DNA from: Gordonibacter sp. 28C
Lineage (GTDB): Bacteria > Actinomycetota > Coriobacteriia > Coriobacteriales > Eggerthellaceae
DNA: 64,000 nt
NCBI RefSeq assembly: GCF_003339845.1
Contig: NZ_PPTR01000001.1
Coordinates: 434,001 to 498,000 of the forward strand
Direction of reading: 5' to 3'
Position 1 is the stretch's first letter; every line of letters begins with the position of its first letter. The notes beneath the pieces are model-generated. The model had not been told where the DNA came from and made no database searches. It saw nothing but the letters and a program-made list of their open reading frames with translations. The translations under genes and the position numbers were made by a program. Below are positions 1-64,000 of this stretch, piece by piece.

Positions 1-1
1 C

Positions 2-730
2 CGCATGACCATCATCCCGCTCGTCGTGGTGTTGGTGGGCTTCGCGGCCTCGTTCTTCCACCTTGCCGCTCCGATGCACGCCGTGGGCGTGTTCGCCGGC
101 ATCGGCTCCTCGCCGCTGTCGAACGAGATCCTCGTGGGCTCGATCTTCGTGGTGCTGGCCCTGGTGTACGTCATCGTTGCGCTGACCGGCAAGTTGAACG
201 GCGGCGCGCGCAAGGGCTTCATCGTCGTCGTGGCGCTGGCGGCCGTGGTGTTCGCCTGCTTCACCGGCATGGCGTACATGATGGAGACCATCGCTTCGTG
301 GAACTCGCCGCTCACCGTCGTGCAGATGCTGGGCTTCGCTCTGGTGGGCGGCATGCCGCTCGGCACGCTGGTGCTGGGTCTGGCCGGATCGCTGTCCGAC
401 GCGCTCAAGGGCTCCTTCAAGATGTCCGCCCTCGTGGTGGTCGTGGTGGGCGCCCTGCTGGCCGCTGTGGGCTTCTGCGTGCAGGTGATGGGCGTGGGCG
501 CCATGGAGAACGCGCTGGTGTCCGGTGCCGACCTCGTGGCGGACGTCACGATCTACCTCGCCGTGGCCGTGGCCTGCTTCGTGCTGGCAGCTGCGGGCAA
601 CGTGGCGGCGCTCATGGGCAGAAGCCCGGTGGGGATGGCGTGCTTCGGCTCGGTCATGGCCATCATCGGCATCTTCGTTGCGCGCCTCGTGTTCTACGCC
701 GTGCAGCTGTCGGTGGGTTTGAGCTTCTAG
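2..730 (+). CDS. DmsC-like membrane anchor subunit (5' end outside window)
   Basis: Membrane anchor of a DMSO-reductase-type complex; in the family this subunit oxidises menaquinol and passes electrons to a 4Fe-4S subunit. Frame 2 is open to the window edge. Aligned with the second DmsC-like protein at 1500-2390 (shared stretches such as IPLV, a His in a helix, SPLS-E), it lacks about 50 N-terminal residues, so the ATG at 5 is probably internal. About seven hydrophobic helices are visible where a full DmsC has eight. The catalytic and ferredoxin subunits presumably lie just upstream, outside the window. A strong terminator follows at 762. Substrate cannot be told from the anchor. Confidence 0.85.
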   Translation, partial: RMTIIPLVVVLVGFAASFFHLAAPMHAVGVFAGIGSSPLSNEILVGSIFVVLALVYVIVALTGKLNGGARKGFIVVVALAAVVFACFTGMAYMMETIASWNSPLTVVQMLGFALVGGMPLGTLVLGLAGSLSDALKGSFKMSALVVVVVGALLAAVGFCVQVMGVGAMENALVSGADLVADVTIYLAVAVACFVLAAAGNVAALMGRSPVGMACFGSVMAIIGIFVARLVFYAVQLSVGLSF

Positions 731-761
731 CTTCGAGCTCCTGACAGATCGACTGCGAAGC

Positions 762-801
762 AGCAGGGTACGTTACAATGGCAACGTACCCTGCTTTTGT
801 T
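762..801 (+). terminator. Rho-independent terminator after the DmsC-like gene
   Basis: Perfect 13-bp inverted repeat: AGCAGGGTACGTT at 762-774, an 8-nt loop, and AACGTACCCTGCT at 783-795, followed by TTTTGTTTG. It separates the first anchor gene from the TorD gene, so the TorD/DmsC-like pair is probably a separate or read-through-dependent unit. It also makes a TTG start at 797 for the next gene unlikely, because that codon lies in the U-run. Confidence 0.9.
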
Positions 802-832
802 TGAAGTGTGCGAAAGGGAGAGGGAGCATCTC

Positions 833-1492
833 GTGACTGATGAGAACATGCAAAACGATAGCCAGGCGGTGCTTGAGGGGATCGCCTTCGTGGGCGAGAC
901 GCTGGGGCCGCTTTTCCTCAACGATCCGAAAACGGGCGACGCGGGCGCGGCGTTTCAGGCGCTTGCCGGGCTCGACGTGGAAGCCGCCGCTGCCGAATGG
1001 CCGTTCGTGGACGATGCGGAGGCGCTGCGCGACCTGGGGCTTATGAAAGAAGGCTTGGCGAAGGGCGCCGAGGACGACGATTTGGTGTGGGAGTATCGCC
1101 GCCTGTTCATCGGGCCCGCGCCGAAGCCGGCGCCGCCGTGGGGATCGGTGTACACCGACCGCGAGTGCGTCGTGTTCGGCCAGACCACGCTCGCGCTGCG
1201 CGCCTGGATGCGAGAACAGGGCATCGAACGGCTTGTGGACGACAAGACGCCCGAGGATCACCTAGGGCTCATGCTCGTGCTCATGGCGTGGATAGCCCGC
1301 AACCGGCCCGAGGCGTTGGACGACTATCTGAGCTTGCACCTGCTCACCTGGTCGTCGCATTTCCTGGAGCAGCTGGCGCAGGCCGCGGAGCATCCGTTCT
1401 ACGAGGGGCTGGCGCGCTTGGCCCAGGCAAGCTTGGAAGGCATTCAGGCGGATCTTGCGCTCGACGTGACCTACCCGAGGTTCTACCGCTAG
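833..1492 (+). CDS. TorD/DmsD family molybdoenzyme chaperone
   Basis: Predicted cytoplasmic redox-enzyme maturation chaperone of the TorD/DmsD (Nitrate_red_del) family, which holds a molybdoenzyme catalytic subunit until cofactor insertion. The protein is about 219 residues and all-helical in appearance, with the family-type segment YRRLFIGPAPKPAPPWGSVY near residues 85-105, and PEDHLGLMLVLM further on. GTG at 833 is chosen as start because AGGGAGAGGGAG lies just upstream; an in-frame TTG at 797 falls inside the preceding terminator. The next gene starts 8 bp after the stop, so the two are likely co-transcribed. The client is probably the reductase whose anchor ends at 730. Confidence 0.88.
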   Translation: MTDENMQNDSQAVLEGIAFVGETLGPLFLNDPKTGDAGAAFQALAGLDVEAAAAEWPFVDDAEALRDLGLMKEGLAKGAEDDDLVWEYRRLFIGPAPKPAPPWGSVYTDRECVVFGQTTLALRAWMREQGIERLVDDKTPEDHLGLMLVLMAWIARNRPEALDDYLSLHLLTWSSHFLEQLAQAAEHPFYEGLARLAQASLEGIQADLALDVTYPRFYR

Positions 1493-1499
1493 GCCGCCG

Positions 1500-2390
1500 G
1501 TGCTGTCGGGGATGGACACCGCGCTCGGCGAGATCACGCTCGTCCTGTTCACGACGCTCGCGCCGTCGGGTGTCGTCGCGTTCATCCTCATGGGCCTGCC
1601 TCTTCTGCGGGGCGACCTGCCCGTCGAAACCCGGCGGCGCATCGACCAGTTCCTCAGCATCCCGCTGGTCACGTCCATGGTGGGGCTGGTGGCTTCGGCC
1701 ACCCATCTGGGCAACCCGGCCAACGCCCTGTACGTGTTCTTGGGCGTGGGCCGCAGCCCGCTGTCCACCGAAGTGTTCTGCGCCGTGGTGTTCCTGGCTC
1801 TGGCGGGCGTGTACTGGCTCTATTCGTTTTCGCAACGGCCGCGCACAGGTTTGCAGCGCGCGTGGATGGCGCTGGCCATGGTGGCGGGCGTCGTGTTCGT
1901 CACGTCCGTGGCCTTCGCGTACTCCGCCGAGACCATCGTTTCGTGGTACACGGTGTACGTGCCGTTGAACCTGTGGCTCAACGCGCTGGTGGGCGGGCCC
2001 CTGCTTGCGGTGGTGGGGCTGCGGGTGGCGCGCTACCGGCCGGTGGAGGATCGCCTCGGACGTGCGCTCGTGGCGGTGTCCATCGCGGCGTTGGCGGCGA
2101 ACCTCGTGTCGTTCGGCTTGCAGAGCGCCGGATTGCCCCGTATCGAGAACTCGCTTCTGTCGGCGTCCGATCTCGTGCCGTACTACGGTTTGATGATCGC
2201 CGTGTTCGGAGTGCTCGCGCTCGCCGGCATCGGCGTCGACGCCCGGGTTCTGTACGCGCGCCGCAGCGGGGGCGCGCTTCGTTTGACGGTCGGCCGCGCC
2301 GCAGCGGCGAGCGCGCTCGCGCTCGCCGGCATTTTCGTCATGCGGTTCGCCTTTTACATGATGCATATGACGGTGGGGCTGGGCGTGTAG
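1500..2390 (+). CDS. Second DmsC-like membrane anchor subunit
   Basis: DMSO reductase anchor family protein of 296 residues with eight hydrophobic helices and the family-type loop HLGNPANALYVFLGVGRSPL around residues 67-86. Expected role: quinol oxidation in the membrane for a reductase. It follows TorD by 8 bp. GTG 1500 or ATG 1512 could start it; neither has a strong ribosome site. It is clearly homologous to the partial protein ending at 730, yet no catalytic or ferredoxin subunit sits between them. It is therefore an orphan anchor that may swap with, or serve, the upstream complex. Confidence 0.88.
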   Translation: MLSGMDTALGEITLVLFTTLAPSGVVAFILMGLPLLRGDLPVETRRRIDQFLSIPLVTSMVGLVASATHLGNPANALYVFLGVGRSPLSTEVFCAVVFLALAGVYWLYSFSQRPRTGLQRAWMALAMVAGVVFVTSVAFAYSAETIVSWYTVYVPLNLWLNALVGGPLLAVVGLRVARYRPVEDRLGRALVAVSIAALAANLVSFGLQSAGLPRIENSLLSASDLVPYYGLMIAVFGVLALAGIGVDARVLYARRSGGALRLTVGRAAAASALALAGIFVMRFAFYMMHMTVGLGV

Positions 2391-2437
2391 CCTCGGCGGA
2401 CGCCGCCGCGCCGCCGGTTTGGCGTTCGGGTCGATTT

Positions 2438-2467
2438 CGTAGGGGCGCTCTGGAGAGCGCCCCTACG
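2438..2467. repeat. Dispersed GTAGGGGCGCTC palindrome (copy 1, short form)
   Basis: CGTAGGGGCGCTC at 2438-2450 and its exact inverse at 2455-2467 with a 4-nt loop. It lies between two convergent genes (stops at 2390 and 2495) and could serve both as a transcription terminator. Longer relatives occur at 14298-14403 and 43087-43191, and a half-copy at 22816-22869, so this is a dispersed family and not a private hairpin. Confidence 0.85.
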
Positions 2468-2494
2468 AGGTAATTGGACGAACCCTTGCTTGCC

Positions 2495-5400
2495 TTAACC
2501 GGCCTCGTAGAAGCGGAAGTGCGCTTTGCCGTCCGACTTCGCGCAGTACAGCGCCTCGTCGGCCCGCTCGTACACTTCGGTGAACTTGGAGCCGTGACCC
2601 GGCACCAGCGCGATGCCGGCCGATGCGGACAGCTCGATGGACGTGCCGTGCTGCACCTGCGTTTTCCACGGCGTGTCGCAGAGCGTGCCCACGCGGCGCG
2701 ACAGGCTGCTGCGGCTGATGTCGTCGCAGTACACGATGAACTCGTCCCCGCCCCAGCGGCAAACCAGGTCGTTCTTGCGGAAAGCGCTTTTCAGATGCCG
2801 GCCGATGCCCGACAGCACCACATCGCCCGCCAGGTGCCCGTACTCGTCGTTCACCTGTTTGAAATCGTCCAGGTCTATGATGATGAGCGCGCCCGACGTG
2901 CCTTTTCGCAAGGTTTCCTCCAAGGCGCCCGGCAGCAGCGTGGAGGCCGCCTGCCGGTTCATGAGGCCCGTGAGCGCGTCGTGCGCGGCTTTGTCCTCCA
3001 GCTCCAGCTCGCGCCGCTTCCGCTCGTCGATGTCGGATACCGACAGGTGGGCGAACACGCTTCCGCCCTCCTCCAGCCGTATCAGGCGGTAGCTCAGCTC
3101 CATCCACCGCTCGCCCTTCTCGCTCCATTGGCGGAACTCCAGCGAGCCGAACCGGCTGCCCTTTTTGTACTGGGAAAGCATGGCGTCGAAGTCCAGGAAG
3201 GCCTCGACGGCTTCCGCGTCTTTTTGGGAACGCACCACCTCGCCGATGCGCTCTTGGGGCGTCGTGCCCGACCAGTCCTCCAAGACGATGCCCGTGGCTT
3301 TGCGCCACGCCTTGCGGTCGGCTGCGCTGAGGAAGCTTTTCGTGCTCAGGTTGACGTACCAGTGCTCCACCGCTTTGCCTTTCAGCATCTCGAGCAAACG
3401 ACTGCTGTTCGCGGAGGGGTGGGCGGCGGGCTGATTGGATTTCGTCTCCTCCATGTACCCGATAACGCGCGCGGGTTTGCCGCTGGGGTCGGTCACGGCC
3501 TCGCAGGTGACGCGCAGCTCCAGGATCTCGTCGTCGTCGGTCTGCACCTCGATGTCGCGCGCGACGTTGCGACCCCACTGCACTTCGCGTGCCATGCGCT
3601 TGAGGATGCGCCCGACGTCGTCGGGAAGCGCGTTCGCGTCGAGATCGGAAGCGGCGCCCTTCGGCAAGACGTTCGGAAGGTCGGCTTGAGCCAGGAGCGA
3701 TGCGATCCCGTTCGACGAGAGGTTTTGGAACGTGATGGCGTCGTGCTCGATGTCGTATATCCACACGTTCAGGTTCGCGCGTCGAATGATGCGGTAGAGC
3801 ATCTCGTCCTCCACCGCCAGCTGCTTTTGCATGCTCACGGTGTTGTCGATGTCGATGCACACGCTGGCGATGGCCAGCCGGTTGTTCTTCGTGCGGACGA
3901 TGCGGCCGTGGTCGGCCACCCAGAACCAGGTGCCGTCTTTGCGGGGCATGCGGTACTGGGTGGTATACTCGAGTCCCTCGTAGTATTCGGGCCCGATGTC
4001 CTTCGTCACTTGAGGCAGGTCGTCGGGGTGGATGGAGTTCGCCACCATGCCGTCCATCGCCTCGATGAATTCCTCCGTCGTGTCGTAGCCGGCCATGCGG
4101 GCGATCTCCTCGTTGGCGAACAGCAAGGGGAAACCGTCCTCGCAGTATCCGCCGATGAGCCCGCCGGGAACGTTCCGCATGAACACCTGCGCGGCCGCCT
4201 GACGGTTCTCGGTGGTCATGTCGTCCAGGCTTTTCTCGGCGAAGGGCAAGCCTAGCACGTTGCTGAGCGCGGATTGGGACGAACGCAGCTCCTCTTCCTG
4301 CTCCTTTTGCTCGGTCACGTCGGCTAGCGAGGCGAAGAATATGTTGCGGTTCTGCTCGCGCCTGAGGAAGAACGTCTTCATGCGCAGCCACATAAGGTTT
4401 CCGTTGAGGCGATAGCGGCGGAATGTGCCCTCGGCCCCCGAAACGGGATGCTGCTCGGCCTGCGCGAACAGATCCATGACGATGGGCAGGTCGTCGGGGT
4501 GCACCTGCTTGGATATGTGGTGCTGCCGTTCTCTCAAGTCCACGGAGTTGCAGCCCGTGACCCGGTAATACGCGTTGTTGACCTGCAGCAGTTCGAAACG
4601 GTCGGGGTAGACCGCGTACACGGCCATGCCGCCTATGAGGTTGTCGACGATGGTGCGGCTGGTTTCGTCCTCGTTCAACAGGGCGTTCATGTCTATCAGA
4701 TCCATCAGGGGGCTGAGCACGCCGCGATAGTCGATGACGTCGTCGTTGCTGATGAGGGCTTCCAGCTTCACGGTGTCCATGGGGCGGTGGAAATAGTAGC
4801 CTTGGGCGTAGTCGCAGCCGATGTCCTGCAGGAAGTCCACCTGCTCCTTCGTCTCGGCGCCCTCGGCGATGATGCGCAGGTCCATGAGGCGCGCCATGGA
4901 CACCACGGCTTCCAGAATGCTCTCGCTGCGCTGCGCGTCGCTCTCGCGGACCAGGAATCCCATGTCTATCTTGAGGATGTCCACGGTGATGTCCTTCAGC
5001 ATGTTGAGCGACGAGTAGCCGCTGCCGAAGTCGTCCATGAGGATGGTGAAGCCGAGCTCCTTCAGGTCGTTCGCGGCCTCGGCCATCTTCTCGTCCTCGG
5101 CGTAGGCGCTCTCGGTGATCTCCAGCTCCAGCAGGTGGTGGTCCAGGCCGTAGTTCTGCACCAGGCCTTCGAGCGTGTCCACCACGTCGATGGCGTAGAG
5201 GTCGGCCCGCGATATGTTCACGGACACGGGAATGGGCCGCTTGCCGCGGTCGATCCACGAGCGCAGGTGCCGGCAGGCCTCGTCCCATACGTACAGGTCC
5301 AGGCTCGCGATGAACCCGTTGCGCTCGAGCACCGGGATGAAGTCGCCCGGCATCACCAGGCCGCGCTCCGGGTGCTGCCAGCGCACGAGGGCTTCAAGCC

Positions 5401-6754
5401 CCACGATGCGGCCCGTGCGGGTGTTACATTGGGGCTGCCAGTGCAACACGAACTCGCGGTTCCTCAGCGCCTGCTGCACCTCGAGCAGCGTTTTGGCCTC
5501 GCTCTCCAGCTCTTCGGACATGGCGTTCTCGTACCAGGCCGCTCGGCGGGCGAAGGACCCCTTCACGGTGGCCATGGCCAGCATGGCGTGGTCGCAGGCG
5601 GTGCCCACCGATCCGCCCGCGCGATCGATGGAGCAGATGCCTATGGCGGGGCGGAAGCCTATCGTGTCCTCGGAGTCGAACGGCGGGAGCTTGAACTGCT
5701 CCTCGATCTTCTCGTCGCTGACGACGCCGCAGGGGAGCACGAGGGTGAAGTCGTCGCCTCCCAGATAGCCCGCCACGCCTTCGAAGCGCTGGGCGATGGC
5801 GGCGAGCCGGTCGGCTATGGCGCGCAGCATGTTGTCGCCCGCTTCCCGGCCGTGCCATTCGTTGAACAACTTGAAGTGCTCGATGTCCAGGTAGACGGCC
5901 TCGTGGCTCAGGTCGGGACGGGCCGCCAGCAGCTCGGTCGCCTTTTCATAGAAGGTTGAGGCGTTGTAAAGGCCCGTGAGCTGGTCGCGTTCCCTCAAGC
6001 GCTGTATCTGCGCTGTATCTGCGCGTTCCTTGCGGGTCTTGACCTCGGCGTCGATGTCGGTGATGAAGCACATGACCACGGCTTCGCCGCTCTCGCCGCG
6101 TTTGACGGGGACGACGGTTTGGGCCGCCCATCCCCAGCCGCCGGCGCACAGGCGCTTGCGAAACTCCCCGCGCAGGGCGCCGCCCGCCTGCTCGAGGCGG
6201 GCGGTCAAGGTGTCGAAGTCCCAGAGCTCGAGGAAGCGATCGCGGTCTTCGGGGTAGATCATGTTGTTCAGCACGTCTTCGAACATGATGCTGAGCGTTC
6301 CCTCGAGCGCGGGCATGACGTACTTGTCGGGTTCGGTGTACAGCACTTTGTAGGAGTCGTTCGTCATGTTGATCTCGAACAGCTCGTCGTAGGACGACGG
6401 CTCGCTGAGCGAGGCGAACAGGCTGCGGCTCTGGTCGCTGATGGGCCTTCCCGAGAACAGAACGCAGGGACCGCGGTCGAACCAGTCGGTTTCAAGGCAG
6501 GTGATCTCGTACCACAGGTCGCGCCGCGCGCTGAAGATGACCGTTTGGGTGGCGGCGTCGTGCTCGTGGCCGTGCCACGGGCAGTCCTTGCACGGTTCGG
6601 TCGCGCCGCGGAACGATTCGTAGCACAACGCGCCGATCTGACCCGAGGGGAACACGCGGTGGGCCGCCTTGTCCATGTACACGACGCGGTAGTCGCAGTC
6701 TATGACGTAGGTGTGGCGGTGCATCGAAGGGTTGTTCGAAACGTCGCTGCTCAT
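2495..6754 (-). CDS. Multi-PAS GGDEF-EAL-PAS-GGDEF c-di-GMP signalling protein
   Basis: Soluble protein of 1419 residues with no membrane helix. Order: N-terminal PAS-like region with a Cys motif (C44, C55, C58), PAS (about 115-240), GGDEF with GGDDF at 332-336, EAL (about 430-670), several PAS modules (about 690-1230), then a C-terminal GGDEF with a canonical RWGGDEF. The EAL domain keeps the family's catalytic set: E454 (EAL), N513, E545, D574/D575 (MDDFGSGYSS), K595, E631 and Q651. The last GGDEF has an RKND inhibitory-site motif five residues upstream. It therefore could both make and break c-di-GMP. Start ATG is preceded by TAGGAG at 7-nt spacing. The next gene upstream on this strand (6793-8622) is another c-di-GMP enzyme. 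Confidence 0.93.
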   Translation of the reverse strand: MSSDVSNNPSMHRHTYVIDCDYRVVYMDKAAHRVFPSGQIGALCYESFRGATEPCKDCPWHGHEHDAATQTVIFSARRDLWYEITCLETDWFDRGPCVLFSGRPISDQSRSLFASLSEPSSYDELFEINMTNDSYKVLYTEPDKYVMPALEGTLSIMFEDVLNNMIYPEDRDRFLELWDFDTLTARLEQAGGALRGEFRKRLCAGGWGWAAQTVVPVKRGESGEAVVMCFITDIDAEVKTRKERADTAQIQRLRERDQLTGLYNASTFYEKATELLAARPDLSHEAVYLDIEHFKLFNEWHGREAGDNMLRAIADRLAAIAQRFEGVAGYLGGDDFTLVLPCGVVSDEKIEEQFKLPPFDSEDTIGFRPAIGICSIDRAGGSVGTACDHAMLAMATVKGSFARRAAWYENAMSEELESEAKTLLEVQQALRNREFVLHWQPQCNTRTGRIVGLEALVRWQHPERGLVMPGDFIPVLERNGFIASLDLYVWDEACRHLRSWIDRGKRPIPVSVNISRADLYAIDVVDTLEGLVQNYGLDHHLLELEITESAYAEDEKMAEAANDLKELGFTILMDDFGSGYSSLNMLKDITVDILKIDMGFLVRESDAQRSESILEAVVSMARLMDLRIIAEGAETKEQVDFLQDIGCDYAQGYYFHRPMDTVKLEALISNDDVIDYRGVLSPLMDLIDMNALLNEDETSRTIVDNLIGGMAVYAVYPDRFELLQVNNAYYRVTGCNSVDLRERQHHISKQVHPDDLPIVMDLFAQAEQHPVSGAEGTFRRYRLNGNLMWLRMKTFFLRREQNRNIFFASLADVTEQKEQEEELRSSQSALSNVLGLPFAEKSLDDMTTENRQAAAQVFMRNVPGGLIGGYCEDGFPLLFANEEIARMAGYDTTEEFIEAMDGMVANSIHPDDLPQVTKDIGPEYYEGLEYTTQYRMPRKDGTWFWVADHGRIVRTKNNRLAIASVCIDIDNTVSMQKQLAVEDEMLYRIIRRANLNVWIYDIEHDAITFQNLSSNGIASLLAQADLPNVLPKGAASDLDANALPDDVGRILKRMAREVQWGRNVARDIEVQTDDDEILELRVTCEAVTDPSGKPARVIGYMEETKSNQPAAHPSANSSRLLEMLKGKAVEHWYVNLSTKSFLSAADRKAWRKATGIVLEDWSGTTPQERIGEVVRSQKDAEAVEAFLDFDAMLSQYKKGSRFGSLEFRQWSEKGERWMELSYRLIRLEEGGSVFAHLSVSDIDERKRRELELEDKAAHDALTGLMNRQAASTLLPGALEETLRKGTSGALIIIDLDDFKQVNDEYGHLAGDVVLSGIGRHLKSAFRKNDLVCRWGGDEFIVYCDDISRSSLSRRVGTLCDTPWKTQVQHGTSIELSASAGIALVPGHGSKFTEVYERADEALYCAKSDGKAHFRFYEAG

Positions 6755-6792
6755 GCACCTGCTCCTAACTGCATCGAAGGTTTAGCGTGAAT

Positions 6793-8622
6793 TCAGCGGT
6801 CCTGGGAACCGTCGTCGGGAATATCGTAAAGCTCGCGGAACCCGTGTTCCGGCAAGGGCTTGGAGAACGCGAACCCTTGGGCGATGGGGCAGCCCAGTTC
6901 GCGCAGCATGGCGATCTGGGCCTCGGTTTCCACGCCTTCGCAAACAATGGTCAACCCCAGGTCGCGCGCCATGTCGATCACGCCTTTGAGCACCGAGCGC
7001 GATCGTTCGGCGTCCGTGTTCTCGGCCAGGAATCCCCGGTCGATCTTCAGCACGTCGATGGGAAGCTTGCGCAGCAGGTTGAGCGACGAGTAGCCGGTGC
7101 CGAAGTCGTCCATGGCCAGGCGGAACCCCAAAGCCTTGAGCATCTCGAGTTTGGCGATGACCGCGTCCTCGTCCATGACGAACGCGCTCTCGGTGATCTC
7201 GATCTCGATGGCTTCGTGGGGAACGCCGGCCCCGTCCACCACGCGCAACAGGCGTTCGACGAAGCCGTCCCGCAGGATAGTGACGCGGGAGAAGTTCACG
7301 GACACGACAAGCGCCTCGCCCGAGGGGGCGGGGGCCATCGGGTAGTTTTGACAGACGCGCTTGAGCATGTAGAAGTCCAGCTGGACGATGAAGCCGTTCT
7401 TCTCGAACAGGGGGATGAACGAATTGGGCGGCAGGAAGCCCAGTTCGGGAGACTCCCAGCGCACGAGCGCCTCCGCACCTGCGAGCGCGCCGTCCGCCAG
7501 GCGGTTCTTCGGCTGCAGGTACAGCATGAACTCGTGGTTCGCCAGCGCGTGGTCCTCGTGCCGTTCGATGCGGTTCTTGAGATCTACGGCGTCGCGGAAC
7601 GCTTGGTCGTAGCGCGATATGCCCCCTTCGGCGGGTGCTTCCTTCGTCACGGCGATGGCGTCGCTCACCAGAAGCGGAATGCTGTCGCTGGCCTGCTCGA
7701 CCTCGCGCACGCCGCAGCCGAACGAGAGCACCCCGGTGAAGTGCAGGTCGGGAGTGGAGCGCAGCTTTTCCTCCACATGCTCGTACAGCCTCTCGATGCG
7801 CTGGGGCTCGTTGCGCAGGAGCAGCACGAAGTGGTCCGCATTGCCGTGGGCGGCCACTTCGTCGCGCTTGCACGCGTTGTCCAGCAGGCGCGCCAAGGTG
7901 ATAATGAGCTGGTCGCCGGCCTCGTAGCCGTAGGTTTCGTTGATGTAGCGGAAGTTCGAGATGTTCGTGTACGCGACGAGGTACGCGCCATCGGCGGAAC
8001 CGGACACGAGCTGCTGGGCCTGCTCCTCGAACGCCAGCATGTTCTTGCGCCTGGTGAGCGGGTCGGTGAAGTAGGCCGTTTTGAGTTTCAAGATGCGGTC
8101 GTTGCGCATGAAGAGCATGATGGTCGCGGCGGCCAGGAACAACACGGTGCAGATGGCCCCCATCCACAGAAAGTCGTGCTCGGCGCGCTGCTGGGCGGAC
8201 ATCACCATTTCGTCGGCGAGGGTGAAGTGCGTTTCGCTGAGGGAGAGAAGCTGGTCGATCGACCCCTCTCCACGATCGAGGGCGTCGATCTCGGCTTCGA
8301 TGAGCTGCCACTGGTTGGTCACGGCGGCGAGCTTGTCCATGAACTCGTAGGTTTCGGGGCCTTTGTACAGGCGGCTTTGCTCGTTTTCGGTCAGCTTTTC
8401 CAGAAGCGAGGTCACGCGCTGCTCAGTGGACGGGGCCGACTTGCCGGCTACTTCCATCTTCACCACCCTCTGCGTGCCCCCGCGCACCACGCCCGAGTCG
8501 TTGATGATTCCGGCGAAGTCGCGCACCTGCGACAGCGTGAAGATGAGGATGAAGGCGCCCAGCACCCAGAAGGCGATGACGACGAGCCCCTTACCCCATG
8601 TGCTCCGCTTGCGCAAGCCCAT
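6793..8622 (-). CDS. Membrane-bound EAL phosphodiesterase with degenerate GGDEF
   Basis: Protein of 609 residues: helix TM1 (about 12-32), an extracytoplasmic segment of about 120 residues, TM2 (about 151-172), a GGDEF-like domain whose signature is degraded to GNADHF, and a C-terminal EAL domain. The EAL residues are intact (GAEALVRW, SVNFSR, EIEITES, MDDFGTGYSSL, LKIDR, CEGVET, AQGFAF). It is therefore predicted to hydrolyse c-di-GMP in response to an outside signal, with the GGDEF part acting as a GTP sensor or being inert. AAGGAG directly abuts the ATG at 8622; the in-frame TTG two codons later has better spacing and may be the true start. It ends 38 bp before the 2495-6754 gene's start on the same strand, so the two are probably co-transcribed. 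Confidence 0.93.
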   Translation of the reverse strand: MGLRKRSTWGKGLVVIAFWVLGAFILIFTLSQVRDFAGIINDSGVVRGGTQRVVKMEVAGKSAPSTEQRVTSLLEKLTENEQSRLYKGPETYEFMDKLAAVTNQWQLIEAEIDALDRGEGSIDQLLSLSETHFTLADEMVMSAQQRAEHDFLWMGAICTVLFLAAATIMLFMRNDRILKLKTAYFTDPLTRRKNMLAFEEQAQQLVSGSADGAYLVAYTNISNFRYINETYGYEAGDQLIITLARLLDNACKRDEVAAHGNADHFVLLLRNEPQRIERLYEHVEEKLRSTPDLHFTGVLSFGCGVREVEQASDSIPLLVSDAIAVTKEAPAEGGISRYDQAFRDAVDLKNRIERHEDHALANHEFMLYLQPKNRLADGALAGAEALVRWESPELGFLPPNSFIPLFEKNGFIVQLDFYMLKRVCQNYPMAPAPSGEALVVSVNFSRVTILRDGFVERLLRVVDGAGVPHEAIEIEITESAFVMDEDAVIAKLEMLKALGFRLAMDDFGTGYSSLNLLRKLPIDVLKIDRGFLAENTDAERSRSVLKGVIDMARDLGLTIVCEGVETEAQIAMLRELGCPIAQGFAFSKPLPEHGFRELYDIPDDGSQDR

Positions 8623-8763
8623 CTCCTTGTTTTTGCTGGTTGAGCGCTATGATTCCCTATTATAGCCTCGGCTTTCAAGGTTGCCGGTGGCAATTTGCGC
8701 GAGGGGCGTCGCCAGCGTCTGCGTGCTATCATGGGGCGATCGGACTTGCGAGGAAGGCGGAGC

Positions 8764-10053
8764 ATGGAGCGGACTGACGAGCGCTACGGCGCCTACGTTG
8801 CCATTTTGGAGGAAGAGCTCATCGCCGCCATGGGGTGCACCGAGCCCATAGCCATCGCCCTGGCGGCGGCGCGGGCGCGCGAGCTTTTGGGCGCCGAACC
8901 CGCCCACGTGCACGTGGAGGCCAGCGGCAGCATCATAAAGAACGCGAAGAGCGTGGTCGTGCCGCATACGGGGGGCCTCAAGGGCATCGAAGCCGCCGCA
9001 GCGGCCGGCATCGTGGCGGGGAGGCCCGAGCGCAAGCTGGAAGTGATAGCCCAGGTGGGGCCCGACGAGGTGCGCGCCATCGCGGACTACCTCGCGCGCG
9101 TGCCCATCGAGGTGGCTCGCACGGACGACGCGGTGGACTTCGACGTGGTCGTGCGCGTGTCCGATGCCGCCGGCGCGCGCACGGCGCTCGTGCGCATAGC
9201 CGACTACCACACGAACATCGTGCGCGAGGAGCTCGACGACGCGGTGCTGCACGAGGCACCGCTGGCGTCGGAGGTCGGCACCGCGGAAGGACTCACGGAT
9301 CGCAGCGTACTCGATATGGCTTCTATCTGGGACTTCGCCATGACCGTCGACTTGGAGGACGTGCGGGGACCGCTCGATCGGCAGATCGCGTGCAACGGCG
9401 CCGTGGCCGAGGAGGGGCTCTCCGGCGACTGGGGCGCGAACATCGGCAGCGTCATGCTGGGCGCGTACGGCGACGACGTGAAGGTGCGGGCCTGCGCGAT
9501 GGCCGCCGCGGCGTCCGACGCGCGCATGAGCGGATGCGAGCTGCCCGTGGTCATCAACTCCGGCAGCGGCAACCAGGGCATCACCGTATCGGTGCCGCTC
9601 TTGGTGTACGCGCGGGAACTGGGTTCGTCCGACGAGCGGTTGCGCCGGGCGCTCGTGCTATCCAACCTGGTGGCCATCCACCAGAAGACGGGCATCGGCC
9701 GGCTCTCGGCGTTTTGCGGCGCCGTGTGCGCCGGCGCGGCGGCCGGCGCGGGCATCGCGTACCTGGACGGCGGCGGCTACAAGGACGCCTGCCACGCCGT
9801 GGTGAACGCGCTGTCCATCGTGGCCGGCATGGTGTGCGACGGCGCGAAGCCCTCGTGCGCCGGCAAGATAGCCTTCGCCGTGAACGCCGGCATTCTGGGC
9901 TACGTCATGTACCGCGACGGCCAGCAGTTCTACGGCGGCGACGGCATCGTGAAGAAGGGCGTGGAGAACACCATCGACAGCATCGCCCGCCTGGGCCGCG
10001 ACGGCATGCGCGCCACGAACGACGAGATCATCAGGATCATGCTGGGCTCGTAG
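8764..10053 (+). CDS. cyuA: L-cysteine desulfidase family protein (CyuA/UPF0597)
   Basis: Iron-sulfur L-cysteine desulfidase family, which degrades L-cysteine to pyruvate, ammonium and sulfide; 429 residues, the usual family length. The N-terminal AAMGCTEPIA (C25 in a CTEP motif) is the family signature. Further cysteines in RQIACNG, RACAMA and MSGCELPVV and the glycine-rich NSGSGNQGI fit the serine-dehydratase-alpha-like fold that holds a 4Fe-4S cluster. Start ATG 8764 has AGGAAGG 7-8 nt upstream. A longer reading from 8695 has no ribosome site. It is convergent with the TetR gene (4-bp gap). No transporter is adjacent, so the substrate comes from family knowledge only. Confidence 0.85.
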   Translation: MERTDERYGAYVAILEEELIAAMGCTEPIAIALAAARARELLGAEPAHVHVEASGSIIKNAKSVVVPHTGGLKGIEAAAAAGIVAGRPERKLEVIAQVGPDEVRAIADYLARVPIEVARTDDAVDFDVVVRVSDAAGARTALVRIADYHTNIVREELDDAVLHEAPLASEVGTAEGLTDRSVLDMASIWDFAMTVDLEDVRGPLDRQIACNGAVAEEGLSGDWGANIGSVMLGAYGDDVKVRACAMAAAASDARMSGCELPVVINSGSGNQGITVSVPLLVYARELGSSDERLRRALVLSNLVAIHQKTGIGRLSAFCGAVCAGAAAGAGIAYLDGGGYKDACHAVVNALSIVAGMVCDGAKPSCAGKIAFAVNAGILGYVMYRDGQQFYGGDGIVKKGVENTIDSIARLGRDGMRATNDEIIRIMLGS

Positions 10054-10057
10054 GAGA

Positions 10058-10591
10058 TCAGAAGCGACTCCTTATCGTTTCCAGCACCGCGGCGATCTCC
10101 CCTACGGGCTCGGGGTCGTCGCTGCCGAGCCAGTCGCAGAGCACGGCGAAGGTGCCCTGGGAGATGAACCTGCGCACATATCTCGCCTGATGCTCCTCGT
10201 AGCCCTCGCTTACCTCGAGGTTTTGGAAGATGGCGTTGAGGCTCGGCAAGGCGAGCAGGTGGGCGGCGAATTGCTGGCCCGGAACGGCTCGGACGAGCGT
10301 GCAGAAGAGGGATCGTTGCTCGTAGAGGCTGCCGAGGACGTCGATGATCGCATCGGTGGAGTTCCTCAGAACGAGGCCGATCTTCTCGTCGAGCTGCCCG
10401 AGGAAGTCGGACTCGATCTCCTCGAGCAGATCGGTCTGGCTTCCGTAGTATTTGTAGAACGTGGTTCTGTTTATCTCGGCCGTCTGGCAGATCTCGAGCA
10501 CCGACACCTTGTCCAAGGGTTTCTCCTGAAGCAGTTGGGCGAGGGCGTTCTTGAGCATCGTCTTGCTGATTCGCACTCTCTGGTTCTCCAC
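10058..10591 (-). CDS. TetR/AcrR family transcriptional regulator
   Basis: Regulator of 177 residues with an N-terminal TetR helix-turn-helix: KTMLKNALAQLL, then EICQTAEINRTTFYKYYGSQ around residues 35-55, the classical recognition helix ending in FYKYY. The C-terminal ligand domain is helical. GTG at 10591 is chosen because GAGGTGG precedes it at suitable spacing; a longer reading from 10648 has no ribosome site. It is divergent from the three HXXEE genes starting at 10777, which it most likely controls along with itself. The ligand is unknown. Confidence 0.88.
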   Translation of the reverse strand: MENQRVRISKTMLKNALAQLLQEKPLDKVSVLEICQTAEINRTTFYKYYGSQTDLLEEIESDFLGQLDEKIGLVLRNSTDAIIDVLGSLYEQRSLFCTLVRAVPGQQFAAHLLALPSLNAIFQNLEVSEGYEEHQARYVRRFISQGTFAVLCDWLGSDDPEPVGEIAAVLETIRSRF

Positions 10592-10686
10592 GTGGTACCA
10601 CCTCGACAAAATTGCCTGATATGTTGATCTTAACGCAAATGCACGCATCCATGTTTGCCATGCATCATTCTTGGATCGACAGTCTG

Positions 10687-10727
10687 TTGACTTCGAACCG
10701 CTGTGTTGACTAGTATGCAGTCTATAC
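10687..10727 (+). promoter_or_regulatory. Promoter and dyad in front of the HXXEE operon
   Basis: TTGACT at 10687-10692 and TAGTAT at 10711-10716 form a sigma-70-like pair with an 18-nt spacer. A dyad GTAT-N7-ATAC at 10713-10727 overlaps the -10 box and is a candidate TetR operator, placed to repress the operon. A second TTGACT at 10706-10711 is also present. The regulator assignment is inferred from the divergent TetR gene. Confidence 0.5.
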
Positions 10728-10776
10728 CAACAAGCCGAAAAAAGCTTGGAGCATATGAGAAAAAGGAGGCGATCCT

Positions 10777-11505
10777 ATGATGTTCTGGCAGAGGTACTGG
10801 TACTACATCGGTGGAGTGGTTTTCGTGCTGCTCGCGTTCATCATGGGGCTGTGGGGCGCCAGAGCCCTCGACTACGTGCAGGTGCTGCTCATCTTCAGCT
10901 GGATGGGCATGCTCGTCCACCAATTCGAGGAATACGCCTGGCCGGGCGGCTTCCCGCTCATCTCCAACATGATCGTGTTCAACGAGATCGAGCGCTCGGA
11001 CCGCTACATCCTGAACCAGCGCCAGTGCTTCGTCAGCAACGTGTTCCTGTGCTACCTGTGCTACCTCGTCCCGATCTTATTCCCGCAGTTCATCTGGCTT
11101 GCCGCAGCCCAGATCTTCCAGGGTCTCTGGCAGATCCCGGCGCACGGCATCGTGCTCAACATGCGCTTGAAGTCCGTCTACAACCCCGGCCTTTTCGCGG
11201 CGGTGTTCCTGCAGCTGCCGGTCGCCATCGTGTTCATCTGGTACGTGCTGACGTTCATGCCGGAGGCCGCCGGTCAGCTGTGGTGGGGAATCCCCGGTTC
11301 GCTCGTGCTGCTCGGCATCTCGTTCGGCTTGCCGATTCTCTTCATGCACGATCGCGATTCCAAGCATCCTTTCGAGGAACGCGAGCTTTGGGGCTACAAG
11401 CGCGAGTACGTCGCGAAGGTTTGGGAAGAGCGCAAGGCCGCCGCCGCGGCTGACCCCGACAGCGTGCCTCAGGGCCTCTTCGGCAAGGTGAAGAAAGCGA
11501 AGTAA
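10777..11505 (+). CDS. HXXEE-type membrane protein 1
   Basis: Integral membrane protein of 242 residues with about six hydrophobic helices and a charged C-terminal tail. The motif HQFEEYAWPGGF (H48, E51, E52) places it with HXXEE-domain proteins, a family without known function. A second His lies in WQIPAHGIVLNMR. AAAGGAGG precedes the ATG-ATG start at good spacing. It is first of three tandem paralogues (11522, 12240), spaced 16 bp from the second, under a probable TetR-controlled promoter. The clustered His and Glu residues near the membrane suggest a metal site, but this is inference. Transporter or enzyme cannot be distinguished. Confidence 0.85.
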   Translation: MMFWQRYWYYIGGVVFVLLAFIMGLWGARALDYVQVLLIFSWMGMLVHQFEEYAWPGGFPLISNMIVFNEIERSDRYILNQRQCFVSNVFLCYLCYLVPILFPQFIWLAAAQIFQGLWQIPAHGIVLNMRLKSVYNPGLFAAVFLQLPVAIVFIWYVLTFMPEAAGQLWWGIPGSLVLLGISFGLPILFMHDRDSKHPFEERELWGYKREYVAKVWEERKAAAAADPDSVPQGLFGKVKKAK

Positions 11506-11521
11506 GGAAGCGAGAGGAAAC

Positions 11522-12271
11522 ATGGCGAGCAACTTCGTTAAGAAACTGGACAAATGGTGCGACAATCAGTGGATCGTCTTCCTCTGCGTCACGGCGGCGG
11601 TGGTGGCGGTGCTTGCGGCCGTCTTCTGGGACGCGATGCCCTTGGGCAGCAAAGCGGGCGTCTTCGTCGCCTACATCATGGCCTTCCACGTGCTTGAGGA
11701 GTGGAAGTTCCCCGGCGGCCTTCACTGGTTCTACAACACGAGCGTCTTCCGTCCGAAAGACGAGAGCCTCTACGACCCGACGCGCTATCCCATGAGCCGG
11801 CTCACGGACATGGTCACCAACGTGGGGCTGCAGTGGATCCCGCTCGTTTACGCGGTGCTCTGCTTTTTCCTGCCCCTTTCGAACGCGGTGGCGCTGTGCG
11901 TCATCCTGCTGTGCGTCATGGAGCTGTTCGCCCATACGGCGGGCGGCATCGCCACCTACCTCTGGTATCGCGACAAGGGCAAGAAGACCATCTACCACAC
12001 GGGCCTTGTCACGTCGCTCTTGATGTTCTTGCCGGCCGGGGCGTACCTGGTCGCGCACATCGCAGGCGTCACGGCAACCGATTGGCTGTGGTGCGTGGTT
12101 CTGTTCGCCGTCATGTGCTGCGTGTGCGTGCCGCTTACGGAGACGCCCCTCAAGAAGTGGGTCCGCAAGCAGGAGCCGGGCATGTTCGCGTTCGAGGACG
12201 CCAAGTACTACATGCGCTACGGCGGCTATCGCAAGGAGGATGTCGAGCAGCCGGAGCCTCGCGTTGATTAG
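11522..12271 (+). CDS. HXXEE-type membrane protein 2
   Basis: Membrane protein of 249 residues with about six helices. Its motif HVLEEWKFPGGL (H56, E59, E60) is followed by an asparagine-rich stretch and TDMVTNVGL, then a second His-bearing segment, LFAHTAGGI. The same order of motifs occurs in the third copy (12240) and partly in the first, so the three share a fold and probably a site. GAGAGGAAAC precedes the ATG. The third gene starts inside this one. The function is unknown. Confidence 0.85.
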   Translation: MASNFVKKLDKWCDNQWIVFLCVTAAVVAVLAAVFWDAMPLGSKAGVFVAYIMAFHVLEEWKFPGGLHWFYNTSVFRPKDESLYDPTRYPMSRLTDMVTNVGLQWIPLVYAVLCFFLPLSNAVALCVILLCVMELFAHTAGGIATYLWYRDKGKKTIYHTGLVTSLLMFLPAGAYLVAHIAGVTATDWLWCVVLFAVMCCVCVPLTETPLKKWVRKQEPGMFAFEDAKYYMRYGGYRKEDVEQPEPRVD

Positions 12272-12932
12272 GAGGGCGTTGAGCGCATGGTGCGACAAGG
12301 CGTGGCTCTACGTCGTGTACGCCTTGGGCGTTGCCTCGCTTGCGGTGCTGGTCGTCAACTGGGGCGATCTTTCGACGCCTGAGAGAATCGCCTGGGTTCT
12401 GGCGGCCGGCATCCCCCTGCACGTCTTCGAGGAGAACACCTGGCCCGGCGGCTTCTTCTACATGAACAACCTCACCTTCGGCTCGAAGGAGCCGCTCGTG
12501 TACCCGCAGAACCGCGCGACCAACATGGTCACCAACCTCGGCGCCGAGGTCGTGTTCATCCTCGTTGCCGCGAACGCCAACGCGCTCGGAGCGACTGTCG
12601 TGACCGTCGCGGTGTTCTTTGGCATCGTCGAGCTGGCGAACCATACGCGCGAGGGCATCGGCATGCGCAAGCGCTTCAAGCCCCAGGGGAAGAGGACCGT
12701 TTACGCGCCGGGCGTGGCAACCGCCCTTTTCCCGCTGTTTCTGAACGCCGTCTGGGGCATCGCGTGGCTTTCCGCCAACCCGTTCGAGTGGGCGCAGGTC
12801 TTGGCGGGCGTCGGCATAGGCGTCGGCATCGCGGTGTGCCTCATCCTCGTTCCCTTCGCCGTCAACCTGCGCGTCAAGAGCAAGGAGTTCGCCTTCAGGA
12901 GCGCCGGCTATTTCGAGCGCTACCTGCGCTAG
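12240..12932 (+). CDS. HXXEE-type membrane protein 3
   Basis: Membrane protein of 230 residues with the motif HVFEENTWPGGF (H61, E64, E65), TNMVTNLGAE and ELANHTREGI, matching the second paralogue. The reading frame from ATG 12240 overlaps the previous gene by 32 bp, with AAGGAGG directly touching the ATG. An alternative TTG at 12279 follows AGGAGG by 3 nt and would give an N-terminus closer in length to paralogue 2 (its WCDNQW aligns with WCDKAW here). It is the last gene of the operon; no clear terminator follows. The function is unknown. Confidence 0.83.
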   Translation: MSSSRSLALIRRALSAWCDKAWLYVVYALGVASLAVLVVNWGDLSTPERIAWVLAAGIPLHVFEENTWPGGFFYMNNLTFGSKEPLVYPQNRATNMVTNLGAEVVFILVAANANALGATVVTVAVFFGIVELANHTREGIGMRKRFKPQGKRTVYAPGVATALFPLFLNAVWGIAWLSANPFEWAQVLAGVGIGVGIAVCLILVPFAVNLRVKSKEFAFRSAGYFERYLR

Positions 12933-13002
12933 CGCTCCGGGTTCGAGCGCGCGGCGATACACGGCCTCTCAAAAGGCGGGGGAGGGGGCTCCCGCTGAGG
13001 CG

Positions 13003-14187
13003 CTAGTCGAAAAGCGGCACCTTGCCGAGCAGGAAATCTTCCACAGAGCAGCCGCCCGACCCCACGACGAGCGTTCGTGCCCTCGGAAAACGGTTGACGA
13101 AAGCGGTCAGGCCCCCAAGGGGTTTCACGCGCCCGCTTTTGACCTCCACGGCAATGACGGAGTCGTTCTGCGACAAGACGAAATCCACTTCGTCGTTGCC
13201 CTCGCGCCACCAATGCACGGCGAAGTGCCGCACGTTCGATTGGGCGAGCAAAAACGCGCCCACGGCGCTTTCCACGAGACGGCCTTTGCGCTCGGGGTCG
13301 GTGAGCAGGGCGTCGCGATATTGCCCGTACGTGGCGGTCATGAGCGACGTGTCGTACACCATGAGGCGGGGAGAGCTCGCCTTTTCTCGAATGAGCTTCG
13401 GGTCGTACTTTTGCAAGCCGCAAAGCAGGCCGGCGCTGGCCAAGAGGTCAAGGTAGTGGGCTATGGTGGTGGTGTTGCCCGCGTCGTCAAGCTGCCCCAG
13501 TATCTTGCGATACGACAGCTCCTGGCTCGAATAGGGCGCTCCGATTTGGAACAGCCTGCGCATGAGCGCCGGCTTGCGCACGTCTTCCAAGGCAATCACG
13601 TCTTTGTTTATGCTCGGCTCGATAACCGCTTCGTTCATATAGTCGAGCCATCGCATCTTGTCTGTTTTGAGCGCGGCGCCTCCGGGGTAGCCGCCGAAGA
13701 ATAGGAAGTCGTCGAGCGAGTAATCGAACGCCTCCCGACACTCCGCATAGCCCCAATGGGTGCTTCTTATGATCTCGAACCGTCCGGTAAGCCCCTCTAC
13801 AAGGCCGGTCTGCAGCAGCAGCGACGACGACCCGGTGAGCACGACGCGCACGTCGATGCCGCTCCATGTATCCTCGTCCCATAGCTCTTTGACGACGGCG
13901 GACCATTGGCTCACCAATTGCACTTCGTCGATGACCAGCAGGGCGCTGGGCGAGGCATCTCCAATGAGGTTGCGAGCTTGAATCCACTGCGCGCGCAGCC
14001 AGTCCCTGCTCGACGAGTCGATGCTCGCCAGCGCGACATGACTCGGTACGTCGACGAGCTTCAAAGCCTGCCTGATGGTGATGCTTTTCCCCGTTTGACG
14101 AGGACCTATGAGCATTTGGATGAAACGGCGGGGCTCGTTCATGCGCCGGACGAGCGTGCGCACGATGCTTCTCTGGTATGCAGCCAT
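13003..14187 (-). CDS. AAA ATPase with DUF4143 domain
   Basis: Protein of 394 residues of the AAA_14-DUF4143 family, commonly found as solitary ATPases of unknown function. Walker A GPRQTGKS lies near residues 29-36 and Walker B LLVIDEVQ near 88; a TGSSS sensor-like motif follows. The C-terminal region holds DEVDFVL...AVEVKSG, which resembles a PD-(D/E)xK nuclease core. ATG 14187 follows AGGAGG by 5 nt. The upstream region is a perfect palindrome plus two further half-sites (14194-14264), and the ribosome site itself lies in the palindrome, so expression is probably tightly controlled. No partner gene is adjacent. Confidence 0.88.
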   Translation of the reverse strand: MAAYQRSIVRTLVRRMNEPRRFIQMLIGPRQTGKSITIRQALKLVDVPSHVALASIDSSSRDWLRAQWIQARNLIGDASPSALLVIDEVQLVSQWSAVVKELWDEDTWSGIDVRVVLTGSSSLLLQTGLVEGLTGRFEIIRSTHWGYAECREAFDYSLDDFLFFGGYPGGAALKTDKMRWLDYMNEAVIEPSINKDVIALEDVRKPALMRRLFQIGAPYSSQELSYRKILGQLDDAGNTTTIAHYLDLLASAGLLCGLQKYDPKLIREKASSPRLMVYDTSLMTATYGQYRDALLTDPERKGRLVESAVGAFLLAQSNVRHFAVHWWREGNDEVDFVLSQNDSVIAVEVKSGRVKPLGGLTAFVNRFPRARTLVVGSGGCSVEDFLLGKVPLFD

Positions 14188-14193
14188 GGCCAC

Positions 14194-14264
14194 CTCCTAT
14201 TGAGCAAATTTGCTCAATAGGAGCGCAAATTTGCTCAATAGGCGAGTTTATTTGCTCAATAGGA
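14194..14264 (-). promoter_or_regulatory. Iterated TTTGCTCAATAGG sites over the ATPase ribosome site
   Basis: A perfect 30-bp palindrome (14194-14223) is built of CTCCTATTGAGCAAA and its inverse. Two more copies of the half-site TTTGCTCAATAGG follow at about 21-bp steps (ending near 14242 and 14263), so all sites face the same side of the helix. The palindrome contains the ATPase gene's Shine-Dalgarno sequence. This looks like an operator for a multimeric regulator or an mRNA hairpin masking translation. The binder is unknown; autoregulation is possible. Confidence 0.7.
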
Positions 14265-14297
14265 GTGAGGCGGCAATCTTTCTTCGGCGGCAACCCC

Positions 14298-14403
14298 CGT
14301 AGGGGCGCTCTCCAGAGCGCCCGTTTCGGAGCAAGCCGAAAAGCAACCGAGGGCCGCATTCTCGCGCTTCGCGCGAGCGGGCGTTCAGGAGAGCGCCCCT
14401 ACG
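14298..14403. repeat. Dispersed GTAGGGGCGCTC element (copy 2, full form)
   Basis: A 106-bp element with perfect 16-bp terminal inverted repeats CGTAGGGGCGCTCTCC (14298-14313) and its inverse (14388-14403). Inside are a second GAGCGCCCG / CGGGCG pair and a TCGCGC hairpin. The same layout recurs at 43087-43191 and in part at 22816-22869. It is non-coding and intergenic, and resembles a REP or MITE-like unit. Confidence 0.85.
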
Positions 14404-14440
14404 GAGGGCATGGACGCCCCTCACTCTTCCTCAGATGCGG

Positions 14441-15694
14441 CTAGTTCGCGCGGGTGGCGCGGTCGGGGTCGATGCTCATGCTCTGGAAGCGCTCCTGCAT
14501 GAAGTCGTTGCCGTAGTGCTCGTCGCAGAATTGCTCGATGGCGCTGTCGGGGGCTTTTCCCGCCTCGCGACCGTACCAGCAGTCGAGCGCCACCAGCGTC
14601 AACACGCCGTCGGCTATCATGAGCACGGCGGCCACGGTGGTCAGGGCGTAGCGCCAGTTCCACGGTATGAGGTTCACCAGCTTCAGCATCCACGGCAGGC
14701 ACAGCTTGATCCACACCACGCCCAGCACGCCCCACATGGCCATGAACATGCCGTTGGTTCGCCCGTCGATGGACAGGAACGTGCCCGTGTAATCCCAAGC
14801 CACGATGCCGAACGCGTACTGCATGAACCAGCTCACCGCGTACTCGAACGCACCGCCGATAACGGCGCTCACCAGGAAGATGAGGATGACGTTCTTGTCG
14901 TGGAAGCGGTTGAGCGCCATGGTCAAGAGCACGGCGCCGAACCCGTAGATGGGGGAGAACGGCCCGTACAGCATGCCCGCGCGGTCCTCGTAATGCCCGG
15001 GGTCTACCACGAGCACGTGATAAACCGTCTCGATGATCAGGCCCAACACGCAGCACACCACGAATATCCAGAAGATGTTGAAGAAGTTGAGCGCGATGTA
15101 GCCCTTGCCCGTCTCGTCGCGTCCGAGCGTTCCGTCCTCGGCGTCCTCGCGCACCTCCATGTCGCGCAGCTTGCGTTGCAACTCGCGCTCGTCGGCGAGC
15201 GACGGGTCCAAATAGCTGGTCAGCACCACGAGGAACACGAGGAAGGCGGCAAAGAAGATCACGGTGCCGTCCAGGCCGAACAGCATGATGTCGCACAGGA
15301 TGCCGGCTACCATGAAGCCGGTGAGCACTTCGGCGGTTTGGGCCGCGTGGCGGCGCTTGTCGCGCAGCAGGCGAATGCCGAACACGACGAACGTGACCGT
15401 GAGCACGGCCAGGATGGCCAGCAATGCGAAGAACAGCACGGTGGAGGCCGTGGAATCGCCGGCGAACTCGCCTTGGCGGAACGCGAACACCATGACCACG
15501 ATCACGAACGCGATCATGGGCAGGATGGCGACGCCGGCGACAATGCACAGGATGGCGAACACTTTGAGCAGCAAGGGAATCTTCCGCTTCAGCGTTTCGG
15601 AAGCCTCGGTCTCCTTTGACGTCAGCGCTTCGATTTCGCTTTCGAGCTTCGCATCCGCTTTGGCGTCGTCCTGCGCGTCGCGGTGGTTCCGCAT
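14441..15694 (-). CDS. Putative CmpB-family (ABC_trans_CmpB) membrane protein
   Basis: Membrane protein of 417 residues. A charged, helical N-terminus (about 40 residues) precedes roughly nine helices. The C-terminal half carries segments typical of the CmpB/putative ABC permease family: MLYGPFSPIYGFGAVLL, then TNGMFMAMWGVLGVVW. The family name suggests a transporter permease, but no ATPase or binding protein is adjacent and the role is unproven. AGGAGAGGGG precedes the ATG. A GC-rich hairpin (15719-15740) separates it from the small gene at 15834. Confidence 0.75.
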   Translation of the reverse strand: MRNHRDAQDDAKADAKLESEIEALTSKETEASETLKRKIPLLLKVFAILCIVAGVAILPMIAFVIVVMVFAFRQGEFAGDSTASTVLFFALLAILAVLTVTFVVFGIRLLRDKRRHAAQTAEVLTGFMVAGILCDIMLFGLDGTVIFFAAFLVFLVVLTSYLDPSLADERELQRKLRDMEVREDAEDGTLGRDETGKGYIALNFFNIFWIFVVCCVLGLIIETVYHVLVVDPGHYEDRAGMLYGPFSPIYGFGAVLLTMALNRFHDKNVILIFLVSAVIGGAFEYAVSWFMQYAFGIVAWDYTGTFLSIDGRTNGMFMAMWGVLGVVWIKLCLPWMLKLVNLIPWNWRYALTTVAAVLMIADGVLTLVALDCWYGREAGKAPDSAIEQFCDEHYGNDFMQERFQSMSIDPDRATRAN

Positions 15695-15718
15695 GGGTCG
15701 GCCCCTCTCCTGCCCGAT

Positions 15719-15740
15719 GCCCGCGCCCTTCGGCGCGGGC
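15719..15740 (-). terminator. GC-rich hairpin between 15834 gene and CmpB-like gene
   Basis: GCCCGCGCC (15719-15727), loop CTTC, GGCGCGGGC (15732-15740). There is no U-run, so termination efficiency is uncertain. It could end the small minus-strand transcript or act as a leader hairpin for the gene starting at 15694. Confidence 0.4.
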
Positions 15741-15833
15741 CGTGTTCAGTTGCAGGCACCCACGATACCACAAGCCGTCGCCCCCGAATGTTTCGAACGC
15801 ATATCGTCAGCCGCGTGAGCGTCGGCGGTTTCC

Positions 15834-16028
15834 TCAGCGTCCGTACGGGTCCCATCCGCCCGGAGGAGCAACCTTCTCGGCTTGGACCACGGCAGACGCG
15901 TACTGGATGCGCGCGACGAGGTCGTGCTCCGCCACCGACACGTCCTCGTAGTCGCACTGGGCGCGAAAGAGGTCGTACACGGTCTCTACAAGCTTTTCGA
16001 TGGTTGCGGTTGTCTCACGGTCGTGCAT
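15834..16028 (-). CDS. Small hypothetical protein, 64 residues
   Basis: Short acidic protein. The N-terminal part (TIEKLVETVYDLFRAQCDY) would form an amphipathic helix, and the C-terminus is GGWDPYGR. A GGGGG ribosome site lies 7 nt before the ATG, and amino-acid composition is protein-like. I do not recognise a family. The gene is flanked by the CmpB-like gene on the same strand and by a divergent, equally unknown gene. Confidence 0.55.
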   Translation of the reverse strand: MHDRETTATIEKLVETVYDLFRAQCDYEDVSVAEHDLVARIQYASAVVQAEKVAPPGGWDPYGR

Positions 16029-16327
16029 ATGGAATCCCCCGGTCCTCGTCGATGCCCCGCGAGGGACGCCGGCTCGTCGTGTGCGATGATTCCAGTATAA
16101 CCGAAACGTAATACCAGGAATACATCGAGTCGCTTATAGCGGTCGGGCGGGCGGATCGCACTTGCGCTTTCCCGCCGGTTTGCCTTCCGGTGAAGGGAGC
16201 GCAACGATTGCGTCACGCTCGAATCGCAACGGCTGGATGGATTGCGGCCAGAGCGACAATACTGTGGATACGACCCCATTCGCGGGCGCCCTCGCGGTCG
16301 CACCCGCGTTCGATGAAAGGAACCGCC

Positions 16328-17350
16328 ATGCCCGCATCGATCCATCCCGAATTGAAACTGAACATCGTGCTCGACGAGGAGAGCTACCAGGGCGACGCCG
16401 ACGCCGAGATCGAGCGCCGCTTCGCGGCCGTGGCCCCCACCGAGGTGGTACGTGCCGAGAAGGGCTCCCAAAGCGCGAACGTCATCGAGTTCGACGTGGG
16501 GGCGGGCGCGATGGACGAAGATCAGGACGACCCGCTGTGGGAAGGGGCGCTCACCACCTGGCTCGACGAGGAGTTCGCCGAAACGTCCGCCCTGGTTGCG
16601 CGCGAGAACGACGCGCGTCGCAACAACGGCGAGCGCGTGCTGCCGTTCACGTGGGCGGAGGTGCGGTTCAAAGGCGGTCCGGCCATCGCCGTGCGCATGG
16701 TGGAGTCGGCCATTCCGGCGGCCGCCGCAGGCTACGTGGGGAGGGCGCGCACGCTGCTGCGCGAAGGCGCGCTGGGCGCGGACCCCATCGACGTCATCCG
16801 CATCCCCGCCTGTGCGAGCATCGCCGCGCAGCGCGAGGACGCTGGCGGCGCGCCCGCCGAAGGCGCTGCGGGCGCGAAGGCGGTCGAGCGCGCGATCGGC
16901 AGGGAAGAGCGCGGCTCGTCCTCGGCATCCGACGTCATAGCCGCCGTGACGGAGGCCGCCGGCATCGACGACGAGGCGCAGGGCGGCTGGGCCGCGGCCG
17001 ATCCCGACGCTGAGAACGCCTGGGAAGGCGCGGCGCGCGAGACCGAGCAGCCCACCCGTGCCGAGCTCGACGACGCCCTGGCCGAGGCCGAGGCGGCTCT
17101 GCGTCGCGGCGCCGACTCGACCGACGCGACGAGCGGCGATCGCGACGGGGCGGCCGATGCCGGGAGCCTTCCGGAGGACGCGCCAGCGAGCGGCGATGCC
17201 GGGGCGGAAGTCGACACGTCGGGCGAAGGCTGCGCGCTTGCCTCCGAAGACGTGCCGGACTCCCTCGACTACCGCATTTGGAACGTGGCCTACGTCGACG
17301 GCACGTCGGTGCGCTTCGACTCGGTGCTGGGCGAGGCGATCCTGGACTAA
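16328..17350 (+). CDS. Acidic hypothetical protein with disordered linker
   Basis: Protein of 340 residues from ATG 16328, which is preceded by AAAGGA; a longer reading from 16190 has no ribosome site. The N-terminal 170 residues look folded (for example LPFTWAEVRFKGGPAIAVR near 95). Residues about 175-310 are rich in Ala, Asp, Glu and Gly and probably disordered. A short C-terminal piece (YRIWNVAYVDGTSVRFDSVL) looks ordered again. There is no signal peptide or membrane helix. I do not recognise the family. A perfect hairpin follows at 17422. Confidence 0.75.
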   Translation: MPASIHPELKLNIVLDEESYQGDADAEIERRFAAVAPTEVVRAEKGSQSANVIEFDVGAGAMDEDQDDPLWEGALTTWLDEEFAETSALVARENDARRNNGERVLPFTWAEVRFKGGPAIAVRMVESAIPAAAAGYVGRARTLLREGALGADPIDVIRIPACASIAAQREDAGGAPAEGAAGAKAVERAIGREERGSSSASDVIAAVTEAAGIDDEAQGGWAAADPDAENAWEGAARETEQPTRAELDDALAEAEAALRRGADSTDATSGDRDGAADAGSLPEDAPASGDAGAEVDTSGEGCALASEDVPDSLDYRIWNVAYVDGTSVRFDSVLGEAILD

Positions 17351-17421
17351 TTAATGCGTCGTTGCCTCGTGGGGACGGCCTGTTGGCCGCCCGGGAAGGC
17401 GACCGTGCGGTCGAAACGAAC

Positions 17422-17452
17422 ATGCGGCGGGCGCACCGTGCGCCCGCCGCAT
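17422..17452. terminator. Bidirectional hairpin between convergent genes
   Basis: Perfect 15-bp inverted repeat ATGCGGCGGGCGCAC (17422-17436) and its inverse (17438-17452) around one central base, followed by CGATTTCCTTT on the plus strand. It sits between convergent stops at 17350 and 17488 and can serve both. Confidence 0.8.
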
Positions 17453-17487
17453 CGATTTCCTTTGTCGCACCCCGCCTCGTCTCCTCG

Positions 17488-18282
17488 CTACAGGAACAGC
17501 TCGGGCTCCTTGCGCGCCATGCAGTTGCCTTCCAGCATGGCCACGATGGCCGCGGCTTGCTCGCCCTCGAAGTGCTTGGCGCCTTCCGGGCAACCCTTCA
17601 CGCAGGCGTTGCACTGCAAACAGCCCGCCTCCACCTGTGCGGGGTCGTCGGCGTCGATGATGCCCATGGGGCAGAGCTTCACGCAGATGCCGCAGGACGT
17701 GCAGGCGTCCGTGGTGACGGGGCGCACGTCGGCGTCGGGCATGCCGTCGCGATAAGGACGGTTGCCTTTGATAGCGGGCATCGTGCTGGCGCCCTGCTCG
17801 ATAAGGGCGGCCACGTCGTGGCCGAACTGCGCGGCCACGGCCAGGTCGTCGGCATCGGGCCGGCCGGCGCCCACGCGCGGGGCCATGGAGTGCTCGCCGA
17901 TGAACGCGCCGGCGGCGACGACCTCGAAGCCGCGCTCGTTCAGCAGGTCGGCTGCCTCCAGCAGCGCGTCATCGTAGTCGCGGTTGCCGTACACGCCCAC
18001 CACCACGGCTTTCGCGCCCTCGCCTTGGAACTGGTCGATGCAGTCCATGAGCACGGTGGGAACGCGCCCGCCGTACACGGGGAAGGCGAACAGGAACACG
18101 TCGCCCGCCTGGCCGCCGGCGCGCACAGGGCGGCTGTTCGGCTTCGTCAGGTTGATGGCGATGCTGGTGAGGTCGCGGTCGGCCGCGATGGCGTCGGCGA
18201 CGGCGTAGGCGATGGTCTGGGTGGCCTTCGTCGGGCTGAAGTACACGTTGTAGATGGAGTTCCGCACTGGATGGTCTTTCAT
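17488..18282 (-). CDS. EFR1-type flavodoxin-ferredoxin fusion
   Basis: Cytosolic electron carrier of 264 residues. The N-terminal flavodoxin-like domain (about 1-165) begins with VYFSPTKATQTIA, the FMN phosphate-loop region. The C-terminal part has two 4Fe-4S motifs: CTSCGICVKLCP (about 193-204) and CLQCNACVKGCP (about 222-233), the ferredoxin pattern. This matches EFR1-family proteins, frequent in gut anaerobes, whose partners are mostly unknown. GGGGGA precedes the ATG at 5-nt spacing. It is a single-gene unit. Confidence 0.9.
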   Translation of the reverse strand: MKDHPVRNSIYNVYFSPTKATQTIAYAVADAIAADRDLTSIAINLTKPNSRPVRAGGQAGDVFLFAFPVYGGRVPTVLMDCIDQFQGEGAKAVVVGVYGNRDYDDALLEAADLLNERGFEVVAAGAFIGEHSMAPRVGAGRPDADDLAVAAQFGHDVAALIEQGASTMPAIKGNRPYRDGMPDADVRPVTTDACTSCGICVKLCPMGIIDADDPAQVEAGCLQCNACVKGCPEGAKHFEGEQAAAIVAMLEGNCMARKEPELFL

Positions 18283-18561
18283 GGTTTCCCCCTTTTTTCG
18301 TGAACGTCGACGCGCGCGGGGCCCGCCGTTATGCTGAGTCGATGGTACCCCTTTCGATTGCGTCTGGCTATGGTCGGTTTATTCCGTAGCGAGGACTTTC
18401 TCCACCTTTTCCGGTGCGTTTCGCTCGGATCGGCGCGCAAGGTGCGCGAATGCGAGCGTCGGTTCCGAGACGTGCCGGCTCTTTTGCGCTTGCGCTCGCG
18501 TGCGCCCTCCCCGCAACAGAGCGGCTATACTTGACGAAGAGGCCACGGTGGAAGGATATCG

Positions 18562-19242
18562 ATGGGAAAGCCGCAGTATTTCCCCTACGACGAAAGGGCG
18601 ATAGCCCATCTCAAAGCGCGCGACGCAAGGCTCGCCGAGGCCATAGACGCCATCGGCCCCGTGCGCCGCGAGGTGACGCCCGATCTGTTCGCGGCGCTCG
18701 TGAACTGCATCGTGGGCCAGCAGATATCCACGAAGGCGCAGGCAACCGTTTGGAAGCGCATGGTCGACGCGTTCGGCGACGTCGCGCCCGAAGCCGTGGC
18801 CGCCTGCACCGACGACGAGCTGCAGCGGTTCGGGCTGTCGTTCCGGAAGGTCGGCTACATCAAGGGATGCACCGAGCGCGTGCTGTCCGGCGAGCTGGAC
18901 CTTGAGGCCTTGGCCGACCTGCCCGACGACGAGGTGTGCCGGCGGCTTTCGGCGCTTCCGGGCATCGGCGTGTGGACGGCCGAGATGCTCATGACGTTCT
19001 CGATGCAGCGGCCCGACGTCATGAGCTTCGGCGACCTGGCCATCCTGCGCGGCCTGCGCATGCTGCACCACCATCGGCGCATCACCCCGCAGCTGTTCGC
19101 GAAGTACAAGCGCCGCTACTCGCCGTACGGATCGGTGGCGAGCCTCTATCTTTGGGAGATTGCGGGCGGCGCCATTCCCGGCATGCGCGACTGGGCGCCG
19201 AAGAGCTCGAAGGGATCCAAGGGTCCGCAAAAGAAGAGGTGA
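18562..19242 (+). CDS. DNA-3-methyladenine glycosylase II family (AlkA-like)
   Basis: Base-excision repair glycosylase of the HhH-GPD superfamily; removes alkylated purines. 226 residues. The helix-hairpin-helix LPGIGVWTAE lies at about 132-141 and the catalytic Asp is D158 in MSFGDLAILRG. The N-terminal segment CIVGQQISTKAQA matches the family. There is a basic C-terminal tail. GGAAGGA precedes the ATG. It is monocistronic, and the candidate RNA gene follows at 19368. Confidence 0.92.
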   Translation: MGKPQYFPYDERAIAHLKARDARLAEAIDAIGPVRREVTPDLFAALVNCIVGQQISTKAQATVWKRMVDAFGDVAPEAVAACTDDELQRFGLSFRKVGYIKGCTERVLSGELDLEALADLPDDEVCRRLSALPGIGVWTAEMLMTFSMQRPDVMSFGDLAILRGLRMLHHHRRITPQLFAKYKRRYSPYGSVASLYLWEIAGGAIPGMRDWAPKSSKGSKGPQKKR

Positions 19243-19367
19243 GCGCGGCTTTCGAAGGGCATGCGAGGTTAAACGGACTGTTGACGACGGTAACGGTTTC
19301 GTTGCTCACGTGCACAAAAGGGGCAAAAGGGGTTCAGTTTGCTTGGCAAAGGGCCTATAATCCACCG

Positions 19368-19545
19368 TGTCCGACAGTAGAGAACAAAACCGCAATGATA
19401 AACGAAAAGACTATCTTCGCCAAGTTACAGTCTCGTGATATTGCGAAGCCGCTTTGCGGCAGGGCTTGTGGGTGAACTAAGGATACGCCAAGCACGCTGT
19501 CGGCATTCCTTTCGATGAGGCCGGGGACACCCCCGGCCTCATTGC
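19368..19545 (+). ncRNA. Candidate structured RNA, about 175 nt
   Basis: TATAAT at 19356-19361 is followed by a non-coding stretch ending in a perfect 12-bp GC hairpin (19515-19542, loop ACAC). Between them I see nested pairings: CCGACAG (19371-19377) with CTGTCGG (19497-19503) as closing stem; GCAAT (19392-19396) with ATTGC (19440-19444); AGACT (19408-19412) with AGTCT (19429-19433); GCCGC (19448-19452) with GCGGC (19456-19460); GCTTG (19464-19468) with CAAGC (19489-19493). No open frame fits. It could be a stable small RNA (size similar to 6S RNA) or a leader for the ZIP gene at 19711. I cannot match it to a known class. Confidence 0.5.
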
Positions 19546-19710
19546 GTGTCCGCTTGAAAAGCGGGTTTGCGCAGGGCGGCTCGGTAACGCTGGCCGAATA
19601 AGGTCTAACGAGCCGGCAAAAAGGCTTACACTTGGTTTTCCAACGAAGAGCGCGCCAATCGCTGTTCCCATACCGCGGTTGGCGATGGACGATACGATGG
19701 GAGGGCGCTC

Positions 19711-20505
19711 ATGCAAACCGCGCTTCTCTGGGCCGCGATGGGCACGGGGTTCACGTTTTTGATGACGACGCTGGGCGCGGCGTCAGTGTTTCTGTTCCGC
19801 AAGCGCAACAGCATGACCATCCAGCGGGCGTTTCTGGGGTTCGCGGCGGGCGTCATGATAGCCGCGTCGGTGTGGTCGCTGCTCATCCCTGCCATCGAGC
19901 GGGCCGAGGAAGCGGGTCAGGTGGGCTGGATACCCGCGGCGGGCGGGTTCGTGATAGGCGTGGCGTTCCTCATGGTGCTGCACCAGCTGCTGCCGCACCT
20001 GCATCCGGGCGAGAGCAAGCCCGAGGGGCTGCCGAGCAAGTGGGACCGACCGACGCTGCTGTTCACGGCGGTCACGCTGCACAACATCCCCGAGGGCATG
20101 AGCGTTGGTCTGCTTTTCGCCATCGCCGCCCAGAACGGCGGCGACCCGGCCATGTTCGGCATGGCGGTGGCGCTGGCCATAGGCATCGGCATCCAAAACA
20201 TCCCCGAGGGCGCGGCGGTGGCGCTGCCCATGCTGCAGGAGGGCATGAGCTCGCCCAAGGCGTTCGCGCTGGGCACGCTGTCTGGTTTGGCCGAGCCGGT
20301 GTTCGGCATCCTGGTGGTGCTGTTCGCGGGACTCATCTCGCCGTACATGCCGTGGATGCTGGCGTTCTCGGCCGGCGCCATGATGTACGTGGTGGTGGAG
20401 GAACTCATTCCCGAGGCGCACCTGGGCGAGCACTCCAACGTGGGCACGCTGGGCGTCATGGCGGGGTTTCTGGTTATGATGGTGCTGGACGTGGCTTTGG
20501 GGTAA
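19711..20505 (+). CDS. ZIP family divalent metal transporter (GufA/ZupT type)
   Basis: Integral membrane metal-ion importer of 264 residues and eight helices. ZIP signatures are HNIPEG (near residue 115) and QNIPEG (near 166), with a further EELIPEAH near 230, which supply the metal-binding His/Glu/Asn set of the GufA subfamily. A His-rich loop (HQLLPHLHPGE) lies between helices 3 and 4. Zinc is the usual substrate; iron or manganese are possible. GGGAGGGCGCTC precedes the ATG. A likely -10 is TACACT near 19627. Confidence 0.92.
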   Translation: MQTALLWAAMGTGFTFLMTTLGAASVFLFRKRNSMTIQRAFLGFAAGVMIAASVWSLLIPAIERAEEAGQVGWIPAAGGFVIGVAFLMVLHQLLPHLHPGESKPEGLPSKWDRPTLLFTAVTLHNIPEGMSVGLLFAIAAQNGGDPAMFGMAVALAIGIGIQNIPEGAAVALPMLQEGMSSPKAFALGTLSGLAEPVFGILVVLFAGLISPYMPWMLAFSAGAMMYVVVEELIPEAHLGEHSNVGTLGVMAGFLVMMVLDVALG

Positions 20506-20528
20506 TCGGTCTTTTCGACCTGCGGGGC

Positions 20529-20664
20529 GGGGCGGGGGCCGGCGAGGGGTCGGCGAGGGCCGGCGCTCGAGCAGTCCTGAGCTCGCACGAACAGCCCGCT
20601 GGGCTGTTCGGCTCGTGCGGAATCTCGCTCCGGCTCTCGCCGACCCCTCGCCGGCCCCCGCCCC
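20529..20664. repeat. Long nested inverted repeat, 136 bp
   Basis: Left arm 20529-20557 and right arm 20636-20664 are perfect 29-bp inverse copies (starting GGGGCGGGGGCCGG). Inside, CGCACGA (20584-20590) and ACAGCCC (20591-20597) pair with GGGCTGT (20601-20607) and TCGTGCG (20613-20619). It begins about 24 bp after the ZIP gene stop and has no coding potential. It could work as a terminator, but the size suggests an inserted repeat unit. Confidence 0.8.
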
Positions 20665-20765
20665 TGTGCGGTTGAAAAAACCATGACGGGTGAGGGGGAT
20701 GGGGTTATGGGGTGGTTGCTGTTTGCGGATGGTATCCTAAGGCGCAAGTGGCGCGGCGCTCTTGC

Positions 20766-20812
20766 TTGTCATCCTGAGCGGAGGCGGCGAAGCCGCCGGA
20801 GTCGAAGGATCT
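20766..20812. repeat. CATCCTGAGCGG..GAAGGATC repeat (half copy)
   Basis: GTCATCCTGAGCGG leads into a GGCGGCGAAGCCGCC hairpin and GTCGAAGGATC. The same order is found at 28956-29146 and 53317-53444, where the element is full length with an inverse copy at the other end. Here only the left half is present. Confidence 0.8.
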
Positions 20813-20951
20813 CACGCAGCAGCGGGAGGTGCCACGGCTGTCTCGCCTCGTGCCAACTCCGGTAACGCGAAGGCTGCATGAGAGGGTACATGCCCGAAAT
20901 AAGTGGCACTTAGCGGTTACGTTCAAGAGCCTCGTTTGCTATAATGCAGGC

Positions 20952-21060
20952 GAGCCGCAGGGAGCGGTAACTCCCCACGGCTCTCGGATCGTCTCGGCGG
21001 TTCGGATGTTATGCGCTGTGCCCCGGTTCGTCCTTGTCGGACGACCGGGGCGTATCTATC
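20952..21060 (+). ncRNA. Candidate antisense RNA opposite the 54-residue peptide gene
   Basis: TATAAT at 20940-20945 would start transcription near 20952. The transcript begins with a stem AGCCG-N2-GGGAG ... CTCCC-N2-CGGCT (20954-20983) and ends in a GC hairpin (21020-21051) followed by GTATCTATC. The roughly 105-nt product is complementary to the 3' part of the minus-strand gene 21009-21173. This is the arrangement of type I antitoxin RNAs of the Fst/par kind, where two convergent transcripts overlap at their 3' ends. The assignment is inference. Confidence 0.5.
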
Positions 21061-21173
21061 GACACGAGCTTCAGCAGAAGCTCGGCCGCCCCGAGCAGCA
21101 CGCCCAGCAACGCGACGTGCAGCCCGAGAACCTGCAAGATCACTCCGGTAAGGGCAAGCAGCGTATCATCCAT
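21009..21173 (-). CDS. 54-residue hydrophobic peptide, candidate type I toxin
   Basis: Small gene read on the minus strand: ATG at 21173, TAA at 21011-21009. The product starts MDDTLLALTG, has one long hydrophobic helix (about residues 5-36, with LLGVLLGAAELLLKL), and ends in a polar charged tail (SSDKDEPGHSA). AAGGGGGGTGA lies 8 nt before the ATG, a near-ideal ribosome site, which argues for a real gene. One membrane helix plus a charged C-terminus is the layout of Fst/Ldr-like toxins. A convergent short RNA overlaps its 3' half. A holin-like or small regulatory membrane peptide is the alternative. Confidence 0.6.
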   Translation of the reverse strand: MDDTLLALTGVILQVLGLHVALLGVLLGAAELLLKLVSIDTPRSSDKDEPGHSA

Positions 21174-21490
21174 AGAGGGTCACCCCCCTTCCTAAAATCG
21201 GAAATGGGTGTAAGGGGTGTCGGTCCTCTCCGCCTGGACGAATCCGTGCGTCTATCCTACCTCCGCAACCTTGCACACCGACCGTAATCCGACCGTCGCG
21301 GGGCCGCGCGGATCTTGCACGATCCTCGCCTGTGCGCCGCCTCGATCTTCCGCGCTTATCGCCTGTTTCCAACACGGTTCCAACCGATTGCCGACATCCG
21401 CCTCTTTCGGCGGGCGCGCATCGTGCGGGCGCGGGGGAGCGGTATACTGGGTGATCAACGGAAAAGGCTTTGCGGAAAGGACTGGCTGCC

Positions 21491-22666
21491 ATGGAGAACT
21501 TCGAGTTCATATCGCCGACGCACTTCGTGTTCGGGCACGGGGCGGAAGAGCAGGTTGGCGTGAAACTGGCCGAGCGCGGCGCGCGCAAGGCGCTCATCCA
21601 CTACGGCGGCCAAAGCGCGGTGAAAAGCGGGCTCATCGACCGCGTGAAGGCAGCGCTCGACGAGGCTGGTGTCGAGCACGTGGAGCTGGGCGGCGTGCGG
21701 CCGAACCCGGAGATCGGTTTGGCGCGCGAGGGCATCGCGCTTTGCAAGGAGCACGGCATCGACTGGGTGCTCGCCGTGGGCGGCGGATCGGTGATCGACT
21801 CGGCGAAGGCCATCGCCGTGGGCGCGCACTACGACGGTGACGTGTGGGACTTCTTCGAGACGAAGCGGCTCACCGACGACGTGCTGCCCATCGCCGTGGT
21901 GCTCACCATTCCCGCCGCCGGCAGCGAGGCGTCGAAGAACACCGTGGTGAGCAACGACGAGCTGCAGCTGAAGTCGGGCTACGCGAACAACGCGCAGCGA
22001 CCGAAGCTGGCGTTCATGAACCCCGAGCTCACGTTCACGCTGCCGGAGTACCAAACGGCCGCCGGCCTCACCGACATGTTCTGCCACCTGCTGGAGCGCT
22101 TCTTCGACGACGTGGGTGCCGTGCCCGTCACGGACAACCTGTGCCTGTCGCTTATGAAAACCGTGCGCGCCGAAGCGCCGCGCGTCATGGTGGAGCCGGA
22201 CAACTACGATGCCCGCGCGAACGTCATGTGGGCGGGCATGCTGTGCCACCAGGGCCTTGCCGGCGTCGGCCGCCACGAGGACTGGGCCACGCACGGCTTG
22301 GAGCACGAGCTGAGCGCGCTGAACCCCGCCATCACGCACGGTGCGGGGCTGGCCGTCATGTTCCCGGCGTGGATGGAGTACGTGTACGCCCAGAACCCGG
22401 CGCGCTTCGCCTTCTACGGTCGCGAGGTGTTCGGCCTGGCGCCCACGGGCGACCTCGATGCCGACGCGCTCTCGGCCATCGACGAGACGCGCGGCTTCTT
22501 CGCCTCGCTCGGCATGCCCGTGACGCTCGACGAGCTGGACGTGCGCGAAGAGGACATCGAGAAGCTCATCCCCACGCTCAAGGAGAACAAGGGGGAGCCT
22601 TTCGGCAGCTTCATGAAGCTCACCATGGACGACGCGCGAGAGATCTATAAGATTGCGCTGGCCTGA
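21491..22666 (+). CDS. Iron-containing alcohol dehydrogenase (butanol dehydrogenase type)
   Basis: Cytosolic NAD(P)H-dependent reductase of 391 residues, group III alcohol dehydrogenase. The nucleotide loop is VLAVGGGSVIDSAKAI (near 98-113). Metal ligands are expected in AGLTDMFCHLLERFF (Asp and His), THGLEHELSA and ITHGAGLAVMFPAW, all present. It most resembles BdhA/YqhD-like enzymes that reduce aldehydes. ATG 21491 follows AAAGGA; an in-frame TTG at 21470 is less likely. The last codons and stop lie within a perfect terminator hairpin (22651-22680). Confidence 0.93.
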   Translation: MENFEFISPTHFVFGHGAEEQVGVKLAERGARKALIHYGGQSAVKSGLIDRVKAALDEAGVEHVELGGVRPNPEIGLAREGIALCKEHGIDWVLAVGGGSVIDSAKAIAVGAHYDGDVWDFFETKRLTDDVLPIAVVLTIPAAGSEASKNTVVSNDELQLKSGYANNAQRPKLAFMNPELTFTLPEYQTAAGLTDMFCHLLERFFDDVGAVPVTDNLCLSLMKTVRAEAPRVMVEPDNYDARANVMWAGMLCHQGLAGVGRHEDWATHGLEHELSALNPAITHGAGLAVMFPAWMEYVYAQNPARFAFYGREVFGLAPTGDLDADALSAIDETRGFFASLGMPVTLDELDVREEDIEKLIPTLKENKGEPFGSFMKLTMDDAREIYKIALA

Positions 22667-22680
22667 CGGCCAGCGCAATC
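22651..22680 (+). terminator. Terminator overlapping the alcohol dehydrogenase stop
   Basis: GATTGCGCTGGCC (22651-22663), loop TGAC, GGCCAGCGCAATC (22668-22680). The left arm encodes the last residues and the loop contains the stop codon. There is no U-run downstream, as often in GC-rich genomes. Confidence 0.7.
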
Positions 22681-22691
22681 GCCGACGCTGC

Positions 22692-22792
22692 GGCCGGCCG
22701 TGGTGCCCGATCTCGCGGCGATGCCGGAGGCTCGCGTACCGAAGTACGCTTCGCCTCCGCCATCCCCACGATCTCGGACACCACGGCCGGCC
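22692..22792. repeat. Long imperfect inverted repeat, about 100 bp
   Basis: Outer arms GGCCGGCCGTGGTG (22692-22705) and the exact inverse (22779-22792). The inner parts also pair (CGGAGGC with GCCTCCG, GCGTAC with GTACGC around a 4-nt loop), giving a nearly continuous cruciform. It is non-coding, and together with the preceding hairpin and the following repeat half it fills the gap between convergent genes. Confidence 0.75.
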
Positions 22793-22815
22793 TCGCTGAC
22801 TTACTACGCCAACCT

Positions 22816-22869
22816 GGGCGTTTGTTTTCGCGCTGCGCGCGAACGGGCGATCAGGAGATCGCCCCTACG
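22816..22869. repeat. GTAGGGGCG repeat (right half, GATC variant)
   Basis: TCGCGCTGCGCGCGAAC hairpin, then GGGCGATC-AGGA-GATCGCCCCTACG. It matches the right half of the elements at 14298-14403 and 43087-43191, but GATC replaces GCTC in both arms of the terminal stem. That is a compensated change, suggesting the stem pairing is selected or copied. Confidence 0.75.
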
Positions 22870-22897
22870 GGCCGCCTGTGCGCCTGCGGGCCCTGAA

Positions 22898-23587
22898 CTA
22901 CAGAAAGCAGCTCGCTACGATGACGATGGCGGTGGTGAGCAGGCCGGACACGGCTATCGACACACCGCTCATAGCGCCTTCCAGCTCGCCCATCTCAAGC
23001 GCCTTCGTCGTGCCCACGGCGTGGGCGCAGGTGCCGATGGCCACGCCCTTCGCCACGCTGTCGCGCACGTGGAACAGGCGCGCCATCATCGGCGCGGTGA
23101 TGGCGCCCAGGATGCCCGTGACGATGACGGCCGCCACGGTGATAGACGTCACGCCGCCCAGCTGCTGGGACACGGCGATGGCGATGGGCGTGGTCACCGA
23201 CTTCGGGATGAACGACAGGGCGAGCGCGTCGTCCAACCCCAGCAGTTTGCACAGCGCGTAAGCGCTGGTCATCGATACGATCGACCCCATGAGGCACCCG
23301 GCGAAGATGGGCACGAAGTGGGTTTTGAGCATCTGGCGCTGCTGGTACACCGAATAGGCCAGCGCCACGGTGGCGGGGCCCAGCAGAAACGAGATCACCT
23401 GCACGCTCTGCTCGTACGACTCCAGGGGGATGCGCAACGCGCTCAGGGCGGCGATGATGCACGCCACCGTGACCAGCAGGGGATTGAGCAGCGGCGACTT
23501 CACCTTCTCGTACAGCAGCACCGACAATTTGAACGCGGCGAACGACACGAGCGTGCCGAACGCCAGGGTAAGGACTATCGAGAGCAT
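22898..23587 (-). CDS. lrgB: LrgB/CidB family membrane protein
   Basis: Integral membrane protein of 229 residues of the LrgB family, partner of holin-like LrgA; the pair modulates murein hydrolase activity or exports small organic acids such as pyruvate in other species. Family motifs present: SFIPKSVTTPIAIAVS (near 132) with following GG, and CAHAVGTTKAL (near 195). GGAGGGG precedes the ATG, which lies 3 bp after the lrgA stop, so the two are translationally linked. Confidence 0.93.
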   Translation of the reverse strand: MLSIVLTLAFGTLVSFAAFKLSVLLYEKVKSPLLNPLLVTVACIIAALSALRIPLESYEQSVQVISFLLGPATVALAYSVYQQRQMLKTHFVPIFAGCLMGSIVSMTSAYALCKLLGLDDALALSFIPKSVTTPIAIAVSQQLGGVTSITVAAVIVTGILGAITAPMMARLFHVRDSVAKGVAIGTCAHAVGTTKALEMGELEGAMSGVSIAVSGLLTTAIVIVASCFL

Positions 23588-23590
23588 GCC

Positions 23591-24094
23591 CTACCCCTCC
23601 TCGTCGGCCGTCGCGGGCTGTCCGCCGGGCGCGCTTCGACGCTCCATGAGGCGCGACACGGCGATGACCGTGTACGAGGTGGCCAAGAAAACCAGCACCG
23701 TCGTGACTGCGCACACGAGCGCGAACTTCAGCACGTTGCCCTCCAAAAGCGAGAAGCACCCCATGATGGCCACGCCGGCGGGAATGAAGAACAGCGACAT
23801 GTTGTCCAAAAGGCAGGTGCAGGCGCGTCCGACGTGCTTCCCTTTGAGAAGGCCCGTTCCCAGCAGCACGAGCAGCAGCACCATGCCCACGATGTTGCCC
23901 GGCAGCGAGACGGGCAGCACCGAGGCCAGCGCGCAGCCGGCGGCGTACACGGCCACGACGACGGAGAGCTGCACGAGCAGGACGCCCACGCGCTTGCCCG
24001 CATGCAGCGCCCTTCTCCGTTTCGAGGGCGAAGGCTCGGCGGGCGCGGGCATGCGCTCGTCGCTCTCGCAGACGGGTTCGGTCGATTGTTCCAC
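23591..24094 (-). CDS. lrgA: LrgA/CidA family holin-like protein
   Basis: Holin-like membrane protein of 167 residues with four helices after a charged N-terminal extension of about 35 residues. The LrgA core includes LPVSLPGNIVGMVLLL, then SLFFIPAGVAIM, the most conserved family stretch. GTG start at 24094 follows AAGGAAAA. It is first gene of the lrgAB unit. A long hairpin at 24121-24169 lies in its leader region. Confidence 0.93.
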   Translation of the reverse strand: MEQSTEPVCESDERMPAPAEPSPSKRRRALHAGKRVGVLLVQLSVVVAVYAAGCALASVLPVSLPGNIVGMVLLLVLLGTGLLKGKHVGRACTCLLDNMSLFFIPAGVAIMGCFSLLEGNVLKFALVCAVTTVLVFLATSYTVIAVSRLMERRSAPGGQPATADEEG

Positions 24095-24120
24095 GATGGG
24101 TTTTCCTTACCTGCTTGGCG

Positions 24121-24169
24121 GATCGAAGGCGGCCGAGCGCTCGCGCAGGGTGCCCGGCCGCCTTCGATC
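24121..24169. terminator. Hairpin upstream of lrgA
   Basis: GATCGAAGGCGGCC (24121-24134) and its exact inverse (24156-24169) around a 21-nt loop; GTTTTT follows on the plus strand. It could terminate a transcript from either side or form part of the lrgA leader. Its direction of action is unclear. Confidence 0.5.
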
Positions 24170-24340
24170 GAGGCGTTTTTCTCGCATCCATTGTAGGGCG
24201 GAACGCGCGCTGCGCCATGGAGGCTTTCTGGAGATACGCGAGCGGCCCTGCCTCAACCGCGGCGCGATGAGCGCCGGGTGCGACGGGGCCGCCGAAGCTC
24301 TGCCGGCGAAGGACCGGCGGACGCGAAAGCCGAAAGCTCT

Positions 24341-24712
24341 TTAGTCCTTGTTGCCCAAAAGCGCGTTCATGAGCCCCGACACGATGCTGATCACGATGGA
24401 CCCCACGAAGGCGCTGCCGAACGTGGCTATTTCGATGCCCACCTGGAAGATGCCGTTGGCCAGCCAGGCGGCCACGTAGAGCATGAGCGTGTTCACCACC
24501 AGGTAGAAGATGCCCAGCGTGATGACGGTGATGGGCAGGCTCAAAAGCTGCATGAGCGGCTTCACGCTGATGTTGATGAGCGAGAGGATAAGACCGTAGA
24601 GGGCGATGGCCGCCCACGCTTCCGTGCCGCCCACGATGTCGATGCCCGGCACGATCCACACGGCGACGCCGAAGGCGATGGCGGTTACGAGCCAGCGGAT
24701 GATGAATTTCAC
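24341..24712 (-). CDS. Small 4-TM protein, YvlD/phage holin superfamily IV type
   Basis: Membrane protein of 123 residues with four helices, matching the Phage_holin_4_2 (YvlD) family: MKFIIRWLVTAIAF at the start, NISVKPLMQLLSLPITVITL in the middle, and a conserved LVVNTLMLYVAAWL. Despite the family name these are chromosomal housekeeping proteins of unknown function. The GTG start at 24712 follows AAAGGAG by 7 nt. It lies between lrgA and the nucleotidase on the same strand. Confidence 0.88.
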   Translation of the reverse strand: MKFIIRWLVTAIAFGVAVWIVPGIDIVGGTEAWAAIALYGLILSLINISVKPLMQLLSLPITVITLGIFYLVVNTLMLYVAAWLANGIFQVGIEIATFGSAFVGSIVISIVSGLMNALLGNKD

Positions 24713-24786
24713 GGACGCGCTCCTTTCACGGGTTTCGCCACTATACCATTTCGAGGCGAAACCTCCTAGGCACGGTCAGGGTATCG

Positions 24787-27045
24787 TTACCCGCGCATAG
24801 TCTGTTCCCGCTCCCCGCGCCGCCGCGCGACGCGACCGGCGCCCAGGGCTCCGGCCAGCGCGCAGAGCGCGACGACCGAGGCGGTTGCCGAAGCGCTTGC
24901 GGCACCGTCGCCGGTTTTGGCGAGGGCGCTCCCGCCCGGCGAGTCGGGGCCGTTCTTGACGACGATGCGCCCTTGCCCGTTCGGGTCGGCGTACGCGGCG
25001 CCGATCGTGCCGCCCAGATCGTTCGTGATGAAGTCGATGAGCGCTTCGTTGTCCAATCCGAGCAGGGTCACGGCATCGCTCTTGAGCATGGTCATGCCGT
25101 CGCCGCCCTGCTCGAGGTAGTAGGTGTGCGACGCCACGCGGTACGTCTTGCTCACGTCGAGCGGACGTCCGCCCACGGTCACGTTCTGCACGCGGTACGG
25201 GCCGTCCACGCGCACGAAGTTGCTGGTGGCGTCCGTGACGACCGAGGAAGGGACGTCGGTTCGGATGGTGTAGCTTATGCCCGACACCTGCAGGAACCCG
25301 CCCAGCGGGGCAGGGTACATGCGGGCGCCCATCTCAAGCGCGTCGAGCAGGTCTTGGCCGCGCACCTCGGCCACGCACAGCTGGTTGTTGTAGGGCTGCA
25401 CGTCGATGAGGTTGCCGTAGGTGACGTCGCCCGCCTCGACGTCGGCGCGGATGCCCCCGCCGTTCACGAAGGCGGCGTCGACCTGCAGGCCGCCGCGCAC
25501 GGCGGACGCGTAGTAGGCGTCGGCCACGAAGTCGCCCAGGTTGGTTTCCTGCGCGCGGACGGCCCATTCCTTGTTGGGGTAGAGCGCCATCAGGCGGTAG
25601 TCCGAGGTGCCTATCTTTTTGCCGGTTGTCTTCTTGATTTCGGCATCGAGCTTGTTGACCAGCGCCAACGTGCCCGGATCCTGGTCGGTCCAGTCGCTCA
25701 CCAGCTTTCCCGCGATGCTGCCGGCTGCGGTTGGCGCCGTCGCGGCGGGGGATTCGCCGAGCGCGTTTGCGGAGGTGTCGAGCGCGGGCGCGCCGAGGTC
25801 GTTGGAGGTGGCTGCGGGCTCGGCTGCACGGGACGTCGGGCGCAGGTTGGTTGCGCCGGGCGATCCCTCCGCGTCGCTTTCGCCGTTCGTCGCGCCGTTC
25901 TCCGCGTCGGGATTCTCTGCGCTTGGATCGGGGTCGTCGCCCTCGTCAGTAGGAACGGCCCCGGTCGCACCGCCGCCCGGTGCGTCGCTCGCGGCGGAGC
26001 GGTCGCCGTCGTCCGTTCCGAGCAAGCCGTCTTCGGCGTCGGCCTTCGACGCTGCGTCGGCATCCGCGCTGTCGGCCAGCTCGGTGCCGTCGGCCGCGTT
26101 CACGGCGGCGGCCGAAACGGTGCTCGTCGCGGGGTCGATGGTCAGCACGCCGATGTTCACCAGCTGCGTGCCGGTTTGCGCCAGGGGCACGTCGTTGCCG
26201 TCCTTGTTCTTCACGACTTGCTCGTACGCTTCGTGCGAGTGGCCGTCGATGAACGCGTCGATGCCGGTCGTGTTCGCCACCACCGTGTCGCTGCGCCACC
26301 GTTCGGTGATGCCCGCCTGTCCCAAGTGCCCGATGGCCACCACGTAGTCGGCGCCGGCGGCGCGCGCGGCGTCCACCGCGTTCTGCACGGCGGCGTAGAG
26401 CGCCGCGCCGGACTCGTCCTGGCAGAACCCGTAGACGAAGTTGCCGTCTTGGTCCTTGAAGCTGGCGGGCGACGACTTCGTCAGTGTCTCGGGCGTGCAG
26501 ATGCCCACGTAGGCCACCTTCGTCTTGCTCGCGCCGGTGCCGTATTCCCTGATGGCGTAGGCGTCGAACACCGTCTTGCCCGTGCGAAGATCCATGAAGT
26601 TGCAGGAGATGTACTGCGCGTTCGCCCTGTCCACGAGCTTGTTGAACTGCTCCATGCCGTAGTCGAACTCGTGGTTGCCGGGAACGGCGATGTCGTATCC
26701 GGCCTGGTTCATTATGTCGATGAGGTACTCGCCCTTCGTAAGCGTGCCCATGGCTCTGCCCTGCACGGCGTCGCCCGCGTCCACCAGCGCCACGTTGGCG
26801 TTGCCGTACGCGCTCTCGGCGTTTTTGACATAGGAGACCAGGCTCGCGTACCCCAGGTTCTCGTTCTTGGCGTCTTGGTCTACGGCGCAGTGCACGTCGT
26901 TGGTGTGCACGATGACGATGGGGGAGGACGATCCTGCGTTCGCGCCGTCGTCCGCATAGGCGCCGACGGGGATGCCGACCAGCGATGCCGCCAGGGTGAA
27001 CGCGGCGAATACGGCGAAGAACCTGCGGGTCATGTTTCTGCTCAT
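24787..27045 (-). CDS. Surface-anchored 5'-nucleotidase/2',3'-cyclic phosphodiesterase
   Basis: Secreted metallophosphoesterase of 752 residues. ATG 27045 (GAAGG upstream) begins a signal peptide (basic MSRNMTRR, hydrophobic core, AYADDG cleavage region). The catalytic domain starts IVIVHTNDVHCAVDQDAKN, with VDAGDAVQG and VPGNHEFDYG following. An acidic Ala/Asp/Glu linker (about 280-390) interrupts before the C-terminal 5'-nucleotidase domain (ETNLGDFVADAYY, FVNGGGIRADVE). The tail LAKTGDG, a hydrophobic helix and RRRGER is a sortase-type anchor with an LAKTG variant. Expected role: nucleotide scavenging or phosphate release at the surface. A TATAAT on this strand lies at 27135-27130. Confidence 0.92.
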   Translation of the reverse strand: MSRNMTRRFFAVFAAFTLAASLVGIPVGAYADDGANAGSSSPIVIVHTNDVHCAVDQDAKNENLGYASLVSYVKNAESAYGNANVALVDAGDAVQGRAMGTLTKGEYLIDIMNQAGYDIAVPGNHEFDYGMEQFNKLVDRANAQYISCNFMDLRTGKTVFDAYAIREYGTGASKTKVAYVGICTPETLTKSSPASFKDQDGNFVYGFCQDESGAALYAAVQNAVDAARAAGADYVVAIGHLGQAGITERWRSDTVVANTTGIDAFIDGHSHEAYEQVVKNKDGNDVPLAQTGTQLVNIGVLTIDPATSTVSAAAVNAADGTELADSADADAASKADAEDGLLGTDDGDRSAASDAPGGGATGAVPTDEGDDPDPSAENPDAENGATNGESDAEGSPGATNLRPTSRAAEPAATSNDLGAPALDTSANALGESPAATAPTAAGSIAGKLVSDWTDQDPGTLALVNKLDAEIKKTTGKKIGTSDYRLMALYPNKEWAVRAQETNLGDFVADAYYASAVRGGLQVDAAFVNGGGIRADVEAGDVTYGNLIDVQPYNNQLCVAEVRGQDLLDALEMGARMYPAPLGGFLQVSGISYTIRTDVPSSVVTDATSNFVRVDGPYRVQNVTVGGRPLDVSKTYRVASHTYYLEQGGDGMTMLKSDAVTLLGLDNEALIDFITNDLGGTIGAAYADPNGQGRIVVKNGPDSPGGSALAKTGDGAASASATASVVALCALAGALGAGRVARRRGEREQTMRG

Positions 27046-27351
27046 GGGCGACCTTCGTTTCGGGGGCCGGGTCGTTCGCGCCGCACCCTTCGCATGCGGG
27101 TGGCCGAGCCGCGAACGCTGATGCCGCCCATTATACGATGGATGCCTCGGCGGAACACGCTCCTTCTGCAACCGTTACCCGTCGCCGTTGCGAACGAACG
27201 GGAAAGCGGCATGGACGCCCGTCGCGCCCGGCGGCCTCGGGTTTGCCTCGCCGCCTCGGAAGGAGAAGGTGCGAGAGGCCATCCTGTCCGAACGGCTTTC
27301 AACGCACCTGTCCCCCACGCTCCTTGTTGCCGCCCGGCAGAACGGGCCGGA

Positions 27352-28818
27352 TTAGAACACCGAAATGGTTCCCGTGGCCATGAGCGCTATCGACAGGATC
27401 ATGACCGCCACGATGACGGCGGCGATGATCTTGTCGGCCACGTGGGGCAGTATCGGTTCGTCGCGCCCCTTCTGGCCAACGACGTACACGATGATGCCCG
27501 GCGCGAACAGGATCGTGGTGATCATGATGCCCACGAGGCCGGCCGCCCACACGAGGAACACCGTGTAGATGAAGCCGACGGTGCCCAAAATGCGCGCCTT
27601 CGCGATCTGGTCGGGCTGCAGCGACTCGCGCTTCCAGGCGATCTTCATGTAGTACGCGGCCGAGCACACGTAGGGGATGAGGATGGTGGACACGGCGCAC
27701 GCGTAGAAGAACTGGTACGTGGACGACGAGAACACCGACACGATCAGGAACAGCTGCGTGATGCCCGCCGAGATGAGCACGGTGACGATGGGCGCGCCGT
27801 TCTTGTTCGTGCGGGCGAACGCCTTGGGGAACACGCCCTGGCGCGCAGCCTCGAACGGCGTCTCGGCGGCGATGATCACGTAGCCCAGCATGGCGCCCAG
27901 AAGCGACAGCACCACGCCCAGGTTCACGATGCCCGCTCCCACCGGTCCGATGGCGTGCTCGAGGATGCCGGCCATGGACGGCGTGGCCAACGCGGCCATC
28001 TCGGCGCGGGGCATGATGCCCATGCTCTCGATGGAGATGATCAGGTACAGCACGAACACGGCGGCGAAGCCGATGACGGTGGCGCGGCCGACGTCGCGGG
28101 CGTACTTCGCGCGGCCCGAGATGACCACGGCGCCCTCGATGCCGGTGAACACCCACACGAGCGCGATCATGGTTGAAACGACCTGGGTCATGAAGTCGGG
28201 GCCTCCCGCCTCGCCCCAGAAGTTCTCCATGAAGATGGCGGGGTCGAACTTGCCCAGCAGCGCGATGGACAGCACGAACAGCGCGAGGGGCACCAGTTTC
28301 GCGATGGTGACCACCACGTTGATGCCGGCCGCCTCCTTCACGCCGCGGGCCACCAGCACCACGAGCACCCACAGGAAAGCGGACGCGCATACGCACGACA
28401 GCAGGTTGTTTCCGCTCTCGAACGGGTGGAAGAAGTACCCGAGCGCCGAGAACAGCAGGATGGCGAACGACACGTTGGACAGGCAGGCGGAGATCCAGTA
28501 GCCCCACGCCGAGTTGAACCCGACGTACTTGGTGAACCCGGCGGCGGCGTACGCATAGATGCCGCCGGTGAGGTCGGGACGCGCTTGGGACAGCCCGTTG
28601 AAGCACATCATGAGCGAAAACACGCCGACAAAGCAGATGGCCCAGCTCACCAGCACGGCGCCGGTGTTGGCTCCGCCGGCCGCCATGTCGCCGGCCAGGG
28701 CGAAGATGCCGCCGCAGATGCTCGCGGTGATCACCATCATGGTGAGACGGAACAGGCTCAGGCCGTTCGGGTCGATGATCATGCCCTTGTCGGCGCTTTT
28801 CGAGACAGCACGAGACAT
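27352..28818 (-). CDS. APC superfamily amino acid permease/antiporter
   Basis: Membrane transporter of 488 residues with about 12 helices. The N-terminus has the APC-type SICGGIFALAGDMAAGG and later GGIYAYAAAGFTKYVGFNSA. It resembles arginine/ornithine-type antiporters (ArcD/YjdE group), but substrate is inferred. ATG 28818 is preceded by GGAGGGGCC. It lies directly downstream of the dimethylargininase gene on the same strand, separated by 360 bp holding a dispersed repeat. The neighbour suggests uptake of arginine, methylarginines or citrulline exchange. Confidence 0.88.
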   Translation of the reverse strand: MSRAVSKSADKGMIIDPNGLSLFRLTMMVITASICGGIFALAGDMAAGGANTGAVLVSWAICFVGVFSLMMCFNGLSQARPDLTGGIYAYAAAGFTKYVGFNSAWGYWISACLSNVSFAILLFSALGYFFHPFESGNNLLSCVCASAFLWVLVVLVARGVKEAAGINVVVTIAKLVPLALFVLSIALLGKFDPAIFMENFWGEAGGPDFMTQVVSTMIALVWVFTGIEGAVVISGRAKYARDVGRATVIGFAAVFVLYLIISIESMGIMPRAEMAALATPSMAGILEHAIGPVGAGIVNLGVVLSLLGAMLGYVIIAAETPFEAARQGVFPKAFARTNKNGAPIVTVLISAGITQLFLIVSVFSSSTYQFFYACAVSTILIPYVCSAAYYMKIAWKRESLQPDQIAKARILGTVGFIYTVFLVWAAGLVGIMITTILFAPGIIVYVVGQKGRDEPILPHVADKIIAAVIVAVMILSIALMATGTISVF

Positions 28819-28955
28819 GGCCCCTCCTTTCAAGGGGTTGCAGGGAGTGCGGACGCAGGGCACGAAGGGTGCGAGCGTCAGAAATGAAACGGCGCGCCGG
28901 GCAGAGCCGCAGCGCGCCGTATGCGGCGATGTTGGAGATTGTCGTCCCGAACCCC

Positions 28956-29146
28956 TGTCATCCTGAGCGAGCGGAGCATTCGACAGTCCAGTGGACTGTC
29001 GAACTCCCGAGCACGCGGAGCGGGCGCAGGGAGGCCCCGCGGAGCGGGGACGAAGGATCCCGCGCGGCGCTAGCCGTGAGGCTTTCTGCTGTCGCCGCAC
29101 GGGATCCTTCGACTCCGCGCCTGGCGGCGCTCCGCTCTGGATGACA
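28956..29146. repeat. CATCCTGAGCG..GAAGGATCC repeat (full copy)
   Basis: About 190 bp. The left end TGTCATCCTGAGCG and right end CTGGATGACA are inverse related. Inside, a palindrome TTCGACAGTCCA / TGGACTGTCGAA and an inner stem GAAGGATCCCGCGCGGCG / CGCCGCACGGGATCCTTC can fold. It separates the APC permease from the dimethylargininase gene and may weaken transcription between them. See also 20766 and 53317. Confidence 0.85.
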
Positions 29147-29178
29147 GGGCAGCAGCTTGAGCGGGGACGACAAAAGAG

Positions 29179-29955
29179 CTAGAAGCGGAGGCTTAGGCAG
29201 CTCAGGCCGCCGTCCAGCTTGCGATACTCGGACGTGTCGACCGTGATGGTCTCGTAGCCGGCGTCCTGCACGGCCTTCAACACGGTGGGATAGCCCTCGG
29301 GCACGATGACGGTGCCGTTGACCCAGATGCAGTTCGCGGCGTACGCCTCGTCCTCGGGGATCTCGATGCGGTTGTACTGCTCGAAGTCGGGCTTCGTCAC
29401 GAACTCGCCGGACACCAGCATGTTGCCGTCTTCCAGGTAGTTCACGCCGGTCTTCAGGTGCAGGACCTTCTCCAGTTTCACTTCGGAACCCTCGAGGCCC
29501 CAACCTTCCAGGATCTCGCAGAACTGGCGGATGCCCTCCTCGTTCGTGCGGGCGGACTGGCCCACGTAGAAGTGGTCGCCCACCATCATGACGTCGCCGC
29601 CGTCCAGCGTGCCGGGGCTCTGGATGTGCTTCACGTGCTCGTCGTCGAAGAACTTGCGCACGGCGGGCTCGATCTCGTCCTTCTCGCCGTTGCGGCTCGC
29701 GGCGCCCGGGTTCGTGATGATGGCGCCGCAGCGCGTGATGACCGCGGGATCTTCCACGAAGCAGGAGTCGGGGAACTGCTCGAGGGCGGGCAGCACGGTC
29801 ACTTCGACGCCGCACTCCTTGAGGGCCGCGATGTAGTCGTCGTGCTGCTTGAGCGCCTTCTCGTAATCGGGCTGGCCCAGCTCGGGGGCGGAGGTGATGC
29901 CCTCGTCCATAGACTTGGCGGGGCGGCGGACGATGACGTTGGAGAACTTGGTCAT
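29179..29955 (-). CDS. Dimethylargininase (DDAH) family hydrolase
   Basis: Cytosolic guanidino-group hydrolase of 258 residues, DDAH branch of the amidinotransferase superfamily: asymmetric dimethylarginine to citrulline and dimethylamine, or a related arginine analogue. Motifs: FPDSCFVEDPAV (near 67), SPGTLDGGDVMMV (near 113) and the C-terminal nucleophile Cys in GGLSCLSLRF. ATG 29955 follows AAAGGA at 8 nt; a longer reading into the promoter lacks a ribosome site. It is transcribed from a strong promoter at 30032-30004 carrying a GntR-like site, divergent from a GntR regulator, with an APC permease downstream. An arginine deiminase role is less likely at this length. Confidence 0.88.
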   Translation of the reverse strand: MTKFSNVIVRRPAKSMDEGITSAPELGQPDYEKALKQHDDYIAALKECGVEVTVLPALEQFPDSCFVEDPAVITRCGAIITNPGAASRNGEKDEIEPAVRKFFDDEHVKHIQSPGTLDGGDVMMVGDHFYVGQSARTNEEGIRQFCEILEGWGLEGSEVKLEKVLHLKTGVNYLEDGNMLVSGEFVTKPDFEQYNRIEIPEDEAYAANCIWVNGTVIVPEGYPTVLKAVQDAGYETITVDTSEYRKLDGGLSCLSLRF

Positions 29956-30003
29956 AAAACGGTCCTTTCGTTGAGGTGGAGCTTTCGGCTCGCTATGCCG
30001 CAT

Positions 30004-30032
30004 ATTGTATTCTGTATATTGTATACAATCAA
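30004..30032 (-). promoter_or_regulatory. Dimethylargininase promoter with FCD-GntR-type operator
   Basis: Read on the minus strand: TTGATT (30032-30027), 17-nt spacer, TACAAT (30009-30004). The palindrome TTGTATACAA (30019-30028) lies in the spacer and touches the -35 box. It fits the TNGT-N-ACNA pattern known for FadR-type GntR proteins, and it lies in an AT-rich island within GC-rich DNA. Confidence 0.7.
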
Positions 30033-30268
30033 GAGGAAACAAGAACTTTTTTCAAATCGTGGAAAACGGACGAGCGGGTGCGCGGGTTTGCAGGGGGGGG
30101 GGTCTCGCAACTGCAAACGATTTCGTGCGCTTTGCGCGGCATCCAACCGGACGGGCATTCAACGCGGCTATCGCGGCATGCCGTTCGCCACGGCCTTTCG
30201 CTCATCTGCCGTGGCCGAGCGCAAAGAGCTGCCCGCCTTCCTCAAAGAGCGTATAGGGAGCGATATGG

Positions 30269-30283
30269 TATATTGGTATACAT
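30269..30283 (+). promoter_or_regulatory. gntR promoter with a related operator
   Basis: Extended -10 TGGTATATT (TATATT at 30269-30274) with TTGGTATACAT at 30273-30283, similar to the TTGTATACAA site in front of the divergent gene. This is consistent with the GntR protein repressing itself and the dimethylargininase gene. A G10 tract lies at 30093-30102 between the two promoters. Confidence 0.5.
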
Positions 30284-30308
30284 GGAAACAGCTTGACAGG
30301 CGGGCAGC

Positions 30309-30959
30309 ATGACGAACGAGTTCCGGTCGCTCAAAGACCACGTGTACGACTACATCGCCGACCTCATCGACGGGGGGACGCTGGGCGACGACCATAAAAT
30401 CAGCGAGCAGCAGATATGCGATGCGCTGGGCGTGAGCCGCACGCCGGTGCGCGAGGCGCTCATCCAGCTTGCCGCCGACGGCTATCTCGAGAACGTGCCG
30501 CGCAAGGGCTTCTACGTGAAGCGCGTGACGGAGGACAGCGCGCGCGAGATCGTGGAGGTCATAGCGCCCCTCGACGGCCGCGCGGCGCTTCTGGCCGTAA
30601 ACGAGATGACCGACGACGACATCGCCCAGCTGCAGTTCCTGCACGGATCCATGCAGCTCGCCATAGACAAGGGCCTGTACAAGAAGTACGACGACCTGCA
30701 GCGCGACTTCCACAACTGCTACGTGGAGAAGTGCGGCAACTCGCGGCTTATCGAGTTCGTCCACCAGCTTAACCGCTACTTTATGAAACGGGAGTACGCC
30801 AACGTGGACGCCGCCGACCTCGACGCGCTGCTGCGCAAGGCCAACGACGAGCATGCCGAGATCGTTCGGCTGTTCGAGCAACGCGACGGTGCCGCGCTGC
30901 AACGTTATATCCGCGACGTGCACTGGAGCAACGACAATGCGAAATTCCTCGTCTGGTAA
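30309..30959 (+). CDS. GntR family regulator, FCD (FadR) subfamily
   Basis: Transcription factor of 216 residues. The N-terminal winged helix (about 8-70) has SEQQICDALGVSRTPVREAL, the classical GntR recognition region, then LIQLAADGYLENVPRKGFYV. The C-terminal all-helical FCD ligand domain follows (about 85-210), with the Asp/His pattern DDLQRDFHNCYVEK. It is divergent from dimethylargininase with matching operators on both sides (30019 and 30273), so it probably senses arginine-related or organic acid ligands. The next gene starts inside it (23-bp overlap). Confidence 0.92.
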   Translation: MTNEFRSLKDHVYDYIADLIDGGTLGDDHKISEQQICDALGVSRTPVREALIQLAADGYLENVPRKGFYVKRVTEDSAREIVEVIAPLDGRAALLAVNEMTDDDIAQLQFLHGSMQLAIDKGLYKKYDDLQRDFHNCYVEKCGNSRLIEFVHQLNRYFMKREYANVDAADLDALLRKANDEHAEIVRLFEQRDGAALQRYIRDVHWSNDNAKFLVW

Positions 30960-32223
30960 GAAACCCGACGCCGTGCCAACCTGTCCCCATGCCCGCGCAT
31001 GCGGCGCCTGCCAGCATGTGAACGAGCCTTACGCCGAGCAGCTGGCCCGCAAGGACGCGCGCGTGGCCGAGCTGTTCGGCGGCATCGACGGCGCCGAGCT
31101 GCGTCTCATCCTGGGCATGGACGACCCCTACCGTTACCGCAACAAGGTGGTCTCGCCCTACGCGCCGGGCAAGAAGCTGCCGGGTGCGGCGCCGGCCGGC
31201 AAGGGCAAGGGCTCGCGCGGCGACCGCGCCCGCGACGCGCGCGATCGCCGCGCGGCGGGCCGCCCGCGCCACGAGATACTCTGCGGCATGTACGCCGCCC
31301 ACTCGCATCGCATCGTGCCCACCGACGAGTGCCTCGTGGAGAACGAGGAGGCCAAGCGCGTGATCCTGGCCATCCGCAACCTCATGCCCCGCTTCGGCAT
31401 GGAACCCTACCGCGAGGACGCGGGCAGCGGCTTTCTGCGCCACGCGGTGGTGCGCGTGGGGCACACGAGCGGCGAGATGCTGGTCACGCTGGTGACGAAC
31501 GGTCGGGAGTTCCCCGGGTCCCGCGCTTTTTGCCGCGAACTCGTCAAGCGCTGCCCGGGCGTCACCACCATCGTGCAGAACGTGAACGAGCGCCAGACGA
31601 ACGTGATCCTGGGCGAGCGCGAGCAGACGCTGTACGGTCCGGGTTTCATACTGGACCAGCTGTGCGGTTTGAGCTTCCGCATCTCGTCGCAGTCGTTCTA
31701 CCAGGTGAACGCCGTGCAGACCGAGGTGCTGTACCGGCAGGCCGTGGAGTTGGCGGGCCTCACCGGCACGGAGCGCGCGGTGGACGCGTACTGCGGCACC
31801 GGAACCATCGGGCTCGTGGCCGCCAAGCACGGGGCGGCGCAGGTCACGGGCGTGGACTCCGTGGCGTCGGCCATCCGCGACGCGCGCGAGAACGCCCGGC
31901 ACAACGGCGTGGAGAACGCGCGGTTCGTCGTGGACGACGCGGGCGCCTTCATGCGCAAGGCGGCCGCCGAGGGGGAGCGGCCCGACGTCGTGCTCATGGA
32001 CCCGCCCCGAGCCGGTTCGAGCGAGGAGTTCCTAGAATCGCTGGCGGCGTGCGCGCCCGCGCGCGTGGTGTACATCTCCTGCAATCCTGAAACGCAGGTT
32101 CACGACGTGCGGCACCTGGAGCGCCGCGGCTACCGCTTGCGGGTGCTGCAGCCGGTGGACATGTTCCCGCATACGGACCATATCGAGACGATTGCGCTTC
32201 TTGAGCGCGAAGGAGGGCGATAG
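30937..32223 (+). CDS. 23S rRNA/tRNA uracil-5-methyltransferase (RlmD/TrmA family)
   Basis: SAM-dependent RNA m5U methyltransferase of 428 residues. The 4Fe-4S motif is CPHARACGACQH (near 15-26) with a further Cys in TDECLVEN. Residues about 70-100 are a basic Arg/Gly/Lys insertion. The SAM motif is VDAYCGTGTIGLVAA and the catalytic Cys lies in VVYISCNPETQ. ATG 30937 overlaps the gntR end by 23 bp. The following GGDEF gene starts 3 bp after the stop. Whether the target is 23S rRNA or tRNA cannot be told from sequence alone. Confidence 0.9.
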   Translation: MRNSSSGKKPDAVPTCPHARACGACQHVNEPYAEQLARKDARVAELFGGIDGAELRLILGMDDPYRYRNKVVSPYAPGKKLPGAAPAGKGKGSRGDRARDARDRRAAGRPRHEILCGMYAAHSHRIVPTDECLVENEEAKRVILAIRNLMPRFGMEPYREDAGSGFLRHAVVRVGHTSGEMLVTLVTNGREFPGSRAFCRELVKRCPGVTTIVQNVNERQTNVILGEREQTLYGPGFILDQLCGLSFRISSQSFYQVNAVQTEVLYRQAVELAGLTGTERAVDAYCGTGTIGLVAAKHGAAQVTGVDSVASAIRDARENARHNGVENARFVVDDAGAFMRKAAAEGERPDVVLMDPPRAGSSEEFLESLAACAPARVVYISCNPETQVHDVRHLERRGYRLRVLQPVDMFPHTDHIETIALLEREGGR

Positions 32224-32225
32224 CC

Positions 32226-34832
32226 ATGGACGAGTACGCGGAGAATGGCGCCGAACAGGCGCCGGCTTCGGACGACGTGCAGGCCGACGCCTACCGGTTC
32301 GTGCTGGACACCGTGCTGGACGGCATGCGCGCGAACGTGTACGTGACCGATCCCGCCACCGACGAGATCCTGTACATGAACCGCACCATGCGGGAAGACT
32401 ACGGGCTCGACCGGCCCGAGGGCGCCCTGTGCTGGCAGACGCTGCAACGTAATCTGGATCGCCGCTGCCCGTTCTGCCCGGTGGACAAGCTTAAGGCCTT
32501 CGGCGAGCCGGGCCACGTGATCGAGTGGGAGGAAACCAGCTCGAAAACGGGACGCGTGTACCGCAACTGCGACAGCCTCATACGCTGGGTCGACGGCTCG
32601 CTCGCGCACCTTCAGCAGTCCGTGGACATCACGGACGTGAAAACGGCCAGCATCGACGAGCTTACCGAGCTGCTCACCCGGCGCATTGGCAAGGGCAGGC
32701 TGCAGGCGCGCCTCAGCCGTGCGGGCGACGAGGGCGACGTGTTCTGCGTGTGCCTGTTCGACATCAACCGCCTCAAAGAGATCAACGACACGTTCGGCCA
32801 TGCCGAGGGCGACGTGGTGCTACGCGCAGCCGCCGATGCCGTGCGCGGCCAGCTCTCGGGCGACGAGTTCGCCTTCCGCCTTTCGGGAGACGAGTTCGTG
32901 TGCGTGGTGGAAGGGGATGCCGCGGAGGCGCGCGGCAAGATGGAGCGCGCCGACGACCAGCTCTCGCATCGCGTGAAGAGCGATCTGCGGGAAACGGGCT
33001 TCTGCTTCGGCGTCGTGGAAGTGCATCCCGCCGACGAAGCCGAGCTCAACGACGTGCTCACGCTGGCCGACGAGCGCATGTACGAGCAGAAGCGGCGCCT
33101 GCACATCGGGCGCAGCGTGGCGCGGGCCGAAGAGGCCCTTGCGCGCCACGCCGCCTTGGCCGAGGAGGACGTGCGCGCGTTCGAGTTCGACAAGAGCCTG
33201 CTGTACGACGCGTTGGTGGACAGCACGGACGACTACCTGTACGTGTGCAACATGAAAACGGGCGTGTTCTGCTATCCGCAGCCCATGGTGGAGGAGTTCG
33301 GCCTGCCCTCGCAGGTGGTCGCCGACGCGGCCGCCGTGTGGGGCTCGCACGTGCATCCCGACGATTACCAGGCGTTCATGGAGTCGAACCAGGACATCGT
33401 CGACGGACGGGCGACGCGCCACTGCGTGGAGTACCGCGCGCGCAACCGCGTGGGCGAGTGGGTGTGGCTGCGCTGCCGGGGCACGGTGGTGCCGGATGCG
33501 AACGGCGAGCCCTGCCTGTTCGCGGGCTTCATCGCCAACCTCGAGAAGAAGAACGAGGTGGATCCCCTCACCGGGCTGTTCAACAAGTTCGAGTTCGAGG
33601 GCGCGGTGCGCCGCGCCTTGGAAACGCGCGCCGACGAGCGCCTGGGCCTCATGGTGCTGGGCATCGACGACCTGCGCCACATCAACGACCGCTACGACCG
33701 AGGGTTCGGCGACGACGTCATACGCATCATCGCGCATCGCATCCAGAGCGCCCTCGTGGGGCGGGCGCACGTGTACCGGCTGGACGGCGACGAATTCGCC
33801 GTCGTGGCGCGCGGCGACGACGCCGTCGCCCTTCCCGACGTCTACCAAGCGCTGCACCAGGCGTTCCGTCGCCAGCAAACGCACGAGGGCAAGAAGTTCT
33901 ACTGCACGCTCTCGGCCGGCTGCGCCCAGTATCCCGACGATGCGGAGAACTACGAGGACCTGGTGAAGTTCGCGAACTACGCGCTCGAGTACGCCAAGGG
34001 CCACGGCAAGAAGCGGCGCGTGTCGTTCTCGCCGAGCATACTGGCCGAGCGCTCGCGCACGCTGGAGCTCGTGGAGCGTCTGCGCGACAGCATCGAGCAC
34101 GACTTCGAGGGCTTCCGCCTGGTGTTCCAGCCGCAGGTGCGCGCCGCGGACGGGAGCGTCATCGGCGCCGAGGCGCTGGCGCGCTGGAGCTGCGACGCCT
34201 GCGGCGAGGTGCCGCCGCTGGAGTTCATACCGCTTTTGGAGGAGAGCGGGCTCATCGTGCCGTTCGGCGCCTGGGTGCTGTACCGCGCCATGGAGACCGC
34301 CGCGCAGTGGCGGGCGTACGATCCCGATTTCGTCATGAGCGTGAACCTGTCGTACCGCCAACTGGACGAGGTGAAGCTCGTGCCCAGCATCGCCGAGGCG
34401 CTGTCGCTGACGGGCCTGCCTCCTGCGAACCTCGTGGTGGAGATGACGGAAAGCTGCTTCGCCAGCAGCGAGGAGGCGGCGCAGCGGCTGTTCGCCGGCG
34501 TGCGCGCGCTGGGGGTTCGCGTGGCCATGGACGACTTCGGCACGGGCTACGCGGCGCTGGGCATGCTCAAGCAGTCGCCGGCCGACATCGTGAAGATCGA
34601 CCGCACGTTCGTGCGCGACATCCAGGACAGCACGTTCGACGCCACGTTCATCCGCTTCGTGGTGGAGCTGTGCCACGACGTGGGCATCCGCGTGTGCCTG
34701 GAGGGCGTCGAGATGCCCGAGGAGTACGAGGCCGTGAGCGGCATGGGCTTGGACAGCATCCAGGGCTTCCTGTTCGGCCGCCCCTGCCCGCCCGAGGAGT
34801 TCGAGCAGAGGTTCCTGGCCAAAACCTTGTGA
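32226..34832 (+). CDS. PAS-GGDEF-PAS-GGDEF-EAL c-di-GMP protein
   Basis: Soluble protein of 868 residues. The N-terminal PAS has a Cys motif C69-x11-C81-x2-C84-P like that in the protein at 2495-6754. GGDEF domain 1 (about 150-290) reads SGDEF, PAS 2 about 320-440, GGDEF domain 2 (about 445-600) reads DGDEF, and EAL covers about 610-860. EAL residues are all present (GAEALARW, SVNLSY, VEMTES, AMDDFGTGYAAL, VKIDRTF, LEGVEM, IQGFLFGRP). Phosphodiesterase activity is likely. Cyclase activity of the variant GGDEFs is uncertain. It starts 3 bp after the methyltransferase stop. Confidence 0.92.
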   Translation: MDEYAENGAEQAPASDDVQADAYRFVLDTVLDGMRANVYVTDPATDEILYMNRTMREDYGLDRPEGALCWQTLQRNLDRRCPFCPVDKLKAFGEPGHVIEWEETSSKTGRVYRNCDSLIRWVDGSLAHLQQSVDITDVKTASIDELTELLTRRIGKGRLQARLSRAGDEGDVFCVCLFDINRLKEINDTFGHAEGDVVLRAAADAVRGQLSGDEFAFRLSGDEFVCVVEGDAAEARGKMERADDQLSHRVKSDLRETGFCFGVVEVHPADEAELNDVLTLADERMYEQKRRLHIGRSVARAEEALARHAALAEEDVRAFEFDKSLLYDALVDSTDDYLYVCNMKTGVFCYPQPMVEEFGLPSQVVADAAAVWGSHVHPDDYQAFMESNQDIVDGRATRHCVEYRARNRVGEWVWLRCRGTVVPDANGEPCLFAGFIANLEKKNEVDPLTGLFNKFEFEGAVRRALETRADERLGLMVLGIDDLRHINDRYDRGFGDDVIRIIAHRIQSALVGRAHVYRLDGDEFAVVARGDDAVALPDVYQALHQAFRRQQTHEGKKFYCTLSAGCAQYPDDAENYEDLVKFANYALEYAKGHGKKRRVSFSPSILAERSRTLELVERLRDSIEHDFEGFRLVFQPQVRAADGSVIGAEALARWSCDACGEVPPLEFIPLLEESGLIVPFGAWVLYRAMETAAQWRAYDPDFVMSVNLSYRQLDEVKLVPSIAEALSLTGLPPANLVVEMTESCFASSEEAAQRLFAGVRALGVRVAMDDFGTGYAALGMLKQSPADIVKIDRTFVRDIQDSTFDATFIRFVVELCHDVGIRVCLEGVEMPEEYEAVSGMGLDSIQGFLFGRPCPPEEFEQRFLAKTL

Positions 34833-34850
34833 AATAGTGCGGCTGAAAGC

Positions 34851-34878
34851 TTGCCATTTCACGAAGGCATGCTACTAT
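34851..34878 (+). promoter_or_regulatory. cysK promoter
   Basis: TTGCCA at 34851-34856, a 16-nt spacer, and TACTAT at 34873-34878 preceded by TG, giving an extended -10. The start codon at 34913 follows TAGGAG. The promoter lies just after the EAL gene stop, so cysK is its own unit. Confidence 0.7.
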
Positions 34879-34912
34879 AGGCAAAAACCTACTGAAACGC
34901 TAGGAGATTGAA

Positions 34913-35854
34913 ATGGCAGACCAGGTATCGCAGATCATCGGCGAGACGCCGCTCGTGCGGCTGGACGCGCTCTCGCAGGACGTGGGCGCCGACGTGTACG
35001 CGAAGTACGAGGCCGCCAACCCCGGCGCCTCCATCAAGGACCGCGCCGCGAAGAGCATGATCGACCGTGCCGAGGAGCGCGGCGAGATCGCGCCGGGCCG
35101 CACGGTGCTCGTGGAGCCCACGAGCGGCAACACCGGCGTGGCCATCGCCATGATCGGAGCCGCGCGCGGCTACGACGTGGTCATAGCCATGCCCGAGTCC
35201 ATGAGCCGCGAGCGCCGCGCCCTCATGGCCGCCTACGGCGCGAAGCTCGAGCTCACGCCGGCGGCAACCGGCATGGCCGGGGCCGTGGCGCGCGCCGAGG
35301 AGATCGCGCGTGACACGCCGGGCGCGTGGATCGTGGGGCAGTTCACGAACCTCGACAACCCCCGCGCTCACGAGGAGACCACCGGCCCCGAGATCGTGCG
35401 CCAGCTGGGCGGCTTCCCCGCTTACGTGGTGGCCGGAGCGGGAACGGGCGGCACCATCTCGGGCGTGGCCCACTACCTGCGCGCCCAGGGAGCGCCCACG
35501 AAGTTCTACGCGGTCGAGCCGGCGGAAAGCCCGCTTGTCTCGCAGGCGCTGGCCGGCGAGGAGCTCGCGCCCGCATCCCACGGCATCCAGGGCATCGGGG
35601 CGAACTTCATCCCCGCCACGCTCGATTTGGACGCGCTCGACGGCGCGCTGTCCGTGCCGACGCCCGACGCGCTGGCCGCCGCGCGCGACCTGGCTTCGCG
35701 CGAGGGTCTGCTCGTGGGCATATCCTCGGGCGCGAACGCCGCCGCCGTGCGCAAGCTGGTAGCCGAGCATCCCGAGGCGCGCGGCACGACCATCGTGACG
35801 TTCGCGGTGGACACGGGCGAGCGCTACGTCTCCACCCCGCTGTTCGAGCAGTAG
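34913..35854 (+). CDS. cysK: Cysteine synthase A (O-acetylserine sulfhydrylase)
   Basis: PLP enzyme of 313 residues forming L-cysteine from O-acetylserine and sulfide in the cytosol. The PLP lysine lies in NPGASIKDRAA (about 37-47), the substrate loop is EPTSGNTGVA (about 67-76) and the phosphate-binding loop GAGTGGTISG (about 173-182). Full length, normal for the family. Together with the cysteine desulfidase at 8764 the window encodes both making and breaking of cysteine. Confidence 0.95.
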   Translation: MADQVSQIIGETPLVRLDALSQDVGADVYAKYEAANPGASIKDRAAKSMIDRAEERGEIAPGRTVLVEPTSGNTGVAIAMIGAARGYDVVIAMPESMSRERRALMAAYGAKLELTPAATGMAGAVARAEEIARDTPGAWIVGQFTNLDNPRAHEETTGPEIVRQLGGFPAYVVAGAGTGGTISGVAHYLRAQGAPTKFYAVEPAESPLVSQALAGEELAPASHGIQGIGANFIPATLDLDALDGALSVPTPDALAAARDLASREGLLVGISSGANAAAVRKLVAEHPEARGTTIVTFAVDTGERYVSTPLFEQ

Positions 35855-35869
35855 GTCGGGCCCGTCTGC

Positions 35870-36062
35870 TTGCCCGCGCACCCAGGCGCCCGTGCACCAG
35901 GGCGCCTGCCCGGGCTCCTGTTCGCCCACCCGCCTGCCCGTTCGCCCGCCCTCGCGCCCATCCGCTTGTCCGCGCGCCTGCCCGTCCGGACGGACGCCTG
36001 CTCGCCAGGACGCCCATTTTGCCCGTCCGATCGCCTGCTCTGTCTGAGCGTCCGCCTGCCCG
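35870..36062. repeat. C-rich degenerate repeat tract
   Basis: About 190 bp after cysK made mostly of variants of CGCCTGCCCG and GTTCGCCCG, strongly C-rich on the plus strand. There is no credible reading frame: translations on both strands are Arg/Pro/Ala low-complexity. It ends just before a perfect terminator hairpin at 36065. It is probably a decayed tandem repeat. Confidence 0.6.
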
Positions 36063-36064
36063 AA

Positions 36065-36097
36065 CATGCGCCCGCTTCTTGCCGAAGCGGGCGCATG
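36065..36097. terminator. Perfect hairpin downstream of cysK
   Basis: CATGCGCCCGCTTC (36065-36078), loop TTGCC, GAAGCGGGCGCATG (36084-36097). A strong GC stem without a U-run, placed 210 bp after the cysK stop. Confidence 0.65.
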
Positions 36098-36163
36098 CGG
36101 CCTCGACTGCCTTCGCCCGCTTTTCGTCGGCGCTCTGCATCTCCCCGTGCATGGGCGAGGCGG

Positions 36164-36344
36164 TTTTCTGAGCAGAATTGACGGTTGGGAATGCGGGGCG
36201 GTTCGAATGCTGGCAAGGCGGTCGCGTTTCCCCAGCTCGCATATTTCGACCGCAGGCGGTGTATCGCCGAGGTTGTCGCCGGTGCGCCTCTGAAGGCGTT
36301 TGGCGCGGTGAAATCCGTGCACAACGGTAAAATCTGCTCAGAAA
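36164..36344. mobile_element. MITE-like inverted-repeat element, about 180 bp
   Basis: TTTTCTGAGCAGAATTGACG begins the left end (36164-36187, continuing GTTG). The right end (36322-36344) is the imperfect inverse, reading TTTCTGAGCAGATTTTACCG on the minus strand. No frame inside is credible, and no clear target duplication is seen. The ends share the pattern TTTTCTG-N9-GACG-N-TTG with the element at 44077-44223. Confidence 0.5.
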
Positions 36345-36523
36345 TCGATCATCCGCTTGCACTTGGCGAATCGCGGTCGGCTGTCGGCGCCCGTGCCGGC
36401 GCCCCTTGCTCCGCCGTTCTCTTGCGCTTTCCTCCGGTGGCTCGGTTTTGCGGCGGTGACGTATAATCGCGGGGAAGCGCGGTTGTGCTTGCCGCGTGCG
36501 AAACTCGCGAAAGGAGCGCCATC

Positions 36524-37642
36524 ATGTCCGCACCCGCCGTCATCGACCGTATGAGGGCCGCCCTCGCCGAACGGGCGCTGGGGGGCTCGGATACGCCGGC
36601 TTTGCTCATGGTGTCGGGCGGCTCGGACTCCACGGCGCTCGCTTACCTGGCCTCCGAACTGCACGAGGCCGGCGACTTGGGGCAGCTTGCCATGCTGCAT
36701 GTGAACCATCAGCTGCGGGGGGAGGACGCCGACGCCGACGCGCGCTTCGTCGCGCAGCTGGCCGAGCTGTTGGGCATCCCGCTGTTCTCCTGCGAGATAG
36801 ACATCGCCCGCGAGGCCGAGCGCACCGGCGAGAACGTCGAGGCCGTAGCTCGTCGCGAACGCTACCTGGCGGCGAACGAGGCGCTCGAGAGCCTGTGCCT
36901 CCATGCGGCCGCGCCGCTCGCCGACGGGCGCATCTTCACGGCGCACACGGCCGACGACCGCGTGGAGAGCTTCTACATGCGCTCCATCGTGGGAACGGGG
37001 CCGGGCGGCTTCCGCGCCATGCGCTACCGCAACGGGCCGGTCGTGCGCCCCCTTTTGGACGTGAGCCGCGACGATCTGCGCTCCTGTCTGGCTGAACGCG
37101 AGCGGGCGGGCGAACCGGTGGCCGTGGACGCGGAGGGGAACCTCTGGCGCGAGGACGCGACGAACGCCCACACCGACCGCTTCCGCGCCTACGTGCGCCA
37201 CGAGATCGTGCCCCGCGCCAAGGAGCGCAACCCGCAGCTGCTCGACGTGCTGTGCCGCACCATGAACCTCGTCGCCGACGAGGACGACATGCTGGAAGGG
37301 CGGGCAGAGGCCCTGGTGGAGCGCCAGGCGTCATGGCTTGAGCAAGCCGAGGCCCTGGGCGTCGACCATGGCGCGGGCTGCGTGCTGGCGCCCGCGTTGG
37401 GCGCCGAGCCGCGCCCGATGCAGCGGCGCGCGGTCGTGCGCGTGCTGGGCCTGATGCTGGGGTCGGAGGCGCGGGTGGAAACCGCCTCAGTGGAGGCCGT
37501 GCTCGCCGCCTACGACGCCGCCGGCGCCCCGCGCGGCGGTTACGTGGCCAACATCCAGGGAGACCTGGCCGTCAGCGCCAACAAGCACGGTGTGCGCATC
37601 GAGCCCATGGCCGCCTTCCGCGCCCGCCGCAAGAGGGGCTAG
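36524..37642 (+). CDS. tilS: tRNA(Ile)-lysidine synthase
   Basis: ATP-dependent enzyme that adds lysine to C34 of the tRNA(Ile) CAU anticodon, essential for AUA decoding. 372 residues. The PP-loop VSGGSDSTALAY is near residues 29-40, the adjacent HVNHQLRGEDADAD near 63-76, and TAHTADDRVESFYMR (family-type HxxxDQ region) near 140. AAAGGAG precedes ATG 36524. TATAAT at 36462-36467 is a likely -10. It begins the tilS-maf-hpt-ftsH-folPK block, an order common in Gram-positive bacteria. Confidence 0.95.
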   Translation: MSAPAVIDRMRAALAERALGGSDTPALLMVSGGSDSTALAYLASELHEAGDLGQLAMLHVNHQLRGEDADADARFVAQLAELLGIPLFSCEIDIAREAERTGENVEAVARRERYLAANEALESLCLHAAAPLADGRIFTAHTADDRVESFYMRSIVGTGPGGFRAMRYRNGPVVRPLLDVSRDDLRSCLAERERAGEPVAVDAEGNLWREDATNAHTDRFRAYVRHEIVPRAKERNPQLLDVLCRTMNLVADEDDMLEGRAEALVERQASWLEQAEALGVDHGAGCVLAPALGAEPRPMQRRAVVRVLGLMLGSEARVETASVEAVLAAYDAAGAPRGGYVANIQGDLAVSANKHGVRIEPMAAFRARRKRG

Positions 37643-37732
37643 GGCGCATCGTCCGCGTGACCGAACGTCCGCCGTTCGCCGCAGGCGGAGATCACGGCCC
37701 AGGCCGTGTCGGCTTGCGCTACAATACCGGAC

Positions 37733-38425
37733 ATGGAAAACGAACAGAACACCAACGAGGCGGCCGCGCCGAGCGCGCAGGCCGCCGACGCGCAGGAGCA
37801 ACCTGCCATCGACCTCATCCTGGCCAGCGGCTCGCCGCGCCGCAAGCAGCTGCTCGAGGACGCGGGCGTCGCGTTCGCCGTGCGCGTGTCCGACGTCGAC
37901 GAGGCGCTCGACGCCGACCTTCTGGCCGATCCGCCCGAGGCCGCCAAGAAGCTCGCCGAGCGCAAGGCGGGCGCCGTGGTGCAGGAGGTGCTGTCCGAGG
38001 ACTACCTGGGCGTCGCCGCCGTGCTGGGCGCCGACACCATGGTCGTGCTCGACGGCGAGATATTCGGCAAGCCGGCGAGCCTCTCAGACGCCAAGCGCAT
38101 GCTGCGCCGCCTGTCGGGGCGCACTCACGAGGTGCTCACCGCCGTGTCGGTGTGGATGGTGGCCGCGCCCGAGGCGGAGAAGATATCCGTGGGCTTCCGC
38201 ACGTTCGTCGACCGCGCCGCGGTGACGTTCCGCGACCTCACCGACGAGGAGATCACCGCCTACCTGAAGCTGGGAGAGTCGTTCGACAAGGCGGGCGCGT
38301 ACGCCATCCAGGGCGCCGGGGCCAACTTCGTCGACCGCGTCGAGGGCGCGATGGACACGGTCATCGGCCTGCCCGTCGGCCGCTTGAGGGAAGACTTCCC
38401 CGACCTGATGGCGCCTGTGGCTTAG
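37733..38425 (+). CDS. maf: Maf family nucleotide pyrophosphatase
   Basis: House-cleaning nucleoside triphosphate pyrophosphatase of 230 residues. An Ala/Glu-rich N-terminal extension (about 25 residues) precedes the Maf signature LILASGSPRRKQLL. Other motifs: LGADTMVVLDGEIFGKP and SFDKAGAYAIQGAG, the metal and base-binding regions. No ribosome site precedes ATG 37733. Instead TACAAT at 37720-37725 sits 7 nt before it, so the mRNA is probably leaderless. Confidence 0.93.
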   Translation: MENEQNTNEAAAPSAQAADAQEQPAIDLILASGSPRRKQLLEDAGVAFAVRVSDVDEALDADLLADPPEAAKKLAERKAGAVVQEVLSEDYLGVAAVLGADTMVVLDGEIFGKPASLSDAKRMLRRLSGRTHEVLTAVSVWMVAAPEAEKISVGFRTFVDRAAVTFRDLTDEEITAYLKLGESFDKAGAYAIQGAGANFVDRVEGAMDTVIGLPVGRLREDFPDLMAPVA

Positions 38426-38687
38426 CGTCGCCGAGACGCCCCGACGCCCCGGTCCCGCCTTCTCGAGCACTCGTTTTCTTCAACCTATACGCCCTGTTCC
38501 CACGGCAAATGTAAAAATCGTGGCCCTTCGCCCGGCGTTACCGTCTTGTCGCCTTTTATGCGGGGTGCAATGGTACACTAACCCAATTCAAGGTAAGCGT
38601 GACGCCGCAGATCACCTACCGTGCTTCGGCGCGGCGCGTGGGGTCGGCGGAGCGCGGATGCGACGAAGCGACGAAGGATGCAGGCTT

Positions 38688-39233
38688 GTGCATAGCGACA
38701 TAGCGGAGGTACTGTTCACCGAAGAGGAAATCGCCGAGCGCGTGGGCGAGATCGGCCGCGCCATCACGCGCGACTACGCCCATACGGCAGACGGAGACGG
38801 CATCGTGCTCATTTCCGTGCTGCGCGGGGCGGCCATCTTCATGGCGGACCTGGCCCGCAAGATCGAGCTGCCGGTGGAGATGGACTACATGGCCATCTCG
38901 TCGTACGGCAACGGGGCCAAGAGCTCCGGCGTCGTGCGCATCCTGAAGGACCTCACGTCCGAGATCGAAGGGCGCCACGTCATCGTGGCCGAGGACATCC
39001 TCGATTCCGGCCTCACCTTGACGTACTTGTTGAAAAACCTGGCGTCGCGCCATCCCGCCTCGGTGGAGGTGGCCACGCTGCTGCGCAAGCAGACGCGCGC
39101 GCAGGCTAAGATCGACTGCAAATACATCGGATTCGAATGCCCCGACGAGTTCATCGTCGGCTACGGGCTGGACTTCGCGGAGCGCTACCGCAACCTGCCC
39201 TACATCGGCATTCTGAAGCCGGAGGTTTACTAA
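38688..39233 (+). CDS. hpt: Hypoxanthine phosphoribosyltransferase
   Basis: Purine salvage enzyme joining hypoxanthine or guanine to PRPP; 181 residues from GTG 38688, the usual length. The PRPP loop is HVIVAEDILDSGLTLTYL (near 98-115) and the flexible loop SSYGNGAKSSG near 70. AAGGA lies 9 nt before GTG 38688. An ATG at 38658 would add ten residues but has a poorer ribosome site. An extended -10 (TGGTACACT, 38571-38579) lies upstream. The hpt-ftsH neighbourhood is conserved in many bacteria. Confidence 0.94.
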   Translation: MHSDIAEVLFTEEEIAERVGEIGRAITRDYAHTADGDGIVLISVLRGAAIFMADLARKIELPVEMDYMAISSYGNGAKSSGVVRILKDLTSEIEGRHVIVAEDILDSGLTLTYLLKNLASRHPASVEVATLLRKQTRAQAKIDCKYIGFECPDEFIVGYGLDFAERYRNLPYIGILKPEVY

Positions 39234-39377
39234 CGACGTCCCTGCTGCGGACTGAAGGCGCGCCAAGCGGCGCCGCCTATTCGCAGGCAGGCGAGCGGCA
39301 GCGGTTCGAGCGGCGGCGGACGGAGGTCCCCTCGCCTGGAACCGCGGTCGGCCGTTCGGGAAGGAAAGTCAGGCTCT

Positions 39378-41708
<2,331 letters not shown>

Positions 41709-43016
41709 ATGATCTGGCGCTGCGCTTCGTTTGAGTTCGACACCAAGATGCCCATCGTCATGGGCATCTTGAACGTTACCCCCGATTCCTTCTCCGACGG
41801 CGGAGAGCACGAAGGGCCCGAAGCCGCGCTCGCGCACGCTGAGCGCATGGTGGAGGAAGGCGCCGCCATCGTGGACGTGGGCGGCGAGTCCACCCGTCCG
41901 GGCGCCGCGCCCGTGAGCGTGGAGGAGGAGCTGGCCCGGGTGCTGCCGGTGGTGCGCGCGCTGGCCGAGCGCGGCGTGTGCGCGAGCATCGACACGCGCC
42001 GACCCGAGGTGGCCCGCGCCGCCGTGGAGGCGGGGGCGTCCATCGTGAACGACGTGTCCGGCTTCCGCGACCCGGCCATGGTGGAGGTGGCGCGCGCTTG
42101 CGAAGCCGGCCTCGTGGTCATGCACATGCGGGGCGAGCCGGCCACCATGCAAGACGACCCCGTGTACGACGACGTGGTGAACGACGTGCGCGACTACCTG
42201 CGCGACCGCGCGGCCGCGTTGGAGGCGGCGGGCATCGCGCGGGGCCGCATCTGCATCGACCCCGGTCCCGGCTTCGGCAAGGCGCCGAAGCAGACCATCG
42301 AGCTCGTGCGCAACTTCCAGGAATTCGCGCGGCTGGGCTATCCCGTGATGGCGGCGCTCTCGCGCAAGAGCTACATCGGCTACGCCTACCGTATCGACGA
42401 GCCGAAGGACCGCGACCACGCCTCGGCCGCTGAGGCGCTCATGGCCTGCGAGCTGGGCGCGAACGTCGTGCGCACGCATAACGTGGCCGAAACGGTCAAG
42501 GCGCTCAAGGACCTGCGCCCCTACGTGCTGCTGGGCCTGGGCTGCAACGTGCCGCTCGTGGCCGAGCCGGGCGAGGAGCGCGAGGGCAAGATCGCGCTGT
42601 TGAACCAGGCCGTCACGGAGCTGTGCGCGCTGCCCGACTCGCAGATCATCGACATCTCCGGCTTCTACGAGAGCGAGCCGGCCTACTACCTGGACCAGGA
42701 CACGTTCGTGAACGCCGTCGCGCTGCTGCGCACCGGCTTGGCGCCCAAGGAGCTCTTGGGCTACCTGCACGCCATCGAGAACAGCCTGGGCCGCGTGCGC
42801 GAGATCGAGAACGGCCCGCGCACCTGCGACTTGGACATCATCGACTACCAGCTCTACGTGACGGACAACGACCTGCTCACGCTGCCGCACCCGCGCGCCC
42901 TCGAGCGCGACTTCGTGGTGCAGCCGCTGCTGGAGCTGCTGCCGAGCCATGTGCTGGCCGACGGCACCCCCGTGAGCGCGGACCAGGTGACGGTGGGGAA
43001 GGCGACGCGGCTGTAA
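41709..43016 (+). CDS. folPK: Fused dihydropteroate synthase / HPPK (FolP-FolK)
   Basis: Bifunctional folate enzyme of 435 residues. The N-terminal DHPS domain (about 1-275) has MGILNVTPDSFSDGG, VDVGGESTRPGA, IDTRRPEVA, and CIDPGPGFGKAPKQ. The C-terminal HPPK domain (about 278-435) has LLGLGCNVP, FYESEPAYYLDQDTFVNAV and NGPRTCDLDIIDY. HPPK makes the pyrophosphoryl-pterin that DHPS consumes, so the fusion joins successive steps. ATG follows the ftsH stop with no gap. DHPS is the sulfonamide target. Confidence 0.94.
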   Translation: MIWRCASFEFDTKMPIVMGILNVTPDSFSDGGEHEGPEAALAHAERMVEEGAAIVDVGGESTRPGAAPVSVEEELARVLPVVRALAERGVCASIDTRRPEVARAAVEAGASIVNDVSGFRDPAMVEVARACEAGLVVMHMRGEPATMQDDPVYDDVVNDVRDYLRDRAAALEAAGIARGRICIDPGPGFGKAPKQTIELVRNFQEFARLGYPVMAALSRKSYIGYAYRIDEPKDRDHASAAEALMACELGANVVRTHNVAETVKALKDLRPYVLLGLGCNVPLVAEPGEEREGKIALLNQAVTELCALPDSQIIDISGFYESEPAYYLDQDTFVNAVALLRTGLAPKELLGYLHAIENSLGRVREIENGPRTCDLDIIDYQLYVTDNDLLTLPHPRALERDFVVQPLLELLPSHVLADGTPVSADQVTVGKATRL

Positions 43017-43086
43017 GGCGCGCGGATGCCGGGGGCGGCGCCAGCGCCGCTGCGCCGCTGCGGCTATGCCGCTTTCCCGGTCGCCT

Positions 43087-43191
43087 CGTAGGGGCGCTCT
43101 CCAGAGCGCCCGTTCCGGCGAAGCCGGAAAACCAACGACGGCACATGTTTTCGCGCTCCGCGCGAACGGGCGCTCTGAAGAGCGCCCTACG
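43087..43191. repeat. Dispersed GTAGGGGCGCTC element (copy 3, full form)
   Basis: Begins CGTAGGGGCGCTCTCC (43087-43102) and ends in the inverse with one C missing (43179-43191). Interior hairpins follow the same order as in 14298-14403: GAGCGCCCGTTCCGG/CCGG, then a TCGCGC..GCGCGA loop and CGGGCGCTC. Spacer bases differ while stems are kept. Confidence 0.85.
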
Positions 43192-43248
43192 GTACGATCC
43201 GTCAAAACGCCCTTGGCGGTGATGTTCAACCTGCGAGAGGGGGAGCCC

Positions 43249-44037
43249 ATGCTTGAGTTCCGCGTTCGGCAGCTCGACGAGACGACTTCGACGAACGACG
43301 AGGTCAAGCGCGCGCTCGAGGCCGGCGAACCCGAGGGCCTGGCCGTGCTCGCCCTGCGTCAGACGGGCGGCTACGGGCGGCAGGGTCGCGCGTGGGCGAG
43401 CCCCGAAGGGGGCCTGTACCTGTCGCTGTTGCTGCGCCCGCAGGTGGATGCTGCCGTGCTGCCCACGTTGAGCCTCGTGACCGGCCTGGCCGTGCGTCGC
43501 GCCGCCGCCGAGCTGCTGCCCCCCGACGCCGGAGGAACCGTGCTGGTGAAATGGCCGAACGACTTGGTGGTTCCGGCGGCCTGCCGACCTGCGGGCATCC
43601 AACCTGCGAGCGGCATCGAGTATCGCAAGCTGTGCGGCATCTCGCTCGAGGCGCATGCGGGCGGGGTGTGCGTGGGCATCGGCGTGAACGTGGAGCCTCC
43701 GGACCGGGCCGACGTTGCGAAGGTGGGCGGCAAGAACGTCCCCGTCTACCTTCCCGAACTGGGCTTCGAGGGCTGCGTGGACGACGTTGCCGCCGCGGTG
43801 CTGCGAGCCTACGCGCCGCTGTACCGCACCTGGCTGTCCGAAGGCTTCGCTCCGCTTGTCGACGAGTACGCCGCGCACGCCAGCCTCACCGGACGCAGCG
43901 TGCGCATGGTGAACCGATCGGGCGAACCGGTCGCCCAGGGCACCGTGGCCTCGGTAGACGAGTTCGGCCGTTTGGTTTTGCGCGCGTCTGACGGCTCGCT
44001 CGTGCCGGTCGCCTCGGGCGAGGCGCATCTGGTGTAG
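43249..44037 (+). CDS. birA: Biotin-acetyl-CoA-carboxylase ligase (monofunctional BirA)
   Basis: Biotin protein ligase of 262 residues, attaching biotin to BCCP of acetyl-CoA carboxylase. The biotin/ATP loop is GGYGRQGRAWASPEGGLYLS (about 39-58) and the active-site lysine region VKWPNDL (about 99-105). A C-terminal SH3-like domain follows (SVDEFGRLVLRASDG). There is no N-terminal DNA-binding domain, so it is not a repressor. ATG 43249 follows AGAGGGGG. bioY lies 2.3 kb downstream. Confidence 0.93.
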   Translation: MLEFRVRQLDETTSTNDEVKRALEAGEPEGLAVLALRQTGGYGRQGRAWASPEGGLYLSLLLRPQVDAAVLPTLSLVTGLAVRRAAAELLPPDAGGTVLVKWPNDLVVPAACRPAGIQPASGIEYRKLCGISLEAHAGGVCVGIGVNVEPPDRADVAKVGGKNVPVYLPELGFEGCVDDVAAAVLRAYAPLYRTWLSEGFAPLVDEYAAHASLTGRSVRMVNRSGEPVAQGTVASVDEFGRLVLRASDGSLVPVASGEAHLV

Positions 44038-44076
44038 GGCTCGCTTGAAATCGAAAAAATCCGCGCCAGCGAGCTT

Positions 44077-44223
44077 TTCTGCTAAAAAATGACGTTTGTG
44101 AACGAACATTCGATGATTTTTATATCTAAGTAAAATTATCATTAAATAAAAGGCCAGGTGAATACATCGCGGGCCTAATTATCCTCGTGATAGATCATTC
44201 ACAAACGTCATTTTTTAGCAGAA
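44077..44223. mobile_element. AT-rich MITE-like element with perfect 26-bp ends
   Basis: TTCTGCTAAAAAATGACGTT opens a 26-bp end (44077-44102) that is repeated exactly inverted at 44198-44223. The 95-bp core is AT-rich and non-coding, in contrast to its surroundings, which suggests recent arrival. Ends resemble those at 36164-36344, and share AATGAC with the element at 48448-48608. No transposase is present, and no clear target duplication was found. Confidence 0.65.
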
Positions 44224-44608
44224 AGCGGCTTCGGGAATAAATTTTGAGCTCTCGAGGTCGACGGCAGCCGGGTGCTGATCGCCAGCAACCCCGCAGGGTC
44301 CTCCTTATCGTAGGCTCTTGGAGGCAAGATCGAAAGGAAAAGACCCCACGAAGGCTGGGCCTAACCGTAAGGGGGGGGGCTGCTCGCCCGCTGTGTTTCA
44401 AGGAAGGAACGCGACGCGTTTCTCCGCGTACGGACGATTCGGGATTCGCGTCCCTTCGCCTGTTCGGCCGCCGTCTAGCGCCTGAATCGGTCCATTGGCG
44501 GCGCTTCGCTGTGGGCGGTTTGTGTATCCGCTCGCAAGGTGTTCTCCTAAGTATGCGCGCGCAAGTAAAATATCTCGTTCCGCAAAAATGAGAAAGGCAC
44601 GTCAAGAC
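44224..44608 (+). other. Non-coding leader before the MATE gene
   Basis: About 385 bp without a credible gene. It has hairpin-forming segments (for example GGGTC at about 44295 with GACCC at about 44343) and a G9 tract at 44371-44379. No known riboswitch consensus is recognised. It may be a long 5' leader of the exporter gene or simply a decayed insertion next to the MITE. Confidence 0.35.
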
Positions 44609-46126
44609 ATGGCAGCAGCTGCAGCGACGAAGGCGAAACTACCCCTCGACCTCAACGAAGAAAGCACGGGCGCGCCGCTCGGCAAAGACCCGAAGAACCC
44701 CGAGCGCGACAGCAAGGTCAGCCGCATGGGCACGGCGTCCATCCCGCGGCTCATCACCGAGTTCGCCATTCCCGCCATCTTGGGCATGGTGGTGAACGGC
44801 GCCTACAACGTGGTCGACTCCATATTCCTCGGGCAGGCCATGGGCGAGATCGGCCTGTCGGCCGCCACGGTGGCCAACCCCATCATGATCGTGTTCATGG
44901 CCATTTCCATGCTCATCGGCAACGGCGGCAACGCGCTCGCCGCCCTGCGCCTGGGCGAGGGACGGCGCGTGGACGCCGAGATCAGCTTGGGCAACACGGT
45001 GCTGCTGAGCGTGGTGGTGTCGGCCGTCGTGGGCATCGCGGCGTTGAACCCGGCCGTCATCGACAGCCTGCTCACGCTCTCGAGCGCCACCGCCGACGTG
45101 CGGCCCTACGCGCATGCGTTCCTCCAGATCATCTGTTTCGGCTTCATCTTCCAATGCATCGGCATGGGCGTGAACAACTTCATCCGCACGGCCGGCGCGC
45201 CCAACCGCGCGCTCGTCACCATGCTCATAGGCCTGGTGGTGTCGCTGGTGTTCAACTACCTGTTCGTGCTCCGGTTCGGCTGGGGCGTTGAGGGCAGCGC
45301 GCTGGCCACCATCATCGGCCAAGGCGCTTCGTGCGTGTCGGTGCTGTGGTACTTCATCTTCACGAAGAAGGTTCCGCTCAAGCTGCATTTCCGCTACATG
45401 ACCCCGCATCTCAAGGTTATCGGCACCATCCTGTCGCTCGGGTTCGCCAGCTTCGCCGTGCAGGCGGGTATGGCGGTGGTGAACTTCGTCATCAACCACT
45501 TGCTCGTGCAATACGGCGCGCTCAGCCCCATCGGGGCCGACGACGCGCTCGCGTCCATCGGCGTGGTGCAGCGCATCGCCATGTTCACCGTGCTGCCGCT
45601 CGTGGGCGTGGCCGTGGCCATCCAGCCGCTGCTGGGTTTCAACTACGGCGCGAAGCTCATCGACCGCGTGCGCAAGACGCTGTGGTGCGGCATAGCCGGA
45701 GCCACGGCGCTCGGCACGGTCATGTGGGCCGTCGTGCACCTGTTCCCCGAGGCCATCGTGGGGGCGTTCGGCATCACGCATCCGGGGCTCGTCGACTTCA
45801 CGGTGTTCGCGCTCAAAGTACAGCTGTTCATGCTGCCGTTCGTGGGCTTCCAGATCGTGGGATCGAACTATTTCCAAGCCACGGGCCAGCCGCTCAAGTC
45901 CATCGTGCTGTCGCTCACGCGCCAGATACTGTTCCTCGTGCCGCTGCTGTTCGCGCTGCCCGAGGTGCTGCCGCAGATCATATCACAGTTCACCGGGCTC
46001 GACGCGCTGTACTTCGCCACGCCCTTGGCGGACTTCCTGTCCATCTTCACCACGGTCATCTTTATCATCGTGGAGATGCGCCGTTTGAAGAAGCTGGAGC
46101 GCGGCGAGATCACAGCGAAGTTCTAG
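44609..46126 (+). CDS. MATE family efflux transporter
   Basis: Cation-coupled multidrug/toxin exporter of 505 residues with 12 helices after a charged N-terminus of about 45 residues. Typical MATE pieces: AIPAILGMVVNGAYNVVDSI in helix 1, GNGGNALAALRLGEG after helix 2, and QPLLGFNYGAK in the second half. Substrate is not inferable. The start is uncertain: ATG 44609 has AAAGG 13 nt upstream, ATG 44588 has none. A terminator follows at 46157. Confidence 0.92.
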   Translation: MAAAAATKAKLPLDLNEESTGAPLGKDPKNPERDSKVSRMGTASIPRLITEFAIPAILGMVVNGAYNVVDSIFLGQAMGEIGLSAATVANPIMIVFMAISMLIGNGGNALAALRLGEGRRVDAEISLGNTVLLSVVVSAVVGIAALNPAVIDSLLTLSSATADVRPYAHAFLQIICFGFIFQCIGMGVNNFIRTAGAPNRALVTMLIGLVVSLVFNYLFVLRFGWGVEGSALATIIGQGASCVSVLWYFIFTKKVPLKLHFRYMTPHLKVIGTILSLGFASFAVQAGMAVVNFVINHLLVQYGALSPIGADDALASIGVVQRIAMFTVLPLVGVAVAIQPLLGFNYGAKLIDRVRKTLWCGIAGATALGTVMWAVVHLFPEAIVGAFGITHPGLVDFTVFALKVQLFMLPFVGFQIVGSNYFQATGQPLKSIVLSLTRQILFLVPLLFALPEVLPQIISQFTGLDALYFATPLADFLSIFTTVIFIIVEMRRLKKLERGEITAKF

Positions 46127-46156
46127 CTTCGCGCCCTTCCGCAACCTGGGTTATCT

Positions 46157-46190
46157 TGCGAAGGCGGCCGACGAGCCGCCTTCGCATTTG
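46157..46190 (+). terminator. Terminator after the MATE gene
   Basis: TGCGAAGGCGG (46157-46167), an 8-nt loop, CCGCCTTCGCA (46176-46186), then TTTG. It lies 30 bp after the stop. Confidence 0.8.
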
Positions 46191-46298
46191 TCACCCTCTG
46201 GAATCTTCTCGGAAGACGCGGCGCCGCACCATGCGCTAGGCTTGTGAACGACAAGCAAGAGCATATCGGCGCGCGTGGCCGAGAGGGAGAATCGAATC

Positions 46299-46931
46299 AT
46301 GGAGCAGGCGAAGGAAATGAAAGGCGCGTCGCGCGTCGGCACGCGATCGGTGGCGTTCGTGGGGCTGTCGATCGCGCTCATGGCGGTGTCGGCCTGGGTG
46401 TCGGTGCCGTTCGGGCCGGTGCCCTTCACGCTGCAAACGTTCGTGATGGTGTTCGCGTTGCTGGTGCTGACGCCGGGCGAGTGCCTTGCCGCTATCGGGG
46501 GGTACCTGGTTATCGGCGCGGTGGGCTTGCCGGTGTTCTCGTCCATGCGTGGCGGCATCGGCGTGGTGGCCGGGCCGACGGGTGGCTTTCTGTGGGGCTT
46601 TTTGCTGGGGGCCGTCGTGGCGCTGGCGTTCCTCCGGCTTGCGGATATGCGGCTGCGGCGCGGTGCGGCGGTGGAGGCCGGAGCGGGCGACGGGGTTGCG
46701 AAAGGCGGCAGGGGAAAGCGTCGCGCGCTCGCGGTCGACGTCGTGGCCGGTTTCTTGTTCCTGCTGGTGATGTACGTGTGCGGCTGGATCCAGCTCATGG
46801 GCGTGGCAGGGCTCGGGCCCGAGGCCGCGTTCGCCACGGCGGTCGCGCCGTTCCTCATCGTCGACGGCGTGAAGCTAGTCGCCGGCGTGCTCACTGCCCG
46901 AGCTGTGCGGAAGGCTTTGCCGAGGCGCTAG
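46299..46931 (+). CDS. bioY: Biotin transporter BioY (ECF S component)
   Basis: Substrate-binding membrane subunit for biotin uptake; 210 residues and six helices. BioY signatures: VPFGPVPFTLQTFVMVFALL (near 35-54), GGYLVIGAVGLPVFSS, and GGIGVVAGPTGGFLWGF. A charged loop (about 120-150) is longer than usual. ATG 46299 has GAGAGGGAG upstream, better than the GTG at 46275. No ECF ATPase or T protein is adjacent, so it probably uses a shared energising module or works alone. With birA upstream it suggests biotin dependence on uptake. Confidence 0.93.
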   Translation: MEQAKEMKGASRVGTRSVAFVGLSIALMAVSAWVSVPFGPVPFTLQTFVMVFALLVLTPGECLAAIGGYLVIGAVGLPVFSSMRGGIGVVAGPTGGFLWGFLLGAVVALAFLRLADMRLRRGAAVEAGAGDGVAKGGRGKRRALAVDVVAGFLFLLVMYVCGWIQLMGVAGLGPEAAFATAVAPFLIVDGVKLVAGVLTARAVRKALPRR

Positions 46932-46943
46932 CGCCTCGTTTTG
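46921..46943 (+). terminator. Terminator overlapping the bioY stop
   Basis: CGAGGCGC-TA-GCGCCTCG (46921-46938), a perfect 18-bp palindrome that contains the stop codon, then TTTTG. The coding end and terminator are merged. Confidence 0.75.
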
Positions 46944-46970
46944 GGCCCAGCTTGTTTTCGCAGTGCGGTT

Positions 46971-47004
46971 TGCCGCCTTCGGAGCATGTGGTCCAAAGGC
47001 GGCA
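46971..47004 (-). terminator. Terminator for fabH
   Basis: TGCCGCCTT (46971-46979) and AAGGCGGCA (46996-47004). It lies in the gap between convergent bioY and fabH, just after the fabH stop on the minus strand. Confidence 0.6.
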
Positions 47005-47039
47005 GGCGTGCAATGACCGGTTCGCCTTGGCGAAGTTTC

Positions 47040-48149
47040 TTACGCCTCGTACACCACGGCGCCCGAGGTGAAGCCGCCGCCGAAGGCCACGAGCACCACC
47101 TTGTCGCCGCGCTTGATGCGGCCGCCGGCGTAGGCTTCGGCCAGGGCCATAGGTAGGCTGGCGGCCGAGGTGTTGCCCGCGTGCGCGATGGACAGCTGGA
47201 ACAGGTCCATGGGGCGGTCGAGCTTCTTGGCGGCGTACTTGATGATGCGCTCGTTGGCCTGATGGGGCACGATGCACGCCACCTCGTCGAGCGAGACGCC
47301 CGCGCGCTCGAGCGCGCGGTTCACGGCCTCGGTCATGGCCTCGGCGGCGAACTTGAACACCTTCTGACCGTTCATATAGATGGTCTGGTGCGGCCGGCCG
47401 GCCTCAACGGCCTCGAGCACGTCGAGCTCTTCGGCGATCCGGGCGGCGGCCGCATCGGTCGTGGTGACGTCGGGCGCGATGCCGTTCGCGTCGAAGGGCT
47501 GGGGCGCGTCGTACGCCGAGGGGCAAGAGAGGGCGTTCGTCACGTCGTCCTCGTTCACGATGAAGCTGCTCAGGATGCCCGGGCGCTCGTCGCTCCATTC
47601 GAGCACGGCCGCACCCGCGCCGTCGCCGAACAGCACGCAGGTGTTGCGGTCGGCCCAGTTCGTCAAGCGGGTGAGACGTTCGGCGCCCACCACGAGCGCG
47701 CGGCGCACGGGGTTGCGCCCGGCGGCGCCCGGCGCGCCGGGGGCGGAGGCGGCCATCATGGTTTCGGCCACGGTCAGGCTGTAGACGAAGCCCGTGCAGG
47801 CGGCGTTCAGGTCGAAGGCGATGGCGTTCTCCAGGCCCAAGCGGCGGCGCAGCAGCCCCGCCATGGAAGGGACCACCATGTCCGGCGTGATGGTGGCGAA
47901 CACTACGAGGTCGATCTCTCCCGCCTCGAAACGACGCTCGGCGAAGCCGCCGTCGGTCCAGCCCAAAGCTTCGCGCGCGGCCGCCTCGGCCAGATCGGCG
48001 TTCGACTCGGCAACGGCGACGTGCCGACTCTCGATGCCGGTGCGCGTCCTGATCCATTCGTCGTTCGTGTCCACGAGCGCTTTCAGGTCGTCGTTTTGCA
48101 CCTCGAGCGCCGGAACCGCCTTGCCGAACCCCACCAATGCACTGCCCAC
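47040..48149 (-). CDS. fabH: 3-oxoacyl-ACP synthase III
   Basis: Condenses acetyl- or branched acyl-CoA with malonyl-ACP to start fatty acid synthesis. 369 residues from GTG 48149, which follows AGGAG by 6 nt; a longer reading from 48302 would run through the promoter. Catalytic triad: Cys in DLNAACTGFVYSL, His in VPHQANERI and Asn in HAGNTSAAS. It is somewhat longer than E. coli FabH through internal insertions (for example the Ala/Gly/Pro-rich stretch near SAPGAPGAAG). No other fab genes are adjacent. A FabT-like site lies at its promoter. Confidence 0.94.
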   Translation of the reverse strand: MGSALVGFGKAVPALEVQNDDLKALVDTNDEWIRTRTGIESRHVAVAESNADLAEAAAREALGWTDGGFAERRFEAGEIDLVVFATITPDMVVPSMAGLLRRRLGLENAIAFDLNAACTGFVYSLTVAETMMAASAPGAPGAAGRNPVRRALVVGAERLTRLTNWADRNTCVLFGDGAGAAVLEWSDERPGILSSFIVNEDDVTNALSCPSAYDAPQPFDANGIAPDVTTTDAAAARIAEELDVLEAVEAGRPHQTIYMNGQKVFKFAAEAMTEAVNRALERAGVSLDEVACIVPHQANERIIKYAAKKLDRPMDLFQLSIAHAGNTSAASLPMALAEAYAGGRIKRGDKVVLVAFGGGFTSGAVVYEA

Positions 48150-48231
48150 AATGTTCTCCTGCCTTTGCCGACCTTGAACGCGCAGCGCGAGGCCGGAGAC
48201 GGCTGGAGCGGTGCGCGATGGACGGCAAAAT

Positions 48232-48260
48232 ACTTCGATAATCAAACTAATTCGATTATA
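48232..48260 (-). promoter_or_regulatory. fabH promoter with FabT-like operator
   Basis: On the minus strand TATAAT lies at 48260-48255. Just downstream, at 48248-48232, is AGTTTGATTATCGAAGT, which matches 14 of 17 positions of the FabT (MarR-family fatty-acid regulator) consensus ANTTTGATTATCAAATT as I recall it. The site overlaps the expected transcription start, fitting repression. Confidence 0.55.
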
Positions 48261-48447
48261 ACACGCGACGCGAAGGGGAAAGCATCCCCAAGCGATGTCC
48301 ACAAAGCGCTCGCCGTCTGTTGGCTGCCCGCTTTGCTGGGTTTACCATCGGGGCAAAACTATCGTTCAAGATTCGTTCGCTTTCAGGGGCGAGCGGGCCG
48401 AAGCGTTCACTCCCGGAATGCACCTTGCGGGGGCATCGACAGGTTTT

Positions 48448-48608
48448 CCTTGGCACAGTAATGACAGATTCTTTGCATGTTCGGGGACGAAAGTCCCTCT
48501 GTTGGTTGATGATGGCTGTTTACACCAATCGTTTTCCCAGTTCGCACGGTTCAGATGTCGTTTGCTAAAAGACATGCGCGCAGAGAATCTGTCATTACTG
48601 TGCCAAGG
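48448..48608. mobile_element. MITE-like element with perfect 25-bp ends
   Basis: CCTTGGCACAGTAATGACAG opens a 25-bp end (48448-48472) repeated exactly inverted at 48584-48608. The core of about 110 bp has lower GC and no credible gene. No transposase is present, and flanks show no obvious target duplication. It lies in the 540-bp gap between fabH and the Crp/Fnr gene. Confidence 0.65.
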
Positions 48609-48690
48609 AGGTCTTCGCGGCGAATCGGTTGGCCGGCGGGGGCGACCCCGATGCGCCGCGATTCGGGATGCGACCGTGGCGACGAGGCGG

Positions 48691-49392
48691 CTAGCCTATC
48701 AGCCCCTTGGGGTCGCGCACGAGGTAGGAGCCGTCGCGCTTGTCCACGACGCCCTCGTCGGCCAGGTTGCGCACGGCGGTGTTCACGGTCACGCGGTTGG
48801 CGCCCAGCATCTCGCCTATCATCTGCTGGGTGAGCTTGAACGTGATGCGGTGCCACCCGTCGCCCAGCGGCTCGTTGCAGTCCTTCGCGAATCCCAGCAG
48901 CATGAGGTACACGCGCATGCGCACGTCGTAGCGCTCCGTTTCGCGCAACCGCTCGTTGGCCGAGAAGAACTTGTGCGCGAGCGAGCTGATAACCAGGTCG
49001 AACACGTCGCCATCGGCCATCATGGCCGCCTTCATGCGCTCGCGGGCAACGCGCACGAGCGTCGTGCGCTCCAGGGCGGTGAACACCGTGTTCGACGGAA
49101 GGCCCGAAAGCGCGTTCGACTCCAAAAACAGGCTGCCGCGCAGGAAAAACGCGCCGTGACGAGGCAAGCCGGCAGGTCCGGGGCTCGACGAGGCCACCAA
49201 GCCGTCGAGCACCAGGTAGCAGAAGCGCGCGTCGCGCTCGGCGTGCAGCTGCTCGCCGCGCTCCAGCACCACCTCGTCTCCGAGTTCCACCAGGCGCTCC
49301 CAATGGGGCTCCATCTCGTAGGCTCGGTAGGGGAAGTCGGACGGCAGCTCCACGCCGTCGAGCGAGAACGCCTCGTTGCTGATGTTCGGCAT
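48691..49392 (-). CDS. Crp/Fnr family transcriptional regulator
   Basis: Regulator of 233 residues: N-terminal cyclic-nucleotide-like beta-barrel domain (about 20-135), a dimer helix, and a C-terminal HTH_CRP (LTQQMIGEMLGANRVTVNTAVRNL split around residues 185-210). It lacks the N-terminal cysteine cluster of FNR, so it is not an FNR-type iron-sulfur oxygen sensor. AAAGGA precedes the ATG at 5 nt. It is divergent from the molybdoenzyme at 49814, which it may regulate through the TAACT-N2-AGTTA site at 49534. Confidence 0.9.
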   Translation of the reverse strand: MPNISNEAFSLDGVELPSDFPYRAYEMEPHWERLVELGDEVVLERGEQLHAERDARFCYLVLDGLVASSSPGPAGLPRHGAFFLRGSLFLESNALSGLPSNTVFTALERTTLVRVARERMKAAMMADGDVFDLVISSLAHKFFSANERLRETERYDVRMRVYLMLLGFAKDCNEPLGDGWHRITFKLTQQMIGEMLGANRVTVNTAVRNLADEGVVDKRDGSYLVRDPKGLIG

Positions 49393-49533
49393 GCTGGTCC
49401 TTTCCCTATCCGTTCCGTTTCACGCGGTTGCTCGAAGCGAGTCGACGCTCGCCTTGCGACGCGGCACCGCCCTGTTCCTCGCGTGCCCCGAAGCGGGCGT
49501 ACAGCAGCCCTCGATTCCCGTGGCCATCAAATA

Positions 49534-49545
49534 TAACTCAAGTTA
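49534..49545. promoter_or_regulatory. TAACT-CA-AGTTA palindrome in AT-rich island
   Basis: A 12-bp palindrome in a 35-bp AT-rich patch (about 49527-49560) inside the 421-bp gap between the Crp/Fnr gene and the molybdoenzyme gene. It is about the size of a Crp/Fnr half-turn dyad and could be the regulator's own operator. The rest of this gap shows only the dyad at 49653. Confidence 0.45.
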
Positions 49546-49652
49546 CGAATATAGCATACCGCGCCACCTGCACGGGGAAGGGGGCGAGGCGACGCACGCG
49601 CATCCTCCACCAACGTCGAAGCATTCCGCCATTCTCTCGAAAAGCCACTTCC

Positions 49653-49679
49653 CGGCATACTGCCGAGGGTAGTATGCCG
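49653..49679. promoter_or_regulatory. CGGCATACT-N9-AGTATGCCG dyad before the molybdoenzyme
   Basis: Perfect 9-bp inverted repeat at 49653-49661 and 49671-49679, 135 bp before the start codon. A related CATAC-N8-GTATG dyad, with GGTAGTATG in common, lies before the DASS transporter gene at 55955-55972. It may be a shared operator or a small hairpin. Confidence 0.45.
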
Positions 49680-49813
49680 CCCTTCCTCCCTCATCAATCC
49701 CATATTCTGACGCCAGCCGCGCGATTTCACGTCCCGGCGGCGATTCGCCGCCCCATCCCGCGCGGCATGCTGTGTCCAGTGCTATTCGACGAGAGAACCA
49801 AGGAGGGCGAAGC

Positions 49814-52054
49814 ATGGAGAAATCAGAGGGCATCACCATCCCGCATGAAAAGCCGTGGCGCTACGAAGAGGGCGAGTACACGGTGACGCGCGGCAGCGCG
49901 TGGTCGGGGCCGGGGTGCCACCTGGGGTGCGGCGTGCTGCTGTACACCGACAAGGAAGGGAAGCTCGTCAAAGTCGAGGGCGACCCCGAGAACCCGATGA
50001 CCGAGGGCCGTTTGTGCGTGCGCTGCCTGGACATGCCCGAGATCGTGAACCACAAGGACCGTATCACCTATCCGATGAAGCGCGCCCGCGAAGATCGCGG
50101 CAAGAACAAGTGGGAGCGCGTGACCTGGGACGAGGCGTACGATATCGTCGAGCGCGAGTTCAACGCCATCAAAGAGAAGTACGGCGCCGAATCGGTGGTC
50201 TTCATCCACGGCACCGGCCGCGACATCGCGCCGTGGCAATCGCGCCTGTGCTGGTCGTTCGGCAGCCCGAACTACGGCAACGTACTCTCGGGAAACGCGT
50301 GCTACCTGCCGCGCGTGGCCGGCATGGCCGCCACGACGGGCTCGTTCTGGATCGCCGACGTGGCCCAGCATTTCACGGACCGCTACGACCATCCCGGCTG
50401 GACCATGCCCGAGGTCATGTTCGTGTGGGGCAACAACCCCATCATCGCGAACTCGGACGGCTTCTTCGGCCACTGGGTCATCGACCTCATGAAGCGCGGC
50501 ATGAAGACCGTGGTCATCGATCCGCGCGTGACGTTTTTGGCGGCGAAGGCCGACCTGCACCTGCCCATCCGTCCCGGCACCGACGCGGCGCTGGCGCTGG
50601 GCATGCTCAACGTCATCATCAACGAGGAGATCTACGACAAGGAATTCGTGGACTGCTGGTGTTACGGCTTCGACGAGCTGAAGGAGCGCGTGCAGGAGTA
50701 CCCGGCCGACCGCGTGGCCGAGATCACCTGGATCCCCGAGGGGAAGATCGTGCGCGCCGCCCGTATGCTCGCTGCGGCGAAGCCGGCCACGCTGCAGTGG
50801 GGCTTGGCCATCGACATGACGCGCGAGGCGATTCCCGCCGGCCAGGCCATCGCGGCGCTGTTCCAGATCACCGGCAACATCGACTGCCCGGGCGGCTTGG
50901 TGCCCCCGGCGGAGATCATGGCGTACTCCGGCGGCTGGGGCCGCGACCTGCTGCCCGAGGAGCAGGAGCCGAAGCGCCTGGGCCTCGACCGCTACCGCCT
51001 GTTGCAGATGGGCTTCAAGCAGTCCTCGCCCGACGTGCTCATCGAGACCATGGAGACGGGCGTGCCCTACGAGATCCACGGCGCGCACTTCCAGACCACG
51101 AACGGCCTGGCCTGCATGGCCGCCGATCCGCAGCGCGTGTACAAGGCGTTCGGCAAGTGCGACTTCATCGTGTCGGTTGACCTGTTCATGACGCCCACCA
51201 TCATGGCGCTGGCCGACGTGGTGCTGCCCGCGGCCACGTTCCCCGAGCGCAACGGCATCCGCGTGGGCGACGGCCCGCAGCGCGGCGAGGTCATCAACAA
51301 GGTCACGCAGATCGGCGAGTGCAAGTCCGACATGCAGATCAACCTCGAGCTGGGCAAGCGCTTCAACCCCGAGGCCTGGCCGTGGGAGACGCCCGAGGAG
51401 ATGTTCACCGAGCTGCTGAAGCCCACCGGCTACTCGTGGGAGGAGCTGCGCGAGGAAGCGCCCGTGTACCTGCCGGTCGAGTACTACAAGTACAAGAACG
51501 GCAAGATGCGCGAGGACGGCCAGCCCGGCTTCCAGACGGCCACCGGCCGCATCGAGCTGTGGTCGACGTTCTACAACGCGGCCGAACTCGACCCGCTTCC
51601 GTACTTCGAGGAGCCCGACCCCGGCCCCGGCTCCACGCCCGAGCTGTTCGCGCAGTACCCGTTGGTGCTGACCACGGGCGCGCGCAACTGGAACTACTTC
51701 CATTCCGAGCATCGCCAGATCGAGCGCCTGCGCAAGATGCATCCCGACCCCATCGTGCAGGTGCATCCCGACAAACTGGCCGAACTGGGCATGGAGGACG
51801 GCGAGTGGGTGTGGATCGAGAACCAGAACGGCCGCGCCAAGATCAAGATCGAGTCGACGCCCATCCTCACCGACCCGCGCATCGTGGCCTGCGACCACGC
51901 GTGGTGGAAGCCGGAGAGCGACCCGGAGAAGTTCTTCGACGTGTTCGAGTACAACATCAACAACCTTATGGTGTACAGCCCCGGCAAGAGCGGGTTCGGT
52001 TCCAACTACAAGACGAGCATCTGCAGGCTCTACAAGCTAGAGGACGGTGAGTAA
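49814..52054 (+). CDS. Cytosolic molybdopterin oxidoreductase, acetylene-hydratase-like
   Basis: Large subunit of a DMSO-reductase-superfamily Mo/W enzyme, 746 residues, with no Tat signal, so it stays in the cytoplasm. A 4Fe-4S motif CHLGC...LCVRC lies in the first 80 residues. The likely metal ligand is the Cys in SGNACYLPR (about 160). Segments such as NVIINEEIYDKEFVDCW and LKERVQEYPADRVAEIT closely resemble, from memory, acetylene hydratase and its relatives, a group that also contains gut catechol dehydroxylases. ATG 49814 follows AGGAGG by 7 nt. A ferredoxin-type subunit starts 2 bp after the stop. Substrate is unknown. Confidence 0.9.
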   Translation: MEKSEGITIPHEKPWRYEEGEYTVTRGSAWSGPGCHLGCGVLLYTDKEGKLVKVEGDPENPMTEGRLCVRCLDMPEIVNHKDRITYPMKRAREDRGKNKWERVTWDEAYDIVEREFNAIKEKYGAESVVFIHGTGRDIAPWQSRLCWSFGSPNYGNVLSGNACYLPRVAGMAATTGSFWIADVAQHFTDRYDHPGWTMPEVMFVWGNNPIIANSDGFFGHWVIDLMKRGMKTVVIDPRVTFLAAKADLHLPIRPGTDAALALGMLNVIINEEIYDKEFVDCWCYGFDELKERVQEYPADRVAEITWIPEGKIVRAARMLAAAKPATLQWGLAIDMTREAIPAGQAIAALFQITGNIDCPGGLVPPAEIMAYSGGWGRDLLPEEQEPKRLGLDRYRLLQMGFKQSSPDVLIETMETGVPYEIHGAHFQTTNGLACMAADPQRVYKAFGKCDFIVSVDLFMTPTIMALADVVLPAATFPERNGIRVGDGPQRGEVINKVTQIGECKSDMQINLELGKRFNPEAWPWETPEEMFTELLKPTGYSWEELREEAPVYLPVEYYKYKNGKMREDGQPGFQTATGRIELWSTFYNAAELDPLPYFEEPDPGPGSTPELFAQYPLVLTTGARNWNYFHSEHRQIERLRKMHPDPIVQVHPDKLAELGMEDGEWVWIENQNGRAKIKIESTPILTDPRIVACDHAWWKPESDPEKFFDVFEYNINNLMVYSPGKSGFGSNYKTSICRLYKLEDGE

Positions 52055-52056
52055 CG

Positions 52057-52395
52057 ATGGCCCAGTACGGTATCTTGGTGGACTACGAGTGGTGCACCGG
52101 CTGCCATTCGTGCGAGTTCGCGTGCCAGATGGAGCACGGCTACCCGGTGGGGCAGACGGGCATCCTCGTGAACGAGATAGGCCCCTGGAAGATCGACGAG
52201 GACGTGTGGCAGCTGGCCTACATGCCTGTGCCCACCGACCAGTGCGACCTGTGCGCCGCGCGTCGGGAACTGGGCAAGGTGCCCACCTGCGTGCAGCACT
52301 GCCAGGCGAAGTGCCTTGAGTACGGCCCGTTGGAGGAGCTGAACGCCAAACTGGCCGCCAAGACGAAGCAGGCGGTGTTCGCCCTGGGCGAGTAA
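52057..52395 (+). CDS. 4Fe-4S ferredoxin-type small subunit
   Basis: Electron-transfer subunit of 112 residues for the enzyme at 49814. The N-terminal CTGCHSCEFAC (Cx2Cx2Cx3C) and later CDLCAARRELGKVPTCVQHC plus CQAKC provide ligands for probably two 4Fe-4S clusters, fewer than the four of DmsB-type subunits. It begins 2 bp after the large subunit stop and is followed by a strong terminator, so the complex has two subunits and no membrane anchor. The electron donor must be soluble, for example a ferredoxin or flavodoxin. Confidence 0.9.
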   Translation: MAQYGILVDYEWCTGCHSCEFACQMEHGYPVGQTGILVNEIGPWKIDEDVWQLAYMPVPTDQCDLCAARRELGKVPTCVQHCQAKCLEYGPLEELNAKLAAKTKQAVFALGE

Positions 52396-52403
52396 GGGAA
52401 GAC

Positions 52404-52434
52404 CCCGTGCGCCGGCTTGCGGCCGGCGCACGGG
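52404..52434 (+). terminator. Terminator after the two-subunit molybdoenzyme
   Basis: CCCGTGCGCCGGC (52404-52416), loop TTGCG, GCCGGCGCACGGG (52422-52434). Perfect 13-bp stem 8 bp after the small-subunit stop. Confidence 0.8.
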
Positions 52435-52512
52435 ACGGCGGCGGCCGCAAGCGCGCGGGGTGCCGCAGGGGCCGCGCGCCGTGCCGCTCGCGCGAGTGTC
52501 AGCTATGCGCGC

Positions 52513-52540
52513 ATGCGCCCCGGCTAACGTCGGGGCGCAT
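52513..52540. terminator. Second hairpin before the rubrerythrin-like gene
   Basis: ATGCGCCCCG (52513-52522) and CGGGGCGCAT (52531-52540), loop of 8 nt containing TAAC. It lies 25 bp upstream of the next start codon, so it might be a leader hairpin and not a terminator. Confidence 0.4.
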
Positions 52541-52565
52541 CGGCATTCGGAGGAAAGGAACGCTC

Positions 52566-53273
52566 ATGGACACCATCGTGCTGCTGATCGCGGTTGTCGT
52601 CGGCCTCGTGGCGTTGGAGCTGCTGGGCATGCGCGCGTATCGCCGCCATCGGGCGCGCAAGGCGGCGGCCTTCACGCGGGAGAACGTCGGTGCGGTGTAC
52701 GACGATCTGCAGGCCGCGCGAGCCCGTTGCTTGACGGAGAAGCGCACCTACGGGATGCTGGCCGACGCCGCTCGCGCAGGCGGTCGCGAACAGGACGGTG
52801 CCGTGCTGGACGCGCTGGCCGCCGGCGAGCGGGCCCATTTGGCCGCGCTCGAGGATTTCCGCGGGCCGTTGCACGCCGAAAGCGTGGATCCCGAGTCGCG
52901 CCCGCCTTTGCCGACGGGCCTCGACGACGCCCTGCGCGAAGTGGCCGCGCGCGCCGACGCTTGGAGCACGGGGCCTTGTCGCGACGCCGCCGCGCGCGCC
53001 CGCGTGCACGGCCACCGCGACATCGCGAAGCTTTACCGCCAGCTGCAGGAGGTGGAGCAAACAGCCGCGTGCCTCTGTCTCGACATGGCCGAAGGGGCTC
53101 GTCCGCCCGAGCTCCTCTCGCGCTGCCCCTCCTGCGGCCTCATCGTGGCCGGCCGCCGTCCCGCCTTCTGCACCGTGTGCACGAAGCCCGGTTTCGAGTT
53201 CGAGGACGTTGAGGTGCCTGCCGCAGCCACCGCCGGCGAAGTGGCGGGGCCCGTTTCGGGGAGCGCCGCATAG
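52566..53273 (+). CDS. Membrane-tethered rubrerythrin-like protein
   Basis: Protein of 235 residues. One N-terminal hydrophobic helix (about 3-22) is followed by a basic stretch, a helical bundle (about 35-175) and a C-terminal rubredoxin-like domain with CPSCG-N-CTVC (CxxC, 12 residues, CxxC). The bundle resembles rubrerythrin, with a GERAHLAAL (ExxH) motif in the first half, but the matching second ExxH reads EVEQTAA. The di-iron site is therefore probably incomplete. A role in peroxide or metal sensing at the membrane is possible. AGGAAAGGA precedes ATG 52566. The call rests on partial similarity. Confidence 0.65.
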   Translation: MDTIVLLIAVVVGLVALELLGMRAYRRHRARKAAAFTRENVGAVYDDLQAARARCLTEKRTYGMLADAARAGGREQDGAVLDALAAGERAHLAALEDFRGPLHAESVDPESRPPLPTGLDDALREVAARADAWSTGPCRDAAARARVHGHRDIAKLYRQLQEVEQTAACLCLDMAEGARPPELLSRCPSCGLIVAGRRPAFCTVCTKPGFEFEDVEVPAAATAGEVAGPVSGSAA

Positions 53274-53316
53274 AAAGCGCCTCTATATTTACCAGCATCG
53301 ACATGCACCCGGCCAG

Positions 53317-53444
53317 GTTGTCTTCCTGAGCGGAGGCGGCGAAAGCCGCCGGAGTCGAAGGATCCCGTGCGGCGCGAGCCGGATGCGCCTCGGCTGGCGC
53401 CGCACGGGATCCTTCGACTCGCTTCGCTCGCTCAGGATGACAAC
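53317..53444. repeat. CCTGAGCGG..GAAGGATCC repeat (full copy)
   Basis: Left end GTTGTCTTCCTGAGCGG and right end CGCTCAGGATGACAAC are inverse related. The inner stem GAAGGATCCCGTGCGGCG pairs with CGCCGCACGGGATCCTTC. It lies between convergent genes (stops 53273 and 53491). Same family as 20766 and 28956. Confidence 0.85.
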
Positions 53445-53490
53445 CCGGCAAATGCAACCGCCTTGTAGCTAGGTGATGCCGCGAACGCTG

Positions 53491-54156
53491 TTACGCCTCT
53501 TCCACCTGTTCCGCCAGTTCCAGGAGGTTGCTCGCCACGTAGTCCGCGCGCACGCCCAGCTCCTCCGGGGGGAGGTTGCGGCGGTTCAGCCAGCCCACAG
53601 TGAAGCCGAACGATTTGGCGCCGGCCACGTCCCAGCCGTTCGAGGACACGAACAGCAAGCGCTCCCGCGCAATGCCCAAGCGATCGACGGCCAGTTGGTA
53701 CACCTCCGGACGCGTTTTGAACAGCCCCACCTCGTCGGCGCTCAGGCAGGCGTCCAAGTGCGCGTCCAGCCCGGTGCGCGCCGCGAGCGGCTCGATCATT
53801 TCCAGGTTGCCGTTCGTGAGGATGGCCTTCTTGCGTGCGCCGAACCGCGCCATGGCCTCGATGGCCTCGGGGTACATCTCCAGCTTTAAGTAGGAGGCCA
53901 TGAGGGCCTCGATCTTCCCTTCGTCGACCGCAAGCCCCAGCTCGGCCAACGTGTAGCGCAGCGCGTCCTCGGTCACGTGCCAGAAGTCGACGTAGCGCCC
54001 CATGAGCGTGCGCAGCCACGAGTACTCCAGCTGCTTCTGCCGCCACAGCCGGCTGATGCCCGCCCCGCTGCCGGGGTATTCCTCCTCGCATTTCCGCTCC
54101 ACCGAGTACACGTCGTACAGCGTGCCGTACGCGTCGAACGCGATGCCCTCTATCAT
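53491..54156 (-). CDS. Haloacid dehalogenase, type II
   Basis: HAD-superfamily hydrolase of 221 residues resembling L-2-haloacid dehalogenases. Motif I FDAYGTLYD (Asp8 nucleophile, Asp-Ala-Tyr rather than DxD), an Arg-rich helix LWRQKQLEYSWLR, motif II ILTNGN, motif III Lys in GLFKTRPEVY, and SSNGWDVAGAKSFG are as in that family. It could dehalogenate 2-haloacids with inversion or act on another small acid. A single gene, upstream of nothing obviously related. Confidence 0.88.
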   Translation of the reverse strand: MIEGIAFDAYGTLYDVYSVERKCEEEYPGSGAGISRLWRQKQLEYSWLRTLMGRYVDFWHVTEDALRYTLAELGLAVDEGKIEALMASYLKLEMYPEAIEAMARFGARKKAILTNGNLEMIEPLAARTGLDAHLDACLSADEVGLFKTRPEVYQLAVDRLGIARERLLFVSSNGWDVAGAKSFGFTVGWLNRRNLPPEELGVRADYVASNLLELAEQVEEA

Positions 54157-54240
54157 GTCCGTTCCCCTTTCCCCTGTGCGGTCGCCGCAGCCGCGGTCCT
54201 CGCTCCATTGTGCGACGAATTCGACGAGCCGGCAAGCGGC

Positions 54241-54272
54241 AAAAAGGCCCGCACCGAAACGATGCGGGCCTT
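54241..54272 (-). terminator. Terminator for the DASS transporter gene
   Basis: Read on the minus strand: AAGGCCCGCA, 9-nt loop, TGCGGGCCTT, then a T-run (TTTTTGCC). Arms at 54272-54263 and 54253-54244. It lies 32 bp after the stop at 54304. Confidence 0.88.
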
Positions 54273-54303
54273 GCAGGCAGACAAACCGTTACGCTGCCGA
54301 AGA

Positions 54304-55737
54304 TCAGTAGCCCACCATGCTCACGAGCGGAGCCAAGATGGTGGCGTGGAGGATCATCATGGCGATGGTCGGCGCGATGCCGGCCTTGAAGAACTCGCCC
54401 ATCTTCCACTGGTTGTGCTTGAACGTCATCATGTTGTTGCTGTCCACGCCCAAGAGGAACGTCGTGTTGGCGTTGAACGCGATGATGATGGCGAAGACGG
54501 CGGCCGACACTCCCATGCCCGGGCCCATGGCCGCAAGCGGAATGAGGCTGATGGCGATGAGCGCCGGGCCCACCGGAATGATGAGGCGCATGAGCGGCAG
54601 CGCCACGGCGGTGGCGGCGATCACGGCGAACGCCGACACCGCCATCTTGCCCACGGTGGCGCCGAACAGCCAGCTGGCAGCGCCCTGCTCCTTGATGCCG
54701 CCCGCGATGGACTGCACGCAGCCGATGAGCAGCACGATGGCCCACTGCACGCTGGCGATGTACTCTTTCCACGTGAGCACGTCGATGCCGGGCAGGAAGA
54801 ACAGCGCCAGGCCCGCGACGGCGATGGCCGTGGCGTCCCAGCCCGTCCAGTTGCTGGCGAACCAGCACACGATCATGAGCGCGAGGATGGCGAGCACCTT
54901 CTTGTCGAACATATCGAGCTTGCCCACCGACGCGCCCGACTTCTCGATGGCGAGCATGGTCTCGTCGGAAATGCGGTCCGTCTTGAAGATGAGCGTGACG
55001 GACAGCCAGCACACCACCAGCAAAATGATGGCGATGGGCGCGCAGATGATGACCCAATCGAGGAACGAGATGGTGAAGCCCGCGTTCGCGCCCAGCATGT
55101 TCAGGGTCATGATGTTCAGCGCCGAGCCGGCGGGTGTGATCATGCCGCCCATGCACGAGGCGTACGCGATGCCGATCATGAGCGCCTTGCCCAGGTTGGC
55201 GGCGTGCTTCGCGGTGCCGTTCTTCTGCTCGACCTCGATGATGCTGGACATGGCGATGCCGGCGAACAGGGCCGTGCAGGGCAGGTTCGACACGAACGCC
55301 GAGATGACGGCCGTGGCCACCATGAACATGAGCACCGTGAGCTTCGCGTTGCCCTTCGTGATATGCATGAGCGTGAACACGATCTTCGTCGGGATCTTCG
55401 TTTTCAGCAACGCCGACGTGATGCCGAACGACGCCAAGATGAAGAAGATGACGTTGCTGATGAAGTTCGCCCAGACGCCCGGTGTGCCGTTGTACGGGAA
55501 GATGCCGAATCCCGGCATCAGGCACATGAGCGCCAGGCCCGAGATGGCCATGGGCACGGGCTCCGTCACCCAGAGCACGATGCCGGACACCATGAGCGCG
55601 ATGGCCATCTTGCCCGCGTAGGACAGTCCTTCCGGCGTGGGAAGGAAGTGCGCTATCACGATGATGGCGATGGCTACGCCGATAAGCGCCAGACGCTTGC
55701 CGAGCGACGTGCCTTGCTGCTTGTTGTTGTCGGACAT
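54304..55737 (-). CDS. DASS/SLC13 family anion symporter 1
   Basis: Membrane transporter of 477 residues with 11-12 helices, of the divalent anion:Na+ symporter family (di- and tricarboxylates, sulfate). Family pieces: MVSGIVLWVTEPVPMAISGL near the start, FISNLP-type VSNLPCTALFAG (substrate Asn/Thr region), and FNANTTFLLGVDSNNMMTF in the second repeat (the second SNT-like site). A GGGGG site lies 12 nt before the ATG. It is divergent from a close paralogue at 56125. The substrate is probably a C4 dicarboxylate but is not proven. Confidence 0.9.
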   Translation of the reverse strand: MSDNNKQQGTSLGKRLALIGVAIAIIVIAHFLPTPEGLSYAGKMAIALMVSGIVLWVTEPVPMAISGLALMCLMPGFGIFPYNGTPGVWANFISNVIFFILASFGITSALLKTKIPTKIVFTLMHITKGNAKLTVLMFMVATAVISAFVSNLPCTALFAGIAMSSIIEVEQKNGTAKHAANLGKALMIGIAYASCMGGMITPAGSALNIMTLNMLGANAGFTISFLDWVIICAPIAIILLVVCWLSVTLIFKTDRISDETMLAIEKSGASVGKLDMFDKKVLAILALMIVCWFASNWTGWDATAIAVAGLALFFLPGIDVLTWKEYIASVQWAIVLLIGCVQSIAGGIKEQGAASWLFGATVGKMAVSAFAVIAATAVALPLMRLIIPVGPALIAISLIPLAAMGPGMGVSAAVFAIIIAFNANTTFLLGVDSNNMMTFKHNQWKMGEFFKAGIAPTIAMMILHATILAPLVSMVGY

Positions 55738-55954
55738 GAAATAATCAACCCCCTTGCTTTCCTATAGGATCCTTGTTCGATCGGAGCTTCGGTCGATCCC
55801 CCTTTCTTCGATGCCCTTTGCGCGAGAGGCGCGCCTTTGCCGAATGCTCGCGTTCAACTATCCGCCAGCGCGCGGGGACGCGAATCGAATGGCGGTTGCT
55901 AAATGCGCGCGCTCCCATCGAAAAATCCGTATGAAGGGCCCGCTCGTCGGGGGT

Positions 55955-55972
55955 CATACGCTCGGTAGTATG
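55955..55972. promoter_or_regulatory. CATAC-N8-GTATG dyad between the two DASS genes
   Basis: An 18-bp dyad in the 387-bp gap between divergent transporter genes, 153 bp before the start at 56125. The right side CGGTAGTATGGCG matches 11 of 13 bases of GGGTAGTATGCCG at 49668-49680 before the molybdoenzyme. The size suits a LuxR-type dimer. The remainder of this gap shows no gene. Confidence 0.4.
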
Positions 55973-56124
55973 GCGTTACTGCGCTTTCGCTTCGCACGTC
56001 CGATTCGCGTTCGCGGCGTTCACGTTATGGTGGGCGCTCGAGCGGTGCCGAGAAGGCAAGATGTGCGCCTCGGACGGCTCGGCATCGTTTCAATGGCCGA
56101 ACGTGCTTGCAGGGGGTGGTCGCA

Positions 56125-57591
56125 ATGAACGCAGTGGGGAAGAACAGCACGCGACACGGCAGTCGGAAAGAAGGCGGCGAAGAGCGCGGGGACGATGGCG
56201 CTTCCATGGTTAAGCGAGCGCTCTGCGTGGCGGTGGCCGTGGTGCTGGTTGCGGCGGCGTGGCTGGGTCCGACGCCGGAGGGGCTTACCGAAGCGGGTAA
56301 GATGTCGCTCGCGCTTATGGTGGCGGGCATTTTCCTGTGGGTGACCGAGCCGGTTCCCGTGGCCATAGCGGGCCTCGTCATGATGGTGCTCATGCCGGTG
56401 TTCGGCGTGTTGGAGTTCAACGGGGGCGTGTGGAGCGGGTTCATCAGCAGCGTCATCTTCTTCATCTTGGCGTCGTTCGGCATCACGGCGGCATTGTTGA
56501 AAACGAAGCTGCCCACGAAGATCGTGTTCGCGCTCATGCGGCTGACGAAGGGTAACGCTCGGGCCACGGTGGGCGCGTTCATGCTGTCGGCCGCCGTGCT
56601 GTCGTTCTTCATCTCCGACCTGCCGTGCACGGCGCTGTTCGCCGGCATCGCGGTGTCGAGCATCCTGAAGATCGAGGGATGCGAGCCCGGAAAGTCAAAC
56701 CTGGGGCGAGCGCTCATGATCGGCATCACCTATGCGTCTGTGGTGGGCGGGCAGTCCATCCCGTCGGGCAGCGCCATGAACATCATGGCCATGAACGTGC
56801 TGTCCGCCAACACCGGCATCACCATCTCGTTTCTTGATTGGACGGCCATCTGCATGCCTATCGCGCTGGTGCTGCTGGTGGTGTGCTGGCTGTCGGTGAC
56901 GCTCGTGTTCCGACCGGAGCCCATTTCGGCGGCCACCATGGCCTGCATCGAGCAGAAAGGCCGCGCCGTGGGCAAGCTGGAGGCGCTCGATTGGAAGGTG
57001 CTCGGCATCATGGGGGCGACGTTCGCTCTGTGGATCGCCAGCAACTGGACCGGATGGGACGCCACGGCCATCGCCGTGCTGTGCCTCGTGCTGTTCTTTT
57101 TGCCGGGGCTCGACGTGCTCACGTGGCGCGAGTACACGGCGTCGGTGTCGTGGAACATCGTGCTGCTCATCGGCTGCGTGCAGTCGCTGTCGGGCGGCGT
57201 GAAGGAGCAGGGGGCGGCCAGCTGGCTGTTCGGCTCCACGGTGGGCAAGCTCGCCGTGAGCGGCACGGCCATCGTGGGCGCCACGGCGGCGCTGCTGCCG
57301 CTGCTGCGCTTGGTTATTCCCGTAGGGCCGGCGTTCATCGCCATCTGCCTCATTCCGCTGGCGTCGATGTCGGCGGCGTTCGGCGTGAGCCCCGTCGTGT
57401 TCACCGTCATCGTGGCGGTGAACGCGTCCACGACGTTCCTCATGGGCGTAGACAGCAACAACATGCTGTCGTTCCGTCATGGGTATTGGAAGATGGTCGA
57501 CTTCTTCAAGGCGGGCGTGCTGCCCACAGTCGCCATGGTGGCGCTGCACGCCACCGTGCTCGCGCCGCTCGTGGCGGCGGTGGGTTACTGA
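56125..57591 (+). CDS. DASS/SLC13 family anion symporter 2
   Basis: Transporter of 488 residues, paralogue of the one at 54304-55737. They share stretches such as FISSVIFFILASFGIT, LPCTALFAGIA, KEQGAASWLFG and LMGVDSNNM. An N-terminal charged extension of about 35 residues is specific to this copy. The GxSIPSGSAMNIMAM site replaces MITPAGSALNIMTL of the first copy, suggesting a different substrate. GGGGGTGG precedes ATG 56125. Confidence 0.9.
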   Translation: MNAVGKNSTRHGSRKEGGEERGDDGASMVKRALCVAVAVVLVAAAWLGPTPEGLTEAGKMSLALMVAGIFLWVTEPVPVAIAGLVMMVLMPVFGVLEFNGGVWSGFISSVIFFILASFGITAALLKTKLPTKIVFALMRLTKGNARATVGAFMLSAAVLSFFISDLPCTALFAGIAVSSILKIEGCEPGKSNLGRALMIGITYASVVGGQSIPSGSAMNIMAMNVLSANTGITISFLDWTAICMPIALVLLVVCWLSVTLVFRPEPISAATMACIEQKGRAVGKLEALDWKVLGIMGATFALWIASNWTGWDATAIAVLCLVLFFLPGLDVLTWREYTASVSWNIVLLIGCVQSLSGGVKEQGAASWLFGSTVGKLAVSGTAIVGATAALLPLLRLVIPVGPAFIAICLIPLASMSAAFGVSPVVFTVIVAVNASTTFLMGVDSNNMLSFRHGYWKMVDFFKAGVLPTVAMVALHATVLAPLVAAVGY

Positions 57592-57747
57592 GCGTCGCGC
57601 GGCCAAGTCGCCGCAGGCAGCAGGCCGCCCCTGCAAAGAGCGCTTATTGCGGGAACGGCCGGCCGCCGCGCCGTCCGACGTGGACAGTGCGGGCAAAAGG
57701 TGGGACAATCGCCTGCGACGCCGCTCCCCGCCGAAGGAAGAAGCCCG

Positions 57748-58266
57748 ATGAACAAGAAGCGCCTCGTGATCCCCGTGCTCGCCGCCTTGTGCCTCGCCCT
57801 GACGGGCTGCGGCGGTTTGGCCAACTCGGTTCAAGCTGCAGCTTATCCCGACGACAAGCTTATCGCCCAAGAAGGGGACACGTACACTGCCGTGCAGTGG
57901 AGGGGCGAACCTCCCGACAATATGAGTATCGACGAGTTCACCGGAACGAGGGCTTGGCTGCGTCTGTCCGTTCCCGAAGGCGGAGGAGAGGTCGTCGTCG
58001 ATTACGATCAAACCGTCACCGCGGGCGATTTCAAAACCGTGCTCGTGAAGTACGGCGAACGCGTGGAAGTCGTCTGCGAGGGAACGGACAGCGGAACGCG
58101 AACCTTCGCTCTCGAGCCGGGCGATTACGCCGTAAAAGCCGTAGGCCTCAAAGCCGCCGCGCACCTCGCCACTCAAATCAAGGCTTCGGACGGGGTGACC
58201 GCCGTGCTTCCAGGCGACGCGTTCGACGGTGACAAGCCCTTGTCTTTGAGGCCGCTCGCCGCTTGA
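57748..58266 (+). CDS. Putative lipoprotein
   Basis: Secreted lipoprotein of 172 residues. The signal peptide MNKKRLVIPVLAALCLALTG ends in the lipobox LTGC, so the mature N-terminus is Cys21. The mature part appears beta-rich (WLRLSVPEGGGEVVVDY, FALEPGDYAVKAVG) and matches no family I recognise. GAAGGAAG precedes the ATG. It is convergent with the LuxR gene, with a 7-bp gap and no terminator between. Confidence 0.82.
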   Translation: MNKKRLVIPVLAALCLALTGCGGLANSVQAAAYPDDKLIAQEGDTYTAVQWRGEPPDNMSIDEFTGTRAWLRLSVPEGGGEVVVDYDQTVTAGDFKTVLVKYGERVEVVCEGTDSGTRTFALEPGDYAVKAVGLKAAAHLATQIKASDGVTAVLPGDAFDGDKPLSLRPLAA

Positions 58267-58273
58267 CCGAGTG

Positions 58274-59674
58274 CTACTGGTACACGATCTCCGTGGAGTC
58301 CACGATGCTGATGAGCTCCTGTTGCGAGTTGATGCCCATCTTCTGGTAGATATGGTACACGTGCGTCTTGGCCGTGTATGCGGAGATATTCAACTCGTCG
58401 GCGATGAACTGGGCGTTGCGCCCCTTCGCCAAATAGTACAGGATCTCCTGCTCGCGGTTGGATAGCTTATGGTTCTGCGCCGCCTGGTTGCACCGCTGCT
58501 TGAAGTAGCCGCCCTCCACGATCTCTCCCTTCACGGTCTTGTCGGCGAACGTGTTGTCCTTGAACGGTACAAAGGCGGCCAACAGCGCCAAGGCCAGCAG
58601 CAGGCCGAGCGCCAGATAGGGCACGTATGCGAACAAACTCGGGTTCGTGTGCTCGATGACCATGCAGACGATCCAGCTTGTGATCATGCCTGCCGGTAGC
58701 ACCAGCTGTCCGCGGGCGATGCGCCAGAACGGCGAAGGATGGCCGCTCGCGAAACCCACGAGGGCGCTCATGTTCGAGAAATCAAGATACACGTACACGC
58801 CCAGGATGAACAGGCAGCATACCAGCATAAGGTTTGGCCCCAGGAACGCCAGCCCCAGAAAGCCCACTACCAACAGCAGCAACGACAGCTTCTCTGCGGT
58901 GCCGAACGGCAGATAGCGCTTCACCAGTACGCTCAGCGCCAAGTGCAAACCTGCGCCGCACGCGATGGCTGCGGCGATGGCGAGCGGGTCCACGGCGCTT
59001 AGGTTGGCGCACAGCAGGTACAGGGCAATGCCGAACAGCGCGCCGAACACGGCCACGGTGAAGCCGGTAAGCGGGAACAGGCGCGTTTGCTCGAGCGGCG
59101 CTTCGGGTTCCTGCTCGCTTCCCACGATATGGGTGCGCACGTATTGGAGCACGGTCAACGATGCGAGTGGCAGCAGCACGAGCATAACGTCGCCGTAGGG
59201 CGGTCTCAACTCGCAAGCGAAAAGGTAGATCACGGCACCTGCCAAGGCGCTGGCGGACAAATACGCCCCCACATCCTTCTGCCAGCCCACCATGAACACT
59301 TTGGGCCATAGGAGGAAGATGAGCGAAAACCCGCAACCTGCCAAGAACCAAGCTATCGCGAAAGCCGCCGGAGATACGGTCAGGTAGTGAGCCATGATGT
59401 TGAACAGTCCGAACGGCAGCGTCAGGAGCGCGGCGGCACGAGGCAGCGGGTCGCGCTCCGTGCGGCTGAACAGATCGCGCTTCGCGTACACGAGCAGCAT
59501 GGCGGCCACCATGCCCACCAGAAACGCCAGCTTCAAGTACAGAGACGCTTCCTTGCCGGCATGCTCTGCCGGGTAAGGGCTTAATAGCGCGAAGTAGAAC
59601 CAAGCCCAGAAGCATGCGAGGCCGGCGGAGGCTACGGGGAGCATGGTTCGCACGTGCGCTTTTTTGACCTTCAT
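58274..59674 (-). CDS. LuxR-family regulator with 12-TM sensor domain
   Basis: Membrane-bound transcription factor of 466 residues. About twelve helices (residues 8-385) resemble a transporter-like sensor. The cytoplasmic C-terminus is a LuxR/GerE helix-turn-helix: LSNREQEILYYLAKGRNAQF then ELNISAYTAKTHVYHIYQKM. Such regulators are a hallmark of Eggerthellaceae and often control adjacent reductase or transporter genes. AAGGGGGAA precedes the ATG. A 21-bp dyad (59734-59754) lies at its promoter. The DASS transporter at 56125 and the lipoprotein are possible targets. Confidence 0.92.
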   Translation of the reverse strand: MKVKKAHVRTMLPVASAGLACFWAWFYFALLSPYPAEHAGKEASLYLKLAFLVGMVAAMLLVYAKRDLFSRTERDPLPRAAALLTLPFGLFNIMAHYLTVSPAAFAIAWFLAGCGFSLIFLLWPKVFMVGWQKDVGAYLSASALAGAVIYLFACELRPPYGDVMLVLLPLASLTVLQYVRTHIVGSEQEPEAPLEQTRLFPLTGFTVAVFGALFGIALYLLCANLSAVDPLAIAAAIACGAGLHLALSVLVKRYLPFGTAEKLSLLLLVVGFLGLAFLGPNLMLVCCLFILGVYVYLDFSNMSALVGFASGHPSPFWRIARGQLVLPAGMITSWIVCMVIEHTNPSLFAYVPYLALGLLLALALLAAFVPFKDNTFADKTVKGEIVEGGYFKQRCNQAAQNHKLSNREQEILYYLAKGRNAQFIADELNISAYTAKTHVYHIYQKMGINSQQELISIVDSTEIVYQ

Positions 59675-59714
59675 GTGGAATCTTCCCCCTTAAGATTATT
59701 GGAGCCGAGATTCC

Positions 59715-59754
59715 ATTATAGGCGAACCGTCGTTCGTGATGCGCGATATCACGA
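59715..59754 (-). promoter_or_regulatory. luxR promoter with TCGTGAT-N7-ATCACGA dyad
   Basis: On the minus strand TATAAT is at 59720-59715. The dyad TCGTGAT (59734-59740) / ATCACGA (59748-59754) covers the -35 region, where no good hexamer is present, so an activator or autoregulator site is plausible. Confidence 0.5.
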
Positions 59755-59921
59755 CACTTTGTCGTTCTGCAAAAACGACGAAACGGTACAGGGAGGCTGT
59801 TGCATGATGCTGGCGAATAGGGTGCCGGAAATAGTGCCGTGAGCTCCGCATGAGGTGGCAGAAAGCCCCAAGCGCGCCTCCGCTGAAAGACCGGCAGGGT
59901 GCGGCGCCGAACCGTCGTCCG

Positions 59922-60908
59922 CTACGCCGTGCTACTCGGAATCGACGGGATGGCCACGATGAAGCAGGCTCCGCCGTCGGGCAGGTTGATGGCCTCGACC
60001 GTGCCGTCGTGCGCCTCCGCTATGGACTTCACGATGGCCAGCCCGAGGCCCGTGCCGCCCGTGCCGCGGCTGCGCGAGGCGTCGGTGCGGTAGAAGCGGT
60101 CGAAGAGCAGTTTGGGATCGACGTCGCCGAAGCCGGGGCCGTCGTCCTTCACGGCCAGGATGGAGTTGCCGCGCAGGCCGAACAGCTCGATGACGATGTG
60201 GCCGCCCGGGTTGATGAAGCGGCTCGCGTTCTCCACGAGGTTCGTCACGGCCTGCTTGAGGCGGTCGGGGTTGCCCAGCACGTCGGGCGCCTCGCCCACG
60301 ATCCGCGTGTTGGCCTCGCGGTCGCGCAAAATGGGCTCCAACGCGTCGAGCACGCTGTGGGCAAGGGCGTTCAGGTTCACGCGCGACAGCTCGAAGGGGG
60401 TGTCGTCGTCCTCAATGCGCTGCAGCGCCAGCAGGTCGTTCGTCAAGCGGCTCAGCCGCTCGGTTTCCGCCACGATGATGGAGCAGAACTTGTCGTGCAG
60501 CTCGGGGGGCATGTCGGGATCGAGGAGCATCTCGGCGTTGCCGCGGATGGCGGTGAGGGGCGTGCGCAGCTCATGGGCCACGTCGCTTACGAAAGCCGAC
60601 TGCCGGTGCTCCTTGAGCGCCAGGTCGATCTGCTGCGACCGCGTCTTCTCAACAAGCGATTTTATGGTGAGCGACAGCTCGTCGGCCTCGTGCAGGCGCC
60701 CGTCGGGGGCGAGCGACACGTCGACGCCCGAGCGCACGGCTTGGGTTTTCTTCACCAGCACGTTGAGCGGCTCGGCAAGGAAGTGCCCGATGACCAGGCT
60801 GAGCACGAACGTGATCATGCCTCCGGGAATAAGGAGCAGAAACGCCCTCGGCGTGGTGCCGAGGGCGATGTAGCAAATGAACACGATGAAGGCGCCGGCG
60901 AACAGCAT
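59922..60908 (-). CDS. Sensor histidine kinase of a two-component system
   Basis: Membrane kinase of 328 residues as read from ATG 60908, partner of the OmpR-type regulator upstream. Two helices at the N-terminus, a HAMP linker (about 42-90), H-box SDVAHELRTPLTAI, N-box NLVENASRF, G1 DDGPGFG and G2 GTGGTGLGLAIVKS. The first helix would be cut short from this ATG. In-frame residues LQTYFSLLATLL precede it back to an ATA at 60953-60951 that overlaps the regulator's stop (ATAA), where ATGA would be usual. No ATG, GTG or TTG lies between. The true start is therefore uncertain. Confidence 0.92.
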   Translation of the reverse strand: MLFAGAFIVFICYIALGTTPRAFLLLIPGGMITFVLSLVIGHFLAEPLNVLVKKTQAVRSGVDVSLAPDGRLHEADELSLTIKSLVEKTRSQQIDLALKEHRQSAFVSDVAHELRTPLTAIRGNAEMLLDPDMPPELHDKFCSIIVAETERLSRLTNDLLALQRIEDDDTPFELSRVNLNALAHSVLDALEPILRDREANTRIVGEAPDVLGNPDRLKQAVTNLVENASRFINPGGHIVIELFGLRGNSILAVKDDGPGFGDVDPKLLFDRFYRTDASRSRGTGGTGLGLAIVKSIAEAHDGTVEAINLPDGGACFIVAIPSIPSSTA

Positions 60909-60949
60909 GAGCAGCGTTGCCAGCAGGGAGAAGTATGTCTGCAGCCTTT

Positions 60950-61645
60950 TTATTGTTTGAACCTGTACCCGTATCCGCGAACCGTCTCCACCAGACCGGG
61001 ATCGTACCCGGCACCCTCAATCTTATCACGGAGGCGCTTGATATGGGTGTCGACGGTCTTGGTTTCCGTCAAGTATTCCCAGCCCCACGCATCGCGCAGC
61101 AGATCCTCGCGCGAAACCACCTTGCCGGCGTTCTTCATAAGGCTGGCAAGCAGCTCGAACTCGCGCGGCGTGAGGTCGATCTCGCCACGCTCGCCCGATG
61201 CCGTGTGGGCGTCTTCGTCCAGTGTGATGCCGCTCGCCGTGATGGCGTGGCTCGCGCCGGGGAAGTCGCCGCCGGAGCCGCGACGCAGCAGCGCGCGGAC
61301 GCGGGCGATGAGCTCGCGCACGCCGAAGGGCTTCGCCAGGTAATCGTCGCCGCCTATCTCCAGACCCACGACCTTGTCCAGCTCGGTGTCGCGCGCCGAC
61401 AGGAACAGCACGGGCACGGTGGTCTTCGAGCGCAGCCTGCGGCACAGCTCGTAACCGTCCATGCCGGGCAGCATGATGTCGAGCACGAACAGGTCGTAGG
61501 AGTTCTTCGTCGCCAGGGCCAGAGCCTCTTCGCCGTTGTCGACCACATCGGTGTAGAAGCCTTCCTTCTTCAAGGCGTAGCTCACGAATTCCGTGATGGA
61601 AGGCTCGTCGTCGACGACGAGAATGCGGTTCGGTGTATCGTTCAT
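60950..61645 (-). CDS. OmpR/PhoB-type response regulator
   Basis: Regulator of 231 residues. Receiver domain (about 8-120) with acidic pair VDDE, phospho-acceptor Asp in LFVLDIMLPGMDG, and Lys in YLAKPFG. The C-terminal winged helix (about 140-230) has LTPREFELLASLM, TVDTHIKRLRDKI and VRGYGYRFK. The stop codon overlaps the apparent start region of the kinase gene, so the pair is translationally coupled. It is divergent from coaX. The signal and targets are unknown. Confidence 0.94.
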   Translation of the reverse strand: MNDTPNRILVVDDEPSITEFVSYALKKEGFYTDVVDNGEEALALATKNSYDLFVLDIMLPGMDGYELCRRLRSKTTVPVLFLSARDTELDKVVGLEIGGDDYLAKPFGVRELIARVRALLRRGSGGDFPGASHAITASGITLDEDAHTASGERGEIDLTPREFELLASLMKNAGKVVSREDLLRDAWGWEYLTETKTVDTHIKRLRDKIEGAGYDPGLVETVRGYGYRFKQ

Positions 61646-61700
61646 GTGATACCTTTCTACGAGTGCGTAGTCAGATAGAGGCGGTTGGATGCCCGCTTGG

Positions 61701-61706
61701 TATAAT
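61701..61706 (+). promoter_or_regulatory. coaX -10 box
   Basis: TATAAT at 61701-61706 in an AT-rich patch, 65 bp before the coaX start. No convincing -35 hexamer at 16-18 nt upstream. Confidence 0.5.
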
Positions 61707-61770
61707 AATCAATCGAAACTATATCCGTTTGCATCCGTTTCGCCTGCATTCGAGGGGGTTTGTCAAAAAC

Positions 61771-62550
61771 ATGTTACTTGCTATCGACGTGGGGAACACC
61801 CAAACCGTGGTAGGCGTGTACAATGGCTCGGTACTCGTTCACATGTGGCGCGTGGCCACCAACAAAAACCACACATCTGACGAACTGCGTGCGAAGGTGT
61901 TCCCGCTGCTCGTTTCCGAGGGCATCCAGCTCGCCGATGTGCGCGGCGCGGCGCTCGCCTCGGTGGTGCCTCAACTCACGCAGGCATGGTGCGCGGCACT
62001 GCACCGCATGTTGGACGCCGACGTGCTCGTGTGCACGGCCGCGTCCGCCGGAGCCCTGTTTCCCACTACGTACGCGAATCCTGCCGAGATCGGGGCCGAC
62101 CGCGTGGCCGACGCCGTGGCGGCGCGGGCCCTCTACGGCGCGCCCGTGGTGGTGGTCGATTTCGGCACGGCCACGAACATCGAGGTCATCGACCGAGAGG
62201 GGCGGTTCATCGGCGGCGTCATCGCGCCGGGCGTGGACACGAGCGCCGCGGCGCTGTTCTCGCGCGCCACGCGTTTGGCGGCCATCGATTTGGTGGACCC
62301 GCACACGGCCATCGGCCGCAGCACGGAAGAGGCCATCCAGGCCGGCATCGTGTACGGCGAGGCCGACCGGGTGGACGGCTTGGTGCGGCGCATCTTCGCC
62401 CAGCTGGGCTACGAAGCCCCCGTGGTGGCCACGGGCGGCCTCGCCCCGCGCGTTGCCGAGCTGTCCGGCACCATCACCGCCATCAATCCCGAGTTGACCC
62501 TCGAGGGGCTGCGGCTGATCCACGAGGCGCAGGACGGCGGAGCGGCTTAA
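61771..62550 (+). CDS. coaX: Type III pantothenate kinase
   Basis: First enzyme of coenzyme A synthesis: phosphorylates pantothenate. 259 residues of the ASKHA fold. Phosphate-1 motif LLAIDVGNTQTVVG (about 2-15), catalytic Asp region ANPAEIGADRVADAVAA (about 105-121), and DFGTATNIEVID (about 129-140). GAGGGGG lies 12 nt before ATG 61771. Followed by the DUF3825 gene after 28 bp, probably the same operon. Confidence 0.95.
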   Translation: MLLAIDVGNTQTVVGVYNGSVLVHMWRVATNKNHTSDELRAKVFPLLVSEGIQLADVRGAALASVVPQLTQAWCAALHRMLDADVLVCTAASAGALFPTTYANPAEIGADRVADAVAARALYGAPVVVVDFGTATNIEVIDREGRFIGGVIAPGVDTSAAALFSRATRLAAIDLVDPHTAIGRSTEEAIQAGIVYGEADRVDGLVRRIFAQLGYEAPVVATGGLAPRVAELSGTITAINPELTLEGLRLIHEAQDGGAA

Positions 62551-62578
62551 GGCCGCCGTGGAAAGCGAGGAGGCGCGC

Positions 62579-63412
62579 GTGCAAAACGCCCAGGAAAGCA
62601 TCCGGGAAGACGTCCCCGAGGACCTGTTCGAATTCGCCTACTGCCCTAGTTTCTACGTGTCGCCGGCGGGTGGTGCGCGCCTGAGCGACCTCGCCGACCT
62701 CGCCGCGTCCGAAAACTGGGGCGAGGGGAACGCCGTCCTCGCCAACTACCTGCGCTACCTGTTCAAGAAGATCGCGTCGGAGTACAACGCGCTCGACGCT
62801 GGGACCCCCAGAATAGCGCGCGACCGCATTCTGTATCTTCGCGAGGATTGCGCGTGCATCAACACCGGCTTGTACACCGAGCGCTACGAAGACATCTACT
62901 GCCTTTTCGAGCCGAACCAACGGGAGGATCGCCAGCCGTGGTACCAGACGGGGTTTTTCAAGAAGAGCTCGCCGCGACTTGAGGTGGTGGACGCGTTGCC
63001 CGATCGCGCCCGCTTCTTCGACGACCCCGCCGACCTCATTTACGACCACCGGTTGGAGATCCGGCCGAATATCGACCACATTCTGGGCGACGAACGCAAC
63101 CTCGAACGCGTACCCGAGGAGCTGAGGAAGCCTGAATGGCGGCTGCTGCTGCGCCGCGCCTTCGTGGGCGCCGTCGCCGAGGCCGAGCAGCGCGTGGCCG
63201 CGAACTACATGCTGGCGGTTCCCCAGTACTTCAACGGGCGCATTCAGCTGCTCCTGCCGTTGTGCTTGATAGGGGAGGAGCCGGAACTGGCGCTCGCGCT
63301 GCAGCGCGAAGACGGCTACTACTCCGCCCGCACATGCCTGACGCTCGACATGGCGTACAACAACGCCCGCCTCATCGCCCGCCCGGAAGCCTCGTGGGTC
63401 ATGCCCGCGTAG
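62579..63412 (+). CDS. DUF3825 domain protein
   Basis: Protein of 277 residues resembling DUF3825 proteins, a family of unknown biochemical role sometimes linked to OST-HTH/RNA-related domains. Recognisable stretches: NYLRYLFKKIASEYNAL, LEIRPNIDHILGDERNLERV and GRIQLLLPLCLIGEEPELAL. No membrane segment. GTG 62579 is preferred because GAGGAGG lies 6 nt upstream; GTG 62558 would add seven residues. It follows coaX closely. Confidence 0.75.
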   Translation: MQNAQESIREDVPEDLFEFAYCPSFYVSPAGGARLSDLADLAASENWGEGNAVLANYLRYLFKKIASEYNALDAGTPRIARDRILYLREDCACINTGLYTERYEDIYCLFEPNQREDRQPWYQTGFFKKSSPRLEVVDALPDRARFFDDPADLIYDHRLEIRPNIDHILGDERNLERVPEELRKPEWRLLLRRAFVGAVAEAEQRVAANYMLAVPQYFNGRIQLLLPLCLIGEEPELALALQREDGYYSARTCLTLDMAYNNARLIARPEASWVMPA

Positions 63413-63466
63413 CGCGGAGCGATAGCCGGCAAAGGTTCGAGGCGCACGGATAACGGGAGCTGGGGG

Positions 63467-63961
63467 TTATAAGATGCCCTGTTCCTCCCAACGTGATCGT
63501 ACGGCTTCTCCTAGAAGTTCCTTGTCGGTTAAGCCGGTCTGCGGTTTTCGATGTTGATCCAGAGCTAGTTCAAGCTGGTTGTGCAGATTTAGCCCGTGCT
63601 CAAGGGCATTTCTTCTGTCTTCGATGGTTGTTTCCGGCTTTTGCTGGAAGCTGTTCGTAGGCGGCTGGGGGGAAGAGCCGGACTCCGTATTATAGCTTGC
63701 GCGAAGCTTCCGTATTTCACGTGAAAGCTCTTCGACGTCGCTTTGAAGCTTTTGTGCCAGCAGCGAGAGCGCGGCAAGCATTCCCGCTGCGTATTCGCTC
63801 GCATAATCCGCATTAGCCGACATGGCGATGTACGCGTATTCCGTCGCTTGCGAGAGTTCGTTTGCGCCCATCTCGACCCTGTCAATAAGGTCGATCAAAT
63901 GGATAGGTACAGATTGGCGATTTTCTGAAGGTATACGTCTCCGTTTCCGCTGGTTTCCCAT
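63467..63961 (-). CDS. Hypothetical protein, lower GC
   Basis: Protein of 164 residues with a basic N-terminus (MGNQRKRRRIPSENRQS), a helical coiled-coil-like middle (LSLLAQKLQSDVEELSREIR, about 66-85) and a Pro/Gln/Ser-rich linker. No family recognised. GC content is visibly lower than neighbours, suggesting transfer, and the gene is convergent with the DUF3825 gene. AGGAAGG lies about 12 nt before the ATG. It may belong to an accessory region continuing beyond the window. Confidence 0.65.
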   Translation of the reverse strand: MGNQRKRRRIPSENRQSVPIHLIDLIDRVEMGANELSQATEYAYIAMSANADYASEYAAGMLAALSLLAQKLQSDVEELSREIRKLRASYNTESGSSPQPPTNSFQQKPETTIEDRRNALEHGLNLHNQLELALDQHRKPQTGLTDKELLGEAVRSRWEEQGIL

Positions 63962-64000
63962 GCTTGAACCGACCTTCCTCTGAGGCTTCCTCCAGATAGT

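Follow-up and report, generated by a model that had tools for sequence, protein, structure and literature searches.

We found that a small locus in the window, the stretch of 64,000 nucleotides from Gordonibacter sp. 28C that was analysed as a whole, is probably a chromosomal type I toxin-antitoxin-like module (rough probability from the sequence comparisons, 0.77). Two opposed transcripts at the locus are very likely, and toxicity of the encoded peptide is nearly as probable as the module itself. The locus is a member of a gene family that seems not to have been described before, in which small membrane-peptide genes have a conserved antisense RNA opposite them and for which Pfam, NCBIfam and Rfam hold no entry. 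The computed support consists of the conserved parts and their geometry, the RNA structure, the selection on the peptide, the co-occurrence of peptide and RNA, and a loss that runs in one direction. As the peptide, the promoters and the RNA structure are kept across genera, the window locus is more than a chance arrangement. The original suggestion that it may be a new type I-like module in Coriobacteriia is supported.

Table 1. Parts of the locus, with their positions in the window
Feature	Position	Strand	Basis
54-aa class A peptide ORF	21009..21173	minus	ORF call, 12 relatives, dN/dS, AlphaFold2
Ribosome binding site AAGGGGGGTGA	21180..21190	minus	sequence; kept in relatives
Anti-SD arm CACCCCT of the 5'UTR stem	21213..21219	minus	5'UTR fold
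Toxin-side -10, TAGGAT (predicted)	21254..21259	minus	alignment position and scan
Antisense promoter, extended -10 (TGC TATAAT)	20937..20945	plus	same offset in 62/64 scored loci
Predicted antisense (antitoxin) RNA, three hairpins	about 20952..21052	plus	covariance model, covariation; ends predicted
Antisense hairpins 1, 2 and 3	20952-20983, 20984-21005, 21019-21052	plus	
Candidate mRNA 3' hairpin of the peptide gene, complementary to antisense hairpin 1	20952..20983	minus	minus-strand fold; no T-run
Antisense RNA/coding sequence overlap, 43 nt	21009..21051	both	coordinates

The 54-residue minus-strand gene at 21173-21009 and the ribosome site that had been proposed for it are both present (Table 1); the deduced peptide is MDDTLLALTGVILQVLGLHVALLGVLLGAAELLLKLVSIDTPRSSDKDEPGHSA. 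The TATAAT proposed at 20940-20945 on the opposite strand is preceded by TGC, which makes it an extended -10, and it stands without a good -35. The hairpin proposed at 21020-21051 folds at about 21019-21052 with -27 kcal/mol (z = -4.9), and the plus strand from 20940 to 21060 folds into three hairpins (z = -4.6). The 5' end of the peptide mRNA is predicted near 21247, and its 3' hairpin may lie at 20952-20983. In two respects the original prediction has to be modified. It had the antisense RNA cover the 3' half of the gene; the RNA does overlap the ORF, but only in its last 43 nt, and the remainder pairs with the 3'UTR. It also had each transcript end in a terminal hairpin inside the other; the hairpins exist, but neither has a good T-run, and a generic scan of the window locus finds no terminator. 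In the relatives, a short TCTTTC follows the hairpin. The stop codon lies inside the antisense RNA at every intact locus examined.

In the genome of the window (G000, 3.86 Mb), the class A peptide is present in a single copy. By protein search, full-length class A relatives were found in four Gordonibacter genomes (this one included), four Eggerthella genomes (g22) and one genome of g25, with at most three copies per genome; the first two genera were recognized by contigs shared with records of Gordonibacter sp. Marseille-P2775, G. pamelaeae and Eggerthella sinensis. The alignment of 12 class A loci is conserved in the toxin-side -10, the SD-complementary stretches of the 5'UTR, the peptide, the hairpin of the last codons, about 60 nt past the stop codon and the antisense -10, and similarity drops off beyond both promoters.

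A covariance model built solely from the class A antisense RNAs (R1) gave 66 clear loci in 17 of 138 Eggerthellaceae genomes, spread over seven genera (Gordonibacter, Eggerthella and five others), with up to 11 RNA loci per genome; three further matches, one of them in an 18th genome, were weak. The window RNA scores 119.3 bits in the R1/R2 covariance family, and 50 of the 66 loci score far under the training class. Most of the newly found RNAs face small hydrophobic peptides of 33-43 aa that fall into several sequence classes with the geometry unchanged: on the opposite strand, a short ORF ends inside the RNA and has a strong SD, typically GGAGGTG. Class B1 (for example MTDLVLISAVLQLIASAVYLAAVILERLPARKDREP), of which the genome of the window has two copies, class B2 (for example MTVLDLLALAELLVKLVTRIVEFALMIRDALQSRRGKERSK) and the less numerous groups from g36 and g46 are mutually alignable. 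Because R1 contained no information on these peptides, finding them at this position supports the pairing of RNA and peptide independently. We do not claim that classes A and B are one peptide family (hhalign probability, 14%).

Scans of 398 class-level and 396 phylum-level genomes with a broader model (R2), whose stricter filters may have lost weak matches, gave clear members in Eggerthellaceae only; outside the family they gave nothing beyond weak matches of 28-31 bits. Such matches in G251 and G109 fall in coding sequence and were rejected as members, as were weak protein matches in other families (E 0.003 to 0.01), which showed no such locus where the sequence was inspected. Neither the protein nor the RNA pattern had a match in IMG/VR or in plasmid collections, and phage collections gave merely a 30-nt chance match. 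This absence from mobile elements counts against a type I reading, although chromosomal type I systems are common. In Rfam, the window region gave sub-threshold chance matches only, and four class B loci that were tested gave none.

Several features of the surroundings were also observed. In several genera, modules of classes A, B1 and B2 are neighbours of one and the same alcohol dehydrogenase gene, on differing sides (L079 at G065:C9:81199-82581, L077, L102, L108, L114, L118 and L125). In G065, a B1 module occupies the gap between the ZIP and dehydrogenase genes, with the dehydrogenase inverted, and the same gap in the window holds the class A module. A weak RNA match in genus g37 (L134, G089:C44:394-503), near the same dehydrogenase gene, may be a decayed B1 module. 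Directly past the ZIP-type transporter gene of the window is a GC-rich intergenic inverted repeat (20530-20664, arms of about 44 nt), which yields spurious sub-threshold microRNA matches in Rfam. The palindromic intergenic repeat at 20769-20811 is one of 56 exact-pattern copies in the genome of the window, with the pattern TCATCCTGAGCG-(variable palindrome)-GGAGTCGAAGGATC. The copies often lie close together as inverted pairs, and the inner palindrome changes with its pairing preserved.

The antisense RNA is the more conserved partner, with a mean column identity in class A loci of 85% for the antisense stretch versus 71% for the peptide. In an alignment that had been fitted to the RNA structure, 94.5% of the pair cells of 65 sequences are standard, pairing falls to 50-54% when partners are shifted by one base, and both-sided changes occur in 21 of 35 pairs (12.5 in shuffles); in class A alone they occur in only 3 of 35. 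Five pairs with both-sided changes lie in hairpin 1, outside the ORF. The changes in hairpin 3 partly track the peptide class, because this hairpin also encodes the peptide tail. Four positions of hairpin 2 are U-G or G-U pairs in 64, 36, 42 and 62 of the 65 sequences, and the complementary strand would carry A-C mismatches there. These pairs fit the antisense strand only, which indicates that the structure of hairpin 2 is maintained on that strand.

Both promoters are recognizable across the family. Of 64 scored loci, 62 have an antisense -10 that matches TATAAT in at least five of six positions and lies 5 to 8 nt upstream of the model start; usually it is an extended -10 or is accompanied by TTG or GTGG near -35. 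On the toxin side, -10-like hexamers lie about 82-98 nt upstream of the ATG in most classes and closer in B2; TAGGAT in the window is TATAAT or TATACT in many relatives. An element, AAGTGGCA, was observed upstream of antisense promoters in the window (20899-20907) and in the Gordonibacter B1 loci L093, L107, L113, L115 and L119; in the B1 loci it resembles a -35 and lies 18 nt upstream of the -10, and in the class A locus it lies farther upstream.

The SD of the window is predicted to be masked in the 5'UTR fold, with an unpaired probability of 0.02 against 0.25 in shuffles (as low in 3 of 40). The median in the family is 0.05, versus 0.26 with shuffled upstream sequence; the predicted masking stands out in the majority of class A and B1 members and in the groups from g36 and g46, and is indistinct from shuffles in B2. 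The 5'UTR stems show modest compensatory change. In two modules that differ in class and genus, L095 (G053:C1 near 3002900) and L032/L049 (G063:C1 near 482700), a similar insert in the 5'UTR (GGTCGTATGGTGCGC..TTGCCGGAAG) replaces or splits the usual SD-masking stem. A duplex comparison showed no excess affinity of the antisense RNA for the start region, which favours control through the 3' overlap.

The class A peptide is modelled by AlphaFold2 as a single helix (residues 3-39) followed by a disordered tail, which is charged. The maximal 19-residue Kyte-Doolittle value averages 2.0 to 2.3 in classes A, B1 and B2. The peptide is, from its codon substitutions, under purifying selection: in pooled and hence non-independent pairs, dN/dS of the leading codons is 0.46 (A), 0.43 (B1) and 0.52 (B2) in frame, versus 0.84 and 1.60 in the shifted frames of class A and 0.84 to 1.60 over all classes, except for one B2 frame (0.55). 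No significant Pfam or NCBIfam family was found for the peptide classes; two of 12 class A members match Hol_Tox (PF16935) weakly (best E 0.018), and the window peptide and class B do not match it.

The check that had been proposed, whether peptide and antisense promoter occur together in Coriobacteriia, came out in favour of the locus. All the full-length peptides from the protein search (12/12 class A and 38/38 class B, 50/50 together) face the RNA, so that a peptide without antisense RNA was not seen among these matches. The reverse was seen. Of the 66 RNA loci, 51 have an intact peptide, one (L074) is cut by the contig end, and 14 have lost the peptide. Ten of the 14 (L063, L064, L082, L083, L094, L098, L099, L103, L125 and L126) are truncated from the 5' side, with promoter, SD and start missing and the tail codons still legible; L076 and L092 carry frameshifts, L127 has lost the start codon, and in L122 the peptide is gone. 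The antisense -10 still has at least five of six matches in 10 of the 14 and is degraded in L064, L099, L126 and L127. Comparison of flanks between species placed intact and lost copies at orthologous sites (L056/L082, L095 and L112/L099, L091/L094, L109/L103, L090/L076); for L096 (intact) and L126 (lost), orthology is by flanks only. Loss of the peptide with the RNA kept is the pattern expected of a toxin with its antidote, and is the strongest, if indirect, sign of toxicity.

This record bears on an alternative that we consider unlikely, in which the peptide is a small membrane protein with a non-toxic physiological role, such as modulation of a transporter or sensor, and the antisense RNA sets its dose. 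Purifying selection, the chromosomal location and the sites common to several species would all suit such a protein, and antisense control by itself is no proof of toxicity; however, the RNA has outlived the peptide 14 times with the reverse not seen, there are up to 11 paralogues per genome, and the several peptide classes have only the antisense scaffold in common. Still less probable is that the locus serves mainly to make the RNA, which would be a conserved small RNA acting in trans on other targets, with the peptide gene secondary. The RNA's conservation above that of the peptide and the peptide-less copies with retained promoters agree with this, but 51 of 66 loci stand opposite an intact peptide, the toxin-less copies are recognizable remnants of full modules, and hairpin 3 varies with the peptide class. 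A dispersed palindromic repeat without expression, with incidental ORFs, is very improbable, for all its dispersed copies, GC-rich hairpins and other palindromic repeats nearby, given the codon-level selection, the conserved SD and two promoters, the end of conservation at the promoters and the sites common to several species.

For the toxin-antitoxin-like module, we infer transcription, pairing in the cell, decay route and toxicity by analogy, as follows. The weak promoter at 21254-21259 would give a short mRNA for the single-helix membrane peptide; its ribosome site would be sequestered in the 5'UTR stem, so that little peptide would be made. The stronger convergent promoter at 20937-20945 would give a well-expressed three-hairpin RNA of about 100 nt, complementary to the final 43 nt of the ORF and to the 3'UTR. 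A duplex over the 3' approximately 100 nt would commit the mRNA to RNase III decay, stabilize the masked ribosome site, or both. When the RNA runs short, the peptide would enter the membrane and growth would stop.

The paralogues may also be connected. Within the compared genomes, the first 62 nt of the RNAs share a mean identity of 81-89%, even between classes, and RNAs of different classes have perfect matches of up to 41 nt. Computed duplex energies in the genome of the window are -130 to -181 kcal/mol for non-cognate and -248 to -282 for cognate pairs. These values make cross-regulation between paralogous modules plausible. More tentatively, at somewhat less than even odds, one near-constant antisense scaffold may guard several membrane peptides per cell, with the RNAs acting on each other's targets, because each paralogue's 3'UTR has a match to roughly their first 62 nt, and the antitoxin-only copies serving as communal antidotes in a cross-wired network, in what is possibly the first type I family described in Actinomycetota. 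If such a network is true, communal antidotes would let toxins be lost or swapped. The paralogue set, with up to 11 copies of the family per genome in human gut bacteria, is a case, open to testing, of one antitoxin scaffold meeting several putative toxins, and the orthologous sites document in nature how such toxins are lost and their antitoxins kept.

According to a paper of 2025, type I systems had been known only in Proteobacteria, Firmicutes and Tenericutes, to which it added Cyanobacteria (PMC12390103); in the open-access literature, we found no type I system for Coriobacteriia or Actinomycetota. As in type I systems generally, the peptide here is small and hydrophobic (54 aa; usually <60 aa), and the antisense RNA is, at the sequence level, complementary to the toxin mRNA.

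The locus had been likened to Fst/par. Like Fst/Ldr, including par of pAD1 (PMC7472228), it has predicted convergent RNAs with a 3' overlap and complementary hairpins, a small hydrophobic helix with a charged tail, and a 5' stem predicted to mask the SD. However, the Trp that Fst/Ldr members conserve where the helix meets the charged C-terminus (Val in the pAD1 prototype) is conserved in neither class A nor class B, and the alignments of both classes have no conserved PxxxG motif. In Fst/Ldr, the direct repeats DRa/DRb provide a further site of pairing where the toxin gene begins, and no repeat of this type joins the antisense RNA to the start region at the window locus. In par, the overlap stays outside the coding region (PMC4147584), whereas here it enters it. 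We therefore reject membership in Fst/Ldr, for which signature residues and repeats were tested, and keep the comparison as an analogy only.

Zor/Orz of E. coli is likewise a multi-copy locus in which antitoxin-only copies keep their promoter (PMC11264685). The 656 orz-only loci analysed beside 2,439 full zor/orz loci (PMC11264685) are a precedent for the antitoxin-only copies here. In Zor/Orz, the pairing region differs between copies, which may limit cross-talk (PMC11264685), whereas in the present family the 5' portion of the RNA hardly varies between copies and peptide classes. MsoT1/MsoA1 of Microcystis (PMC12390103) is, as here, a type I-like locus outside Proteobacteria, Firmicutes and Tenericutes. 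It is a single characterized locus of a cyanobacterium, tested in E. coli (PMC12390103), whereas the present family comprises dozens of loci in Actinomycetota, known from sequence alone.

In TxpA/RatA and BsrG/SR4 of Bacillus subtilis, RNAs that overlap at their 3' ends trigger RNase III decay or strengthen the masking of the SD (PMC4147584). The convergent transcripts overlap at their 3' ends by about 75 nt in TxpA/RatA and about 120 nt in BsrG/SR4 (PMC4147584), and by a predicted 100 nt or so here. As in these systems (PMC4147584), a hydrophobic peptide of <60 aa has a ribosome site that is predicted to be masked. With the transcript ends as predicted, the 3'-overlap geometry would fit at every intact locus. 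Sequence relation to the holin-like TxpA/BsrG toxins, the family of Hol_Tox, does not go beyond the two weak class A matches and is not significant. They are found in prophages of Firmicutes and the present loci on chromosomes of Actinomycetota, where, unlike in the Bacillus pairs, a near-constant antisense scaffold stands opposite several peptide classes. By analogy with TxpA/RatA and BsrG/SR4, the likely mechanism is control of a membrane peptide by a 3'-overlapping antisense RNA.
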